A stretch of DNA of 64,000 bases from Tistrella mobilis KA081020-065 (lineage in GTDB: Bacteria; Pseudomonadota; Alphaproteobacteria; Tistrellales; Tistrellaceae). Every line of letters begins with the position of its first letter. Within the stretch, counting starts at the first letter, position 1. Of this stretch, positions 1 to 64,000 are shown one piece after another. Location of the stretch: NCBI RefSeq assembly GCF_000264455.2, contig NC_017956.1, forward strand, positions 975,501 through 1,039,500, given 5' to 3'. A program made the translations under genes and the position numbers. A model generated the notes under the pieces. It was given only the letters and a program-made list of their open reading frames with translations, searched no databases and was not told the DNA's origin.

Positions 1-31
1 CATCGCTGCGCGGGGCCCGCATCGGACAAGA

Positions 32-1036
32 TCAGAGCTTGCCGAGCGCCACGGCCGTATCGGCCATGCGGTTCGAGAAGCCCCACTCGTTGTCATACCA
101 CGACAGAACACGCACCAGCGTGCCGTCGATCACCGCGGTCTGGGTGGTGTCGAAGCTCGACGAATGCGGGTCGTGGTTGAAGTCGATCGACACCAGCGGT
201 TCGCTGACCACGCCCAGAACGCCCTTCATCGGGCCCTCGGCGGCGGCGCGCATCGCGGCATTGACCTCGTCGACCGAGGTCGCGCGCTTGGCGACGACGG
301 TCAGGTCGATCATCGACACGTTCGGGGTCGGCACGCGCACGGCGACGCCGTCCAGCTTGCCCTTCAGTTCAGGCAGCACCAGGCCGACCGCACGGGCGGC
401 ACCGGTCGAAGTCGGGATGATCGACTGCGCGGCGGCACGGGCGCGGCGCAGATCCTTGTGGGCCACGTCCAGAACCGGCTGGTCGCCGGTATAGGCGTGG
501 ACCGTGGTCATGTAGCCATGCTCGATGCCGATGGTGTCGTTCAGCACCTTGGCGACCGGGGCCAGGCAGTTGGTGGTGCAGGACGCGTTCGACACCACGG
601 TGTGCTCAGGCGTAAGCCCGGCCTCGTTCACGCCGAACACCACGGTGTAATCGGCATTGTCCGCCGGGGCCGAGACCAGCACCTTGCGGGCGCCGGCTTC
701 CAGGTGCTTGGCGGCGGCATCACGCTTGGTGAAGATGCCGGTGCACTCCAGCGCCACGTCGACCTTCAGCTCGCCCCAGGGCAGCTTGGCCGGGTCGCGT
801 TCCGAAGTCACCTTGATCGGGCCGGTGCCGACGTCGATGGTGTCGCCCTCGACCTTGACCTCGCCGTTGAAACGGCCATGGACCGAGTCGTACTTGAACA
901 GATGGGCGTTGGTCTCGGCAGGCGCGAGATCGTTGATCCCGACGACCTGGATGTCGGTCCGGCCCGACTCGACGATCGCACGCAGAACGCCACGGCCGAT
1001 GCGGCCGAAGCCGTTGATCGCCACCCGAATGGTCAT
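32..1036 (-). CDS. gap: glyceraldehyde-3-phosphate dehydrogenase, type I
   Basis: Catalyses oxidative phosphorylation of glyceraldehyde 3-phosphate to 1,3-bisphosphoglycerate in cytoplasmic glycolysis and gluconeogenesis. The 334-residue protein opens with the Rossmann motif NGFGRIGR (8-15). It has the catalytic Cys153 in SNASCTTNC and His180 in TTVHAYTGD. Asp36 in GINDL suggests NAD preference. An upstream in-frame extension exists, but ATG at 1036 has GGAGG about 7 bases before it and fits the family length. It lies 130 bases downstream of tkt on the same strand, the usual alphaproteobacterial tkt-gap order, so co-transcription is likely. The family call is very secure. Confidence 0.97.
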
Positions 1037-1166
1037 GCCTTCCTCCGAACTGTCTTCGACGTTGGGAAGCCGACCGCCATGGCGGCTCCCCTGGGGGGTT
1101 GTTACGGTCGCTGCGGCACCGCGGGCCGGCCAGCCCCTGAACGGGGGGCCGGACCCGGATCCATGA

Positions 1167-3170
1167 TCAGACGCGCGCGAGTGCTGCGTCGACCACAGCC
1201 TCGGCGGTGATGCCGAAGTGACGGTAGAGTTCGGGCGCCGGCGCGCTGGCACCGAAGCCGGTCATGCCGATCACGGCACCCTTGGGGCCGGTCCAGCGTT
1301 CCCAGCCGAAGCCGATGCCGGCCTCGATCGCGATGCGGACGACGTCGCCGCCCAGCACCCGGGCCTGATAATCGGCCGGCTGGGCTGCGAACAGCTCCCA
1401 GCAGGGCATCGAGACCACGCGGGTCGGCACGCCTTTGGCTTCCAGTACCTCGGCCGCGGCGACCGCGATCTCGACTTCCGAACCGGTGGCGAGCAGCACG
1501 GCCTTAGGGGCGGCCGATGCTTCGCGCAGGATATAGGCACCCTTGGCCGAAAGGTTCTCGGCCGATGCCTCGAGGCGCAGCTGCTTCAGGTTCTGGCGGC
1601 TGAGCGCCAGCACCGACGGGCCGTTGGTCCGCTCCAGCGCCGCCGCCCAGCATTCCGCCGTCTCAACCACGTCGGCCGGACGCATCACCGCCACATTCGG
1701 CATCATGCGCAGGCTCATCAGATGCTCGACCGGCTGATGGGTCGGGCCGTCCTCACCCAGGCCGATCGAGTCGTGGGTCATGACATAGATGACCCGCTGC
1801 TCCATCAGTGCCGACAGACGGATAGCCGGCCGGCAATAATCGGTGAAGACCAGGAAGGTTCCGCCATAGGGGATCACGCCGCCATGCAGCGCCATGCCGT
1901 TCATGGCGGCGGCCATGCCGTGCTCGCGGATGCCCCAGAAGACATAGCGGCCGTCGAACTCGCCCGGCGCCACCGGCTTCATGCCCTTGGTGCGGGTGTT
2001 GTTCGATCCGGTGAGGTCGGCGGAGCCGCCGATCAGCTCAGGAATGGCCGGCACCAGAACTTCCAGCGCCATTTCCGACGCCTTGCGGGTGGCGACGGTC
2101 TTGGGCGAGGCGATCAGGCCGGCGATGTAGTCGTCGAGTGCCTGCTTCCAGCCCGCCGGCAGTTCGCCCGCCATGGCGCGGGTGAAGTCGGCCTGCACCT
2201 CTGCGTCGAGCGCACCCAGACGCTTCTCCCAGGCTTCCCGTTCGGCGGCGCCGCGGGCGCCGGCATGGGCCCAGGCGGTGCGGATATCGGCCGGGATCTC
2301 GAAGGGCGCATGCGGCCAGGCCAGCGCCTCGCGGGTGCCGGCGATCTCTTCGGCGCCCAGCGCCGCGCCATGCACGCCCGAGGTGCCGGCCTTCTTCGGC
2401 GCGCCATAGCCGATGACCGTGCGGCAGGCGATCATCACCGGCTTGTCGGAGCTGCGTGCCCGGTCGAGGGCAGCGGCGACGGCCTCGGCATCATGGCCGT
2501 CGACCGCATCGGTCGCCCAGCCGGCGGCCTCGAAGCGCGCCCGCTGGTCTTCCGAGCTGGACAGCGAGACCGGGCCGTCGATCGAGATGCCGTTGTCATC
2601 CCAGAGCACGATCAGCTTCGAGAGCTTCAGATGGCCGGCGAGCGAGATCGCCTCCTGGCTGATGCCCTCCATCAGGCAGCCGTCACCGGCGATGACATAG
2701 GTGTAGTGGTCGACCACCGACCCGCCGAAGCGGGCGGCGAGCAGACGCTCGGCCAGTGCCATACCGACCGCATTGGCGATACCCTGGCCGAGCGGGCCGG
2801 TGGTGGTCTCGATCCCCGAGGCATGGCCGTATTCGGGGTGGCCGGCGGTGCGGGCGCCCAGCTGGCGGAAGTTCTTCACCTCGTCCAGCGTCATGTCCTC
2901 GTAGCCGGTCAGATGCAGCAGGGCATAGAGCAGCATCGAGCCGTGGCCGGCCGAGAGCACGAAACGGTCGCGATCGGCCCATTTCGGGGCCTTGGGATCG
3001 AACTTCAGGAAACGGGTGAACAGCACGGTGGCTGCGTCGGCCATGCCCATCGGCATGCCCGGATGGCCGGAATTCGCACGCTCGACGGCGTCCATGGCAA
3101 GGGCGCGCACGGCATTGGCCATGTCACGCGGCGTGGCGGTCGAGGTGGCATCGGTCGTCTGAGCGGTCAT
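1167..3170 (-). CDS. tkt: transketolase
   Basis: Thiamine-diphosphate enzyme that moves two-carbon ketol units in the non-oxidative pentose phosphate pathway. The 667-residue length is standard. Visible signatures are [10 protein letters not shown] near the N-terminus, the TPP/Mg motif [13 protein letters not shown] and DDNGISIDG around residues 155-190, and [12 protein letters not shown] with [16 protein letters not shown] in the central pyrimidine-binding domain. A C-terminal domain completes the protein. It is transcribed first in a tkt-gap pair. The start at MTAQTTDAT is the first methionine before the conserved block. Confidence 0.97.
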
Positions 3171-3577
3171 GGGCCTTCACGCAAGCGTTCGAAGAGGGGC
3201 AGCGGCCGGCGCAGGGCCGACAAGGAGCGCCACGGGCAAAGCGGGCCTGCGGTGCGCGCGGGCAATTGCACGCCTCAGCGACCGCGTCAACCACCTTTAA
3301 CGAGTGCCGTGCGGCGCAAAGATGGCGGGGTGTCATCTCTCCGTCAACCGCCTATTTCCGCAGCGCCTTCCCGTTGCGGGCCAAGGGTCGCCGCATCCGG
3401 GCCCGGCAGGGGCCGCCTGCGGGGCGCCCCGGCATGACTGGTTCACCCTGGTGCGTGAACAGCACCAAACTGCATCAGGTTGCAGCCAACAGCGGAATCC
3501 TGCGCTGCGCGGGGTCTCTCTACCATGACGCTCATCCAAAACGGGCCGGATTACGGCCGTGGGGCAGGAGGGAGACG
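3171..3577. other. divergent intergenic region, tkt / AGCS symporter
   Basis: This 407-base stretch separates the divergent tkt and symporter genes and must hold promoters for both. I see no convincing -35/-10 pair or gene. It contains the 15-bp palindrome at 3467-3481 described separately. Confidence 0.6.
3467..3481. promoter_or_regulatory. candidate operator, copy 1 (aspartate module)
   Basis: AAACTGCATCAGGTT is an imperfect palindrome, 96 bases upstream of the symporter start. It matches the reverse complement of the perfect palindrome at 8254-8268 at 13 of 15 positions, and the two differences fall at symmetric positions 3 and 13. Binding by the XRE regulator at 8297 is inference. Confidence 0.5.
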
Positions 3578-5008
3578 ATGGCGTTTCTGACGGCGTTCTT
3601 CGGAGCGATCGACAATCTGACCTGGGGATGGGCGCTGATCCCGATCCTGGTCGTGTTCGGCGTGTTCCTGACGATCATGTCGGGCTTCGTGCAGTTCGTG
3701 TTTTTCCGGCGGATGTTCCGGGTGCTGGGACGCGGCGCCAACAATGCCGATCCGAACGCGATCTCGGCGCGGGAGGCGCTGCTGGTCTCGGTGGGTGGGC
3801 GTGTCGGGGGCGGCAACATCGCCGGTGTCGCGGTGGCCATCACGCTCGGTGGCCCGGGTGCGGTGTTCTGGATGTGGGCGATCGCGCTCTGCGGCATGGC
3901 GACCAGCCTGATCGAATGCACGCTCGCCCAGCTCTATAAGACCCGCGACGGCGAGGGCGGGTTCCGGGGCGGGCCGGCCTATTACATCCGCCGCGGTCTC
4001 GGCGGGCGCTACAACTGGCTGGCCATCGTCTATGGCATCTGCCTGATGGCCTCGTTCGGCTTCGGCTTCAATGCATTCCAGGGCAACACCATGGCCGGCG
4101 CCCTGCATGACAGCTTCGGCATCGATCGCCTGTGGTCGGGCATCGTCATCGTCGCCGTCACCGCGCTGGTCATCTTCGGCGGCATCAAGCGCATCGCCCG
4201 GGCGGCGGATGTGGTGGTGCCGGTCATGGCGCTCGGCTATATCGCGGTCGCCATTCTGGTCATCGGCCTCAACATCGCCGATGTGCCCGACATGCTGGTG
4301 CGGATCGTCCGCTCGGCCTTCGGCTTCGATCAGGCGGTGGCCGGCGGCATGGGCGCGGCCATCGCCCAGGGCCTGCGCCGGGGTCTGTTCTCCAATGAAG
4401 CGGGCCTGGGCTCGGCGCCGAATGTGGCCGCCACCGCGCTGGTCCGCCATCCGGTCAGCCAGGGCATCACCCAGTCGCTGTCGGTCTTCATCGACACCAT
4501 GCTGATCTGCACCTGCACGGCGCTGATCATCCTTTTGGGCGACGTCTATGTTCCGGGTGCCCAGGGCATCGACGGCGTGGCGCTGACCCAGCAGTCGCTG
4601 GCCAGCCATCTGGGCGATGCCGCGCGCTATCTGCTGACGCTCGCCATCCTGCTCTTCGCCTTCTCGTCGATCATCTACAACTACTATCTGGGCGAAAACG
4701 GCCTGGCGGTGATGACCCGGTCGAAGCCGGCCGTTCTGGCGCTGCGCCTCGCCATCCTGGCGATGGTCTTCCTGGGCGCCGCCGCCCCGCAGGCCACCTC
4801 GGTGTTCTTCTTCTCGGACCCGATGATGGGCCTGCTCGCCCTGGTCAATCTGATCGCGATCATCATGCTCTTCCCCGTGGCGATGCGGGTGATCGACGAC
4901 TACCGCACCCAGCTGAAGGCCGGCGTCGCCCGCCCGGTGCTCGATCCCGCGCGCTTCCCCGATCTCGACATCGATCGCAAGGCCTGGGATCCGACGGTCT
5001 GGAAGTAA
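3578..5008 (+). CDS. sodium:alanine/glycine symporter, AGCS family
   Basis: Secondary transporter importing a small amino acid with sodium across the inner membrane. The 476-residue protein has about ten or eleven hydrophobic segments. AGCS features are visible: the conserved GGRVGGGNIAGVAVAI stretch near residues 70-85, GGFRGGPAYYI, GLGRYNW-like loop residues, and RRGLFSNEAGLGSAPN near the middle. I chose the ATG at 3578 because it has AGGAGGGAG just upstream and matches the family start; the longer reading frame lacks support. aspA follows 77 bases downstream on the same strand, so the cargo is plausibly aspartate, asparagine or alanine. The substrate is inferred from context. Confidence 0.9.
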   Translation: MAFLTAFFGAIDNLTWGWALIPILVVFGVFLTIMSGFVQFVFFRRMFRVLGRGANNADPNAISAREALLVSVGGRVGGGNIAGVAVAITLGGPGAVFWMWAIALCGMATSLIECTLAQLYKTRDGEGGFRGGPAYYIRRGLGGRYNWLAIVYGICLMASFGFGFNAFQGNTMAGALHDSFGIDRLWSGIVIVAVTALVIFGGIKRIARAADVVVPVMALGYIAVAILVIGLNIADVPDMLVRIVRSAFGFDQAVAGGMGAAIAQGLRRGLFSNEAGLGSAPNVAATALVRHPVSQGITQSLSVFIDTMLICTCTALIILLGDVYVPGAQGIDGVALTQQSLASHLGDAARYLLTLAILLFAFSSIIYNYYLGENGLAVMTRSKPAVLALRLAILAMVFLGAAAPQATSVFFFSDPMMGLLALVNLIAIIMLFPVAMRVIDDYRTQLKAGVARPVLDPARFPDLDIDRKAWDPTVWK

Positions 5009-5085
5009 CCCGGACCCGACTGCCGGGGCCGTTCTTTCCGGGCGGCCCCGGTCCACCCCCGCACATCACAGCCTGGATCAGACCG

Positions 5086-6459
<1,374 letters not shown>

Positions 6460-6481
6460 CGCGGAGCCGGCGCGGCGACGG

Positions 6482-6514
6482 ATCGGGGGAGATTCGGGGG
6501 GAGGCTCCCCCGAT
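6482..6514. terminator. terminator hairpin between convergent aspA and asparaginase
   Basis: Arms ATCGGGGGA (6482-6490) and TCCCCCGAT (6506-6514) pair perfectly. A second G-run allows a competing shorter hairpin. It lies in the 76-base convergent gap and could serve both strands. TTTCG follows on the plus strand. Confidence 0.6.
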
Positions 6515-6535
6515 TTCGTTGTGCGGGGGCTGGGG

Positions 6536-7381
6536 TCAGGCGAGCCAGAGACGGATCAGGGCGGCTTCCGGGGTCTCGGTGCCGCCGTTCTCTACCCCGC
6601 AGGACCAGAGACCGGCGCCGGCGGCATAGCTGCCGGGGATCAGTCCGCCCTGTTCGCACTGGCTGACCGCGCGGATGCGCTTGCCGGCCCGCACGGCCTC
6701 GGACAGGGCGGACAGAACCTCGGGATCGGCCATCGCCGTGCCCGAGCCGAAGACCCTGAGCACCGCGCCGTCCAGTTCCGCCAGAGAGGCCCGCAGCATG
6801 GCGGCCGGCATGCCGGGCGAGAGGGAGAGGACCGCCAGCCGCCGGTCGCCGAACCGCCGGCGGCGGGGCGGGCAGGCGGGGGCCTGGGGGATGGCGCGGA
6901 AGCTGTCGGCGCCCTGCGAATCGTGTTTGACCAGCCCTTCCGCCGGCATCAGACGGCCGGCGAAGGCCAGCATCACCGCCTCGCCGGGGCGGAGGGCGGC
7001 ATCGATCGCCAGATCGAGATTGTCTTCCGCATCGCCGCCGCGGCTGAGCGGCTGCATGGCGCCGCAAAGCACGACATGGCGGCCAAGGCCTGCCAGCGCC
7101 TGCGACAGCGCCGCACCGGTGAAGGCCATGGTGTCGGTGCCGTGGGTGACGATCACCGGCGTGCCCGGCTGGTCGTCGATCAGGTCGAGCATCCGGTTCC
7201 AGTGCGCCGGGCCGACATCGGCGCTGTCGAGCAACGGTGTGAAGACCTTCGTGGTCAGCCGGATGCCCTTGGGCAGGCGCCCCTCGACCGCGGCTTCGAC
7301 CAGCCCGTCGACGGGGCCGAGGCCATGGGGCGTGTCGCCCATGCCGATGGTGCCGCCGGTGTGGATGAGCAGCAGGCGCAT
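6536..7381 (-). CDS. asparaginase (type I-like), compact form
   Basis: Predicted to hydrolyse L-asparagine to aspartate and ammonia. The 281 residues start with the nucleophile motif TGGTIGM (8-14) and carry the second catalytic block HGTDTM (80-85, Thr82/Asp83). They end with the conserved SQCEQGGLIPGSYAAG region. At 281 residues it is shorter than the roughly 325-340 usual for the family, but both domains seem present. There is no signal peptide, so it should act in the cytoplasm. Its ATG overlaps the stop of the upstream racemase gene by one base (TGATG), implying translational coupling. Confidence 0.85.
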   Translation of the reverse strand: MRLLLIHTGGTIGMGDTPHGLGPVDGLVEAAVEGRLPKGIRLTTKVFTPLLDSADVGPAHWNRMLDLIDDQPGTPVIVTHGTDTMAFTGAALSQALAGLGRHVVLCGAMQPLSRGGDAEDNLDLAIDAALRPGEAVMLAFAGRLMPAEGLVKHDSQGADSFRAIPQAPACPPRRRRFGDRRLAVLSLSPGMPAAMLRASLAELDGAVLRVFGSGTAMADPEVLSALSEAVRAGKRIRAVSQCEQGGLIPGSYAAGAGLWSCGVENGGTETPEAALIRLWLA

Positions 7382-8127
7382 CAGGCCGCCTTCATGCCGG
7401 CATGACCCAGCGCCAGCGCCGCCAGACGGGCGGCGACGGCATCGGTCACGTCGATCAGCCGCCGCCCGGCGACGGGCCGCGCGATCAGCGGCAGTTCGGT
7501 GCAGGCGAGCAGGATGGTATCGGCCTCCATCTGTATGATGATCTCCTCAAGCCGCGGGCCAAGCGACGCATGGGCGCCGCCCAGCCGCTTCACGTCGTGG
7601 ATGAGCGTCTGCAGCCGGTCGGGATCGGCCGGGGTTTCGATCGCAACCTGAGCCGCCAGGCCAGCATAGGCGGAGTGGTCGTCCAGCGCCACGACCGGGG
7701 CCGCACCCAGCAGCCCGACCCGGCCGGCACCGCTCTGTCGGATTTCGTCGTGCAGCACGCCCTGGAAGGAGACCAGCTGCCCGGCGCCCGGCATGCCGGC
7801 CAGCAGCGCGTCGATGCGGGGGGCATACCAGTTCAGCGTGTTGCAGGCGATGGCGAAGGCATCGACCCGGGTGGCGATCTCGCGCACCGTCCGCTCCATC
7901 GCCGCCCAGACCGCCGCCTCGTTCGCCTTCAGATCCATCGACAGGCCGAGGGCGGGTTCTGACACCGCCACCAGCCGCGGCGCGTCCAGATCTCCGCGGA
8001 AGCCGGGCCCCATCAGGGCCTGGGTATGGCGCAGGATCTTGGCCCAGAGATCGAGCCCGGCTTCGGGACCCGAGCCGGTGATGATGCCGAGCGTATAGGC
8101 CCGGGAGGGATGGGGGCGCGGTGTCAT
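7381..8127 (-). CDS. aspartate/glutamate racemase family protein
   Basis: Predicted PLP-independent amino-acid racemase interconverting L- and D-aspartate (or glutamate). The 248 residues hold the two-cysteine arrangement of the family: Cys95 in AIACNTLN and Cys209 in LLACTELPLI. GIITGSGPEAG is near the N-terminus. The start at 8127 (MTPRPHPSRAY) is favoured over a 39-residue upstream extension of low-complexity sequence. It is the first gene of a two-gene operon with asparaginase and is divergent from the XRE regulator. The context favours aspartate as substrate, but the exact specificity cannot be read from sequence. Confidence 0.82.
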   Translation of the reverse strand: MTPRPHPSRAYTLGIITGSGPEAGLDLWAKILRHTQALMGPGFRGDLDAPRLVAVSEPALGLSMDLKANEAAVWAAMERTVREIATRVDAFAIACNTLNWYAPRIDALLAGMPGAGQLVSFQGVLHDEIRQSGAGRVGLLGAAPVVALDDHSAYAGLAAQVAIETPADPDRLQTLIHDVKRLGGAHASLGPRLEEIIIQMEADTILLACTELPLIARPVAGRRLIDVTDAVAARLAALALGHAGMKAA

Positions 8128-8253
8128 GGCGTGGGGGTCTTTCCCGCGAAGATGGCCCAAAGGCCTGGTCCGAAGGCATGGTCCGAAGACGCAGAAGCTG
8201 CCATGGAATGGTGTCGGCGGGGGCACGGCTTGACAATGCGGCACTCGGTGCTC

Positions 8254-8268
8254 AATCTGATGCAGATT
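8254..8268. promoter_or_regulatory. candidate operator, copy 2 (aspartate module)
   Basis: AATCTGATGCAGATT is a perfect inverted repeat with 6-base arms and a 3-base centre. It lies 28 bases before the XRE regulator start and upstream of the divergent racemase-asparaginase operon. A near-identical site lies at 3467-3481. Autoregulation plus control of the catabolic genes is inferred. Confidence 0.55.
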
Positions 8269-8296
8269 TATGCTGTTACGGCACCGAAGAGCGCAA

Positions 8297-9103
8297 ATGA
8301 CCGAGATTGCCGAGAATCTTCGCCTGCTCTGCTCGTACCGGCCGTCGATCTCTCAGGTCGGACGGGATCTCGGCATCAACCGCAGCCAGCTCAACCGCTA
8401 TCTGGCCGGCAGTTCCACGCCGCGGCCGGCCTTGCTGCGCAAGATCTGTGACTATTTCGGTGTCGAGCCCTACGAGATGATGCTGCCGCCGCGCGATTTC
8501 GCCGAGATCGTCCGGGTGCGCGGTCTGGACGAGGGCACCACCAACCGTCGGCTGCGCCAGCATTTCGACCGGGTGATGGCGCTGGGCGATGCCCGGGTGC
8601 GCAATCTGACCGGCATGTTCTTCGAATATTACTATTCGATGTCGCAGAAGGGGAAGGTCATCCGCGGGTTGATCGTGTTCTCGGTCGAAGACGGGCGAAC
8701 CTTCTACCGGCGTCTGGAACGCATGGGGCCGCACGACCGGCCCGGCCGGCGGCATTACCGCTATCAGGGGGCGGCGCTGGTCGCTGGGGACCGGGTGTTC
8801 ATGTCCGATTATGAATACGGTGCCGGGATCGAGTTGACCCAGACGGTGCTTTATCCGGATTACGCGCTCCGCTGGACCCGGCTGCATGGGGTGAAGCTGG
8901 GCGTCTCGGCCGATCAGGCGCATATGCCGTGTTCCGTCCGGGTCTATCTGGAGCGGATTCCGGCGCGGCTGTCGCTGACCGGCGCGCTCAGGGCCTGCGG
9001 CCTGTTCGACCCCGGCCATCCCGAAATCCCGTCCCATGTGCCCGAGATGATCGACAACAGCACCTCCGGCCCCTATGCCTTCGACGCCTATGCGCGGCGG
9101 TGA
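8297..9103 (+). CDS. XRE-family transcriptional regulator with uncharacterised C-terminal domain
   Basis: The 268-residue protein has an N-terminal helix-turn-helix of the Cro/C1 type (about residues 1-58, with SISQVGRDLGINRSQLNRYL as the turn and recognition helix). About 200 further residues match no domain I can name, including FFEYYYSMSQKGKVIRGLI and MSDYEYGAGIELTQ. The C-terminal part may sense a ligand. It is divergent from the racemase-asparaginase operon and probably controls the aspartate module. ATG 8297 is preferred to the in-frame start at 8270 because that one would lie just after the palindrome with no ribosome-binding site. Confidence 0.8.
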   Translation: MTEIAENLRLLCSYRPSISQVGRDLGINRSQLNRYLAGSSTPRPALLRKICDYFGVEPYEMMLPPRDFAEIVRVRGLDEGTTNRRLRQHFDRVMALGDARVRNLTGMFFEYYYSMSQKGKVIRGLIVFSVEDGRTFYRRLERMGPHDRPGRRHYRYQGAALVAGDRVFMSDYEYGAGIELTQTVLYPDYALRWTRLHGVKLGVSADQAHMPCSVRVYLERIPARLSLTGALRACGLFDPGHPEIPSHVPEMIDNSTSGPYAFDAYARR

Positions 9104-9439
9104 GCCGCACCGCAGTGCGGCATCGCCCCGGCATCACGCATTGACGCAGGGGGCGCAGGCTCCCTATGTTGGCGGGGCGCCGTCGAGGTGGGGACAACCC
9201 GCCCGATCCGAAGGTGCGCGCCCCCGGGCGGCCGGTGACGGTCTTCGGGGGATGTCGGCTCAGCTCGTCAGTCCCGGCCTGCCGGATGGGAAACGCCGGA
9301 TGGGAAACGAATGTGTCCCGTACCGGGCGGTCATCGCGTTCCGGCCCGGTGCCGGGCCGTGCTATTCTGACGAGGTTCTCCCGGCTTGGGCCGTGCCGAC
9401 GAACAAGCGCAACCTCCTGTCTTCATGGTGGCCGGATCT
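9104..9439. other. intergenic region upstream of the coiled-coil/zapA operon
   Basis: This 336-base gap starts with a perfect 7-bp hairpin just after the regulator stop (GCCGCAC 9104-9110, GTGCGGC 9115-9121), terminator-like but without a T run. It then holds the promoter at 9141-9169 and a tandem 14-bp direct repeat (GCCGGATGGGAAAC at 9281-9294 and 9295-9308). No gene is apparent. Confidence 0.55.
9141..9169 (+). promoter_or_regulatory. candidate sigma-70 promoter for the coiled-coil protein and zapA
   Basis: TTGACG (9141-9146) and CTATGT (9164-9169) are separated by 17 bases, upstream of the coiled-coil/zapA genes. Confidence 0.5.
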
Positions 9440-9754
9440 ATGGCGAATATGGAAATGGCGTGGCAGAGGCTGTCGAGCGCGCTGACGCGGCTGGATGCCG
9501 CAAGCCGCAAGGCGGCCGAGCGGGTGACCCAGGCACGGGCCGCGGGCGAGGCGGCGGCCTCTGGCGCGGCCGATGTCCGGATCGACGCGCTCAGGTCCGA
9601 AATCGAGAGCCTGGCGGCCGAGCGGGACCGGCTGAAGGCCGCGCTCACCACGGCCGAAGAGGCCCGCCTGCGCGCCGATGATCGCGGCCGCCGGGCCGGC
9701 GAGCAGATCGACCGGGCCATGGATGCCATCGGGCGTGCGCTTGATGACCGCTGA
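9440..9754 (+). CDS. coiled-coil protein encoded upstream of zapA (DUF4164-like)
   Basis: This 104-residue protein is rich in Ala, Arg and Glu and is almost entirely predicted coiled coil (about residues 5-100, heptad-like ALTRLDAASRKAAERV and IESLAAERDRLKAALTTAEE). It sits directly before zapA and its end overlaps an alternative zapA start. Alphaproteobacteria commonly encode such a protein there, and in Caulobacter the equivalent partner (ZauP) works with ZapA on the Z ring. Membership in the same functional group is inferred from position and coiled-coil character. ATG 9440 is chosen because the upstream extension is not coiled coil. Confidence 0.65.
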   Translation: MANMEMAWQRLSSALTRLDAASRKAAERVTQARAAGEAAASGAADVRIDALRSEIESLAAERDRLKAALTTAEEARLRADDRGRRAGEQIDRAMDAIGRALDDR

Positions 9755-9782
9755 GCCGAACCGGATCGGAGACGAGAAAGCC

Positions 9783-10133
9783 ATGGCCGAAGTCGAGGTA
9801 CGCATCCTGGGCCGGGCGTTCACGCTCGCCTGCGGCGAGGGACAGGAGGAAAGCGTCCGCACCCTGGCCCGGAAGGTCGAGGAGCGGGTGCAGCAGGCGG
9901 CCAGCGGCCGCAGCGTGGCGGTGGATGCCCGCGTGATGCTGATGGCGGCGATCCTGCTGGCGGAACAGGCTAACGAGGCCGAGCAGGGGCTCTACCGGGC
10001 GCGTGTGGAGGTGGAAAAGATCCGCCGCACCGCCGACCGCTCCGCCGCTGATGTCGATGCGACGCTCGCCCGGGCGCTGGATGATTTCGCGGCGCGCATC
10101 GAGACTATTGCAACCCGGCTCGAGAAACTCTAA
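9783..10133 (+). CDS. zapA: cell division protein ZapA
   Basis: FtsZ-associated protein that cross-links protofilaments at the cytokinetic ring. The 116 residues show the ZapA pattern: an N-terminal beta-rich globular part (AEVEVRILGRAFTLACGEGQEE, then VRTLARKVEERV) followed by a long C-terminal helix from about residue 60 (MLMAAILLAEQANEAEQGLY). An earlier in-frame ATG at 9744 overlaps the upstream gene; ATG 9783 fits the family N-terminus. The zapA-6S RNA-fau order matches the order known from many proteobacteria. Confidence 0.9.
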   Translation: MAEVEVRILGRAFTLACGEGQEESVRTLARKVEERVQQAASGRSVAVDARVMLMAAILLAEQANEAEQGLYRARVEVEKIRRTADRSAADVDATLARALDDFAARIETIATRLEKL

Positions 10134-10159
10134 ATCTCGGGGCAGGACGGGCTCTGGCC

Positions 10160-10335
10160 TTTCGGTGAGGCAACCTAAATCCCAGGGACCGATACCATCT
10201 ACATGAGGGAGCTGTCCCTCCCCGTGCGCGCGGATAGGGCACCGGCCGGTTCGTCCGGACCGGTACGCCCGGACCAAGCCACGGGGATCACGGCGCCCAC
10301 CTGCACACGCGGGTCCATGTGGATTTTCACCGCCA
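10160..10335 (+). ncRNA. ssrS: 6S RNA (candidate)
   Basis: The non-coding stretch between zapA and fau is the classic 6S RNA position. It folds as a long hairpin: outer CGGTGA (10163-10168) with TCACCG (10327-10332), then GGACC/GGTCC, a large central bubble, and a GC-rich apical arm (CCGGCCGGT/GGACCGGT). The size of roughly 175 bases is typical. 6S RNA binds sigma-70 RNA polymerase holoenzyme and represses transcription in stationary phase. Boundaries are approximate. Confidence 0.65.
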
Positions 10336-10373
10336 ACCTTCGTGCCGGTCCCCGTCCGCCAGTTTTCGCACGA

Positions 10374-10399
10374 CCCCGGCCGCGTCTTCGCGGCCGGGG
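10374..10399 (+). terminator. perfect 11-bp terminator hairpin after 6S RNA
   Basis: CCCCGGCCGCG (10374-10384), loop TCTT, CGCGGCCGGGG (10389-10399). Only a weak T run follows (GTCGCCGTTT). It probably ends the zapA/6S transcript. Confidence 0.6.
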
Positions 10400-10546
10400 C
10401 GTCGCCGTTTGCGGCCGGCCCGGCCGCTTGCCGCCAAACCCTTACGGCCGGCCCCATCCCGGCCCGCCTTCGGAGCGCCGTCGCTGACCATTCCGCTGCA
10501 GGATCCCGGGCTGCCAGACCCGGCACTTGATGTCCGCAAGGCCGCC

Positions 10547-11110
10547 ATGCGCCGCGACTTCCGGCGCCTGCGCCGTGCGGCTGCGGCGGCCGGTGGTGCC
10601 GATGCCGCAGCCGCTCTGGCCGCGGAGGCGGGTGCTCTGGCGACCCGGCTGCCCCGGCCGCCGCAGCACATCGCGGGTTATGTGGCGGCGGGCGGCGAGA
10701 TCGATGTGCTGCCGCTGCTGGTGGCCCTTGGCGCCGCAACCGGCGCCGGGCTCTGTCTGCCGGTGGTGACGGCGCCCGATACGGCCCTCGATTTCCGGGT
10801 CTGGCAGCCTGACGCGCCGCTGGTCGCGGGTGCCTTCGGCATCCTGATGCCCGAGGAGGCAGCGGGGCGTTGCCTGCCCGACCTGCTGCTGATGCCGTTG
10901 GTCGCGGTCGATCGGGCCGGGCGCCGGCTGGGGCAGGGGGGCGGCTTCTACGACCGCACGCTGGCGGCGGCCGATGCGGCCGGGCAGATGCCGCTCACGA
11001 TCGGCGTGTGCTTTGCAGTCCAGCTGACGGACGAGGTGCCGGCCGGGCCGCTCGACCGGCCGCTGGACCTGATCCTGACCGAACGGGGTCTGCTGGTCCC
11101 GGTCAGGTGA
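10547..11110 (+). CDS. fau: 5-formyltetrahydrofolate cyclo-ligase
   Basis: Converts 5-formyl-THF to 5,10-methenyl-THF using ATP. The 187 residues match the family length. They contain IAGYVAAGGEIDVLPLL, LLMPLVAVDRAGRRLGQGGGFYDRTL (the family signature) and DRPLDLILTERGLLVPV. The start is uncertain: ATG 10547 gives MRRDFRRLRRAA, similar to other family N-termini, but the homologous-looking DVRKAA just upstream suggests a possible non-ATG start. Longer frames run back into the terminator hairpin and are unlikely. It follows 6S RNA as in other proteobacteria. Confidence 0.88.
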   Translation: MRRDFRRLRRAAAAAGGADAAAALAAEAGALATRLPRPPQHIAGYVAAGGEIDVLPLLVALGAATGAGLCLPVVTAPDTALDFRVWQPDAPLVAGAFGILMPEEAAGRCLPDLLLMPLVAVDRAGRRLGQGGGFYDRTLAAADAAGQMPLTIGVCFAVQLTDEVPAGPLDRPLDLILTERGLLVPVR

Positions 11111-11220
11111 GCCGAAAAATCGCTGGGCGCGGCCACGGCTGCGCCTCATATCCAACAGTGGCGACACGGCGAGGCCCGTGCCGCTCTTGTCCAGACGCGG
11201 CAGAGACGAAAGGTCGAACG

Positions 11221-12098
11221 GTGCGGATACTCTTTCTTGGTGACGTGGTCGGACGGTCCGGCCGGCAGGCGGTGATCGATCATGCGTCGACCATCCGGTC
11301 GGCCCTCGGTGTCGACCTGTTGATCGTCAACGGAGAGAATGCCGCCTCGGGCTTCGGCATCACGCCCAAGATCTGCGAGAGCTTCTATGCCGCCGGCGTC
11401 GACATCCTGACCACCGGCAATCACATCTGGGACCAGCGCGAGATCCTGGGCTGGATCGATCAGGACCAGCGGCTGGTGCGGCCGATCAACTTCCCCCCGG
11501 CACCCCCGGCCGCGGCGCCACCATGGCGACCCTGCCCGACGGCCGCCGCGTGGTGGTGATCAACGTCATGTGCAGCCTGTTCATGGAATCGCTCGACGAT
11601 CCGTTCCGGGCGCTGGCGCCGGTGCTGCGCGACTATCCGCTGGGCGGTCTGGTCTCGGGCATTTTCGTCGATCTGCATGGCGAGGCGACCAGCGAGAAGA
11701 TGGCCTATGGCCATTTCCTCGACGGTCAGGTGACGGCCGTGGTCGGCACCCATACCCATGTGCCCACCGCCGACCATCAGGTCCTGCCCGGCGGCACGGC
11801 GTTCCAGTGCGATGCCGGCATGTGCGGCGACTATGACAGCGTCATCGGCATGGACAAGAACGCCTCGCTCGACCGCTTCACCCGCAAGATGCGCGGCCAG
11901 AAGCTGCTGCCGGCCAATGGCCCCGCCACAATCTGCGGCACGCTGATCGAGACCGATGATGCGACCGGCCTTGCGAAGTCGATCGCGCCGCTGCGCGTGG
12001 GCGGACGGCTCAGCCCGGCCTGGCCCGGCGCCGAGCCGATGCCCGAAAGCCTGCTGCAGCTGCATCTGCCCCAGGGGCAGGCCGAGACGGTCGGCTGA
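11221..12098 (+). pseudogene. YmdB-family metallophosphoesterase, interrupted by a one-base frameshift
   Basis: Members of this family (TIGR00282) are metallophosphoesterases acting on 2',3'-cyclic nucleotides. The first part, from GTG 11221, encodes RILFLGDVVGRSG, IVNGENAASGFGITPK and TTGNHIWDQ (metal ligands). After RPINFPP the frame breaks. The rest is intact in the next frame from ATMATLPDGRR and includes GTHTHVPTAD, LPGGTAFQCDAGMCG and DSVIGM. Restoring one G near 11499-11501 (CCCCCCGGCACC to CCCCCCGGGCACC) gives PPGTPGRGATM and a 292-residue full-length protein. This is either a real recent pseudogene or a sequencing error in a C/G run. Everything outside the indel looks under selection. 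Confidence 0.85.
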
Positions 12099-12232
12099 GG
12101 CGCCGGACGTTCATGATTTCGTCTCCGGGGATGCATCCGGCGGCGAGTTCTGTTATCGAAGCGTCCGGAAGCACGGGATGGCCGAGCGCCACCTGTGTCA
12201 GAGATTTCGGCTCTTGAGGGTTGGCGGCAGAG

Positions 12233-12982
12233 ATGGCTGGTCATTCACAGTTTAAGAACATCATGCACCGCAAGGCCGCGCAGGATAAGAAGCGCGCCAA
12301 GGTGTTTACGAAGCTGCTCCGCGAACTGGTGATCGCCGCCAAGGAAGGCGGCGCCGATCCGACCGCCAATCCGCGGCTGCGCAGTGCCGTGGCGGCAGCC
12401 CGCGTCGCCAACATGCCCAAGGACAACATCGAACGCGCGATCAAGCGCGGCGCCGGTGGTGCCGATGGCGACAATTACGAAGAGGTGCGGTACGAGGGCT
12501 ATGGCCCGGGTGGCGTGGCGCTGATCGTCGAGGCGCTGACCGACAACCGCAACCGCACCGCGTCGGAAGTGCGGTCGGCCTTCAGCAAGCATGGCGGGTC
12601 GCTGGGCGAGACCAATTCGGTGGCGTTCAACTTCAACCGCGTCGGCCGCATCACCTATCCGCTCGCGGTCGCAGACGGCGAGGCGATGCTGGAAGCCGCG
12701 ATCGAGGCCGGCGCCGACGATCTGGAGAGTGACGACGAAACCCATGTCGTCTACACCCAGCCCGACGCGCTGCAGGAAGTGCGCACCGCGCTCGAAGGCA
12801 ATTACGGCGATCCGCAGGAGTTCAAGCTCGGCTGGGTGCCGCTCAGCACCATCGCGATCGACGAGGAACAGGCTCAGACGCTGTTCAAGCTGATCGAGGT
12901 GCTGGAAGACAATGACGACGTCCAGGAGGTCATCGCGAATTTCGAGGTCTCCGACGAGGTGATGGCGAAGCTGAACGGCTGA
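12233..12982 (+). CDS. yebC: YebC/PmpR family DNA-binding protein
   Basis: The 249-residue cytoplasmic protein has the family N-terminus [20 protein letters not shown] and the conserved block [19 protein letters not shown] at about residues 55-73. It also shows [19 protein letters not shown] and [16 protein letters not shown]. Members are probable transcriptional regulators, and recent work on the wider family links it to translation of difficult sequences. The gene is the usual neighbour upstream of ruvC. The start at 12233 is favoured over one four codons earlier because it gives the canonical MAGHS start. Confidence 0.95.
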
Positions 12983-13020
12983 GCCGGACAAGCTGAACCT
13001 GGGTGGGGCGGCCGCCTGGC

Positions 13021-13521
13021 ATGCGCATCATCGGCATCGATCCGGGGCTCCGGATCACCGGCTGGGGCATCATCGATACCGAGGGCTCCAGGCTGACCCA
13101 TGTCGGCCATGGCGTGGTGACCTCGGACGACAAGGCCGCCCTGTCCGACCGGCTGCGCACGCTCTATGACGGCCTCTACGAGGTGGTGGAGCGCTACCAG
13201 CCGGCAGGGGCAGCCGTCGAACAGACCTTCGTCAACGCCAATGCGATGTCGGCGCTGAAGCTGGGCCATGCCCGGGCGGTGGCGCTGCTGGTGCCGGCCC
13301 AGTCGGGGCTGGTGGTGGCGGAATACGAGCCGAGCCTGGTGAAGAAGGCGCTGACCGGCAGCGGCCGGGCCGACAAGGCCCAGGTCGCCGCCATGGTCGC
13401 CCGCCTGCTGCCGGGCATCGACCGCGATGCGCGCGCCGATGCCTATGACGCACTCGCCGTCGCGATCTGTCACGCGCATCATGGGGGCACGCGGGCCGGC
13501 TGGACGGCCCGGGCCCGCTGA
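13021..13521 (+). CDS. ruvC: crossover junction endodeoxyribonuclease RuvC
   Basis: Holliday-junction resolvase acting with RuvAB. The 166 residues show the acidic catalytic set: Asp7 in GIDPGL, Glu in AVEQTFVNAN near residue 67, and the Asp pair in ADAYDALAVAICH near residue 140. MRIIGIDPG is the standard N-terminus, so the six-codon upstream extension is dropped. It is the first gene of ruvC-ruvA-ruvB. Confidence 0.96.
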   Translation: MRIIGIDPGLRITGWGIIDTEGSRLTHVGHGVVTSDDKAALSDRLRTLYDGLYEVVERYQPAGAAVEQTFVNANAMSALKLGHARAVALLVPAQSGLVVAEYEPSLVKKALTGSGRADKAQVAAMVARLLPGIDRDARADAYDALAVAICHAHHGGTRAGWTARAR

Positions 13522-13553
13522 AGGGCGGCCCAACAGGGGAGACCACACCCGGC

Positions 13554-14201
13554 ATGTTCGCGCGGCTCAAGGGCATCGTCGACGAGATCGGTGCCGATCA
13601 TGCGGTGATCGACGTCCATGGCGTCGGCTATCTGGTGCAGGCGTCGCGCCGCACCCTCGGCGCACTGGGCGGAACCGGTGCCGCCGCCACGCTGCACGTG
13701 GAAACCCATGTGCGCGAGAACGACATTCATCTCTATGGCTTCATCGACCGGGCAGAGCGCGACTGGTTCCGCCTGCTGGTGACGGTGCAGGGTGTCGGCG
13801 CCAAGGTGGCGCTGGCGGTGCTCTCGGTGCTGGATCCGTCGGCCCTGGCGGCGGCGATCGCGGCCCAGGACGCCCGCGCCCCGGCCCGGGCCACCGGCGT
13901 CGGCCCCAAGCTCGCCAAACGCATCGTGATGGAGCTGAAAGACAAGGCGGCGCTGGTCGGCATCGGTGCCGCCGATGTCGCCGTGCTGGCGAAGTCGATC
14001 AAAACGCCCGAGGCCGCCGCTGCGGTCAGCAAGCCGCCCGAGGTCGCGGCCTTCGATGATGCCCTCTCGGCCCTGGTCAATCTGGGCTATCGCGAGGCAG
14101 AGGCGGAGCCGGCGCTGCGCCGGGTGGCCGAGGCCGCGGGCGAGGCGGCGGGTGACGTGCAGGTCCTGCTCCGCGGCGCGCTCAAGGAGCTGGCGCGATG
14201 A
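13554..14201 (+). CDS. ruvA: Holliday junction branch migration protein RuvA
   Basis: Binds four-way junctions and recruits RuvB. The 215 residues include the N-terminal OB fold ([26 protein letters not shown]) and two helix-hairpin-helix segments ([17 protein letters not shown] near 77-93, [19 protein letters not shown] near 112-130). The C-terminal RuvB-interacting domain ([19 protein letters not shown]) follows. The last four bases overlap the ruvB start (ATGA). Confidence 0.96.
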
Positions 14202-15259
14202 GCAGCGGCGACGAGCGTCTGGTCCAGCCCGCGGCGCTGGCCGAGGATCGGCAGGATCCGGCGCTGCGCCCGGAACGGCTGGCGGATTTCGTGGGCCAGC
14301 GCCAGGTGCTGGGCAATCTGGCGGTGTTCATCGCCGCCGCCCGCGCGCGTGGCGATGCGCTCGACCATGTGCTGCTGCACGGGCCCCCGGGTCTGGGCAA
14401 GACCACGCTGGCGCAGATCGTGGCCAAGGAGCTGGGGGTGGGGTTTCGCGCGACCTCCGGACCGGTCATCGCGCGCGCGGGCGACCTGGCCGCGATCCTC
14501 ACCAACCTCAACGAACACGACGTGCTGTTCATCGACGAGATCCACCGCCTGAACCCGGCGGTGGAAGAGATCCTTTATCCGGCGATGGAGGATTTTCAGC
14601 TCGACCTGGTGATCGGCGAGGGGCCGTCGGCGCGCTCGGTGCGGATCGATCTGCCGCGCTTCACTCTGGTCGCGGCCACCACCCGCGCCGGGCTGGTCAC
14701 CCGGCCGCTGCGTGAACGCTTCGGCATTCCGCTCAGGCTGAACTATTACGAGATCGACGAACTGGCCTCGATCGTCCGGCGCGGCGGTCGCCTGCTCGGC
14801 GCGCCGCTCACCGAAGAGGGGGCGATGGAGATCGCCCGGCGGTCGCGCGGCACGCCGCGTGTCGCCGGCCGGCTGCTCCGCCGGGTGCGCGATTTCGCCG
14901 CCGTGGCCGAGGCGGCCGCGATCGATGCCGGGGTCGCCGACCGGGCGCTGAACCGGCTGGAGGTCGACGCCCGCGGGCTCGATGCCATGGACCGGCGCTA
15001 TCTGGGCTGCATCGCCCGCCACTATGGCGGCGGGCCTGTGGGTGTGGAGACCCTGGCGGCGGCGCTGTCGGAAAGCCGCGATGCGATCGAGGATGTGATC
15101 GAACCCTTCCTGATCCAGCAGGGCTTCCTGGCCCGCACACCCCGCGGCCGGGTGCTGACCCGCGGCGGCTGGCAGCATCTGGGGCTGATGCCGCCGGCCC
15201 GCGACGGCGAGGCCGATCTGTTCGCCGGTGCCGATATCGACCCCGACCCCGAAGCCTGA
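14198..15259 (+). CDS. ruvB: Holliday junction branch migration ATPase RuvB
   Basis: AAA+ motor driving branch migration. The 353 residues contain Walker [14 protein letters not shown] near residue 64, Walker [13 protein letters not shown] near 110, sensor/arginine-finger region [16 protein letters not shown], and a C-terminal winged helix ([18 protein letters not shown]). Its ATG overlaps the ruvA stop by four bases, indicating coupled translation. Confidence 0.97.
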
Positions 15260-15281
15260 ACGGTCCCACCCTCGGGGCATC

Positions 15282-15311
15282 TTGCGCTGCGGTAGTGTCA
15301 TTCCGCATAAT
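15282..15311 (+). promoter_or_regulatory. candidate promoter for ybgC
   Basis: TTGCGC (15282-15287) and CATAAT (15306-15311) with an 18-base spacer, about 50 bases before ybgC. Confidence 0.4.
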
Positions 15312-15361
15312 GCGGCGCGCAGGTTGCATTTCGCGAGTCGCGAACTTTCTGGAGGATCCCC

Positions 15362-15796
15362 ATGGACACCACGCCCGCCACCGTGCAGCCCGATGTCATC
15401 CGGGTGCGGGTCTATTGGGAAGACACCGACGCCGCCGGGATCGTCTATTACGCCAATTATCTGAAGTTCATGGAGCGTGGCCGCACCGAATGGCTGCGCC
15501 GCCGCGGCATCGACCAGCGGCCGCTGCTTGAGAATGACGGCTTCGGCTTTGCGGTGCGCGAGGTGGCGCTGGATTACCAGGCTCCGGCACGGCTTGAGGA
15601 TCTGCTGACCGTCTCGACCGTCGTCACCGGGCGGGGCGCGGCCTGGGTTGAGTTCGAGCAGGTGGTGGCGCGCGGCGATCAGGTGCTGGTGCGTGGCCGG
15701 ATCAAATGCGTGGCGCTGAATCCGGCGAGCGGCCAGCCGCGGCGCCTGCCCAAGGCGCTGATCGCCCTTGCCGATGCCGGGGCCGTCCCGCGCTGA
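15362..15796 (+). CDS. ybgC: Tol-Pal-associated acyl-CoA thioesterase YbgC
   Basis: Hotdog-fold thioesterase hydrolysing short or medium acyl-CoA or acyl-ACP, usually encoded with the Tol-Pal genes. The 144 residues show WEDTDAAGIVYYANYLKFMERGRTEW with the catalytic Asp near residue 22, as in 4-hydroxybenzoyl-CoA thioesterases. An upstream GGAGG before ATG 15362 supports the start. Here it is separated from tolQ by an amidase gene on the opposite strand. Its stop codon lies in the loop of a terminator hairpin. Confidence 0.93.
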   Translation: MDTTPATVQPDVIRVRVYWEDTDAAGIVYYANYLKFMERGRTEWLRRRGIDQRPLLENDGFGFAVREVALDYQAPARLEDLLTVSTVVTGRGAAWVEFEQVVARGDQVLVRGRIKCVALNPASGQPRRLPKALIALADAGAVPR

Positions 15797-15812
15797 GCGG
15801 GACGGCCCCGGC
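15776..15812. terminator. perfect 16-bp bidirectional terminator, ybgC / amidase
   Basis: Arm 15776-15791 and arm 15797-15812 are exact reverse complements (GCCGGGGCCGTCCCGC). The 5-base loop GCTGA contains the ybgC stop codon. TCTTCTTC follows on the plus strand. It serves convergent genes. Confidence 0.75.
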
Positions 15813-15838
15813 AGGTCTTCTTCGGGGATCCGATCCGG

Positions 15839-17236
15839 TCAGTCGAAGTTCGGCCAGGGGCGCTGCTCGTCGCGCATGCCCTCCCAGGCGGCCGCCACGC
15901 GCAGTACGCCCAGATCGTCGAAGCGCCGGCCGACGATCTGCAGGCCGATCGGCAGGCCCTTGGCGTCGTAGCCGCAATTGACCGAGATCGCCGGCTGTTC
16001 CGACATGTTCCAGACGACGGTGTAGCCGATATGCTCGAACGGCCGCTCGGGATCGTCCAGCGGCGAGGCCTGGTCGGCGGGGTAGGTGACGGTGGGGGCC
16101 ACCGGCGACAGCACGAAATCGTAGCCGCCGCCATGGAACAGCCGGCCAGCGGCCTTGCGCATCTCGAAAATGCGGTTCAGGCCGCGCACCGCCTGCAGGG
16201 CCGACCGGGTCTGGCCGCTTTCGGCCCAGGCGCGGATATAGGGCAGGATCTTCGCGCGGGTCGCCTCGGGCAGGCGCTCGACGTCATCCCAGGCGCGGAC
16301 CCGCCAGAAATCGTCCAGTCCGTCGAGCATCTCGCGGGTCAGAACCGCCGGCACCTCTTCCACCACGGCGCCGGCCGCTTCGAAGCGCCGGGCGGCTTCC
16401 TGCACCGCAGCCAGCACTTCCGCGTTCGGCGCCATGCCGGCGCCGATGTCGAGCATCAGGCCGATGCGGAGCCCGCGGATCTGAAGCCCGTCCAGATCCA
16501 TCCAGTCGATATCGGCCGGCGGCAGGGCGCTGCCGTCGCGCCAGTCGGCCTTCGACAGTACCGACATGGCGAGCGCGGTATCGGCGACGGTGCGGGTCAT
16601 CGGCCCGACCACCCGGCCCAGATAGGCCGGATCGACCGGCACCCGGCCATTGGTCCCCTTCATGCCGACGATACCGCACCAGCTGGCCGGCAGGCGGATC
16701 GAGCCGCCGATATCGGTCCCCAGATGGATCGGGCCATAGCCGGCCGCGGCGGCACTCCCCGCACCGGCCGAGGAGCCGCCGGGATTGGTGTTGAGGTCCC
16801 AGGGGTTGCGCGCCAGCTTGTGAAAGCTGGAAAGCCCGGATGAGAGCATGCCGTAATCGGGCATGGTGGTCTTCGCCAGGATCACGCTGCCGGCCTCGCG
16901 CAGCCGGGCGGCGGCGGGGGCGTCGGCGGCGGCCGGGGTCATGTCCGATGCGGCGGTGCCGACGGGGACGGGGCAGCCCTTGGTTGCAATGTTTTCCTTG
17001 ATCGTGACCGGCACGCCGTCGAGCGGGCCCAGCGCCTCACCCTTCTTCCAGCGGCTGGTGGCCTCGGCGGCGGCGGTGCGCGCGGCTTCCGGGTCGAAGG
17101 CCCAGGTCGCGTTGAGCTTCGGCTCCCACGCCTCGATCCGCGCGATGACGGCTTCGGTCACCTCGGTGGGCGAGGTGTCCCCGGCGGCATAGAGCCGCCC
17201 CAGCTCAACGGCGGACAGATCGGCGAGCGACGTCAT
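15839..17236 (-). CDS. amidase (amidase signature family)
   Basis: Hydrolyses an amide bond via the Ser-cisSer-Lys triad. The 465 residues show the Lys block DGVPVTIKENIATKG near residue 75, the glycine/serine-rich signature NPGGSSAGAGSAAAAGYGP near 150, and GTDIGGSIRLPASWCG with the acylated Ser near 178. GLPIGLQIVGRRFDD is at the C-terminus. No signal peptide is seen. ATG 17236 (MTSLADLSAVELG) fits the family; the 109-residue upstream extension does not. The gene interrupts the usual ybgC-tolQ neighbourhood on the opposite strand, suggesting later insertion. The substrate cannot be predicted. Confidence 0.88.
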   Translation of the reverse strand: MTSLADLSAVELGRLYAAGDTSPTEVTEAVIARIEAWEPKLNATWAFDPEAARTAAAEATSRWKKGEALGPLDGVPVTIKENIATKGCPVPVGTAASDMTPAAADAPAAARLREAGSVILAKTTMPDYGMLSSGLSSFHKLARNPWDLNTNPGGSSAGAGSAAAAGYGPIHLGTDIGGSIRLPASWCGIVGMKGTNGRVPVDPAYLGRVVGPMTRTVADTALAMSVLSKADWRDGSALPPADIDWMDLDGLQIRGLRIGLMLDIGAGMAPNAEVLAAVQEAARRFEAAGAVVEEVPAVLTREMLDGLDDFWRVRAWDDVERLPEATRAKILPYIRAWAESGQTRSALQAVRGLNRIFEMRKAAGRLFHGGGYDFVLSPVAPTVTYPADQASPLDDPERPFEHIGYTVVWNMSEQPAISVNCGYDAKGLPIGLQIVGRRFDDLGVLRVAAAWEGMRDEQRPWPNFD

Positions 17237-17793
17237 GGGTACAGGTGCCTTTCGTATGTACAGGCCGAAGGCGGGGAGGGCAGGGGGGCCCGGCCTGGAT
17301 CTGCCGGTTTCGTCCTGCAGAGGCAGGCATCGGGCGGCGGGAAATGCCGGGCCGGCTGCCCGGTCCGTGTGCCTTCGGATCGGACCGGCCCGATTATGGC
17401 GTCCGGCGCAGGGCAGGGTCCAGGCAAATGCATTGGCATGTTGTGAATTTCCTCTCGTAAATCTTTGTATAATATTGAGAATATTGCAGTGCGGCACGGG
17501 CCTCGATCGGGGATCTGTTGCGCCGCGATGACATTCGCCACAACGACCGTATCGCCGCCTCACATGGCCCCTTCACAAGTCACGCGGGTTGGCATATCTC
17601 GTGGCCGGCTCACGGCCGGGGATGATGTGTCCGCACCTCGTCCGACTGTCGGAGCTTCGGCCGGGCATCCCGTGTCAAATTCGTGAAACGGCAGCGGTTT
17701 CGGCCGAACTCTGGTAATCAAACGGGTCGATGAATGAGGACGGGGCAGCTTCCCGGGCAATGCCGGGGCCCGTCCGATCCACGGAGGACGTGA
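17237..17793. other. intergenic region amidase / tolQ with AT-rich segment
   Basis: This 557-base divergent gap has no credible gene. Around 17440-17490 base composition drops sharply to AT-rich, unlike the neighbourhood. That segment holds the inverted repeat AATATT-GAG-AATATT (17471-17485), a TATAAT hexamer (17468-17473), and GTAAATCTTT (17457-17466). The last is also found upstream of the ABC transporter operon at 47729. Promoters for both flanking genes must lie here. Confidence 0.5.
17471..17485. promoter_or_regulatory. candidate operator upstream of amidase
   Basis: Perfect inverted repeat AATATT-GAG-AATATT in an AT-rich patch, 235 bases upstream of the amidase start and overlapping a TATAAT element. 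Confidence 0.35.
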
Positions 17794-18528
17794 ATGGAGC
17801 AGGAGGTCGTGAGCCAGGCGGCGCTCGCCGGATCGGTGGCAGCGCACGATATGAGCATCTTCAGCCTGGTTATGAACGCCGACATCATCGTGAAGGCGGT
17901 GATGCTCATGCTCGTCCTGGCCTCCGTCTGGTCCTGGGCGATCATTTTCGACAAGTTCCGGCTGATGGGCCGGCTGAAGCGCCGCGCCGACGATTTCGAG
18001 AACCGGTTCTGGTCGGGGGGCTCGCTCGAAGAACTCTACGACGCCATTTCCGAACGGGCCGACCATCCCATGGCCCAGGTCTTCGCCGCGGCAATGGGCG
18101 AATGGCGGCGCGCCAAGGCCAAGGGCACGGCGCTGACCGATGCCACCTCGCGGGCCAATCTGCGGCAGCGGATCCAGCAGGTGATGGAGATCGCGCTCAA
18201 CCGCGAAATGGCGGGGCTTGAACGCAATCTGGGCTTCCTGGCGACGGTCGGCTCCACGGCGCCCTTCGTCGGCCTGTTCGGTACCGTCTGGGGCATCATG
18301 AACAGCTTCACCTCGATCGCGATGACCAAGAACACCACGCTTGCCGTGGTGGCGCCGGGTATCGCCGAGGCGCTGTTCGCGACCGCGATCGGCCTTGTCG
18401 CCGCGATCCCGGCGGTCATCTTCTACAACAAGCTGTCGAGCGATGTCGGCCGCTACGGGGCCCGGCTCGAGAATTTCACGGGCGAGTTCGGTGCGCTGAT
18501 CGCCCGCCAGATCGAAGACAGGCGCTGA
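17794..18528 (+). CDS. tolQ: Tol-Pal system protein TolQ
   Basis: Inner-membrane proton-channel subunit of the Tol-Pal machine that constricts the outer membrane during division. The 244 residues have one N-terminal membrane segment (about 24-46, AVMLMLVLASVWSWAIIF) and two later ones (LGFLATVGSTAPFVGLFGTVWGIM near 145-168 and ALFATAIGLVAAIPAVIFYN near 190-210). The long cytoplasmic loop is characteristic of the ExbB/MotA/TolQ family. tolR starts 4 bases downstream. Confidence 0.95.
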   Translation: MEQEVVSQAALAGSVAAHDMSIFSLVMNADIIVKAVMLMLVLASVWSWAIIFDKFRLMGRLKRRADDFENRFWSGGSLEELYDAISERADHPMAQVFAAAMGEWRRAKAKGTALTDATSRANLRQRIQQVMEIALNREMAGLERNLGFLATVGSTAPFVGLFGTVWGIMNSFTSIAMTKNTTLAVVAPGIAEALFATAIGLVAAIPAVIFYNKLSSDVGRYGARLENFTGEFGALIARQIEDRR

Positions 18529-18531
18529 CCC

Positions 18532-18990
<459 letters not shown>

Positions 18991-19105
18991 CGGCCCCGCG
19001 CCTGCGGGAACCTTTCGGCCCCGCGCCGGTTGATACCGGCCGGGATCGTGGCTGCGGGGGAGGGTGTTCCCCCCGGCCGGCATTCCATGGAGCTTCGGAC
19101 CTCAG

Positions 19106-20254
19106 GTGAAGCGCGGTCTGACATATTCGCTGGCAGCACATGGCGCCGTCGCGGCGCTGCTGTGGTTCGGCCTGCCGTCGCTCAGCCGACCCTTGCCGCC
19201 GGAGGAACAGACGATCGTGATCGACGTCGTTCCGGTGAGCGAGGTGACGCGGGCATCGCAGCTGCGCCCGAAGCCCGATCCGAAGCCCGAGCCCGAAAAG
19301 CAGGTGGCGCAGGCCAGCCCGCCGCCACCACCGCCTCCGCCTCCGCCGCCCCCACCTCCGCCACCCCCGCCGCCGGCGGCCCCGCCACCACCACCTCCTC
19401 CGCCACCACCTCCTCCGCCTCCGCCACCACCGCCTCCGCCTCCACCACCGCCGCCTCCACCGCCGCCGCCTCCGCCTCCACCCCCTCCACCTCCACCGCC
19501 GCCTCCGGCCCCCAAGCCGCAGCCGGCCCCGCCACCACCGCCGCCTCCTCCTCCTCCGCCACCGCCGCCTCCTCCGCCTCCGCCCCCACCTCCGCCGCCC
19601 CCGCCCAAAAAGCCGGAGCCGGAGAAGAAGCCGGAGCCGCCGAAGAAGCCCGAGCCGGAGAAGAAGCCGGAACCGCCGAAAAAGCCTGAGCCGGAGAAGA
19701 AGCCCGAACCTGAAAAGAAGCCCGAACCGCCAAAGCCCGCACCGAAGAAGCCGGAGCCGGAGAAAAAGCCGGAACCGGAAAAGAAGCCCGAGCCGGATGA
19801 TCCTCTGGCGTCGCTGCGTAAGAGTCTGGATCAGCTCAAATCGCAGGCGAAAGAGGACGCCCCCCGGGAACAGCAGGTTGCGCGGTCCAGCCAGCCGCAG
19901 GCGCCGGTGATGCAGCGCAATGCCCAGCAGACCGACCAGGTGTCGATCAGCGACATTGCCTTCATCCGGAGCCAGATCGAGCGGCGCTGGTCGGTGCCGG
20001 TCGGTGCGCCGGAGGCTGAGAATCTCGTGGTCGAGGTTCGCATCCGTCTGGCGCCCGATGGTACGGTGCTTTCTGCCGACGTGGTCGACCGCGCACGGAT
20101 GTCGCGGCCGGGCGAAGAGGCATATCGCGTGGCCGCGGAAAGCGCGGTCCGTGCCGTGCGTGCCGCAAGTCCGCTGGAATTGCCGGCAGGCAAATACGAG
20201 CAGCTCAAGGACATTGTCCTGGCGTTCAACCCGAAGAACATGGTGGGCCGATGA
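19106..20254 (+). CDS. tolA: TolA with giant polyproline linker
   Basis: Links the TolQR motor to outer-membrane Pal. With GTG 19106 the protein has 382 residues: a short basic N-terminus, one membrane anchor (about 5-25), and a periplasmic linker. The C-terminal TolA domain III-like fold is near residues 270-382 ([46 protein letters not shown]). Instead of the usual Ala/Lys/Glu helix, the linker has proline runs of 19, 42 and 26 residues followed by KPEP-type repeats, as in TonB. A second GTG at 19064 would add 14 residues. The last four bases overlap tolB (ATGA). The call rests on gene order and the C-terminal domain. Confidence 0.88.
19319..19606 (+). repeat. CCN triplet tract encoding polyproline in TolA
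   Basis: Proline codon runs of 19 (19319-19375), 42 (19382-19507) and 26 (19529-19606) are broken only by AA and APKPQPA. Codons are mixed CCG, CCA, CCT and CCC. The other strand reads as poly-glycine, which is an artefact. Confidence 0.95.
19607..19799 (+). repeat. [10 protein letters not shown] coding repeat in TolA
   Basis: Degenerate repeats of the type [12 protein letters not shown] follow the proline tract. They encode a charged, proline-rich, extended spacer like that in TonB. Confidence 0.9.
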
Positions 20255-21630
20255 CAGACACGATCCGTTCCGCAACCGCCGGTCAGGCGCCGCGTCAGAA
20301 GATGCGGCCGGTCCTGCGGGCATTCGCGGTTGCGGCAGTCGGGCTGGTCGTGGGGCTGGGCGGGGCGGGATTGCCTCAGCCGGCCTCGGCGCAGGTGCGC
20401 ATCGACATCACCCGCGGTGTCGTGGAGCCGATGCCGATCGCGATCAGTCCCTTCCTCGCGGTCGATCCCTCGGCGGCACCCTTCGATGCCGACATTCCGG
20501 GTGTGGTCGCGAACGATCTCGCGAGTTCGGGCCTGTTCCGGCCGATCGACCGTGCCGCCTTCCTGCAGGGCCCGGCCGAGATGAACCCGATGCCGGATTT
20601 CGCCGACTGGCGGCAGATCAATGCCCAGGCGCTGGTCACCGGCCAGGTGCGGCGCGAAGGCGATCAGATCGCGGTCGAATTCCGGCTGTGGGACGTGTTC
20701 GGCCAGACCCAGATGGCCGGCGTGGTCTATCGCGTCGATCCCAAGCTCTGGCGCCGCGTCGCCCATATGATCGCCGATCAGATCTATGAGCGGATGACCG
20801 GCGAGGGCGGCTATTTCGATACCCAGATCGTTTATGTCGCGGAAAGCGGCCCGGCCAACAAGCGGGTCAAGCGGCTGGCGATCATGGACCAGGACGGCGC
20901 CAACAACCGCTATCTCACCGATGGGGCGGATCAGGTTCTGACCCCGCGTTTCTCGCCCAACTCGCGCGAGATCACCTATATGGCCTTCAGGGGCCGGCAG
21001 GCGCGGGTGTTCATCTACGACCTGGATACCGGCCGTCAGCGGGTGCTGGGCGACTTCCCGGGCATGACCTTCGCCCCGCGCTTCACCCCCGACGGGCGTG
21101 GCGTGGTGATGTCGATGGCGCGCGACGGCGTGACCTCGATCTATCGCCTCGACACCAATGGCGGGTCGGTGCAGCGGCTGACCTCGTCGCAGGCGATCGA
21201 TACCTCGCCGTCGCTGTCGCCCGACGGGCGGCAGATGACCTTCAATTCCGACCGCTCGGGCGGTCAGCAGATCTATGTGTCCGGTGCCGACGGCTCGGGT
21301 GCCCAGCGCATCAGCTTCGGCAACGGCACCTATGCAACGCCGGTCTGGTCGCCCCGCGGCGATCTGATCGCGTTCACCAAGATGAACCGCGGACGGTTCT
21401 ACATCGGGGTCATGCGCCCCGATGGCAGCGACGAAAGGCTGCTGACGGACGGCTATCTGGTTGAGGGCCCGACCTGGGCGCCCAATGGCCGTGTCCTCGC
21501 CTTCTTCCGTCAAGACCGTCCTGGCGGACCGACCAGACTGTATTCGATCGATATCACGGGATATAACGAGCGGTTGATCGTCACTCCCGGCGAAGCATCG
21601 GATCCGGCGTGGTCGGCCTTGATTCGATGA
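20251..21630 (+). CDS. tolB: Tol-Pal system beta-propeller protein TolB
   Basis: Periplasmic partner of Pal. The 459 residues start with a long N-region and a hydrophobic segment ending at PASAQV (cleavage near 48). A TolB N-terminal domain ([30 protein letters not shown]) precedes a propeller with repeats such as [50 protein letters not shown] and [15 protein letters not shown]. Its start overlaps tolA. Confidence 0.96.
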
Positions 21631-21783
21631 GGTCAATAGTTATACTTTGACTCGTCGTGTGCCTGGCGACCGGGTAGGTCATGACCCTCGCGTGACCTAC
21701 GCTGGCGATTGGAGCGAACGCCGGCCAGGACTGCCTCTCCGCTTTCCGGTGCTCCGACATGTCTCGGATACCTTAGGTAGAAA

Positions 21784-22296
21784 ATGCGCACCAAGATCCT
21801 CACTGCTGTCGCCGCCCTGGCTTTCATGGCCGCCTGCTCGTCCGCGCCGGAAGATACCGGTTCGACCGGCGCCTCGGGTGCGACCTCGTCGTCGTCCTAT
21901 GGCTCGGGCCAGGGCACCGTTTCCACCGGCGCGCAGCCCGGCAGCTGGGAATACGTCCAGCAGACCGCCGGCGACCGCGTCTTCTTCGAGCTGGACAGCT
22001 CGTCGCTGACCGCCGAGGGTCGCCAGACCCTGTCGGTTCAGGCCGATTTCCTCCGCGCCAACCCGGCGCAGCGGATCGTGATCGAGGGTCATGCCGACGA
22101 GCGCGGCACCCGCGAGTACAACCTGGCCCTGGGCGACCGTCGTGCCACCGCCGCCAAGAACTACCTCGTTGCGCTCGGCATCTCGCCGGACCGCATCGAG
22201 ACCATCTCCTACGGCAAGGAGCGTCCGGCCGTCCTCGGTTCCGACGAGGCCGCCTGGGCGCAGAACCGTCGTGCGGTGACCGTGCTGGTCAACTGA
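21784..22296 (+). CDS. pal: peptidoglycan-associated lipoprotein Pal
   Basis: Outer-membrane lipoprotein that binds peptidoglycan through an OmpA-like domain. The 170 residues have a lipoprotein signal peptide with lipobox FMAAC (Cys18), a Ser/Thr/Gly-rich tether, and the OmpA fold from about residue 60 (RVFFELDSSSLT, IEGHADERGTREYNLALGDRRA). It is downstream of tolB by 153 bases, so a separate promoter or processing is possible. Confidence 0.96.
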   Translation: MRTKILTAVAALAFMAACSSAPEDTGSTGASGATSSSSYGSGQGTVSTGAQPGSWEYVQQTAGDRVFFELDSSSLTAEGRQTLSVQADFLRANPAQRIVIEGHADERGTREYNLALGDRRATAAKNYLVALGISPDRIETISYGKERPAVLGSDEAAWAQNRRAVTVLVN

Positions 22297-22351
22297 CGAC
22301 GGCATCCGGCCAGGCCGGATTCCTGCAAGGTCCGCTCCGACCTCGATCGGC

Positions 22352-22410
22352 GGCCGGTGTTTCCCGCGACCAACGGGAAGCACCGGCCGTCGGCCGTTTT
22401 TGCCGTTTTT
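22352..22410 (+). terminator. Rho-independent terminator after pal
   Basis: A 15-bp stem (22352-22366 with 22374-22388, one G-U pair) is followed by two T runs (GTTTTTGCCGTTTTT). This is one of the strongest terminators in the window. Confidence 0.85.
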
Positions 22411-22512
22411 ACTGCGGCAGTTTCCCCGTGGCAGTCTTTCTGACGCCCCACAGCCTGCGCTATAAGGGACGGGCTCGTCCGTCTTCTTCTCCCCATCGAG
22501 GCATCGACCACC

Positions 22513-23508
22513 ATGTCCGTTCCCGCGACCCGGTCCCGTCCGTCCGGCCTGAAGCGCCGCCTCGTCGGCGGCACCGCCCTGGTGATGACGACCCTGGCTC
22601 TGCTGGTGGTCGACCGGCCCGATGCCGGCGCGCAGCAGCAGGGCAGTCTGCCCCCCGCCGCGCTCGGCGCCTTCGACGGCCGGCTGAGCGGGGTGGAAGA
22701 GACCCAGCGCCGCCATACCGGGCGGATCGAGGAGCTGGAATTCCGCATGCGCCGGCTGGAAGAGCGGGTCGACGGGCTGGAGCGCAATCTGAACGACCGT
22801 CTGGGCCGCATCGAGCAGATGCTTCAGAACGGCGCGGCCGCCGGCGCTGCTGCGGGTACGGGCGATGCGACCGGCATGACCCCGGGTGCTGCGGCACCGG
22901 CCGATGCTGCGCCGGGGCAGGGCCAGGCGGCAGGACAGGGCCAGGCAGCAGGGCAGGGCGAGGCGCCGCGCAGCGGGGCCGTGCAGCCGCTCGGCACCAT
23001 CACCACCCGGCGTGATGCGGCCGGCAATTCCGTGACCACCACCGAGGCCGCGCCCTCGCAGCCGACCCCGCCGCCGGTCGCGGGCGGAGAGGCGGCCAAG
23101 ACCCGGGCCGCGTCGATCCAGTCCGAGCAGGAACTCTATCGCTACGGTCTCGACCTGCTGCTCAAGGATCGCGACTATGCCGGCGCCGAGGTGGCGTTCA
23201 ACGAGCTGATCCAGCGCTTCAAGCAGGGTGAGCTGGTCGGCAATGCCTATTACTGGCTGGGTGAGACCTATTACGCCCAGGGCCAGTACGACCGGGCCGC
23301 CCTGACCTTCGGTGAGGGCGTCACCAGCCACGACAAGAGCAGCAAGGCCCCCGACATGGTGCTGAAGCTGGGCATGAGCTTCGCGGCGCTGAACCGCAAG
23401 GACGATGCCTGCGGCGCCTATTCGATCCTGAACCGCAAATTCCCCAACGCGCCGGCCAATATCAAGGTGCTGACCGAGCGTGAGCAGAAGAAGCTCGGCT
23501 GCGGCTGA
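22513..23508 (+). CDS. cpoB: cell division coordinator CpoB (YbgF)
   Basis: Periplasmic TPR protein that coordinates Tol-Pal constriction with peptidoglycan synthesis. The 331 residues have an N-terminal signal/anchor (about 20-42) and a coiled-coil trimerisation segment (IEELEFRMRRLEERVDGLE near 70-100). A low-complexity Gly/Gln/Ala stretch (near 130-155) and C-terminal TPR repeats (YRYGLDLLLKDRDYAGAE, NAYYWLGETYYAQGQYDRA) follow. It is downstream of the pal terminator and four bases before tilS. Confidence 0.92.
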   Translation: MSVPATRSRPSGLKRRLVGGTALVMTTLALLVVDRPDAGAQQQGSLPPAALGAFDGRLSGVEETQRRHTGRIEELEFRMRRLEERVDGLERNLNDRLGRIEQMLQNGAAAGAAAGTGDATGMTPGAAAPADAAPGQGQAAGQGQAAGQGEAPRSGAVQPLGTITTRRDAAGNSVTTTEAAPSQPTPPPVAGGEAAKTRAASIQSEQELYRYGLDLLLKDRDYAGAEVAFNELIQRFKQGELVGNAYYWLGETYYAQGQYDRAALTFGEGVTSHDKSSKAPDMVLKLGMSFAALNRKDDACGAYSILNRKFPNAPANIKVLTEREQKKLGCG

Positions 23509-23512
23509 GCCG

Positions 23513-24990
23513 GTGGCGGACGACGATATCGGGGCCTGCTTCGCCCGGGCCATGGCGGCGGCCGGCTGCGCGGAACCGGCGCCACATCTGGCCGTGGCGC
23601 TTTCCGGCGGGCCCGACAGTCTGGGCCTGACCCTGCTTGCCCGCGACTGGGCCGCGGCACGCGGCGGACGGGTCCTGGCCCTTGTGGTCGACCACGGCCT
23701 CCGTGCCGGCAGTGCCGGGGATGCCCGGCGGGCGGCGGCGCTGGCGGCTGCGGCCGGGGTGCCGGCGCGGATCCTGACCTTCGCCCCCGGCGCGATCGGC
23801 ATGACGGGGATTGAGGCCGGGGCACGCGCCGCCCGCTATGCCGCCCTCACCGATGCCTGCCGGGCGGCGGGCATCCTGCATCTGTTGACCGGCCACAGCC
23901 TGGATGACCAGGCCGAAACCGTGCTGATCCGCCTCGGCCGCGGCAGCGGCGTCGACGGGTTGGCGGCCATGCCGCCGGTCCGGCCCGAAGACGGCATCCG
24001 CCTGATCCGGCCGGTGCTCGGCATCCGCCGCGCAAGCCTTGCGGCGGTGGTGGCGGCGGCAGGGCTCACCCCCCTGCACGATCCGATGAATGATGACGAC
24101 CGGGTGCAGCGCGTGCGTCTGCGCGCCGCGGCGACCGCCGCCGCCCTTGAAGGTGCCGGGCTCGATCCCGCCCGGGTGGTTCAGTCCGCCGCCCGTGCCG
24201 CGGCGGCCAGGGCCGCCCTTGATGCGCAGATGCTCAGGGTCGCCTTCCGCGGCGGGTTGCGCCTGCATGTCTGGGGCGGGGCGGAACTGCCGCTGGCGCT
24301 GTTTGCCGACCCCGATCTTTCGGCGCCGGGGCTGGAGGATGACCTGCCCGAACGGCTGGTCGGGCGGCTGGCCATGGTGGTGGGCGGGCAGGACCTGCCG
24401 CCGCGTGGCGCCGCCGCGGCCCGGCTCGCCGCCGATCTGGTGGCGATGGCGCGCAGCCGGGCGGGGGGCGACCATCTGCCGCAGAGCGGGCGGGGACAAG
24501 GCGGGCGCACGCTGGGGGGCTGCCGGTTTCTCTGGGGCGGGCGCAGGCTTCTGGTGCTGCGGGAGCCGCGGGCGATCGAAGCGCCCCGGGCGGTGAGGCC
24601 GGGGGAGGTGCTGCATTGGGATGGGCGTTTCATGGTTGTCGTTCCCGATACGCCGGCATGTCGCGCCGCCGCCGATGACGGCCGCCTGCGGCTTCGGGCG
24701 ATGGGGGAGGATCTGGCCCGACGCCTGGGCGAGGCGGCGCCGGCCGCGGCGGCATGGCTGCGCGCCCGTGTCGCTCCGCGGGCGATCGCGTCGCTGCCCG
24801 TGCTCACGCGACTTGACGTACCCCTCGCGTTCCCCCACTTAACAGAGAGCATCCGCAGGGAGGCTGCGGAGGACGAAACCCTTGCCCACTCCACTTTCCG
24901 GGCATGGTTCGCGCCATCCCGTCCGCTCGACGGTGACGGCGTCTTCTGGGCGATGGCGGGCGAACATTCGGCAGGAAAGAGACCTCGGTC

Positions 24991-24994
<4 letters not shown>
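23513..24994 (+). CDS. tilS: tRNA(Ile)-lysidine synthase
   Basis: Modifies C34 of tRNA-Ile(CAU) to lysidine so that it reads AUA. The 493 residues show the PP-loop [11 protein letters not shown] (about 28-38), [10 protein letters not shown] and [25 protein letters not shown] variable C-terminal region follows. The start is uncertain: GTG 23513 lies 5 bases after the cpoB stop and is chosen over GTG 23480, which is inside cpoB. Its end overlaps ftsH (GTGA), the common tilS-ftsH pairing. Confidence 0.92.
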
Positions 24995-26934
<1,940 letters not shown>

Positions 26935-26960
26935 TCAACCGACCGGACCAGGACACGACC

Positions 26961-28166
26961 TTGGCCCATGACCTGCCTGCCAACGCTGCGGCCGCATCTT
27001 CGGATGCGGCCGCAGCCGCGTCTCTGGAGACCCGCATCCGCGAGGGCGATGCGGGTCTTCGTCTGTATGCCCGCCCCTTCGGTTTTGCGCCGGTCGCGGT
27101 CACCCCGGGGGCGGGGCTTCTGAAACCCGCCACGCGCCTGCCGGGGCCGGGCTTCCGGCGCCTGGCGGGCGGTTGGCTCGCCTTCGACATGGTGGAGCTG
27201 CTCTGGCGGGGCGGGGAGGGCCGCCCGGGGCGGGTGGTGCTGCCGGTAGAGGCGGCACTCAGGCTCGCCGACCGGGTGATGGAATATCCGGGTGGCCGGC
27301 GTCTGGCCCGGCGTCTGCGGGCGCTGGAGGCCCCCCGCCAGCGCTTTGCCGGGCTCGATCTGCAGCGCCGCGCCCGGGTGATGGCGATCGTGAACGTCAC
27401 GCCCGACAGTTTTTCGGATGGCGGCGACGCCTTTGCGCCCGCCGATGCCGCAGCGGCCGTCCGCCGGGCGCTGGCCGATGGCGCCGATCTGCTGGATCTG
27501 GGCGCCGAATCGACCCGCCCCGGCGCCGCCGATATCGACCCGGCCGAAGAGATCCGGCGGCTGGATCCGGCGCTGGACGAGGCGTCGGCCGCCGGGGCCG
27601 TGGTCTCGGTCGATACCCGCAAGGGCGCCGTGATGCACCATGCCGCCGGCCGCGGTGCCGCCATCGCCAACGATGTCAGCGGCTTCACCTACGACCCCGC
27701 GGCGGCGGGGGTGGTGGCACAGACGGGGCTCTCGGCCGTTGCCATGCATATGCGCGGCACGCCGGAAACCATGCAGCAGCTGACCGGCTATGACGATGTG
27801 GTGCTCGATGTCTTCGACGAACTCGAGGATCGGCTGGTCCTGCTCGACGAGGCGGGGGTGTCGCCGGGGCAGGTGGCGGTCGATCCCGGGATCGGATTTT
27901 CAAAGACGGTGGACCAGAATCTCGCTCTGTTGCATAACCTGTCGATCTTTCACGGCCTTGGCCGCCCCCTGCTGATCGGCGTGTCGCGCAAGAGCTTCAT
28001 CGGCCGGATCACCGGCGAAGAGGCGCCCCGGGCGCGTGTGCCGGGCTCGCTTGCCGCCGCTCTGCTCGCGGTCGGCCAGGGCGCCCAGATCGTGAGGGTG
28101 CATGACGTGGCTGAAACGGTTCAGGCGCTGGTGGTCGGCCAGGCAATCGGCCGCGGCCGGGCGTAG
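26961..28166 (+). CDS. folP: dihydropteroate synthase with N-terminal extension
   Basis: Condenses p-aminobenzoate with dihydropterin pyrophosphate in folate synthesis. The DHPS barrel begins near residue 137 (VMAIVNVTPDSFSDGGDAF) and includes DLGAESTRPGA, SVDTRKGAV, ANDVSGFTYD, VDPGIGFSKTVDQN and IGVSRKSFIG. The first 135 residues are extra compared with the usual 270-290-residue enzyme. They begin Ala-rich and then form a compact-looking segment (LYARPFGFAPVAVTPG, WLAFDMVELLWRG). TTG 26961 is the likely start, after AGGACACGACC. It lies 26 bases after ftsH, as is common in alphaproteobacteria. Confidence 0.93.
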   Translation: MAHDLPANAAAASSDAAAAASLETRIREGDAGLRLYARPFGFAPVAVTPGAGLLKPATRLPGPGFRRLAGGWLAFDMVELLWRGGEGRPGRVVLPVEAALRLADRVMEYPGGRRLARRLRALEAPRQRFAGLDLQRRARVMAIVNVTPDSFSDGGDAFAPADAAAAVRRALADGADLLDLGAESTRPGAADIDPAEEIRRLDPALDEASAAGAVVSVDTRKGAVMHHAAGRGAAIANDVSGFTYDPAAAGVVAQTGLSAVAMHMRGTPETMQQLTGYDDVVLDVFDELEDRLVLLDEAGVSPGQVAVDPGIGFSKTVDQNLALLHNLSIFHGLGRPLLIGVSRKSFIGRITGEEAPRARVPGSLAAALLAVGQGAQIVRVHDVAETVQALVVGQAIGRGRA

Positions 28167-28325
28167 GGCCGCCCGCGCCGCCGCCCGGCGGCGCCCGGCC
28201 GATGCTGCGGCATCGGTCGTCGCACCACCATCGGGCCCCTGTGCGGGGCCAAGCCTTGCCCATCCGCCCGCCGGCCAGCCCGGCGCGGAGGGCCCTCGGG
28301 ACCAGGACATTCGGGTGATCTGATC

Positions 28326-29681
28326 ATGGCGCGACGTTATTTCGGCACCGACGGCATTCGTGGCCAGGCCAACGCCTGGCCGATGACGGCCGAGGTGGCG
28401 CTCCGGGTCGGTGTCGCCACCGGCATGCATTTCCGCTCTGCCCGCGCACGCACCCGGGTGGTGATCGGCAAGGACACGCGGCTGTCGGGCTACATGATCG
28501 AGCCGGCGCTGACCGCGGGCTTCGTCTCGGCCGGCTGCGATGTCTTCCTGGTCGGCCCGATCCCGACGCCGGCGATCGCCATGCTCACCCGGTCGATGCG
28601 CTGCGATCTGGGGGTGATGATTTCGGCCTCGCACAACCCCTTCGCCGATAACGGCATCAAGCTGTTCGGCCCCGACGGCTACAAGCTGTCCGACGAGGTT
28701 CAGGCCGAGATCGAGGCGATGATGGACGGGCCGCAGGATGGCGGGCTGGCGGCACCCGAGAAACTCGGCCGCGCCCGCCGGCTCGATACCGCCCGCGACC
28801 GCTATATCGAGGCGATCAAGGGCACGCTGCCGCGGGGCCTCAGGCTCGACGGGCTGAAGGTTGCGGTCGATTGCGCCAATGGTGCCGCCTATGCCGTCGC
28901 CCCCACCATCCTGTGGGAGCTGGGCGCCGAGGTCACGGCGATCGGCGTGGAGCCCGACGGCTTCAACATCAATCGCGACTGCGGCTCCACCGCGCCGGAG
29001 GCGCTGGCGCGAACGGTGGTGGAGAAGGGCTGCGATATCGGCATTGCGCTCGACGGCGATGCCGACCGGGTGATCGTGGTCGACGAGGCCGGCCATCAGG
29101 TCGATGGCGACCAGCTCATGGCGTTGATCGCCTCCAGCTGGGCGAAGCGCGGCCGGCTGACCGGCGGCGGGATCGTGGCCACGGTCATGTCGAATATGGG
29201 GCTGGAGCGCTATCTGGAGGCCCGCGGCCTCACCCTGGTGCGCACACAGGTCGGCGACCGCTATGTGGGCGAGCGCATGCGCGCCGACGGCTACAATGTC
29301 GGTGGCGAGCAGTCGGGCCACATGATCTTCAGCGACTATGCCACCACGGGCGACGGGCTGGTCGCCGCCTTGCAGGTGCTGGCGGTGATGGTGGAGGAGG
29401 GGATCAGCGCCTCTGCCGCCACCCGCCGCTTCGACCCCTGGCCGCAGCTGCTGCGCAATGTCCGCTATGCCGGCCAGGCGCCGACGGTCGACGACGCGGT
29501 GGTTCGGGTGATCGCGGAGGAAACCGCGCGGCTGGACGGCCATGGCCGCATTCTGATCCGCCCCTCGGGCACCGAACCGTTGATCCGGGTCATGGCGGAA
29601 GCCGATGATCCCGTCCTGGTGGAACAGGTCGTCGGTCGCATCGTCGAAGTGATGGAACGGGTGGCCACGCGACCTGAATGA
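28326..29681 (+). CDS. glmM: phosphoglucosamine mutase
   Basis: Converts glucosamine 6-phosphate to glucosamine 1-phosphate for UDP-GlcNAc synthesis. The 451 residues carry YFGTDGIRG at the N-terminus, the active-serine loop [14 protein letters not shown] (Ser near 102), the metal motif DGDADRVIV near 243, and [12 protein letters not shown] near 410. It is downstream of folP with a 159-base gap, matching folP-glmM order elsewhere. Confidence 0.97.
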
Positions 29682-29697
29682 TCTGCATGGAAGGGGT

Positions 29698-29756
29698 GGA
29701 AGCGTTAACTTTCGGCCCGCTAACATCATGCCAGACAAAGGTGGAGGAACGCTTCC
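29698..29756. repeat. inverted repeat upstream of thiD-like gene
   Basis: GGAAGCGTT (29698-29706) and AACGCTTCC (29748-29756) pair perfectly across a 41-base loop. It could be a weak terminator of glmM or a leader structure for the thiD pair. No TPP-riboswitch core was found. Confidence 0.35.
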
Positions 29757-29833
29757 GCCGGATCATGTGAACGGGCACCGCCGGCCGGGGGCTGTCGGAC
29801 CGGAACCGTCAGGGTAGGGGAAAGGGCAGTCCG

Positions 29834-30673
29834 ATGACGGGTGCTTCATCTGCGACGGCGATGCCGCGGCTGCTCAGCGTGGACCACGGCGATCCCGAAG
29901 GCCGGGGAGGTATCGCCTTCGACCTGAAGCTCGCCACCGCCTGCGGGGTCTATGCGGCGAGCACGGTGACGGCCATCGTCGCCGATGGCGAGGCGATGCC
30001 GGTGCCGGCCGACATCGTCGGCGGTCAGCTCAGGGCGGTGATGGAAGATATCGGCGCCGATGCCCTGCGCATCGGCCGGGTGACCGAGACCGACCAGCTG
30101 CTGGCGGTGTCGGAAGTGGTGGAACATCTGGGCCATGGCGTGCCGCTGATCCTGGATCCGGTGCTGGTCGATGCCACCGGCCGCCATCTGATGAACCGCG
30201 ATGCGCTGCAGGTGCTGAAGGCCCGTCTGGTGGTCCGCGCCCAGGCGCTGATCCTGGATCTGGCCGCGGCCGAAATGATGGTCGGGCGCGAAATCCGCCA
30301 TGTCGACGGGCTGATCGATGCGGTGGCCACGCTGGCGAGCCTGGGGCCCGAGCAGGTGGTGGTGGCCGGCGGTCCCGCCTTCGGCATCGCCATGCTCGCC
30401 GATGACGATATCGACCTGATCGCCGATGAAGGCCTGGCGGCCGGGCCGCTGGGCGGGCCGCCGATCGGGCTTGCGACCGCGGTCGCCATGGGCGCGATCC
30501 GGGGGCTCGACGCAAGGCGGTCGTGGCGGCATCATGCCGAGCTGATCCGGGCGACGGTGGCAGCCGATCCGGCTGCGCGCGCCGCGGCCGGCTCTCATCC
30601 CTTCACCGACCTGCATGCCGCTTTCCGGGCGGTGACGCCCGACGATCCCGCCGGCGAGGAGACCTGCCCGTGA
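29834..30673 (+). CDS. ThiD-like protein lacking catalytic motifs (predicted pseudoenzyme)
   Basis: The 279 residues align in order with the HMP-P kinase encoded next to it: GGIAFDLKLATACGVYAASTVTAI, ILDPVLVDATGRHLMNRDAL and VVAGGPAFG. However, the substrate loop GSDSGGGAGIQAD is replaced by SVDHGDPEGRGGIAFD. The anion-hole motif HGTGCTTASAIAAG becomes LGGPPIGLATAVAMG, with the catalytic Cys lost. The lysine-containing PVMVAKGGHRL is PVLVDATGRHL. It is probably not an active kinase. The stop overlaps the GTG start of the real thiD (GTGA), so the two are co-translated. A role as partner or regulator of ThiD is inference. Confidence 0.75.
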   Translation: MTGASSATAMPRLLSVDHGDPEGRGGIAFDLKLATACGVYAASTVTAIVADGEAMPVPADIVGGQLRAVMEDIGADALRIGRVTETDQLLAVSEVVEHLGHGVPLILDPVLVDATGRHLMNRDALQVLKARLVVRAQALILDLAAAEMMVGREIRHVDGLIDAVATLASLGPEQVVVAGGPAFGIAMLADDDIDLIADEGLAAGPLGGPPIGLATAVAMGAIRGLDARRSWRHHAELIRATVAADPAARAAAGSHPFTDLHAAFRAVTPDDPAGEETCP

Positions 30674-31515
30674 CCACCAGCCTGCCGCGTGTGCCCAGCT
30701 TGCCACGTGTGTTGATCATCGCCGGGTCTGATTCCGGCGGCGGGGCCGGCATCCAGGCCGACGTCAAGACCACGCTGGCACTGGGTGCCGACGGCTGCCC
30801 GGCGATCACCGCGCTCACCGTTCAGAACACGTTGGGGGTGACGGGTGTCTGGGAAGTGCCGGCCCCGGCCCTGATCGCCGAGATCGACGCGGTGCTGGCC
30901 GGCGGTGTCGCCGCGGCCAAGACCGGCATGCTCCATTCGGCCGAAGTGATCCGGACGGTTGTCGAGCGGCTGGATCCGGCGCTGGCAGGCGGCCTCGATC
31001 TGGTGGTCGACCCGGTGATGGTCGCCAAGGGCGGCCACCGGCTGCTGCGCGCCGATGCGGTAGAGGCGCTGAAGGCCCTGATGCTGCCGCGGGCGGCCGT
31101 GGTGACCCCGAACCTGCCCGAGGCCGAGGTGCTGACCGGCCTTGCCGTCACCGACCCGGCCTCGATGATCCAGGCCGGCCGCAGCCTGATCGCCCAGGGC
31201 GCCCGCGCCGCGCTGATCAAGGGCGGCCATATGGACGGGCCGGTGCTGGTCGACATGCTGGTGACGCCCGCCCCCGAAGGCGGCCTCAAGGTGCTGCGCT
31301 TCGAAAGCGCCCGGATCGACAGCCGCCATACCCACGGCACCGGCTGCACCACCGCCAGCGCCATTGCCGCCGGCCTTGCCCGCGGCCGGCCCATGGCCGA
31401 AGCCGTGGCGGTGGCGCGGTCCTATGTCCGCCAGGCCATGCTGGCGGCGCCCGGACTGGGCCATGGCCATGGCCCGCTTCGCCACGACTGGAACCGGATG
31501 GTGGCGGCTTTGTGA
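30670..31515 (+). CDS. thiD: hydroxymethylpyrimidine / phosphomethylpyrimidine kinase
   Basis: Phosphorylates HMP and HMP-P for thiamin synthesis and salvage. The 281 residues contain LIIAGSDSGGGAGIQADVKT near the N-terminus, ALTVQNTLGVTGVW, DPVMVAKGGHRLL, TPNLPEAEVLTG and the anion-hole motif HGTGCTTASAIAAGLA near 223-238. GTG 30670 overlaps the stop of the degenerate paralogue. No thiE or other thiamin gene lies nearby. Confidence 0.95.
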   Translation: MTTSLPRVPSLPRVLIIAGSDSGGGAGIQADVKTTLALGADGCPAITALTVQNTLGVTGVWEVPAPALIAEIDAVLAGGVAAAKTGMLHSAEVIRTVVERLDPALAGGLDLVVDPVMVAKGGHRLLRADAVEALKALMLPRAAVVTPNLPEAEVLTGLAVTDPASMIQAGRSLIAQGARAALIKGGHMDGPVLVDMLVTPAPEGGLKVLRFESARIDSRHTHGTGCTTASAIAAGLARGRPMAEAVAVARSYVRQAMLAAPGLGHGHGPLRHDWNRMVAAL

Positions 31516-31883
31516 CAGCCGATCACCCATAACGACGTTATGGTGAAACTGACGGTGGGGGCGCGCCAGGTTGGCATCCGGCGGCCAAGGCGTGTAAGGT
31601 GAACGAATGGGGCACGGGCATCGCCGTCCGGCGGCAGCACGGGCCCCGTTATTGTTTTGCCTGTCGCCTGCCCTTTTACCCATCGTCTACCCTTTCCCCT
31701 GTCGTCGCGGAACCTTGCCAGATGTCGAGCGGTCCGTCAGAGAAGCCGGAGCGGGGCGATCCCTCAGCGCCGGTTGAAGCCAGCACACTGGTCCGGTTCA
31801 CCCCGACCAGGCCTCCCACCACTGCGGGAGGGGCCTCGACGACCGCCACCCGATCCCAACGTTCCGAGACCTCCGGCCGCCGC
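31516..31883. other. intergenic region thiD / PhzF-like gene
   Basis: Begins with a hairpin, CCATAAC-GAC-GTTATGG (31527-31543), just after thiD and probably its terminator. From 31722 the PhzF-like frame is open and could extend upstream by 54 residues, but the extension is Pro/Ser/Thr-rich and not family-like. Nothing else is recognised. Confidence 0.5.
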
Positions 31884-32672
31884 ATGCAGATCCCCATCTG
31901 CCATCTCGACGTCTTCGCCGACCGTGTGTTCCGCGGCGTGCCCGCTGTGGTCTGCCCGCTGGACGGCTGGCTGCCCGACGACATCCTGGCCGATATCGCC
32001 GGCGAGCATGCCAAGGCCGAAACCGTGTTCCTGGTGGGCTCCGCCGGGGTCTACGAGGTTCGCTGGTTCTCGCGCGCGGCCGAGGTGCCGCTCTCGGCAC
32101 CGGGCGCGCTGGCGGCGGCGCATACCGTCTTCCATTACCTGGAGCCGCAGCTCCGCCGCGTGCAGCTGCTCACCCCCTCGGGCATGATCATGGGCCAGCG
32201 CGACACCTCGTCGGTGCTGGTCGATCTGCCGCTGCGCCCGCCGGTGAAGATGCTGGGCCGGGTGGACCTCACTGCCGCGCTGGGCGGCATCACGCCCGAG
32301 ACGGTGATGATGCTCGACAGCTCGTGCTATGTGGCGGTGCTGGCCGACGAGGCGGCGGTAGAGGCGGTGCGCATCGACCGCGCTGCCATGGACACGCTCG
32401 GCCGGCCGGTGGTGGTGCTCACCTCTCCCGGCGATCAGAGCGATTTCACCGCTCGGGTGGTGGCGGCGAAATGGGGGCCCGAGGCACTTGCCGTCCGGTC
32501 CTCGGCGCTGTGCACCCTGCTGCCTTATTGGCGCCAGCGTCTGGACCGCGACGACCTCACCGTCCGTGTGGTCGGTCAGCGCGGCGGCAGTGCCTGGTGC
32601 AGCAGCGGGCGTGACCGGGCCGTGGTGGCAGCCCTGGTTCAGCGCTACATGGAAGGCATCATCTACCTCTAA
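31884..32672 (+). CDS. PhzF-like protein with altered active site
   Basis: The 262 residues fit the two-lobed DAP-epimerase fold of the PhzF family: HLDVFADRVFRGVPAVVCPLDG at the N-terminus, HAKAETVFLV (equivalent of the catalytic Glu loop), and VRSSALCTLLPYWRQRL with VVGQRGGSAWCSSG in the C-terminal half. The usual CGHATL-type loop is replaced by PLSAPGALAAAH, so the conserved Cys and His are missing there. The substrate is unknown and may differ from that of PhzF. The start at 31884 fits the family; no good ribosome-binding site was found. It overlaps the convergent GGDEF gene by four bases. Confidence 0.65.
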   Translation: MQIPICHLDVFADRVFRGVPAVVCPLDGWLPDDILADIAGEHAKAETVFLVGSAGVYEVRWFSRAAEVPLSAPGALAAAHTVFHYLEPQLRRVQLLTPSGMIMGQRDTSSVLVDLPLRPPVKMLGRVDLTAALGGITPETVMMLDSSCYVAVLADEAAVEAVRIDRAAMDTLGRPVVVLTSPGDQSDFTARVVAAKWGPEALAVRSSALCTLLPYWRQRLDRDDLTVRVVGQRGGSAWCSSGRDRAVVAALVQRYMEGIIYL

Positions 32673-33826
32673 GGCCGGGCTTCGGTTCCCGGCCGGAAAC
32701 CGTGCTTGTCGGCATACATCCGCCGGTCGGCCGCCATGATCAGCGCATCCAGCGTCGATCCGTCGGCGGGCGCCGCGGCGGCACCGATGCTGACACGCGC
32801 CGGCAGGGGAAAGCCGGCCCCGATGGAGATCCGGCCATTGATGTCGGCATCCAGTTCGGCCACCCGGCCATCCAGATCGCTGCTGTCGCCCGTTCCGTCG
32901 ATGAACAGCGCGAATTCATCGCCGCCCAGTCGGATCGGCGTCTCGCCCGGCCTGAGCAGCCCGCGCAGGGTGTCGGCAATCCAGGTCAGCGCCCTGTCGC
33001 CCTGATCGTGGCCGAAACTGTCATTGATGTGCTTGAACCCGTCCAGGTCGATCAGCACCAGGCCGGCCCGGTCATGGGCCAGGCTGCGTGTCGCCAGACG
33101 GTCGAGCAGGCGGCGGTTGCCGATGCCGGTCAGCGGATCGCGATCGGCCAGATCTGCCAGCGCGCGATGCACTTTCAGGTTCACCATCAGCAGCATGCCG
33201 AAGGTCCAGCTCAGGATGAACAGCAGCGAGATGAAGAACACATAGGCATGCGCCGGATCGCCCGGCGCGCGGAAGGTGCCGCGCGGCGCGGCGAGGGCTG
33301 CGTCGATCCGGAACAGATAGCTGCAGACCATCACTGCGGTACCGGCGGCGATCATCAGATGGATGGTCCGTTCGTCGCGGCGGGCGCGATGCAGCAGGGC
33401 CGCGATCATCGCGACCAGGATCATGCTGTTCAGCATGTCGTTCAGCGTGATCCGCAGCCAGTCCTGGTTCAGGTTCACGATCACCTGAACGGCTTCGATC
33501 AGCATGGCCGTCGGCGTCATCCAGCGCAGTCTCCCCGCCGGGATCAGCCCACGAAACCGGAGCACCCCGTCCAGGATCAGCATCAGGCTGCCGGTCGAGA
33601 TCGTCATGTTGAGCGGAATGGCGATCTCCCGCCCCAGCCAGGGCATGGATACCCAGGCGAGAAACGACAGCGTGCCGCCGAAGGCGGCCAGCATCCACGA
33701 GATGAGGCCGGCCATCGGCCGGTTGAGGCGCCAGATAACGATCGAGACCATCGACGAGATGACGCAGGTCATGATGATCATGATCCCGACCGTCCTGAGG
33801 TCGATGACGTCCGGCCAGGAGAGCAT
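32669..33826 (-). CDS. membrane-bound diguanylate cyclase (GGDEF)
   Basis: Predicted to make cyclic di-GMP. The 385 residues have about six or seven membrane segments in the first 215 residues (for example VGIMIIMTCVISSMVSIVIW and YVFFISLLFILSWTFGMLLM). A GGDEF domain from about 225 follows (LADRDPLTGIGNRRLLDRL, LVLIDLDGFKHINDSFGHDQGD, RLGGDEFALFIDG). The active-site GGDEF is intact. The inhibitory RxxD position reads RPGE, so product inhibition may be weak. It is convergent with the PhzF-like gene. Confidence 0.9.
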   Translation of the reverse strand: MLSWPDVIDLRTVGIMIIMTCVISSMVSIVIWRLNRPMAGLISWMLAAFGGTLSFLAWVSMPWLGREIAIPLNMTISTGSLMLILDGVLRFRGLIPAGRLRWMTPTAMLIEAVQVIVNLNQDWLRITLNDMLNSMILVAMIAALLHRARRDERTIHLMIAAGTAVMVCSYLFRIDAALAAPRGTFRAPGDPAHAYVFFISLLFILSWTFGMLLMVNLKVHRALADLADRDPLTGIGNRRLLDRLATRSLAHDRAGLVLIDLDGFKHINDSFGHDQGDRALTWIADTLRGLLRPGETPIRLGGDEFALFIDGTGDSSDLDGRVAELDADINGRISIGAGFPLPARVSIGAAAAPADGSTLDALIMAADRRMYADKHGFRPGTEARP

Positions 33827-34079
33827 TTTGCAGTCGTCGCCGTAAGCAGCAGGGGCAGACCAGCACTATGCGGGCTGCAGGGTTAAGAAATCATGTGGAC
33901 AATCGGGGTCTGGCGGGTCATCGGGGGACAGGCCGGCGTATGAGCCATGCGTCCGGTGCATGGCTTCCGTCGGGTTCCTGCCCGGCTGACATGTGTTGAC
34001 CGGTGGGGGCGACCTCACTATCGTCGGCAGCGGGCCGCGACCCCCCAACGGGTCGCCACTCTTCCTGAGGGGAAGGCAC

Positions 34080-35246
<1,167 letters not shown>

Positions 35247-35307
35247 GCTTTTCCTGCCCTCCATACGACCCCTGCTTTCCCGTATTCCCGGTTCGAAAAC
35301 GGTGCCC

Positions 35308-35339
35308 CGCCTTTCCGCGCAAGACTGCGTGGGAAGGCG
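35308..35339 (+). promoter_or_regulatory. 14-bp hairpin between serC and serA
   Basis: 35308-35321 pairs with 35326-35339 (two G-U pairs, loop AGAC). There is no T run, so it is more likely an RNA-stability or attenuation element than a terminator. Confidence 0.45.
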
Positions 35340-35363
35340 TGCGGCCCGCGATGGAGACTTCCC

Positions 35364-36941
35364 ATGCCCAAGGTCCTGATTTCCGACAAGATGAGCCCCG
35401 CCGCCGCCGAGATCTTCGCCTCGCGCGGGATCGAGGTCGACGTGAAGCCGGGCATGACCCCGGACGAGCTGCGCGCGGTGATCGGCGCATATGACGGCCT
35501 GGCCATCCGCTCGGCCACCAAGGTCACCAAGGACATCCTGGCGGCCGCAACCAATCTGCGTGTCGTCGGCCGCGCCGGTATCGGCGTCGACAATGTCGAC
35601 ATCCCGGCCGCCTCCGCCCATGGCGTGGTCGTGATGAACACGCCCTTCGGCAACTCGATCACCACGGCCGAGCATGCGATCTCGCTGATGCTGTCGATGC
35701 TGCGCCAGATTCCGGCGGCCAATGCCTCGACCCATGCCGGCAAGTGGGAAAAGAACCGCTTCATGGGCGTGGAAGTGACGGGTAAGACCCTCGGTGTGAT
35801 CGGCGTCGGCAATATCGGCGCCATCGTCGCCGACCGCGCCCAGGGCCTGAAGATGAAGGTGATCGGCTTCGATCCCTTCCTGTCGCCCGAGCGCGCGCAG
35901 GATCTGGGCGTCGAGAAGGTGGAGCTGGACGAGCTGTTCCGTCGCGCCGACGTCATCACCCTGCACACGCCCCTGACCGACGGCACCCGCGGCATCATCG
36001 GCGCCGACGCCTTCACCAAGATGAAGGACGGCGTCTATATCGTGAACTGCGCCCGCGGCGGCCTGGTGGTCGAAAAGGACCTGAAGGCGGCGCTCGACTC
36101 CGGCAAGGTGGCGGGGGCGGCCCTCGACGTCTTCGCCGAAGAGCCGGCGAAGGAGAATGCGCTGTTCGGTGACGAGCGCGTGGTCGCCACCCCGCATCTG
36201 GGCGCCAGCACCGTCGAGGCACAGGAGAACGTCGCCCTGCAGGTGGCCGAGCAGATGGCCGACTACCTGCTGACCGGTGCCATCACCAACGCGATCAACG
36301 TGCCGTCGGTGACCGCGGAAGAGGCGCCGAAGCTGAAGCCCTATATGAAGCTGGCCGAACAGCTGGGCAGCTTTGCAGGCCAGCTGGCCGAAACCGGCCT
36401 GCGCGGCGTGACCGTCGAGTATTCGGGCCAGGTTGCCACCCTCAACACCCGGCCGATCACCGCGGCCCTGCTGACCGGCCTGCTGCGCCCGCTGCTCGAC
36501 AGCGTCAACATGGTCAACGCCCCGATCGTCGCCAAGGAGCGCAACATCTCGGTGACCGAGGTGCGCAGCGACAAGGCGACCGATTTCCAGACCCAGATCA
36601 AGCTGACCGTGTCGGACGAGCGCGGCGGCCGCAGCGTCGCCGGCACCCTGATCGCGGGCAACCGCCCGCGTCTGGTTTCGGTCGAGGATGTGGCGATCGA
36701 AGCCGAACTGGCCGAGAACATGCTGTTCGTGGTCAACAACGACAAGCCGGGCTTCATCGGCGGCGTCGGCCGCACGCTCGGCGAATCGGGCATCAACATC
36801 GCGAGCTTCCATCTCGGCCGTCAGGCGCCCGGCGCCCGCGCGATCTGCCTGATCGAAGTCGACCAGCCCCTGCGCGAGGCGGTGCTGAAGCAGGTCCAGG
36901 GCCTGCCGAACGTGATCACCGCCCTGTCGCTCAGCTTCTGA
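35364..36941 (+). CDS. serA: D-3-phosphoglycerate dehydrogenase
   Basis: First step of serine synthesis from 3-phosphoglycerate. The 525 residues show the D-2-hydroxyacid dehydrogenase core (GRAGIGVDNVDI near 74, NAD motif GVIGVGNIGAIVADRAQG near 147, NCARGGLVVEKDL near 230, catalytic His in ATPHLGAST near 279). An intervening domain and a C-terminal ACT domain follow (NMLFVVNNDKPGFIGGVGRTL near 455). Its last codons and stop are the first copy of a 36-bp tandem repeat. Confidence 0.97.
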   Translation: MPKVLISDKMSPAAAEIFASRGIEVDVKPGMTPDELRAVIGAYDGLAIRSATKVTKDILAAATNLRVVGRAGIGVDNVDIPAASAHGVVVMNTPFGNSITTAEHAISLMLSMLRQIPAANASTHAGKWEKNRFMGVEVTGKTLGVIGVGNIGAIVADRAQGLKMKVIGFDPFLSPERAQDLGVEKVELDELFRRADVITLHTPLTDGTRGIIGADAFTKMKDGVYIVNCARGGLVVEKDLKAALDSGKVAGAALDVFAEEPAKENALFGDERVVATPHLGASTVEAQENVALQVAEQMADYLLTGAITNAINVPSVTAEEAPKLKPYMKLAEQLGSFAGQLAETGLRGVTVEYSGQVATLNTRPITAALLTGLLRPLLDSVNMVNAPIVAKERNISVTEVRSDKATDFQTQIKLTVSDERGGRSVAGTLIAGNRPRLVSVEDVAIEAELAENMLFVVNNDKPGFIGGVGRTLGESGINIASFHLGRQAPGARAICLIEVDQPLREAVLKQVQGLPNVITALSLSF

Positions 36942-37051
36942 GCGACTCTCATCGAAGGGACCGCGCTCAGCTTCTGAGTGACTCTCATCGAAGGGACCGC
37001 GCTCAGCTTCTGAGCGACTCTCATCGAAGGGACCGCGCTCAGCTTCTGAGC
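36929..37051. repeat. 36-bp tandem repeat spanning the serA stop codon
   Basis: Three full 36-bp copies (36929-36964, 36965-37000, 37001-37036) and a 15-base partial copy. Each starts GCTCAGCTTCTGAGC, a 6-bp hairpin carrying the TGA stop, and ends GAAGGGACCGC. The only difference between full copies is one C-to-T. The last copy supplies the 5' arm of a larger hairpin (37031-37061). Confidence 0.95.
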
Positions 37052-37061
37052 GCGAGCGGTC
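37031..37061 (+). terminator. serA terminator hairpin 1
   Basis: GACCGC GCTCAG, loop CTT, CTGAGC, bulge GCGA, GCGGTC; followed by TCAAAAG. It is formed partly by the last repeat copy. Confidence 0.55.
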
Positions 37062-37071
37062 TCAAAAGTAT

Positions 37072-37107
37072 CGAAACCGGTCGTCCCCTCCGGGGCGGCC
37101 GGTTTCG
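37072..37107 (+). terminator. serA terminator hairpin 2
   Basis: CGAAACCGG (37072-37080) pairs with CCGGTTTCG (37099-37107) around an inner CCCCTCCGGGG hairpin; TGCGTTTGCGG follows. It forms a tandem terminator before hisZ. Confidence 0.6.
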
Positions 37108-37259
37108 TGCGTTTGCGGTTGAGTGCCGGGCCCCGCGGGGCTACACTCCGCCCCGGCCGTCGGCGCCCGGGAAACGGGGTCGTGACGGCTTTCGTGCGTC
37201 CTGAACCGGCCGTGGAAATGCGCGGTCCGGATGTTTTCCATGGGTTGAGACCGGGGCCG

Positions 37260-38435
37260 ATGATCGACGACCGCCAGCGCGCGCTCCTGCCGAACGGGTT
37301 GCAGGACCTCCTGCCGCCCGATGCCGCCTTCGAGGCGCAGACGATCGAGCGGCTGATGGCTCATTTCGCGGCCGAAGGCTATGCGCGGGTGAAGCCGCCG
37401 CTCGTGGAATTCGAAGACAGCCTGCTGACCGGCCCGGGCCGGCTGCTCGCCGCCCAGATCTTCCGGGTGATGGATCCGGTGTCGCAGCGGATGATGGGCG
37501 TGCGCGCCGACATGACGCCGCAGCTGGCCCGCATCGCCGCCACCCGCCTGGCCCATGCCGCCCGGCCGCTGCGCCTGTCCTATGCCGGCCAGGTGCTGCG
37601 CGTGCGCGGCGGCATGCTGCGGCCCGAACGCCAGTTCGCTCAGGTCGGCATCGAGCTGATCGGCGCGCCCGAACCCACGGCGGATGCCGAGGTGGTGCGG
37701 CTGGCCGCCGAGGCACTGACCGGCATCGGCGTGAAGGGGCTGACCATCGACCTCAACCTGCCGACCATGGTCGATGTGGTGGCCGAAGCCTTCGGCCTGC
37801 CGACCGATCAGCTGGGCCCGCTGCGCGAGGCGCTGGACCGCAAGGATCCGACGGCGGTGGCCGAACTCGCCGGTGCCGCAGCACCGCTCTATGCCGGGCT
37901 GCTCGATGCCGCGGGCATCGCCGCCGAGGCGCTGGCCCGGCTGGATGCGCTGGAGCTGCCGGCCGAGGCGCGCCGTCTGGTCGCCATGGTCGCCGATGTG
38001 GTCCGGGTCATCGACCTCGCCGATCTGGATGCCCAGGTGACGATCGATCCGATCGAGCATCGCGGGCTCGACTATCAGACCGGCGTCAGCTTCTCGCTGT
38101 TTGCAGCCGGCGTTCGCGGAGAGCTGGGCAGCGGCGGCCGCTATGTCGCCGGTGCCGATCAGAACGGCGGCGGCGAGCCCGCCACCGGCTTCAGTCTTTA
38201 TATGGACAGCGTGCTCCGGGCGATCGATGCGCCCGTGCGGCCGCGTCATCTCTACCTGCCGTTCGGCTGCGGCCCGGTTGCGGGCCGTACCTTCCGTGCC
38301 GACGGCTGGATCACCGTCCAGGGCCTTGCGCCCGAGACCGACCCTGTCGCGGAGGCGCGCGCGCAGGGCTGTTCCCACATCCTGCGGGGGGCTGATGCCA
38401 TCCCGCTCGACGCCATCGATATCCGGGGGGCGTAA
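37260..38435 (+). CDS. hisZ: ATP phosphoribosyltransferase regulatory subunit
   Basis: HisRS-like regulatory partner of the short-form HisG in histidine biosynthesis. The 391 residues resemble class II synthetases: [15 protein letters not shown] at the N-terminus, motif-2-like [12 protein letters not shown] with [13 protein letters not shown], and [18 protein letters not shown]. Earlier in-frame starts exist; ATG 37260 fits the family. hisG is not in this window. purA starts 4 bases after its stop. Confidence 0.92.
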
Positions 38436-38439
38436 GCTC

Positions 38440-39732
<1,293 letters not shown>

Positions 39733-39761
39733 CCGGATCGTCGCAGGACGGGACGACATCA

Positions 39762-39791
39762 GGGCCGCCGGTGGATTTCTGCCGGCGGCCC
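39762..39791 (+). terminator. terminator after purA
   Basis: GGGCCGCCGG (39762-39771) pairs perfectly with CCGGCGGCCC (39782-39791), followed by TTCGTTCG. Confidence 0.65.
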
Positions 39792-39897
39792 TTCGTTCGG
39801 GCACCCCCTTCGGCCGTGCAGCATCGTGTGGAACCGGGTATACAGGGGGAGGGGACCGCGACCGGACGGGAGCGGGTAGGGGACGGGGCACGTCTGG

Positions 39898-41925
39898 ATG
39901 TCGGAAGCCGGGCAGAACGAACACACCATCATCGGCGGACGCTACCGGATGATACCGGGCGTGCGGCTGGAGGAGTTCGACCGGCCGCATGTCGAAGCTT
40001 TCGGGGCCGAGGATCTGCGCGAGAAGGACCGGCCGCTGATCGCCCTGGTCGCCCGGCGCGGCCGGCCGGTGCGCGACGACTGGCTGCGGGTGGTCCGCCG
40101 GCTCGACCAGCCCGGGCTGCTGCGGACCATCGAAGGCGGCGTGATCGATCCGGGCGACGGCAAGGGCCGGCGCTTCGCGGTGATCCTGGAACGTCCGCTC
40201 GGTGGCCGGGTGATCGACTGGCTGAAGACCGACGGCCAGAACCGCGACGATCTGGAACTGTCGCGGCTGCTGCTCCGGCCGTTGATCGCGGCGCTGAAGG
40301 CGCTGCACGACGCGCGCATGGCGCATCGGGCGATCGCGCTCGACAATCTCTATTTCGCCGATCTGGCCCGCACCCGCATCGCGCTGGGCGACTGCCTGTG
40401 CGGCCCGCCGGGCGAAGGCCAGCCGATCGCCTTCGAAAGCGTCGAACGGGCGGCCGCCCTGCCGGCCGGGCGGGGCGAGGGCGGCCCGCGCGAGGATTTC
40501 TTTGCGCTGGGTGCGCTTTTCGCCGCGGCGCTGGCCCGCCGGGTGCCGGGGCTGGAAAGTGCGGATGCCGCGGCAGATCTGATGCGCCGTCGGCTGGATC
40601 GCGGATCCTATGTGGCGCTGACCGATCGGGCGCGGTTCGGCACCGATGTCGGCGGCCTGCTGCGCGGGCTGTTGAGCGACAATGCCGAGGAACGCTGGGG
40701 CTATGAAGAGGTCAGGGCCTGGCTGGACGGCCGGCGCAGCATCGGCGCCATGCATTCCACCCGGCCGCAGGCGGCGCGATCCTTCATCTTCAAGGGCATC
40801 GAGCACACCAATGCCATGAGTCTCGCCACCGCGCTGGCCGAGAACTGGCGGGAAGCGCTCAGGATCGTGATCGACGAAAAGCTCGACGGCTGGGTCGCGC
40901 GGGCGATCGGCGACGAGCGGCGCGGCAACATGATCACCCAGGCGATCGCCGCCGGCCGGGTCGATGCCGGGCCGGGCGGCGATGCCACGCTCGCTCGTGT
41001 GCTCGCGGCGCTCGATCCCGAGGGGCCGCTGCGGCTGCGCCATGTGGCGGTGATGAAGGACGGGCTGGGGCCGCTGATCGCGGTCGCCTTTCTCGACGAC
41101 GACCGCGACACCCGCCAGGCCATGGCCGAAATACTGATGGAAGGCCTGCCGATGATCGGGCTCAGTCTGGTCGATCCGAACGATCAGACCAAGCGGCGCC
41201 TGGCGCAGAGCGAGATGGCCGATTTCATGCGGCTGCGCGGTTTCGTGGCCGAGCCGATGATGGGCTTCGGGCTGGAGCGGGTGCTCTACGACCTGAACCC
41301 GACCCTGCCATGCCTGAGCCCGCTGGTCGCCGACGCCTATCCGCAGAGCGTGGCCGACCTGCTGATGGCGCTGGATCACCGCGCCCGCGGGGCGGGGCGG
41401 GGCACGGCACCGGTCGACCGCCATATTGCCGCCTTCATCGCCACCAAACTCAGCATCTCTTATGCCGGGGCGCTGCGCGGCGTGGTGGTGGGCGGCGACG
41501 GCGAGGCCTCGGAACGGCTTGCCCAGCTCAACCTGTTGAGCCTCGCCCAGGAAACCCAGCCCCAGGTGCGCGTGCCGATGCTGGCCCGCTGGCTGGTGCA
41601 GCGGCTGGGGCCGGTGGTGCAGAGCTATAACGGCAAGACCACGCGGGAATGGATGGAGAAAGAGCTGGAGCGGGTGGCGCCGCTCGGCTCCCTGAACGCG
41701 CTTCGGGCGATCGTCGACAATCCCGAACGGCGCGAGGCCGACAACCGCGGCATGGCCAATGCCCAGGCGCTGCATGCCCAGCTGTCTTTCGGCATCCGCC
41801 GACTGAACGAGACCCGGGCGGCCCGGCGGCTGGAGGCGCAGCATTTCGGCCGGCAGGTGGCGGCGATGCTGGGCTATATGATCCTGCTCGGGGTGCTGGC
41901 GGCGCTCACCCTGGGCGACGTCTGA
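39898..41925 (+). CDS. predicted pseudokinase with C-terminal membrane anchor
   Basis: The first 290 of 675 residues follow a serine/threonine kinase layout: RYRMIPGVRLEEF, a regulatory-helix-like RRLDQPGLL, hinge VILERPLGGRVIDWL, then HRAIALDNLYF at the catalytic loop (143-153) and GDCLCG where DFG is expected (Asp165). DFFALGALFAAAL fits helix F. The catalytic-base Asp of HRD is Ala145 and the Lys two positions later is Leu, so kinase activity is doubtful. Residues 300-640 are unassigned, with helical segments such as ETRAARRLEAQHFGRQV. One membrane segment closes the protein (MLGYMILLGVLAALTL). It precedes a small membrane protein by 15 bases and probably forms a unit with it. Function unknown. 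Confidence 0.7.
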   Translation: MSEAGQNEHTIIGGRYRMIPGVRLEEFDRPHVEAFGAEDLREKDRPLIALVARRGRPVRDDWLRVVRRLDQPGLLRTIEGGVIDPGDGKGRRFAVILERPLGGRVIDWLKTDGQNRDDLELSRLLLRPLIAALKALHDARMAHRAIALDNLYFADLARTRIALGDCLCGPPGEGQPIAFESVERAAALPAGRGEGGPREDFFALGALFAAALARRVPGLESADAAADLMRRRLDRGSYVALTDRARFGTDVGGLLRGLLSDNAEERWGYEEVRAWLDGRRSIGAMHSTRPQAARSFIFKGIEHTNAMSLATALAENWREALRIVIDEKLDGWVARAIGDERRGNMITQAIAAGRVDAGPGGDATLARVLAALDPEGPLRLRHVAVMKDGLGPLIAVAFLDDDRDTRQAMAEILMEGLPMIGLSLVDPNDQTKRRLAQSEMADFMRLRGFVAEPMMGFGLERVLYDLNPTLPCLSPLVADAYPQSVADLLMALDHRARGAGRGTAPVDRHIAAFIATKLSISYAGALRGVVVGGDGEASERLAQLNLLSLAQETQPQVRVPMLARWLVQRLGPVVQSYNGKTTREWMEKELERVAPLGSLNALRAIVDNPERREADNRGMANAQALHAQLSFGIRRLNETRAARRLEAQHFGRQVAAMLGYMILLGVLAALTLGDV

Positions 41926-41940
41926 CCGGCGGGGGCAAGG

Positions 41941-42408
41941 ATGGCGAAGAAGAAGACCGCGGCCCGGCGCGCGCCGGCCAAACAGAAGAGCATGACCCTG
42001 CCGCTGACCTTTCTGGCGGTGCTGGGCACGCTCGCGATCTTCGCGACGCCGACCGCGCTGGTGCTGGCCATCGGCATGGCGCCGTCGCTGGTGGCGGTGT
42101 TCATGGAAAACCGGCCGGGCGCCTATACCGCAAAATGCATCACCGCCTGCAATCTGGCCGGCGTGTTGCCGGTGCTGCGCGATCTGTGGCTGACCGGCCA
42201 TCTGCTCTCGCAGGCGCGGATGATGGTCGGTGACCCGATCGTCTGGCTGCAGATGTATGGTGCCGCCGGCGTCGGCTGGTCGCTGGTCTGGCTGGCGCCG
42301 CTGGTCGCCGGCGTCTTCGCCGATGCCGGCCATGACCGCTCGGTCGCGAAACTCGAAGCCCGTCAGGAAAAGCTGCGCGAGGAATGGGGCGACGGCATCA
42401 CCGGGTGA
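41941..42408 (+). CDS. small integral membrane protein paired with pseudokinase
   Basis: The 155 residues start with a Lys/Arg-rich stretch (MAKKKTAARRAPAKQKS). Two close membrane segments (about 18-37 and 40-56) and a third and possibly fourth near 65-80 and 110-130 (GAAGVGWSLVWLAPLVAGVFA) follow, then a charged C-terminal tail (KLEARQEKLREEWGDG). I recognise no family. It is encoded 15 bases after the pseudokinase and must be co-transcribed. A cytoplasmic pseudokinase domain held near this membrane protein is a reasonable model but is inferred. Confidence 0.65.
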   Translation: MAKKKTAARRAPAKQKSMTLPLTFLAVLGTLAIFATPTALVLAIGMAPSLVAVFMENRPGAYTAKCITACNLAGVLPVLRDLWLTGHLLSQARMMVGDPIVWLQMYGAAGVGWSLVWLAPLVAGVFADAGHDRSVAKLEARQEKLREEWGDGITG

Positions 42409-42416
42409 TGCCGTCG
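42390..42416. terminator. bidirectional hairpin, small membrane protein / livF
   Basis: CGACGGCATCAC (42390-42401), loop CGG, GTGATGCCGTCG (42405-42416); perfect 12 bp, with the stop codon of the upstream gene inside the stem. It serves convergent genes. Confidence 0.65.
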
Positions 42417-42435
42417 TCGTCAGGTCCGGCCGGTC

Positions 42436-43185
42436 TCAGATCGCCAGATATTCGTTGCGCAGTTCCGCATCGTCGAGCACGGCCTGCGCCGAGCCGTCGA
42501 AGACGATCTCGCCCATATGCAGGATCAGCGCGCGGTTGGCGAGCTGAAGCGCCGCAACCGCGTTCTGTTCGACGATGATGGTGGTGATGCCCATCTGCTT
42601 GATCTCGGCGACGATGCGCTCGATCTCTTCCACGATCACCGGCGCCAGCCCTTCATAGGGCTCGTCCAGCAGCAGAAGCTTCAGGTCGCGGGCAAGGGCG
42701 CGCGCCACCGCCAGCATCTGCTGTTCGCCGCCCGACAGCGTCACCCCCTCCTGGTGGCGCCGTTCGGCAAGCCGCGGGAAGCGTTCATAGATCCGCTCCA
42801 GCGGCCAGCCCTTGGGCTCGGCGATCTGGGCCAGTTGCAGGTTCTCTTCCACTGTCAGGCCGGGGATGATCCGGCGGTCTTCCTGCACCAGCTGCACGCC
42901 GTGTTTGGCCGCCTCGAAATCGCGCATTTTGTGGAGCGCGGCGCCGTTCAGCCAGATCTCGCCGCTTTTGAGTTCAGGGTCGGTGGCCCGGGCAAGGGTG
43001 CGCAGCGTCGAGGTCTTGCCGGCGCCGTTGCGGCCGAGCAGGGCGACGACATCGCCCTCGGCCATGTCGAAGCTGACCCCCTGGACGATGTAGCTTTCGC
43101 CGTAATAGGCGTGAATGTTGCGCACGCTGAAATAGGGGGCCTTGGCGGAGGCGGCGGCCGGCCCGGCGGAAGGCATCGCGTTCAT
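42436..43185 (-). CDS. ABC transporter ATP-binding protein, LivF type
   Basis: One of two ATPases of a branched-chain-amino-acid-type (HAAT) importer. The 249 residues show Walker A LLGRNGAGKTST near 46, Q-loop VQEDRRIIPGLTVEEN, signature LSGGEQQMLAVARAL near 147 and Walker B LLLLDEPYEGLAP. The start at 43185 follows CGGAGGAAACC and overlaps the LivG-type stop by one base (TGATG). It is the last gene of the operon. Confidence 0.92.
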   Translation of the reverse strand: MNAMPSAGPAAASAKAPYFSVRNIHAYYGESYIVQGVSFDMAEGDVVALLGRNGAGKTSTLRTLARATDPELKSGEIWLNGAALHKMRDFEAAKHGVQLVQEDRRIIPGLTVEENLQLAQIAEPKGWPLERIYERFPRLAERRHQEGVTLSGGEQQMLAVARALARDLKLLLLDEPYEGLAPVIVEEIERIVAEIKQMGITTIIVEQNAVAALQLANRALILHMGEIVFDGSAQAVLDDAELRNEYLAI

Positions 43186-43943
43186 CAGTGGTTTCCTCCG
43201 AGATAGGCCTCGCGCACCTTCGGATTGGCGCGCACCTCGTCGGGCGCGCCATCGGCGATGATCCGCCCCTGGGCCAGCACGGTGATCCGGTCGGCCAGAG
43301 AGAACACCACATGCATGTCGTGTTCGATGATCACCTTGGTCATGCCGCGCTCCTTGATCTTCTTCAGCAGATCGATCGTGGAGTTGGTGTCGTGGCGCGA
43401 CATGCCGGCGGTGGGCTCGTCCAGCAGCAGCAGGCGCGGGTGCTGGACCAGCGCCATGGCCAGTTCCAGCCGCCGCTTGTCGCCGCGCGACAGGCTGCCG
43501 GCGGTGCGGTGCATGTGCTCTTTCAGCCCGACATCGGTCAGCCAGTGCTCCGCCTCGTCGCGGATCACCGCCTGGGCCGACACCATCTGCAACGGGTTGA
43601 GCCTGAACGATCCGTCGCGCTTCGCGAAGGCCGGCACCATCACATTCTGCAAGAGGGTGAGATCGGGAAAGATTTCGGGCGTCTGGAAGACGCGCGCGAT
43701 GCCCATCTGGTTGATCTCGTGCGGCTTCTTGCCGGTGATGACCTCGCCGTCGAACACCACGGCACCCGAATCCGGCGGCAGCCGCCCGATGCAGACATTG
43801 AGCAAAGTGGATTTGCCGGCGCCGTTCGGGCCGATGATGGCGTGGGTGGTGCCCTCCATGACCTGGAGGTCGATATCCGACAGCGCCTTCAGACCCCGGA
43901 AATTCTTCTGCACATCGGCGACGTGGAGGACTGCATTCTCCAT
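43185..43943 (-). CDS. ABC transporter ATP-binding protein, LivG type
   Basis: Second ATPase of the importer, 252 residues. Walker A is IIGPNGAGKSTLLN near 36 and Walker B LLLLDEPTAGMSRHD near 165. The signature reads LSRGDKRRLELA, a variant of LSGGQ. I chose ATG 43943 (MENAVLHVAD) rather than 43952: AGGAG sits about 9 bases before the former but only one base before the latter. Its stop overlaps the LivF-type start. Confidence 0.9.
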   Translation of the reverse strand: MENAVLHVADVQKNFRGLKALSDIDLQVMEGTTHAIIGPNGAGKSTLLNVCIGRLPPDSGAVVFDGEVITGKKPHEINQMGIARVFQTPEIFPDLTLLQNVMVPAFAKRDGSFRLNPLQMVSAQAVIRDEAEHWLTDVGLKEHMHRTAGSLSRGDKRRLELAMALVQHPRLLLLDEPTAGMSRHDTNSTIDLLKKIKERGMTKVIIEHDMHVVFSLADRITVLAQGRIIADGAPDEVRANPKVREAYLGGNH

Positions 43944-43955
43944 GGCCGTCATCTC

Positions 43956-45107
43956 CTATTCCGCCTTGGCCGGGCGCAGGCCGCCCGTGGTCTGGTCCGC
44001 CGTCGCAGGCTGCCGGCGCCGTGTCCAGGCCGCCCGGATCCGCCGGGCGCCCTCCATCAGCCCGCCGGGCAGGAAGATCACGATCACCAGGAAGATCAGG
44101 CCGAGCGTCAGGTGCCAGCCCTCGCCCACGAAGGGGGAGATGACCGTTACCATGGTGTGCTGCAGCCCGTCGGGCAGGAAGGAGAGCGCATCTTCCAGCT
44201 TGGCATGGTGATAGGCCGAGAAGATGTTCTCGAAATACTTGATGACGGTCGCCCCGATCAGCGGGCCGAGCAGGGTGCCGGCGCCGCCCAGGATGGTCAT
44301 CAGCACCACCTCGCCCGAGGCGGTCCACTGCATGCGCTCGGCCCCCGCCAGCGGGTCGGTCACCACCAGCAGCGCGCCGGCGAGGCCGGCATACATGCCC
44401 GAGATCACGAAGGCCGCCATGGTATAGGGCCGGGTGTTGAAGCCGGTATAGGCCATGCGGGTCTGGTTGGACTTGATCGCCCGCAGCATCATGCCGAAGG
44501 GCGAATTGTCGATCCGGAGCGTCAGAAAGAAGCCCAGGATCAGCAGCACCGCGCAGAAATAGAAGCCGCCGAAGCCGCTCATATCCATGCCGAAGATGGT
44601 CGGCACCGGCAGGCCCACGGTCGGTTCGACGCCCAGCGCCGCATCGATGACCCTGGGGTCGCTCTGCGACAGCTGCAGCCCGGTCTCGCCATTGGTGATG
44701 GGGGTGAGCACCGAATAGGCCAGATTGTAGGACATCTGGGCGAAGGCGAGCGTCAGGATCGAGAAATAGATGCCGCTGCGGCGCAGGCTGATGAAGCCGA
44801 TCACCGCGGCAAAGATCCCTGAGACCAGCACGCCGAAGATCAGTGCCGGGATGGCGCTCATGGTCAGCAGCTTGAACGACCACATCGCGGCATAGGACCC
44901 GACGCCCAGGAAGGCGGCATGGCCGAAGGACAGATAGCCGGTCATGCCGAACAGGACGTTGAAGCCGATGGCCAGAATGCCGTAGATCGCGAACCGCTGG
45001 AGCAGATCGGGATAGGCGGCACCGAAGGGCTGCATCCACAGCGGCATGGTCAGGATGACCAGGGTGAAGACGGCCATGTAGATCAGGTCGTGGCGAAGCG
45101 TGCGCAT
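43956..45107 (-). CDS. ABC transporter permease, LivM type
   Basis: Inner-membrane permease with 383 residues and about nine or ten membrane segments. Diagnostic stretches are [27 protein letters not shown] near 40-67 and [28 protein letters not shown] near 265-290. The tail is Arg-rich. Its start lies one base from the stop of the LivH-type gene, so it is tightly coupled. Confidence 0.93.
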
Positions 45108-45108
45108 C

Positions 45109-46134
45109 TCAGTTCTCCATCACGCCCTTGCGACCCATCAGCCCGCGCGGCCGGATCAGGAGCACGGCGACGGCGACGAGGTAGACGATCACCTGGTCGA
45201 TGCCGGGGATCACGGCCTTGACCTCGGTCATCGAGGCGAAGCTCTGCAGGATGCCGAGCAGGAAGCCGGCGGCGACCGCACCGCTGATCGATCCCATGCC
45301 GCCGACCACGACGACGACGAAGGAGAGCACCAGGAATTCCATGCCGATATGGTAGCTGGGCGGCACGATCGGCGTGTACATCACCCCCGCCATGCCGGCG
45401 ACCGCGGCCGCGATGCCGAAGACGATCGTGAAGCGGCGCTGGATGTTGATGCCCAGGAAACCCACGGTCTGGCGGTCCTGCATGCCGGCCCGCACGACCA
45501 TGCCGTAGGTGGTGAATTGCAGGAAGGCGATCACGCCCGCGATGATGACCAGGGCGAAGCCCAGATAGACCAGCCGCCACCAGGGATAGATCACCCCGGC
45601 GCCGAGCCCGATCCACTCGCCGATATTGGCGCTGCCCGAAAAGGCCGGCGGGGCGGCCATCGAGATCGGGTTGGCGCCGAAGGCGGCCTTGATCAGCTCC
45701 TGCAGCACGATGGCGAGGCCGAAGGTCACCAGGATCTGTTCGGCATGGGTGCGGCGGTAGAAATAGCGGATCAGCCCGCGTTCCATGGCGACGCCCAGCA
45801 GCAGCATCACCGGTATCGCGACCAGGATCGACAGCGGCACCGAATACTGCAGCAGGAAGCCGCCGAAATCGCCCAGCCAGGCCTGGACCAGGGGCGTGCG
45901 CACCTCCATGGGCGATCCCCAGGGGGTCAGCTTGGTGGGATCGATGGTCACGGTTTCCAGGCGCAGCAGCCCGTTCACGCTGACGGCGATGAAGGCGCCG
46001 ATCATGAACAGGGCGCCGTGGGCGAAATTCACCACACCGAGCGTGCCGAAGACCAGAGTGAGGCCCAGGGCGATCAGCGCATAGGCGCCGCCCTTGTCCA
46101 GACCGTTGAGCAGTTGGAGAGCGAATGCGTCCAT
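45109..46134 (-). CDS. ABC transporter permease, LivH type
   Basis: Second permease, 341 residues, about eight membrane segments. It opens [42 protein letters not shown], as LivH proteins do, and carries [21 protein letters not shown] and [22 protein letters not shown] 126-base gap separates it from the binding-protein gene, allowing differential expression. Confidence 0.93.
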
Positions 46135-46260
46135 GGGTTTTTCCCAGCCCCGCCTGCGCGGGCCGCTTCCAAGAGGGCAGGAGATACGCGCATGCGCGAC
46201 GCGCGCATATGAGGACGGGCCGGTCCCGTCGCCGGGGCCGGCCCTGGATCCCTCAACGGG

Positions 46261-47601
46261 TCAGCAGCGGGAGTTGACCGGGCCGAGTTCGCCGCCGAAC
46301 ATCGCGGCGTCGTAGATCACGTCCTCGGTGGGCACCTGCTTGACGATGCGCATCAGGTCGAACTTGTCGGACGGGTTCTCCTTACCCTGCACGACCAGCA
46401 CCGGCTTGAAGCACTGGTGGTCTTCGGCACGATAGAGAGTGGGGCCGTTGCCGAGCCCGTCGAACTTGAAGCCCTCCAGCGCCTTGACCACACCCTCGGG
46501 ATTGAAGGTGCCGGCCATTTCGCAGGCATTGGCGTAGAGCAGGGCCTGCACATAGCAGGTGTGGGCGGCCTGCGACGGCGGCTGGCCGTATTCCTGACCG
46601 AAGGATTTGGTGAAGGCCTTGGTGCCTTCGTCCTCCAGCTTCCAGTCCCAGTTGGCGGTGCCGTAGATGCCCTTCACGGCATCGCCCGCACCCTGGGCCA
46701 TCAGTTCCGAGAACAGCGGGACGACGATCTCGAAATTCTTGCCGTTCACCTGCTTGTCGCGCATGCCGAACTGCACCGCCTGGGTCAGCGAGTTGATCAT
46801 GTCGCCGCCATAGTGGTTGAGGATCAGCACATCCGCGCCCGAACTCAGCACCGGGGTCAGATACTGCGAGAAATCCGCCGCACCCAGCGGGGTTCTGACG
46901 GTCGCGACCGTCTTCCAGCCCAGTTTCTCGGTGGCCGCCTTGATCGATTCTTCCTGGGTCCAGCCCCAGGTATAGTCGGCGGTCAGGTGATAGGCCTTGC
47001 GGTCCTTGCCATAGGCTTCGCCCAGCACCGGCCCCAGCGCCTGACCCGACATATAGGCGTTGAAGAAGTGCCGGAACCCGTTGCGGCGCTTGTCCTTGCC
47101 GGTGGTGTCGTTGGAATGGGTCAGGCCGGACATGAAGATCACGCCGGCGTCCTGGCAAAGCGACTGCACCGCCACCGCCACACCCGACGACGAGCCGCCG
47201 GTGATCATGATCGCGCCGTCACGCTCGATCATGCGGGTGGCCGAGGCGCGGGCCGCGTCGGATTTGGTCTGCGTGTCGCCGGTGACGAAGGCGACCTTCT
47301 TGCCCAGGATGCCGTTGCCCTTCAGCTGCGAGCCCTTGAACGTGTTCAGCATGCCGCCGTCGCCCTCGCCGTTGAGGTGCTTGACGGCCAGCTGATAGGC
47401 GCGCAGTTCGTCCGCACCCTCGTCGGCATAGGGCCCCGTCTGGGGCACGTTGAAGCCGAGGGTCACGGTGCTGCCGGTCGGTGCGTTGCAGAAGTCCGCG
47501 GCTCTGGAGGCGCTGGTGAAGATGGTCGGTACGGCGAGCCCGGCACCGACGAGTGCACTGCTCCTCAGGAAGGCACGTCGGTTCATCCGAACGATGCTCA
47601 T
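46261..47601 (-). CDS. ABC transporter substrate-binding protein, Tat-signal type
   Basis: The 446-residue periplasmic protein belongs to the LivK/AmiC-like binding-protein family (Peripla_BP_6). It begins with a twin-arginine signal MNRRAFLRSSALVGAGLAVP and cleaves after ASRAA. Features include GFNVPQTGPYADEG, the NGEG loop, GGSSSGVAVAVQSL and ADYTWGWTQEESIK. The ligand could be a branched-chain amino acid, a short amide or another carboxylate; the sequence does not decide. ATG 47601 follows GGGAGGAGACATA. It is divergent from an ScfR-like regulator, which may control it. Confidence 0.88.
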   Translation of the reverse strand: MSIVRMNRRAFLRSSALVGAGLAVPTIFTSASRAADFCNAPTGSTVTLGFNVPQTGPYADEGADELRAYQLAVKHLNGEGDGGMLNTFKGSQLKGNGILGKKVAFVTGDTQTKSDAARASATRMIERDGAIMITGGSSSGVAVAVQSLCQDAGVIFMSGLTHSNDTTGKDKRRNGFRHFFNAYMSGQALGPVLGEAYGKDRKAYHLTADYTWGWTQEESIKAATEKLGWKTVATVRTPLGAADFSQYLTPVLSSGADVLILNHYGGDMINSLTQAVQFGMRDKQVNGKNFEIVVPLFSELMAQGAGDAVKGIYGTANWDWKLEDEGTKAFTKSFGQEYGQPPSQAAHTCYVQALLYANACEMAGTFNPEGVVKALEGFKFDGLGNGPTLYRAEDHQCFKPVLVVQGKENPSDKFDLMRIVKQVPTEDVIYDAAMFGGELGPVNSRC

Positions 47602-47726
47602 TATGTCTCCTCCCGTATCTTGATCGCGCCGATCCGCGGGCCGGCGCGTCAGGCGTTCCCGCCTGGGCACTATCCTTCCCTCATTTGTGACGTGTTTCAA
47701 TAAGTCATTGTTTTGGTTATATAATT

Positions 47727-47775
47727 TTGTAAATCTTTTGAGTCGATATGTCATCAGTTTGTGATTAATTTACAA
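47727..47775. promoter_or_regulatory. candidate operator pair between transporter and regulator genes
   Basis: TTGTAAAT (47727-47734) and ATTTACAA (47768-47775) are inverted copies with centres 41 bases apart, about four helical turns. They lie in the AT-rich 198-base divergent gap. A regulator dimer or tetramer spanning the promoter is a possible reading. Confidence 0.45.
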
Positions 47776-47799
47776 GAGGGCGAGACAGGGGAGGGGCCG

Positions 47800-49266
47800 A
47801 TGTCACGCACGCTCACCGGCATGAAGATCCGGACCCTGCGCAAGGAGGCGGGGTTGACGCAGGGCGCGCTTGCGCGTCGCGCAGGGATTTCTGCGGCCTA
47901 TCTCAACCTGATAGAACATGATCGCCGGCCGGTGGCGGGGGAGCTGCTGGACCGGATCGCCCGCGGGATCGGCGTGCCCCGCGGCCTGCTGGATGGCGGT
48001 GCCGAGCGCCGGCTGGTCGACATGCTGAACGAGATCGCCGCCGATCCGGCGGTGTCCGATGGCGCGCCGCCCGCCGAAGCGGCCGAGGAACTGGTTGGCC
48101 GTGCCCCGGGCTGGGCCGCGCTGCTGCTGGGGGTCTATCGGGCCTGGATGGATCAGCGCCAGGTGGTGCTGGCCATGGCCGACCGGCTGAACCACGACCC
48201 CTTCCTGGGCGAGAGCGTCCACCGGATCCTGACCCGGGCGGCGGCGGTGTCGTCGGCGGCCGAAATCCTGGAAGGCGGCGATCTGGAAGAGGCGGACCGG
48301 GCGCGCTTCACCGCCATCGTCGCCTCGGACAGCCACCGTCTGGCGGAAACCGCTCAGCGTCTGGCCGGGTTTTTCGACAGCGCCCATATGCGGGTCCGGT
48401 CCTCGACCGTGATGGAGCATGTCGACACATTCATCTATGAGACCGGCAACCATTTTCCGTTTCTCGAAACGGCGGCCGAGGGGTTCCGCACCGGGCTGCG
48501 GCGGGGAGAAACGCCCGAAGCCGCCGCTGCCGCCCGGCTGGGGATCGCCCTGCCCGAGGATGATCCGCTGACGCCCGAGCGGCGGCGCTTCGGCCTGCTG
48601 CGCGATCTTGCCGCCGTGCTGGCGGGGGACGAGATCCAGGCCTTCGTCGCCGCCCATCCGGCACTCGGCACCGACGAGGCGCGGGTGCTGGCCGCGGCAG
48701 CGCTGCAATCCTACATGGCCGCCGCCATCGTCATGCCCTATGACCGGTTTCTTGAGGCGGCGGAGCGCCATCGCTACGACCTGGACCGACTGGGCCGGAT
48801 CTTCGGCATTTCCTATGAACAGGCTGCCCACCGGGCCGCCACGCTCCGCCGGCCGGGCGCCGAAGGGGTGCGCTTCGCCTTCATGCGTTCCGACAGCTCC
48901 GGCTATGTCACCAAGCGCATGTCGCTGCCGCGGCTGCCGCTGCCGCGCTATGGCAATGCCTGTCCGCTCTGGCCGATCTACGGCGCCTTCCAGACCCCGG
49001 GGGTGACGGCGCGCGCCTTCGGTGAGCTGCCCTCGGGCGATGCCTTCCTGTTCTTCGCCCGCGCGGTGGAAAAGCGGCCGCCTGCGGCCGACCGACCCCG
49101 GCACCTGCTGTCGGTGATGCTGGCCGCCGCGGCAACCGATGCCGACCGGCTGGTGCAGGGCGACGGCATCGACCGGACGACCGCCACCATACCCCTCGGC
49201 ACGGTCTGCCGGCTCTGTCCGCGCAACGGTTGTGACCATCGCCAGGAAGCCCCGTTGATCACATGA
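47800..49266 (+). CDS. XRE regulator of the short-chain fatty acyl (ScfR/RamB-like) family
   Basis: The 488 residues have an N-terminal helix-turn-helix (about 6-60; LRKEAGLTQGALARRAGISAAYLNLIEHDRR), a long middle region, and an IrrE-like/DUF955 portion (YDRFLEAAERHRYDLDRLGRIFGISYEQAAHR). A DUF2083-like C-terminus follows with a Cys cluster, VCRLCPRNGCDHR. This layout is typical of regulators of acetate or propionate metabolism and related carbon sources. ATG 47800 follows GGGGAGGGG. It is divergent from the ABC importer and upstream of a two-component module; the effector is unknown. Confidence 0.85.
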   Translation: MSRTLTGMKIRTLRKEAGLTQGALARRAGISAAYLNLIEHDRRPVAGELLDRIARGIGVPRGLLDGGAERRLVDMLNEIAADPAVSDGAPPAEAAEELVGRAPGWAALLLGVYRAWMDQRQVVLAMADRLNHDPFLGESVHRILTRAAAVSSAAEILEGGDLEEADRARFTAIVASDSHRLAETAQRLAGFFDSAHMRVRSSTVMEHVDTFIYETGNHFPFLETAAEGFRTGLRRGETPEAAAAARLGIALPEDDPLTPERRRFGLLRDLAAVLAGDEIQAFVAAHPALGTDEARVLAAAALQSYMAAAIVMPYDRFLEAAERHRYDLDRLGRIFGISYEQAAHRAATLRRPGAEGVRFAFMRSDSSGYVTKRMSLPRLPLPRYGNACPLWPIYGAFQTPGVTARAFGELPSGDAFLFFARAVEKRPPAADRPRHLLSVMLAAAATDADRLVQGDGIDRTTATIPLGTVCRLCPRNGCDHRQEAPLIT

Positions 49267-49336
49267 TCCGGAAAACCCTTGGGGGCGGGTCGGCGAAGGC
49301 TGTAGGCTGGAGAAAAAACCGGGGAGGATAGATGCC

Positions 49337-49708
49337 TTGTCAAGGGCGCGCATACTCATCGCCGAAGATGAGCCGAATATCGCGGAGTCGCTGAGCTTCA
49401 TACTCACGCGGGCAGGCTTCGAGGTCGATACCATCGCCAATGGCGCGGATGCGCTGGACCGGCTGCGACGACAGCCGTTTCAAGCCGTGATTCTCGACGT
49501 CATGCTGCCGGGCATGAACGGTTTCGACGTGCTGCGGGCGATCCGGACCGATCGGACGATCGGCGGGCTGCCGGTGATCGTCCTCACCGCCAAGGGGCAG
49601 GCCCATGACCGCGAGATGGCCGAGCAGATCGGCGCCAGCGCCTTCATCGTGAAGCCCTTTTCCAACGCCCATATCGTCGAACGGGTCAGCCATTTCGTCG
49701 GGGCCTGA
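49337..49708 (+). CDS. stand-alone response-regulator receiver
   Basis: The 123 residues form a single REC domain with acidic pocket AEDEPN (9-14), phosphorylation site Asp54 in VILDVMLPGM, Thr84 in IVLTAK and Lys106 in FIVKPF. There is no output domain. TTG 49337 is the likely start, since GGAGG lies about 10 bases before it and the ATG five bases upstream is out of frame. It sits before a small membrane protein and a symporter-type histidine kinase, which is probably its phosphodonor. With no DNA-binding domain it should act by protein contact or as a phosphorelay step. Confidence 0.9.
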   Translation: MSRARILIAEDEPNIAESLSFILTRAGFEVDTIANGADALDRLRRQPFQAVILDVMLPGMNGFDVLRAIRTDRTIGGLPVIVLTAKGQAHDREMAEQIGASAFIVKPFSNAHIVERVSHFVGA

Positions 49709-49729
49709 TCTTACCGAAAGTCCGCAGGC

Positions 49730-50014
49730 ATGGAGACCGATCCCGTCGATGACGGCGGGGGGCACGAGCAGGGGCAGGGGATCCGCGACCTGGCCGGCGT
49801 GCTGCCCTATGCCGCCATCCTGCTGCTGATGCCGCCGATCATCCTGATCTTCACCGCACCGGTGCAGATCGCCGGCATTCCGCTGATCGTGGTCTATCTG
49901 TTCGGGGTCTGGGCGCTGATCGTGGCCGGCGCCTTTATCGTGGCAGAGCGGCTGCGCCGGCAGGAGACGGCGACTGGGCCCCTGGCGCCGCGCAGTCGGG
50001 CAGGGCGGGGCTGA
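49730..50014 (+). CDS. small two-helix membrane protein next to symporter-kinase
   Basis: The 94 residues have an acidic N-terminus (DPVDDGGGHEQGQG), two membrane segments (about 24-45 and 49-72, GIPLIVVYLFGVWALIVAGA) and a basic tail. The family is not certain. Small membrane proteins of similar form are found beside sodium:solute symporters, where they may act as an accessory subunit. It ends 4 bases before the kinase start, so the two are co-expressed. Confidence 0.6.
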   Translation: METDPVDDGGGHEQGQGIRDLAGVLPYAAILLLMPPIILIFTAPVQIAGIPLIVVYLFGVWALIVAGAFIVAERLRRQETATGPLAPRSRAGRG

Positions 50015-50018
50015 ACCG

Positions 50019-52739
50019 ATGCTCCAGGCCAATCTGGTCATCACCGTCTGTCTGCTCTATGTCGCGGTGCTGTTCACCGTGGCCTTCATCTGCGACCGGC
50101 AGGCCCGGGCCGGGCGTGCCCGCTGGTCGGCCTCTCCCCTGATCTTCACCCTGTCGATTTCGGTCTACTGCACCTCCTGGACCTTTTTCGGAGCGGTGGG
50201 CTCCGCCGCGCGCAGCGGGCTCGAATTCGCCACCATCTATATCGGCCCCACCATCGTCTTTACCGGCTGGTGGGTGTTCCTGCGCAAGCTGGTCACCGTC
50301 GGCCGGGTGCACAACACCACCTCGATCGCCGATCTGATTTCGGCCAGGTTCGGCAAGAATCCGGCGCTGGGGGCCGTGGTCACCCTGGTGGCGTTGGTGG
50401 TGACCACGCCCTACATCGCCCTCCAGCTGCAGGCGCTGACCGCCAGCTTCCAGGTCATTACCTTCCCGGCGGGCGCCGTCACCGCCACCAAGATCGATCT
50501 CGTGCCAGACTACTGGTCGGGTGCCTGGGTGGCACTCGGGCTCGCGGTCTTCTCGATCATGTTCGGCGTGCGCAATATCGACGTGAACGAACGCCATCAC
50601 GGCGTGATCGCGGCGATCGCGCTCGAAGCGGTGGTCAAGCTGGTGGCGCTGCTCGCGGTCGGGCTCTGGGTGGTGTTCTGGCTGGCGGGCTCCCCCGCGG
50701 CCGCTCTTGCCGATGCGCCGGTCAGCCTCACCAATCCGCAGCAGACCTTCGGCGTGCGCTGGATCACGCTCTGCATCCTGTCGGGGGCGGCGATCATCTG
50801 CCTGCCGCGCCAGTTCCAGGTGACGGTGGTCGAGAATTCCAACGAGCGCCAGCTGCGCACCGCCTCGTGGCTGTTTCCGCTCTATCTCTTCGTCTTTTGC
50901 CTGCTGGTGGTGCCGATCGCGGTCACCGGGCTCAACCGCCTGCCGCCCGATGCCAACCCCGACCTCTATGTGCTGACCCTGCCGCTGGATGCCGGCCAGG
51001 ACGTGATCGCGCTGATGGCCTTCATCGGCGGGTTTTCCTCGGCCACCTCGATGGTGATCGTGTCGTCGATCGCGCTCTCGACCATGATCTCCAACCACAT
51101 CGTCACACCGCTGGCGCTGCGCTTCTCGTCGCTGTCGGATGCCAATGCCGAAACCGTGCGCAGTTTCATCCTGGGCTCGCGTCGGGCCAGCATCCTGTTC
51201 ATCATCCTCCTGGGCTTCCTGTATTTCCGCCTGGCCGCCACGGCGGGTGCCCTTGCCGATATCGGCCTGATCTCGTTCTGCGGCGCGGCGCAGTTCCTGC
51301 CGGCGCTGGTCGGCGGGCTCTATTGGCGGCGGGCAACCCACAAGGGGGCCCTCGCCGGCATGATCGCCGGCTTCCTGGTCTGGGCCTATATGCTGTTCCT
51401 GCCCAGTTTCCAGGACCATTTCCTGATCTCGACCGCGCTGGTCCAGAACGGCCCCTTCGGCTGGGCCTGGCTTAAGCCGCGCACGCTGTTCGGGTTGAGC
51501 GGGCTCGACCCGCTGGTGCATGCCGCCTTCTGGAGCCTGTTCGTCAACACCGCGCTCTTCGTCGTGGTCTCGATGATGACCGAGCCGACGCCGCTCGCCC
51601 GGCTGCAATCGGCGCTGTTCATCGATGTCTTCCGCCGCCGGACCGAGAGCGAGCAGCGGGTGCTGCGCCGCACGGCCCCGATCACCGAACTGCGCCAGAT
51701 CGCCGACCGGGTGCTGGGCCCGGCGGAAACCGTGCAGATCTTCGTCCGCGACCGCCGGGCGGGCCGTGCGACGGTGGCGAGCGACGAGCTGATCACGGCG
51801 GTGGAACAGCGGCTCGCCGCCCATATCGGTGCGGCCTCGGCCCGGACGATGATCTCGCGCATCGTCTCCAGCGAGACGATCAGCGTCGAAGAGCTGAAGC
51901 GGCTGGCGGGAGAGACCGAGCGTATCCGCGCCTATTCGGCCGAGCTGGAACGGAAATCGCAGCAGATCGAGAGCACGGCGGCGGAACTTGCCCGCGCCAA
52001 TGCCCGCCTGCGTGAGGTCGACAAGCAGAAGGACGATTTTCTGAGCCAGATCAGCCACGAATTGCGCACACCCATGGCCTCGATCCGCTCGTTCAGCGAT
52101 ATCCTGCTGGAGAATCAGGATCTGGACGAGGCGAAGAAGCTCCGCTTTCTCGGCATCATCCAGAACGAAAGCCTGCGCCTGACCCGGCTGCTGGACGGGA
52201 TCCTGGACATGAACCTGCTGGAGACCCGCGGCCTCTCGTGGTCGCCGGGACTGCTCGATCCGGAGATGGCGCTGGATCAGGCGATCGAAAGCTGCGAGGC
52301 GCTGGCCCTGCGCTCGGGCGTGGTGCTGAAACGGGGCACGCGGACCCGTGATGTCCTGATTCTGGGCGATCGCGACAAGCTCGCCCAGGTGATGGTCAAC
52401 CTGATCGCCAATGCGATCAAATACAACACCGACCCCACACCCCAGGTGGTGGTATCCAGCCGGGTGCGCGGCGATCTTTACGAGGCGAGCGTGCGCGACA
52501 ACGGCCGCGGCGTGCCCGAAGAGGATCGGGAGCGGATCTTCGAAAAATTTGCCCGCGGCTCAGCCCATCAACAGACCGGCGCCGGGCTCGGCCTCGCCAT
52601 CAGCCGCCAGATCGTCGAAAGCTTCGGCGGCCGGCTGGGCCTCGGCACCGGCCGCAGCGGTGCCGAATTCGTCGTCTCGCTCCCCCTCCAGCCCCTGCCG
52701 GGCACCGGACGCGAAAGGGCGGATCTGCCGAAAGCTTAG
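50019..52739 (+). CDS. sodium:solute symporter-family sensor histidine kinase (CbrA/CrbS-like)
   Basis: The 906-residue protein joins a 12-13-segment SSS transporter-like domain (about 1-510, including SISVYCTSWTFFGAVGSAARSG and SSATSMVIVSSIALSTMISN) to a STAC-like linker (VEQRLAAHIGAASARTMISRIV) and a coiled coil. A histidine kinase follows: H-box FLSQISHELRTPMASIRSF with His680, N-box VNLIANAIKYN, G1 DNGRGVPEEDRERIFEKFAR and G2 GAGLGLAISRQIV. No PAS or receiver domain is seen. It likely senses a transported nutrient and phosphorylates the receiver encoded upstream. The ligand cannot be told from sequence. Confidence 0.92.
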   Translation: MLQANLVITVCLLYVAVLFTVAFICDRQARAGRARWSASPLIFTLSISVYCTSWTFFGAVGSAARSGLEFATIYIGPTIVFTGWWVFLRKLVTVGRVHNTTSIADLISARFGKNPALGAVVTLVALVVTTPYIALQLQALTASFQVITFPAGAVTATKIDLVPDYWSGAWVALGLAVFSIMFGVRNIDVNERHHGVIAAIALEAVVKLVALLAVGLWVVFWLAGSPAAALADAPVSLTNPQQTFGVRWITLCILSGAAIICLPRQFQVTVVENSNERQLRTASWLFPLYLFVFCLLVVPIAVTGLNRLPPDANPDLYVLTLPLDAGQDVIALMAFIGGFSSATSMVIVSSIALSTMISNHIVTPLALRFSSLSDANAETVRSFILGSRRASILFIILLGFLYFRLAATAGALADIGLISFCGAAQFLPALVGGLYWRRATHKGALAGMIAGFLVWAYMLFLPSFQDHFLISTALVQNGPFGWAWLKPRTLFGLSGLDPLVHAAFWSLFVNTALFVVVSMMTEPTPLARLQSALFIDVFRRRTESEQRVLRRTAPITELRQIADRVLGPAETVQIFVRDRRAGRATVASDELITAVEQRLAAHIGAASARTMISRIVSSETISVEELKRLAGETERIRAYSAELERKSQQIESTAAELARANARLREVDKQKDDFLSQISHELRTPMASIRSFSDILLENQDLDEAKKLRFLGIIQNESLRLTRLLDGILDMNLLETRGLSWSPGLLDPEMALDQAIESCEALALRSGVVLKRGTRTRDVLILGDRDKLAQVMVNLIANAIKYNTDPTPQVVVSSRVRGDLYEASVRDNGRGVPEEDRERIFEKFARGSAHQQTGAGLGLAISRQIVESFGGRLGLGTGRSGAEFVVSLPLQPLPGTGRERADLPKA

Positions 52740-52751
52740 GCAGATCCGCCC
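52717..52751. terminator. bidirectional terminator, histidine kinase / AbrB-type gene
   Basis: GGGCGGATCTGCC (52717-52729) and GGCAGATCCGCCC (52739-52751) pair perfectly over 13 bp. The kinase stop codon lies at the loop/stem junction. Confidence 0.65.
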
Positions 52752-52792
52752 GATGGTGATCGTTCAGGGCGCAGTCGGGATGGGTACGGCAG

Positions 52793-53023
52793 TCACTGCG
52801 AAAGACGGTGTAGCGTGTTGTGGTAGCGCTTCATGATCTCCTTGGCCTTCGCAAGTATTCTCTCGCGATGAGGATGATCCGGCACCAGCACATATCCGCC
52901 ATCCTCCGTTTCGGCCAGATAGAGCAGGGAACCTTCGCGGACGTTCAGGCGCGCAATCATCTCCTCTGGAAGATCCACGCACAGCGACCCGTCGATGTTC
53001 CGGACCTTCAGCTCGATCGTCAT
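52793..53023 (-). CDS. AbrB/MazE/SpoVT-type protein, orphan antitoxin-like
   Basis: The 76 residues show a swapped-hairpin AbrB fold: KVRNIDGSLCVDLPEEMIARLNVREGSLLYL (about 5-35), then a basic C-terminal helix (HRERILAKAKEIMKRYHNTLHRL). Such proteins are usually antitoxins that bind their own promoter, but no toxin frame lies next to it on either side. It may be a lone regulator or a relic. The start at 53023 is preferred to a 20-residue longer form because the fold begins at MTIELKV. Confidence 0.75.
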   Translation of the reverse strand: MTIELKVRNIDGSLCVDLPEEMIARLNVREGSLLYLAETEDGGYVLVPDHPHRERILAKAKEIMKRYHNTLHRLSQ

Positions 53024-53130
53024 TGCGTTGCATCCTGCCGTGCATGTCGTTCCGGGCAGGTCAGTCTCCCGAACATACCGCATCTTATACGAAAAAAGGC
53101 GGCCTCTCGGCCGCCCTTTCCGTCTGATCT

Positions 53131-54054
53131 TCAGTGATGCATCGCCACTGCCGGCAGCACCGGGGTGCGGCCCATTTCGCGGCGGGTTTCGCGTTTGACC
53201 CAGCGGCTGACCTTTTCCAGCGCGCGGGCCTCGATCTGGCGCACCCGTTCGCGGCTGATGCCGTAGACCTGGCTCAGATCCTCCAGTGTTGCCGGCGCCT
53301 CGACAAGGCGGCGGCGGCTGAAGATGTCGCGCTCCCGATCGCCGAGGCTCGCGACCGCGCCTTCGATCAGGGTGCGGGCGCGGCCGGTTTCCTCGGCTTC
53401 GGCCAGCATGGTTTCCTGGTCGTCCTCAGGGCTTTCCAGCCAGTCCTGCCATTCGGTGTCGGCTTCCTGGCGCACCGGCTCGTTCAGCGAGCTGGCGATG
53501 CCGTCCAGATAGCGTTCCATGGCCACCACGTCCGAAGGCTCGACATCCAGCTTTTCGGCGATGATCGCCACCTGATCGTCGTTGAGCCCGGCCTCGCCCA
53601 TGATGTCGAGTTCGCTCTTCACCCGGCGCAGGTTGAAGAACAGCCGCTTCTGCGAGGCGGTGGTGCCCATGCGGACCACCGACCAGGACCGCATGATGTA
53701 TTCCTGGATGGCCGCACGGATCCACCAGATCGCATAGGTGGCGAGCCGGAAGCCGCGATCGGGGTCGAAACGATGCACCGCCTGCATCATGCCGAGATTG
53801 CCTTCGGAGATCAGATCGGCCAGCGGCAAACCATAGCCGCGATAGCCCATCGCGATCTTTGCGACCAGGCGGAGATGGCTGTTGACCAACTGATCCGCAG
53901 CGCGTACATCACCTTCGTCGCGAAAGCGGCGGGCAAGGCGCTGCTCCTGCTCAAGCTCGAGCACGGGATAGCGGCGGATCTGCTGCAGATAGGGGCCGAG
54001 GCCGGCATCGAACATGTTGTCGCGTCCGGCGGTGCGGGGCGTGCGTGAAGCCAT
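53131..54054 (-). CDS. rpoH: RNA polymerase sigma-32 factor RpoH
   Basis: Directs transcription of heat-shock genes. The 307 residues have sigma region 2 (NSHLRLVAKIAMGYRGYGLPLADLISEGNLGMMQAVHRFD, then FRLATYAIWWIRAAIQEYIM) and the diagnostic RpoH box QKRLFFNLRR near 150. Region 4 (LGDRERDIFSRRRLVEAPATLEDLSQVYGISRERVRQIE) follows. ATG 54054 follows GAGAGGAGGCACG. A sigma-54-like site lies about 145 bases upstream. FtsH, its usual protease, is encoded at 24991. Confidence 0.95.
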   Translation of the reverse strand: MASRTPRTAGRDNMFDAGLGPYLQQIRRYPVLELEQEQRLARRFRDEGDVRAADQLVNSHLRLVAKIAMGYRGYGLPLADLISEGNLGMMQAVHRFDPDRGFRLATYAIWWIRAAIQEYIMRSWSVVRMGTTASQKRLFFNLRRVKSELDIMGEAGLNDDQVAIIAEKLDVEPSDVVAMERYLDGIASSLNEPVRQEADTEWQDWLESPEDDQETMLAEAEETGRARTLIEGAVASLGDRERDIFSRRRLVEAPATLEDLSQVYGISRERVRQIEARALEKVSRWVKRETRREMGRTPVLPAVAMHH

Positions 54055-54196
54055 GGCACGTGCCTCCTCTCGACTGACCCCAGGGGAGTCAAGGTCCCGG
54101 TGGGGTGGGTCCGGCCGCGCCTCTCCCTGGTGCGACCGGCAGGGTTCGCCCGCACCATGCGGAGCGAAGGCCCTTGCGTCCTGTCGCAGGGAGATA

Positions 54197-54212
54197 TGCA
54201 AGCAGTGCGCCA
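54197..54212 (-). promoter_or_regulatory. sigma-54-like -24/-12 element upstream of rpoH
   Basis: On the minus strand TGGCGCACTGCTTGCA matches the consensus TGGC...TTGCA with exactly ten bases between the GG and GC dinucleotides. The predicted start is near 54186, about 130 bases before the rpoH ATG. It could be chance in GC-rich DNA. Confidence 0.4.
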
Positions 54213-54243
54213 GTTTCCGGCGCGCGTGACCCGTTGAGTTCAT

Positions 54244-54667
54244 CTCGGGCGGTTTTCGTCCCTCTTCTGAGGCTTATACGAGCCGCCGCCCAATATCCTA
54301 CGTTTCAGGTTGCACCAATCTTACGTCCCGGTCGTCCATCCGGATGCGGCCGCACCACCTTCTTCTGTGGCGTCAGGCTCTCCGGTTTCTCTTGTCCGGC
54401 CAACCGATATGATCACCCCGAAGTTCCCAAGGGACGACATGCTCTTTTCGTGACCATGCGTCCCCTCGACGTCCCGAGGATGTCACGCCTTTCGTTACCA
54501 CGACCTTAAGAGCCCGCGAGAATCTACATCCCCCGGATTTCACCTTCCGGGTGAGGCGATCTCTCATCTGGTCCGCCCTTGGTCGGGGTAGACAGGCGCA
54601 CCCGTTCCCGGGCACGCTTGTCTTGTAGCCCAGACTGACACAGCCGGACGATGACGTCCATCACACT
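54244..54667. other. unexplained structured non-coding stretch between rluD and rpoH
   Basis: These 424 bases contain no convincing gene. Three hairpins stand out: GGGACGACATG with CATGCGTCCC (54431-54464, one bulge), CACC-TTCCG-GGTG (54541-54553), and 54590-54623 (outer AGACA/TGTCT, inner GCG-CA-CCCG-TTC-CGGG-CA-CGC). Composition is less GC-rich than flanking genes. It may be the rpoH leader or an unannotated small RNA. It does not match RNase P RNA, SRP RNA or tmRNA as I know them. Confidence 0.4.
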
Positions 54668-55885
54668 TTAGAAGAATTCCAAACTAGCCAGCAGCTCCCG
54701 CATGTCCTGCGGCAGGGGGCTTTCGAATTTCAGGCGCCGCCCGGTGACCGGGTGTACGAAGCCCAGCCGGCGGGCATGCAGGGCCTGCCGCGGGAAGCTG
54801 CACATGGCCTTGATCCGCGGATCTTCCATCCGCTGCAGCCGGGCGGGGCTGCGGCCATAGACCGGGTCGCCCACCAGCGGGTGGCCGACATGAGAGAGGT
54901 GGACGCGGATCTGATGGGTCCGCCCCGTCTCCAGCCGGCAATCCAGCACCGAGGCCAGAGGCTTTTCCGATACCTCCACCACGCCGACCATATTGGCGAT
55001 CCGGTAATGGGTCACCGCAGGCTTGCCGCCGCGGGTGACCACGGCCATGCGCTGGCGATCGGTGGCATGGCGGCCGATATTGCCCTCGATCCGGCCGGGA
55101 TCGACCGCCGGCACGCCCCAGACGATGGCGGTATAGGCGCGGCGGATGGTGTGGTCGGCGAACTGCCGGGCCAGGGCCAGATGGGCGGCATCGGTCTTCG
55201 CGAACACGATCAGGCCGCTGGTGTCCTTGTCGATCCGGTGCACCACGCCCGGGCGGGTGGGGGCGCCGATCGAGGACAGCCGCCCGTCGCCATGGGCCAG
55301 CAGCCCCGAGACCAGGGTGCCGCGGTCGTTGCCGGCGCCCGGATGCACCACCAGCCCGGCCGGTTTGTCGACCACGATCAGCCACTCGTCCTCGTAAACG
55401 ATGTCGAGCGCCATGGGCTCGGGCTCAAGGCGGCGTTCCTCGGGCACCGGCACGGTCACGGTCAGCTTCTGGCCGGGCTTTACCCGCCGGGAGGCGTCGG
55501 CTATCGTCGCGCCGTCGAGCGTGACCCGGCCGTCGCGGATCAGCGCCTGGACCCGCCCGCGCGATAGCGAGGGCGCGGCATTGGCCAGCAGCCGATCCGC
55601 CCGTTCCTCCGCGAAACCGGTCGGCAGGGTGATGTCGACCGTGCCGCCCAGCACCGCCGCGGCTTCGAGGGCCGACAGCTCGTCGTCGTCGAGGCCGGCC
55701 TCGGCCTCCGCAAAGGGCTCGTCCTCCTCCGCCCCGGCGTCGTCGTCCGGGATGAGGCCCGGGTCTTCGATGAGCTCCGGGTCTTCGATGAGGTCAGGCT
55801 CTTCGGTCGGATCGGAATGGGCCGGCACCGCCGTCTCGCGGGGCAGGTCGTCGTCGCCGGGCCGGCGGGAATCGCGTCCGCTCAA
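54668..55885 (-). CDS. rluD: ribosomal large-subunit pseudouridine synthase, RluD type, with acidic N-terminal extension
   Basis: Makes pseudouridines in 23S rRNA helix 69. The 405 residues have an S4 domain (RADRLLANAAPSLSRGRVQALIRDGRVTLDG, about 92-122) and a catalytic domain with the Asp motif VVHRIDKDTSGLIVFAKT near 215. GRTHQIRVHLSHVGHPLVGDPVYG follows. The first 80 residues are unusual: strongly acidic, with LIEDPELIEDPGLIPDDD-type repeats, absent from typical RluD proteins. An internal start near MDITLP-like sequence is not available as ATG. The C-terminus is standard. Confidence 0.9.
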   Translation of the reverse strand: MSGRDSRRPGDDDLPRETAVPAHSDPTEEPDLIEDPELIEDPGLIPDDDAGAEEDEPFAEAEAGLDDDELSALEAAAVLGGTVDITLPTGFAEERADRLLANAAPSLSRGRVQALIRDGRVTLDGATIADASRRVKPGQKLTVTVPVPEERRLEPEPMALDIVYEDEWLIVVDKPAGLVVHPGAGNDRGTLVSGLLAHGDGRLSSIGAPTRPGVVHRIDKDTSGLIVFAKTDAAHLALARQFADHTIRRAYTAIVWGVPAVDPGRIEGNIGRHATDRQRMAVVTRGGKPAVTHYRIANMVGVVEVSEKPLASVLDCRLETGRTHQIRVHLSHVGHPLVGDPVYGRSPARLQRMEDPRIKAMCSFPRQALHARRLGFVHPVTGRRLKFESPLPQDMRELLASLEFF

Positions 55886-55921
55886 AACATCAACTCCCTT
55901 CGGGGGATCGGGGACTTCCAG

Positions 55922-56404
55922 ATGAACGACAAGGCGCCCGAGACGATCGAACAGCGCATGACCCGCATTCTGAAGCGGGTGATCATCGGGCTCGGCATCG
56001 CCATCCTGGTGGTCGGTGCCGGTCTAGGCGTGCTGATATACCAGCGGGCGACGTCTAACAAGGACCAGAAGCCGGCAGAGGTCCCGGTTGCGACGGCCCC
56101 GGCGACGCCGGAGGCCGCCACCCCGGCGCCGCAGCCGGCGGCGCCGGGCCAGATCGCCGGCGATTTCCGCACCGCCAACCCGCCTGCCGCCCCGGCCCGG
56201 CCGCTCCGCCCGGCCGGCAGCGACGGGCCGGCGCTGATGCCGGATGAGAAGGTCGTCACGCTGGCCGCGGCGGGCGAGGACGTGATGATGGTCGCCGAAG
56301 GGGCCGACGGCGCGCAGGTGCTGGTGGTGATCGACCGGGCCTCGGGCCTGCTGATCCGGCGGATCCCGCTGAACGCCGCGGCTGCGGCGGCCGAGGCGAA
56401 ATGA
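55922..56404 (+). CDS. membrane-anchored protein, DUF6476-like
   Basis: The 160 residues have a short cytoplasmic N-terminus and one membrane segment (about 20-40, VIIGLGIAILVVGAGLGVLIY). A Pro/Ala-rich linker and a small C-terminal domain follow (KVVTLAAAGEDVMMVAEGADGAQVLVVIDRASGLLIRRIPL). Position beside rluD and the pattern of the C-terminal domain fit DUF6476 of alphaproteobacteria, but this is from memory of the family. It overlaps the JAMM gene by four bases (ATGA), suggesting joint function. No role is known. Confidence 0.6.
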   Translation: MNDKAPETIEQRMTRILKRVIIGLGIAILVVGAGLGVLIYQRATSNKDQKPAEVPVATAPATPEAATPAPQPAAPGQIAGDFRTANPPAAPARPLRPAGSDGPALMPDEKVVTLAAAGEDVMMVAEGADGAQVLVVIDRASGLLIRRIPLNAAAAAAEAK

Positions 56405-56883
56405 TCCGGGCGCCGCGGGTGACGATCCGCCCGGCGGCGATGCGGGCGGCGGTCGATACGGTCGAAGCCGCCTATCCGGCCGAGGGCTGCGGCCTGCTGC
56501 TGGGGCATGTGCGGGCTGACCTGATAGAGGTGGCGGAAGCAGTGGCGTCGATCAACGTTGCCCCGGATCCGCAGCGCAATTTCGAGATCGACCCGGCCCT
56601 GCGCCTGCGTCTGCAGCGCCGGTCGCGGGAAGACGGGGCGGCGCCGGTGATCGGCCTCTATCACGGCCATCCGGACATGGCGGCCTCGCCCTCGGCGGCC
56701 GATCTGGCCGGCGCCTGGGAGGCAGGGCTGATCTGGGTGATCTTCCGGGTCGAGGACGGCCAGATGATCGAGGCCCGCTGCTGGCAACTGGCGGCCGACG
56801 GCAGCTGCTTCATCGAGTGCCTGCTGCGCGTGGGCGAGGGAAGACCTGCCGCCTATGGGCCGCCGCGGCCGGTCGAGCCTTGA
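56401..56883 (+). CDS. JAMM (Mov34/MPN) metallopeptidase domain protein
   Basis: The 160 residues carry the JAMM zinc set: Glu28 in PAEGCGLLLG, and His88, His90 and Asp101 in YHGHPDMAASPSAAD (H-x-H-x10-D). Bacterial members cleave isopeptide or thiocarboxylate-protein bonds, for example on ThiS/MoaD-like proteins. The substrate here is unknown, and no ubiquitin-like or E1-like gene is nearby. Translation is coupled to the upstream membrane protein. The intact metal ligands suggest an active enzyme. Confidence 0.85.
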   Translation: MIRAPRVTIRPAAMRAAVDTVEAAYPAEGCGLLLGHVRADLIEVAEAVASINVAPDPQRNFEIDPALRLRLQRRSREDGAAPVIGLYHGHPDMAASPSAADLAGAWEAGLIWVIFRVEDGQMIEARCWQLAADGSCFIECLLRVGEGRPAAYGPPRPVEP

Positions 56884-56962
56884 CCTGGCGCCGCCTGTAA
56901 CGATGTTCGACCAGGGGCCGGCGGTATGATGGGACCGGCTCCGTCAAAAAACGAGACGATGT

Positions 56963-58570
56963 GTGGACGACGATCGCGACGACGACCGCGAGGATGCGGA
57001 ACTGGACGGCATCCCGGGTGACGAGGATGACGCAGGCGGCTTGCGCCCGGGCACCCAGATCGAGGTGAGGATCACCGATCTGGGCAGCCATGGCGACGGC
57101 ATCGGCTCGTATGAGGGCCAGCCGGTCTTCGTGTCCCATGCCCTGCCGGGCGACCTGGTGGCGGCGACCGTGGAGACGGTGGAACGCGACCGCATCCGTG
57201 CCCGCTGGCTGGAACTGGTGGAGCCGGGCCCCGTACGGGTGGAGCCGGCCTGCCCGCATTTCGGCCCCTGCGGCGGCTGCGCCCTGCAGCACATGGCGCT
57301 GCACGACTATCGCGGCTGGAAGCGCGGCCTGGTCGCCGACATCCTGGCCCGCAACGGCTTCGAAGATGCGAAACTGGCGCCGATGCTGCCGGCGGAGCCG
57401 CGTGAGCGCCGGCGGACCAGCTGGAAGCTGCGTGCCACCGCCCGCAAGGCGGTGGTCGGCTATATGGAGGCCGGCAGCCGCCATGTGGTCGATGTGGAGC
57501 ATTGCCTGCTGCTGGTGCCCGAACTCGATCGGCTGATCCCGCAGCTGCGGGCCTTCATGTCCGGCCCCGACGGCTATCCCCATCCGACCCATTTCCGGGA
57601 CGCCCATGCCGAGGCGACCGAAGGCGGCGTCGATCTGGTGCTGACGCTGTCGCAGGCGCCCGACGCCGAGGGGCTGCAGGCGCTGGCGCGCTTCGCCGAA
57701 ACCGCCGGCCTTGCCCGGATCTCGTGGCGGCCGGAGCCCGACCCGGTGCCCGAGCCGCAGCGTGGCGGCCGTGGCCGCAATCCGAAGGGCCGGCAGAGAA
57801 GCCCCGCCCGCGGGGGGGCCCGCGCCGGCAATGCGCCGGCGATCCTGGCCGAGCCCGAGGTGGTGGTGCGACGTCAGGCGCCGGTGGTCCATCGCGGCGG
57901 TGTGGCGCTGGAACCGCCCCCGGCCGGCTTCGCCCAGGCGACCGCCGCGGGCGAAGAGGCGCTGGTGAGCTTCGTCGCCGGCGTCTTCGGCCATGTGATC
58001 GAAGAGGGCGGCACGATCGGCGACTTCTTTGCCGGCTCGGGCACCTTCGCGCTCGCCCTGGCCCATCGCGGCGCGCGGGTGATCGCGGCCGAGGTGGAAG
58101 GGCCGGCGCTGGACGCCCTCTCTCGCGCCGCTGCCGCGGCCGGATTGTCCGACCGGGTGACGGTGGAGCCGCGCGACCTGATGCGCTGGCCGCCCTCTGC
58201 CCGCGATCTCGCCATCCTGGACGCAGCGGTGTTCGATCCGCCGCGGGCGGGCGCGCGGGCGCTGACGGAACAGCTGGCCGCCTCGGGCGTTCCGCTGATC
58301 GCCGCGGTGTCGTGCAATCCGGTGACCTTCGTGCGTGACGCGAAGATCCTGGCCGCGGCCGGCTACCGGCTGGTCCGGGTGATGCCGGTCGACCAGTTCC
58401 TGTGGTCGCGCCATGTGGAGCTTGCGGCCGAATTCCGGCTGGATCCGGCGTTGGCGGCAGCCCGTGGCGGCACCGGGCGGCAGGCGCCGCGTGACGACCC
58501 GCATGCCCCGCCGCGTGGCCGGGGCGCGGCCAAGACCGATCGTGGTCCGAAGCAGAGGGGGATGCGATGA
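56963..58570 (+). CDS. TrmA/RlmD-family RNA m5U methyltransferase with iron-sulfur cluster and TRAM domain
   Basis: Predicted S-adenosylmethionine-dependent uridine C5 methyltransferase. The 535 residues have an acidic N-terminus, a TRAM domain (about 28-88, VRITDLGSHGDGIGSYEGQPVFVSHALPGD), and cluster cysteines 97, 103 and 106 (CPHFGPCGGC) plus 181. The SAM-binding fold is IGDFFAGSGTFALALA, and the catalytic motifs are DPPRAGAR and VSCNP (nucleophile Cys). A Gly/Arg-rich insertion near 260-290 (RGGRGRNPKGRQRSPARGG) and a basic tail are unusual. GTG start. Whether it acts on 23S rRNA U1939 or another site is not determined. Confidence 0.9.
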   Translation: MDDDRDDDREDAELDGIPGDEDDAGGLRPGTQIEVRITDLGSHGDGIGSYEGQPVFVSHALPGDLVAATVETVERDRIRARWLELVEPGPVRVEPACPHFGPCGGCALQHMALHDYRGWKRGLVADILARNGFEDAKLAPMLPAEPRERRRTSWKLRATARKAVVGYMEAGSRHVVDVEHCLLLVPELDRLIPQLRAFMSGPDGYPHPTHFRDAHAEATEGGVDLVLTLSQAPDAEGLQALARFAETAGLARISWRPEPDPVPEPQRGGRGRNPKGRQRSPARGGARAGNAPAILAEPEVVVRRQAPVVHRGGVALEPPPAGFAQATAAGEEALVSFVAGVFGHVIEEGGTIGDFFAGSGTFALALAHRGARVIAAEVEGPALDALSRAAAAAGLSDRVTVEPRDLMRWPPSARDLAILDAAVFDPPRAGARALTEQLAASGVPLIAAVSCNPVTFVRDAKILAAAGYRLVRVMPVDQFLWSRHVELAAEFRLDPALAAARGGTGRQAPRDDPHAPPRGRGAAKTDRGPKQRGMR

Positions 58571-59619
58571 ATTTTCACAGCGATCATGTCGTGGGCGCCC
58601 ATCCCAAGGTGATGGAGGCGCTGGTCGCCGCCAATCAGGGCTCTGTCCCGTCCTACGGCAATGATCCGGTCTCGGCGGCGCTGGAAGAGGATCTGGCGGT
58701 GCTGTTCGGCCGCGAGGTCCGGGTGTTCATGACGCCCACCGGCACCGCCGCCAATGCGCTGTCGCTGGCGGCGCTGACCCCGCGCTGGGGCACGATCTAT
58801 GCCCATAGCGAAGCGCATGTGGAGATGGATGAATGCGCGGCGCCGGAATTCTATACCGGCGGCGCCAAGCTCTCGCTCGTGCCCGGTGATCACGGCCGGA
58901 TGGATCTGGACCAGCTGGCGGCGCGACTGGCCGCGGCGCCGCGCGGCTTCGTTCATGCCGCCCAGCCGGCGGCGATCACGCTGACCCAGGCGACCGAGGC
59001 CGGTACGGTCTACACCCCCGATCAAGTGCGGCGGGCGGGCGCGATCGCCCGCGAGCAGGGCGTGCGGCTGCATATGGATGGCGCCCGCTTCGCCAATGCC
59101 TGCGTGCATCTGGGCGTGGCGCCGGCCGAAATCACCTGGGATGCGGGTGTCGACGTGTTGAGCTTCGGCTCGGCCAAGAACGGCACGCTGGGGGCCGAGG
59201 CGGTGGTGGTCTTCGACCCCGAGCTTGCCGAGGCGATGGGCTATCTGCGCAAGCGCGCCGGCCTGCTGATCCCCAAGATGCGCTTCCTGTCGGCCCAGTT
59301 CCGCGCCTATCTGGCAGGTGATCTCTGGCTGTCGCTGGCCGGCCATGCCAATGCCATGGCCACCCGGCTGGCCCATGGCCTGCAGTCGTTGCCCGGCGTT
59401 TCGCTCGCCCATCCGGTGGAGGCGAACGAGCTGTTCGTCGATCTGGCCGAACCGGCCGTCGCGGCGCTGGAGAAGGCAGGCGCCGGCTTCTATCGCTGGG
59501 CCGAGCCCGCGCCCGGCACGGTGCGCATCCGCTTGGTCACCTCGTGGGCGACCGATCCGGCGGAGGTCGACCGTTTCCTGGATCATGCCTCGATCGCGGC
59601 CGCCCACGGCCGGCGCTGA
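58567..59619 (+). CDS. threonine aldolase / beta-eliminating lyase family
   Basis: PLP enzyme, probably low-specificity L-threonine aldolase (threonine to glycine and acetaldehyde). The 350 residues carry NFHSDHVVGAHPKVMEAL, VFMTPTGTAANALSL, the PLP-binding Asp/His region LHMDGARFANAC, and the Schiff-base lysine in DVLSFGSAKNGTLGAE near 205. The ATG overlaps the methyltransferase stop by four bases (ATGA). A serine-hydroxymethyl or D-specific activity cannot be excluded. Confidence 0.88.
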   Translation: MNFHSDHVVGAHPKVMEALVAANQGSVPSYGNDPVSAALEEDLAVLFGREVRVFMTPTGTAANALSLAALTPRWGTIYAHSEAHVEMDECAAPEFYTGGAKLSLVPGDHGRMDLDQLAARLAAAPRGFVHAAQPAAITLTQATEAGTVYTPDQVRRAGAIAREQGVRLHMDGARFANACVHLGVAPAEITWDAGVDVLSFGSAKNGTLGAEAVVVFDPELAEAMGYLRKRAGLLIPKMRFLSAQFRAYLAGDLWLSLAGHANAMATRLAHGLQSLPGVSLAHPVEANELFVDLAEPAVAALEKAGAGFYRWAEPAPGTVRIRLVTSWATDPAEVDRFLDHASIAAAHGRR

Positions 59620-59658
59620 GGAGGCCGAGGCGGGCCGGGACGGCGCGAAGCCGTTGAT

Positions 59659-59685
59659 TTTCCGGCCCCCTGATCCTCCCGGAAA
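59659..59685 (+). terminator. terminator after threonine aldolase
   Basis: TTTCCGG (59659-59665) pairs with CCGGAAA (59679-59685), followed by TATTTCG. Confidence 0.5.
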
Positions 59686-59715
59686 TATTTCGTCATCTGA
59701 CCTTCATTTTTTCTC

Positions 59716-59744
59716 TTGCACGGCCTGACTGCTGGCTGTAAATA
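59716..59744 (+). promoter_or_regulatory. tRNA-Glu promoter
   Basis: TTGCAC (59716-59721) and TAAATA (59739-59744) with a 17-base spacer, about 18 bases before the tRNA. The following CCGCCC is a GC-rich discriminator of the type seen at stringently controlled stable-RNA promoters. Confidence 0.65.
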
Positions 59745-59761
59745 TCCGCCCACACGACGAC

Positions 59762-59837
59762 GCCCCCATCGTCTAGCGGTCCAGGACGCCGCCCTCTCAC
59801 GGCGGAAACAGGGGTTCGATTCCCCTTGGGGGTGCCA
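59762..59837 (+). tRNA. tRNA-Glu (anticodon CTC)
   Basis: A 76-base cloverleaf: acceptor GCCCCCA/TGGGGGT (with a G-U terminal pair), D arm TCTAGCGG, anticodon stem CCGCC/GGCGG with loop CTCTCAC (anticodon CTC reading GAG), T arm GGGGTTCGATTCCCC, encoded CCA. It is a single tRNA with its own promoter and terminator. Confidence 0.97.
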
Positions 59838-59854
59838 ATCCTCAAGCGTCGTCA

Positions 59855-59897
59855 GCGAAACGCCGCGCGGATCTCACGATCCAGCGCGGCGTTTCGC
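59855..59897 (+). terminator. terminator after tRNA-Glu
   Basis: GCGAAACGCCGCGC (59855-59868) pairs perfectly with GCGCGGCGTTTCGC (59884-59897), followed by ATTTCTGG. Confidence 0.7.
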
Positions 59898-60050
59898 ATT
59901 TCTGGACTTGGCTTCATTTTCCCTGATCTTCAGCATACGCCGCCGGATCTTGCCGGGCTGCCGCCGCGCTTGTCCTCTTCCCCGGCCGGGCCTATCGTGC
60001 CCGGGCCCAGGATTTCTCAGACCAGAATTGCTCAGAGAGGAGGCCCCGCG

Positions 60051-61568
60051 GTGAGCGACAACCTCTACGCCCGTATCCGTGCCCGTTTCCCGGCCGACCC
60101 GGCCCGGCCGATGCTCTACCGGCCCGATGGCAGCGTGCTCACCTATGGCGATGCCGACCGGATCTCGGGCCAGGTCGCGGCCCTGCTCGACCAGATGGGC
60201 GTCGCCCCCGGCGATCGGGTGGCGGTGCAGGTCGACAAATCGCCGATGGCGCTGATGCTCTATCTGGGCTGCCTGCGGCGCGGCGCGGTCTATCTGCCGC
60301 TCAACACCGCCTACAAGCCGGCCGAGCTTGAATACTTCATCGACGATGCCGAGCCGCGGCTGGTGGTTTGCCGGCCCGAAGCGGAAACCGCGGTCCGGAC
60401 CATGACCAATGGCCGGCCGATCGAGGTGGCGACCCTGGATGCCACCGGCGACGGCGCCTTCGCCGACCGGGTCCGCGCCACGGCGACCGTGGCCGAGCCG
60501 GTCGCCCGCAGCCGCGACGATCTTGCCGCCATCCTCTATTCCTCGGGCACCACCGGCCGGCCCAAGGGGGTGATGCTGTCGGGCGAGAACCTCTGGAGCA
60601 ATGCAGAGACGCTGGTGGATGCCTGGGGCTTCACCGATCGCGACGTGCTGCTGCACATGCTGCCGATCTTCCACACCCACGGCCTGTTCGTCGCCACCCA
60701 TTGCGTGCTGCTGTCGGGCGCCGCCATGCTGTTCGAGCCGAAATTCGATGCAGCCCGGGCGCTGGCGCTGATGCCCAGGGCGACCGTGATGATGGGCGTG
60801 CCGACCTTCTATGTCCGCCTGCTGGCCGAAGCCGGGCTCACCCGCGACGCCACCGCCCATATGCGCCTGTTCGTCTCGGGCTCGGCACCGCTGCTGCCCG
60901 AAACCTTCGCCCGGTTCGAAGCCGTCACCGGCCATCGCATTCTTGAACGCTATGGCATGACGGAAACCAATATGAACACCTCCAACCCCTATGACGGCGA
61001 TCGCCGCCAGGGCACGGTCGGCCGGCCGCTGCCGGGGGTGGAGCTGCGCATCACCGGCGAGGATGGCAGCCCGGTGGCGGCGGGCGAGGCGGGCATGATC
61101 GAGCTGAAGGGCCCGAACGTGTTCAAGGGCTATTGGCGCAAGCCCGAGAAGACCGCCGAGGATTTCACCGCCGACGGCTTCTTCCGCAGCGGCGATATCG
61201 GTACCATCGACGGTGACGGCTATGTCTCGATCGTCGGCCGGGCCAAGGATCTGGTGATCTCGGGCGGGTTCAACGTCTACCCCAAGGAGATCGAGCTGGT
61301 CATCGACCGGATCCCGGGGGTGGACGAAAGCGCCGTGATCGGCGTGCCGCACCCCGATTTCGGCGAGGCCGTGGTGGCGGTGGTGGTGCGCGAGGCCGGG
61401 GCCGATGCGCCCGACGAGGCCGGCGTGCTGGCGGTCACCCGCGATCAGCTGGCCAATTTCAAGCAGCCCAAGCGGGTGCTGTTTGCGGCCGAACTGCCGC
61501 GCAACGCCATGGGCAAGGTGCAGAAGAACCTGCTGCGCGACGCTCATCAGGGCCTCTTCGCCGGCTGA
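60051..61568 (+). CDS. matB: malonyl-CoA synthetase
   Basis: Adenylate-forming enzyme activating malonate (and often methylmalonate) to its CoA thioester. The 505 residues closely follow the known Rhizobium/Rhodopseudomonas MatB pattern. They show RVAVQVDKSPMALMLYLGCLR, YLPLNTAYKPAELEYFIDDA, P-loop LYSSGTTGRPKGVM near 162, PIFHTHGLFVATH, the active-site stretch ERYGMTETNMNTSNPYDG, and the C-terminal lysine in NAMGKVQKN. GTG 60051 follows GAGAGGAGGCC. Upstream extensions run into the tRNA. No malonate decarboxylase or transporter genes are adjacent. Confidence 0.95.
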   Translation: MSDNLYARIRARFPADPARPMLYRPDGSVLTYGDADRISGQVAALLDQMGVAPGDRVAVQVDKSPMALMLYLGCLRRGAVYLPLNTAYKPAELEYFIDDAEPRLVVCRPEAETAVRTMTNGRPIEVATLDATGDGAFADRVRATATVAEPVARSRDDLAAILYSSGTTGRPKGVMLSGENLWSNAETLVDAWGFTDRDVLLHMLPIFHTHGLFVATHCVLLSGAAMLFEPKFDAARALALMPRATVMMGVPTFYVRLLAEAGLTRDATAHMRLFVSGSAPLLPETFARFEAVTGHRILERYGMTETNMNTSNPYDGDRRQGTVGRPLPGVELRITGEDGSPVAAGEAGMIELKGPNVFKGYWRKPEKTAEDFTADGFFRSGDIGTIDGDGYVSIVGRAKDLVISGGFNVYPKEIELVIDRIPGVDESAVIGVPHPDFGEAVVAVVVREAGADAPDEAGVLAVTRDQLANFKQPKRVLFAAELPRNAMGKVQKNLLRDAHQGLFAG

Positions 61569-61617
61569 TCGCGCCGCGGCGCTTGCATCCGCCCGGAGGC
61601 GGGGGCATGTGAAGGGA

Positions 61618-61666
61618 GACGGGGGAAGGCGCCTCGTTCTCCCGCGCTCCCGTCCCCGTGTTTTTT
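61618..61666 (+). terminator. terminator after matB
   Basis: GACGGG (61618-61623) can pair with CCCGTC (61649-61654); TTTTTT runs from 61661 to 61666. The loop contains a GGCGCC palindrome. Confidence 0.55.
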
Positions 61667-61694
61667 CAAGGTCCGCAACCGGAAGGCCGGCACC

Positions 61695-62462
61695 ATGCGT
61701 ATCGACGTGATTTCCGACACCGTCTGCCCCTGGTGCTTCATCGGCAAGCGCCGGCTTGAAGAGGCACTGGAGATGTTCGCGGAGCACCCGGCTGCCCAGC
61801 CGGTGGAGGTGCGCTGGCATCCCTTCCAGCTGAACCCGGCCATGCCGCGCGAGGGCACCGACCGGGCCGGCTATCTGGCGGCCAAGTTCGGCGGGCCCGA
61901 GCGTGCCGCCCAGATCTATGGCCGCATCCGTGCCGCCGGCGCCGAAGCGGGCATCGACATCGATCCCGAGCGCGCGGCGGTGATGCCGAACACGCTCGAC
62001 AGCCACCGCCTGATCCACCGCATGCAGCTGCGCGATCTGGCGGCGGCCGATGGCGGCAATCGCGGCGACCGGGTGGTCGAGGCGCTGTTCACCGCCTTTT
62101 TCGAGCAGGGCCGCAATATCGGCGATGCGGCGGTGCTGACCGAGATCGGCCTGGCGGTCGACCCCGAGGACACCGATCTCGGCGCATGGCTCGCCTCTGA
62201 CGAAGACCGCGACATGATGGCCGAGGCCGATGCCCAGGCGCGGCGGATCGGCGTCGACGGCGTGCCCTGTTTCATCATCGACGGCCGCTGGGCGGTGATG
62301 GGCGCGCAGGCGCCCGAGCAGATGATGATGGCCCTGGTCCGCGCCGCCACCAACCCGGCCGGCGGCGGCGTCGCCGATGACGGCGAGGGCGAGATGTCGG
62401 ACGACGACGCTGATGGCGACGGCTGCTCGCCCGAGGATGGCTGCGCAGTGCCGCCGCGCTGA
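61695..62462 (+). CDS. DsbA-family oxidoreductase, FrnE type
   Basis: The 255 residues begin with a thioredoxin-like fold carrying the active CPWC at residues 11-14 (RIDVISDTVCPWCFIGKRRLEEAL). A helical insertion of the 2-hydroxychromene-2-carboxylate isomerase/FrnE type and GVDGVPCFIIDGRWAVMGAQAPE with the cis-Pro loop follow. The C-terminus is acidic and has extra cysteines (GCSPEDGCAVPP). No signal peptide is seen, so it acts in the cytoplasm, probably in disulfide or redox stress handling. Confidence 0.9.
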   Translation: MRIDVISDTVCPWCFIGKRRLEEALEMFAEHPAAQPVEVRWHPFQLNPAMPREGTDRAGYLAAKFGGPERAAQIYGRIRAAGAEAGIDIDPERAAVMPNTLDSHRLIHRMQLRDLAAADGGNRGDRVVEALFTAFFEQGRNIGDAAVLTEIGLAVDPEDTDLGAWLASDEDRDMMAEADAQARRIGVDGVPCFIIDGRWAVMGAQAPEQMMMALVRAATNPAGGGVADDGEGEMSDDDADGDGCSPEDGCAVPPR

Positions 62463-62480
62463 TCCCGGCTTCCGTCGGGG

Positions 62481-63416
62481 TCAGCTGCCGAGCAAAGTGA
62501 GGGCGAGAGAGACGGTCGCGACCGAGCCCAGGGTCGAGACCAGGATCGCGGCCGAAATCCGGCTGGTATCCATCCGGTACTGATCGGCCAGTACGAAAAC
62601 CGACACCGCGATCGGCAGCGACGCCTCCAGCACCAGGATCCGGACCAGCAGCGGGTCGAGCGCGAAGACGATGGTGGCCATCCCCAGCACCAGCAGGGGG
62701 TGGACCACGATCTTGAGCAGAGCCAGCCCCGAGACCTCGATCATGCCGCGGGCGAGCGAGCAGCCGGCGAGGTTGGCGCCCAGCGCGAACAGCGCGCAAG
62801 GGGCCGCCGCCAGGCCGACGAGGTTGCCATAGGCCGCAACCGGCTTGGGCAGCGGCAGCCCCGAGACGCCGTAAAGCGCGCCGGCCACGATGGTCAGGAT
62901 CAGCGGGTTGAAGGCCAGCCCGCGGGCGATCTTGATCAGGGCCCGCTTCAGCCCGCCGCCGGCCGCGCGCTCGCTTTCGATCAGCAGCACGGTCAGCCCC
63001 ATCATCAGCACATGGTCGAGCACGATGATGGTCATCGCCGGGGCGGCGGCTTCCGGGCCGAAGGCGAAGATCACCAGCGGCAGGCCCATATAGCCGACAT
63101 TCGAAAAGGTGGCGCCCAGCCCGCGGATCCCTGAGATCGCAGGACCCCCGCCGAACAGCCGGCGCCCGCCCACAACCGCGATCGCATAGACGATCAGCCC
63201 GGCGCCGTAATAGGCACCGATCAGCTTGGGATCGAGCAGCCGGTCGAGCGGGATTTCCGCGACCTTCACGAACAGGAAGGGCGGCAGCGCCACCCAATAG
63301 GTGAACCGGTTGAGCCCGGCCAGCCCGCCCGCATCGATGAATCGCCGCCGGCCGACGATCCAGCCGGTCAGAATCACCGCGAAGAACGGCAGGCATACAT
63401 CGATCAGGATCTGCAT
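62481..63416 (-). CDS. AEC (auxin efflux carrier) family transporter
   Basis: The 311 residues show ten membrane segments. Typical AEC stretches are the N-terminal VCLPFFAVILTGWIVGRRRFID, FTYWVALPPFLFVKVAEIPL, GATFSNVGYMGLPLVIFAFG and VLEASLPIAVSVFVLADQY. Bacterial members export or import dicarboxylates such as malate or malonate; matB two genes away makes malonate an interesting guess only. The start at 63416 is preferred over a 30-residue extension that is not hydrophobic. Confidence 0.9.
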   Translation of the reverse strand: MQILIDVCLPFFAVILTGWIVGRRRFIDAGGLAGLNRFTYWVALPPFLFVKVAEIPLDRLLDPKLIGAYYGAGLIVYAIAVVGGRRLFGGGPAISGIRGLGATFSNVGYMGLPLVIFAFGPEAAAPAMTIIVLDHVLMMGLTVLLIESERAAGGGLKRALIKIARGLAFNPLILTIVAGALYGVSGLPLPKPVAAYGNLVGLAAAPCALFALGANLAGCSLARGMIEVSGLALLKIVVHPLLVLGMATIVFALDPLLVRILVLEASLPIAVSVFVLADQYRMDTSRISAAILVSTLGSVATVSLALTLLGS

Positions 63417-63546
63417 ATCTCGGTCTGTCTCGGGATAGGGACTTCCAGGCGGCCGAAGGCAGCGGCCGATCCTGACCGGGGGGCCCGCACATTGCAAGCC
63501 CACCACACCTTAAGCGATAACATGTGGACCATAACTCGCCATAAGC

Positions 63547-63576
63547 TTGACAGCGGGGGCGGGAAGGGTCGATTAT
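63547..63576 (+). promoter_or_regulatory. candidate sigma-70 promoter of a small RNA or leader
   Basis: TTGACA (63547-63552) and GATTAT (63571-63576) with an 18-base spacer; the predicted start is near 63583. Confidence 0.5.
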
Positions 63577-63582
63577 CACGAA

Positions 63583-63766
63583 CAGGTTGAATGGTCCTGT
63601 CACCGGATCGATCAGGCGGGGACGCGATGGGGGATCGCTACCCGTCAGGCCGCCGGTGAGCCTGGTGGTCCGTCTTCTGTACCGGACAATGGTACGCGCA
63701 TGGCCCTTGTCCGGCCTTCCGTTCACGAGCAAATTCCGGGCGGACTTCGGTCCGCCCGCTTTTTTT
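63583..63766 (+). ncRNA. candidate small RNA or attenuated leader upstream of argC
   Basis: Bounded by the promoter at 63547-63576 and the terminator at 63738-63766. It can form alternative helices: GTACC/GGTAC around 63680-63696, and CCGGAC with GTCCGG further out, which exclude each other. A 22-codon frame starting at ATG 63591 (stop 63657-63659) lies at its 5' end but its ribosome-binding site would be at the transcript start. It could be a trans-acting RNA or an attenuator; sequence alone does not decide. Confidence 0.45.
63738..63766 (+). terminator. strong Rho-independent terminator
   Basis: GGGCGGAC (63738-63745), tetraloop TTCG, GTCCGCCC (63750-63757), GC, then seven T residues (63760-63766). 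There is no annotated plus-strand gene immediately upstream. Confidence 0.9.
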
Positions 63767-63840
63767 GTCTGCCGCGGCACGGCGAGTGCTGCGTGGCAGC
63801 CTTGCAGGCGCGACTGCTCGCAAGCCCGCACCGGCTGCGC

Positions 63841-63846
63841 TATAGT
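63841..63846 (+). promoter_or_regulatory. candidate -10 element of argC
   Basis: TATAGT about 75 bases before the argC start. The -35 element is poorly defined. Confidence 0.35.
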
Positions 63847-63919
63847 GCGCCGCGCCGGCCCGGGCCGGCACACCCATGCGACCCACGCCCATGCGACTCT
63901 TCGAGGAGCGGCCCTTCCC

Positions 63920-64000
63920 ATGAGCGGCAAGCCCACCGTATTCATCGACGGCGAGGCCGGGACCACCGGCCTGCAGATCCGGGCACGTCTGGCCGGGCGC
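63920..64000 (+). CDS. argC: N-acetyl-gamma-glutamyl-phosphate reductase, truncated by window end
   Basis: Only the first 27 residues are present (MSGKPTVFIDGEAGTTGLQI then RARLAGR). FIDGEAGTTGLQI is the NADP-binding start of the short (type 2) ArgC, an arginine biosynthesis enzyme. The gene continues beyond the window. Confidence 0.85.
   Translation, partial: MSGKPTVFIDGEAGTTGLQIRARLAGR

What the first reader, a model, noticed from the sequence alone, without database searches (positions are those of the whole stretch)
3467..9103. Aspartate/asparagine catabolic module with two matching operators and a dedicated XRE regulator
Seen: a symporter, aspartase, asparaginase, Asp/Glu racemase and an XRE regulator are adjacent. 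The perfect palindrome AATCTGATGCAGATT (8254-8268) recurs, on the opposite strand, at 13 of 15 positions at 3467-3481, with the two changes at symmetric positions. Inference: the regulator binds both sites and controls both operons and itself, allowing use of D- and L-aspartate and asparagine through fumarate. I know of no described regulon with this site.
Basis: partly seen in the sequence, partly recalled or inferred. Interest (0 to 1): 0.72.

Follow-up and report, generated by a model that had tools for sequence, protein, structure and literature searches.

The report
Aspartate/asparagine regulon with phased operator array

Summary
The 15-mer at 8254-8268 and its 13/15 copy at 3467-3481 exist. 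As a motif the 15-mer is not discriminating (112 genome places at <=3 mismatches). Each copy covers one outer half-site of a longer operator: TGRYGC-N4-TGRYGC-N7-GCRYCA-N4-GCRYCA (39 bp). Site 1 is 3439-3477 (1 mismatch) and site 2 is 8258-8296 (3 mismatches). The architecture was confirmed on 74 other regulator promoters with the window excluded: direct spacing of 10 occurs 45 times (0.1 expected), and convergent distances 13/23/33 occur 14/28/25 times. In the 6.5-Mb genome only three places fit at <=3 mismatches; two are these and the third is in coding sequence. Regulator relatives lie beside aspartase, asparaginase, AgcS symporter or racemase genes in 63 of 80 loci, from alpha-, beta- and gammaproteobacteria. 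On the target side the array continues in 10-bp phase up to the -35 box. This suggests activation of the catabolic operons; the core also abuts the regulator's start codon, suggesting autorepression. The effector half is predicted as an eight-stranded barrel covered by no Pfam or NCBIfam model. I found no described regulon with this site. Binding, sign and effector remain untested.

The parts
3439..3477 (.). Site 1, core operator TGGTTC-ACCC-TGGTGC-GTGAACA-GCACCA-AACT-GCATCA, upstream of the symporter-aspartase operon (23/24 consensus positions)
   Evidence: Pattern scans; kept in congener G001 and in G097 with a consensus-preserving T->C change at a Y position
3482..3497 (+). Weaker half-sites continuing the 10-bp phase (GCAGCC 3482-3487, GCGGAA 3492-3497)
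   Evidence: Positions +5 and +15 of the family alignment of 45 target-side operators
3498..3526 (+). Predicted activator-dependent promoter of the symporter operon: poor -35 TCCTGC (3498-3503), -10 TACCAT (3521-3526)
   Evidence: Family geometry: -35 at +21, -10 at +43 to +45
3578..5008 (+). AgcS-type sodium:amino-acid symporter
   Evidence: Pfam PF01235 E 1.6e-147, TIGR00835 above cut-off; only PDB relative is AgcS
5086..6459 (+). Aspartase (aspartate ammonia-lyase-like)
   Evidence: NF008909 above cut-off; PDB ranking puts aspartases above fumarases; the GSSIMPGKVNP loop is present
6536..7381 (-). Short type I-like asparaginase (281 aa)
   Evidence: PF00710 and PF17763 above gathering scores; L-asparaginase I in PDB
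7381..8127 (-). Asp/Glu-type racemase; substrate not established
   Evidence: PF01177 above gathering score; best NCBIfam model is CuyB cysteate racemase, below cut-off
8208..8236 (-). Predicted promoter of the racemase-asparaginase operon: -35 TTGTCA (8231-8236), -10 CACCAT (8208-8213)
   Evidence: Family geometry
8258..8296 (.). Site 2, core operator TGATGC-AGAT-TTATGC-TGTTACG-GCACCG-AAGA-GCGCAA, between racemase and regulator (21/24), ending at the regulator's start codon
   Evidence: kept in G001 and G097
8297..9103 (+). XRE-type regulator (268 aa): N-terminal HTH, C-terminal predicted eight-stranded beta-barrel
   Evidence: HTH_3 and others; no model for the C-terminal half; AlphaFold pLDDT 88; barrel matches

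Best explanation
The XRE-type protein at 8297-9103 is the dedicated regulator of a two-operon aspartate/asparagine catabolic regulon. It binds a 39-bp core operator of four half-sites, TGRYGC-N4-TGRYGC-N7-GCRYCA-N4-GCRYCA, at 3439-3477 and 8258-8296. A dimer on the central inverted pair is probably flanked by further protomers one helical turn away. On the target side more half-sites follow in 10-bp phase and stop at the -35 box, so the bound protein most likely contacts RNA polymerase and activates symporter-aspartase and racemase-asparaginase when an effector (probably aspartate or asparagine) enters its C-terminal barrel. In this clade the core lies directly before the regulator's start codon, so the same binding should repress the regulator. 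The pathway would import Asp/Asn, hydrolyse Asn, racemise D-Asp and deaminate Asp to fumarate plus ammonia. Shown by sequence: gene association, operator architecture, its rarity, conservation and promoter geometry. Inferred: binding, activation, autorepression, effector and pathway flux.
For: Gene association: 63 of 80 regulator loci carry at least one module gene within about 7 kb; 10 loci of remoter regulators with a similar HTH carry none. Half-sites in 74 non-redundant regulator promoters, window and congener excluded: 188 against 52.6 +- 6.8 in shuffles; direct spacing 10 seen 45 times (mean 0.1, max 2 in 200 shuffles); convergent distances 13/23/33 seen 14/28/25 times. In 1.12 Mb of loci, 78 hits with N4-N7-N4 against 0-6 for any other spacing tried. 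Own genome: 3 places at <=3 mismatches, control 0, the third in coding sequence. Among 386 class genomes, all six with a close regulator have the operator at <=2 mismatches, against 9 of 380 others. Congener changes inside half-sites keep the consensus: T->C at Y and A->G at R. Target side: half-site at +5 (18 of 43), TTGACA-like at +21 (9 of 43 against at most 4 in shuffles), best -10 at +43 to +45 in 22 of 43; the regulator side has no fixed element. The recognition helix NRSQxNRYL is near invariant.
Against: No binding, expression or growth data exist. A repressor sitting just upstream of -35 is not excluded, and in this genome the symporter's -35 is inferred mainly from the family geometry. 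25 of 80 relatives show no N4-N7-N4 core at <=4 mismatches near a module gene, including most of the remote Rhodobacteraceae. Site 2 matches only 21 of 24 consensus positions. The pattern was first seen by eye in some of the promoters that then tested it, though the window was left out of the test. The N7/N4 register describes DNA, not a proven protein assembly.
Confidence: 0.8

Rival explanations
1. The same regulator binds the same arrays but is a classical repressor of both operons, released by aspartate or asparagine, as B. subtilis AnsR is of ansAB.
For: The functional counterparts described in PMC9145765 (B. subtilis and C. glutamicum AnsR) are repressors. The core at site 2 lies where it would block the regulator's own transcription.
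Against: The array ends just upstream of the target -35 at a fixed distance and leaves -10 and start site free; the window's target promoters have weak boxes, as expected of activated promoters.
Confidence: 0.27
2. The operator is the 15-bp palindrome the first reader named, bound by one dimer.
For: Perfect dyad at 8254-8268, kept in the congener G001.
Against: The dyad arms are not conserved in the family, whereas TGRYGC repeats at fixed phase are. The 15-mer is frequent in the genome. In G097 the dyad centre changes from ATG to GTG, which is TGATGC to TGGTGC, within the half-site consensus.
Confidence: 0.04
3. The sites belong to another regulator and the XRE gene is only a neighbour.
For: No direct binding evidence; AgcS and asparaginase genes can be under global nitrogen or carbon control.
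Against: Operator and regulator co-occur: 6 of 6 genomes with a close regulator against 9 of 380 without. The operator precedes the regulator in loci of many gene orders, including some with no module gene.
Confidence: 0.05
4. Chance resemblance with no regulatory meaning.
For: CTG-ATG-CAG-like codon runs make 15-mer relatives common.
Confidence: 0.01

Closest known systems
Bacillus subtilis AnsR / ansAB
   Same: XRE-family regulator transcribed divergently from asparaginase and aspartase genes, Asn-responsive (PMC9145765)
   Different: AnsR is a repressor; from my own knowledge it is a much smaller protein. The regulator here has a C-terminal barrel, a phased multi-half-site operator, a second operon with symporter and racemase, and probable activator geometry.
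Rhizobium etli AnsR-ansPAB and Corynebacterium glutamicum ans operon
   Same: Dedicated regulator with permease, asparaginase and aspartase genes
   Different: GntR-type regulators; in C. glutamicum a single inverted repeat ACCTGTCTGACAGCT downstream of the start site acts as a roadblock (PMC9145765).
Acinetobacter baylyi aspartate genes under a LysR-type regulator (from memory; not found in the library)
   Same: Aspartase, racemase and transporter under one dedicated regulator
   Different: Different regulator family; not tested here.
XRE/lambda-repressor-type DNA-binding domains (SinR, DdrO, P22 c2)
   Same: Fold of the N-terminal domain
   Different: C-terminal all-beta barrel; direct repeats of half-sites one helical turn apart.

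Membership tests
XRE-family (Cro/C1-type HTH) regulators | Cro/C1-type HTH domain | tested here: met
   HTH_3 and HTH_31 above gathering scores; in 80 of 80 relatives HTH_31 at E<=0.01; HTH fold matches
B. subtilis AnsR-type repressor | Adjacent to asparaginase and aspartase genes and divergent from a catabolic operon | tested here: met
   Window
B. subtilis AnsR-type repressor | Sequence relationship to AnsR over the whole protein | not tested
   No AnsR sequence was compared; no NCBIfam equivalog hit
B. subtilis AnsR-type repressor | Represses the catabolic operon | not testable with these tools
   Promoter geometry argues for activation but is not a test
GntR-type AnsR (R. etli, C. glutamicum) | GntR-family DNA-binding domain | tested here: not met
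   Only Cro/C1-type HTH models match
Aspartate ammonia-lyase | Closer to aspartases than to class II fumarases | tested here: met
   NF008909 661 bits over cut-off 510, but below the aspA equivalog cut-off; PDB aspartases rank above fumarases
Aspartate racemase | Match to an aspartate racemase model above cut-off | tested here: inconclusive
   PF01177 met; TIGR00035 and CuyB below cut-off; no PDB sequence relative
Type I asparaginase | Both asparaginase domains | tested here: met
   PF00710 and PF17763 above cut-off; shorter than solved members

The most novel reading that the evidence does not exclude
The regulator founds an undescribed class: an XRE helix-turn-helix fused to a calycin-like eight-stranded ligand barrel. 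It assembles head-to-tail on six half-sites phased at one helical turn, reading outward from a central dyad to the -35 box, so that one array activates catabolism on one side and limits its own gene on the other. It is the ancestral aspartate/asparagine switch of many proteobacteria.
Probability: 0.4. Interest if true: 0.7.

Novelty: new variant of a known kind. Interest (0 to 1): 0.58.

Why it matters
It gives a precise, testable operator and a predicted regulator for a common nutrient pathway in alpha-, beta- and gammaproteobacteria, where the known asparagine regulators are of other kinds. The operator is specific enough to annotate regulons by scan. The phased direct-repeat array with an apparent activator geometry is an unusual way for an XRE protein to work, and its effector domain has no Pfam or NCBIfam model.

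Tried and rejected
The 15-mer as genome-wide motif: too frequent, as was its dyad ATCTGNNNCAGAT (1,256 places at <=1 mismatch counting both strands). Third 39-mer place, C2:406439: inside long open frames in L177, so taken as chance. Reading TTGACA (8230-8235) as proof of a regulator promoter: it overlaps the target-side TTGTCA on the other strand, and no element is at fixed distance on the regulator side across the family, so it stays a candidate only. ORF start 8270 rejected for 8297. PDB sequence search with the regulator profile: no hit. Foldseek matches to the barrel are weak (best about E 0.02) and VIA Z 9-12 goes to designed barrels, avidins and Cap15: a fold lead, not a homology claim. 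Paper searches for a described regulon found none; subscription papers are not held, so absence is weak.

Full report
What was claimed.

Check of the observation. Both 15-mers are there. In the window the motif at <=3 mismatches is above chance (6 against 0.8), but in the whole genome it occurs at 12 places with <=2 and 112 with <=3 mismatches, partly because CTG-ATG-CAG is a common codon run (my inference). Taken as a 15-mer, the case would be modest. The gene identifications hold: AgcS-type symporter, aspartase rather than fumarase, short type I-like asparaginase, Asp/Glu-type racemase of unproven substrate, and a Cro/C1-type regulator. The regulator starts at 8297.

Following the regulator. 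A profile of seven relatives found 80 loci in the genome collection. At least one of aspartase, asparaginase, AgcS symporter or racemase lies near the regulator in 63 of them, in many different gene orders, in alpha-, beta- and gammaproteobacteria. Ten loci of remoter regulators sharing mainly the HTH had none. The regulator is therefore specific to this pathway.

The real operator. Regulator promoters of relatives are full of TGRYGC and its complement GCRYCA. In 74 non-redundant promoters, with the window and its congener left out, there are 188 such half-sites against 52.6 in shuffles. Pairs in the same direction sit 10 bp apart 45 times (0.1 expected), and facing pairs start 13, 23 or 33 bp apart 14, 28 and 25 times (about 0.05 expected each). 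This defines TGRYGC-N4-TGRYGC-N7-GCRYCA-N4-GCRYCA. In 1.12 Mb of loci 78 places fit at <=4 mismatches, against 0 to 6 for any other spacing tried, and nearly all precede the regulator or a module gene. In the window exactly two places fit even at <=5 mismatches: 3439-3477 and 8258-8296. In the genome only one more fits at <=3, in coding sequence.

Conservation. In the congener G001 and the conspecific G097 both sites are kept. The changes inside half-sites are T->C at a Y position and A->G at an R position. Among 386 genomes of the class, all six with a close regulator have the operator at <=2 mismatches, against 9 of 380 without.

Promoter geometry. Aligning 45 operators in the direction of the target gene shows that the array continues on that side only: GCRYCA again at +5, GCSNAA at +15, then a TTGtca -35 at +21 and a -10 near +44 (control). 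On the regulator side nothing is at a fixed distance. The window fits: -10 TACCAT at 3521-3526 for the symporter, and -35 TTGTCA with -10 CACCAT for the racemase. A protein array that ends at the -35 and leaves the promoter free is the usual layout of an activator. The core at site 2 ends one base before the regulator's start codon, so bound protein should hinder transcription of the regulator in this clade. Both are inferences.

The protein. The recognition helix (NRSQxNRYL) is nearly invariant, as expected if all relatives read the same half-site. The C-terminal half has no Pfam or NCBIfam model and is predicted with good confidence as an eight-stranded barrel resembling designed barrels, avidins and the Cap15 receptor. 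It is a plausible effector pocket, unproven.

Comparison. It works like the asparagine regulators called AnsR in B. subtilis (XRE, repressor) and in R. etli and C. glutamicum (GntR) (PMC9145765), but its operator, likely sign, effector domain and gene content differ. No described regulon with this site was found in the library. It is best filed as a new variant of a known kind: a dedicated catabolic regulator of the XRE superfamily.

Limits. No experiment has been done on it; a quarter to a third of the relatives, mainly remote ones, lack the canonical spacing; the sign of regulation and the effector are open.

Noticed in passing
L056, L066, L067 (upstream of regulators sharing mainly the HTH): Facing half-sites TGACGC/TGATGC-N6-GCGTCA occur before these remoter relatives, one base closer than the N7 of the main family; perhaps a sister regulator group with the same recognition helix and another target.
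   Followed up: partly
L163, L164, L168, L169, L173, L174: Rhodobacteraceae-type relatives keep the gene neighbourhood and recognition helix but show only one or two half-sites before the regulator; their operator may be shorter or spaced differently.
   Followed up: partly
L140, L141, L146, L147, L161: Herbaspirillum/Noviherbaspirillum-type loci have five half-sites in a row, giving two overlapping 39-bp matches 10 bp apart (L141, L146, L147, L161) or one such match preceded by a further half-site in phase (L140).
   Followed up: no
window 6536-7381: The asparaginase is only 281 aa against about 337 for solved type I enzymes, with both domains present and a shortened middle.
   Followed up: no
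window 7381-8127: The racemase-like protein scores best against the cysteate racemase model CuyB (below cut-off), so cysteate or another acidic amino acid is possible as substrate.
   Followed up: no
L120 and L138: Records titled Anaerolineae and Nocardioides marinus carry proteobacterial-looking copies (L120 resembles L118); probably contamination or mislabelled bins.
   Followed up: no
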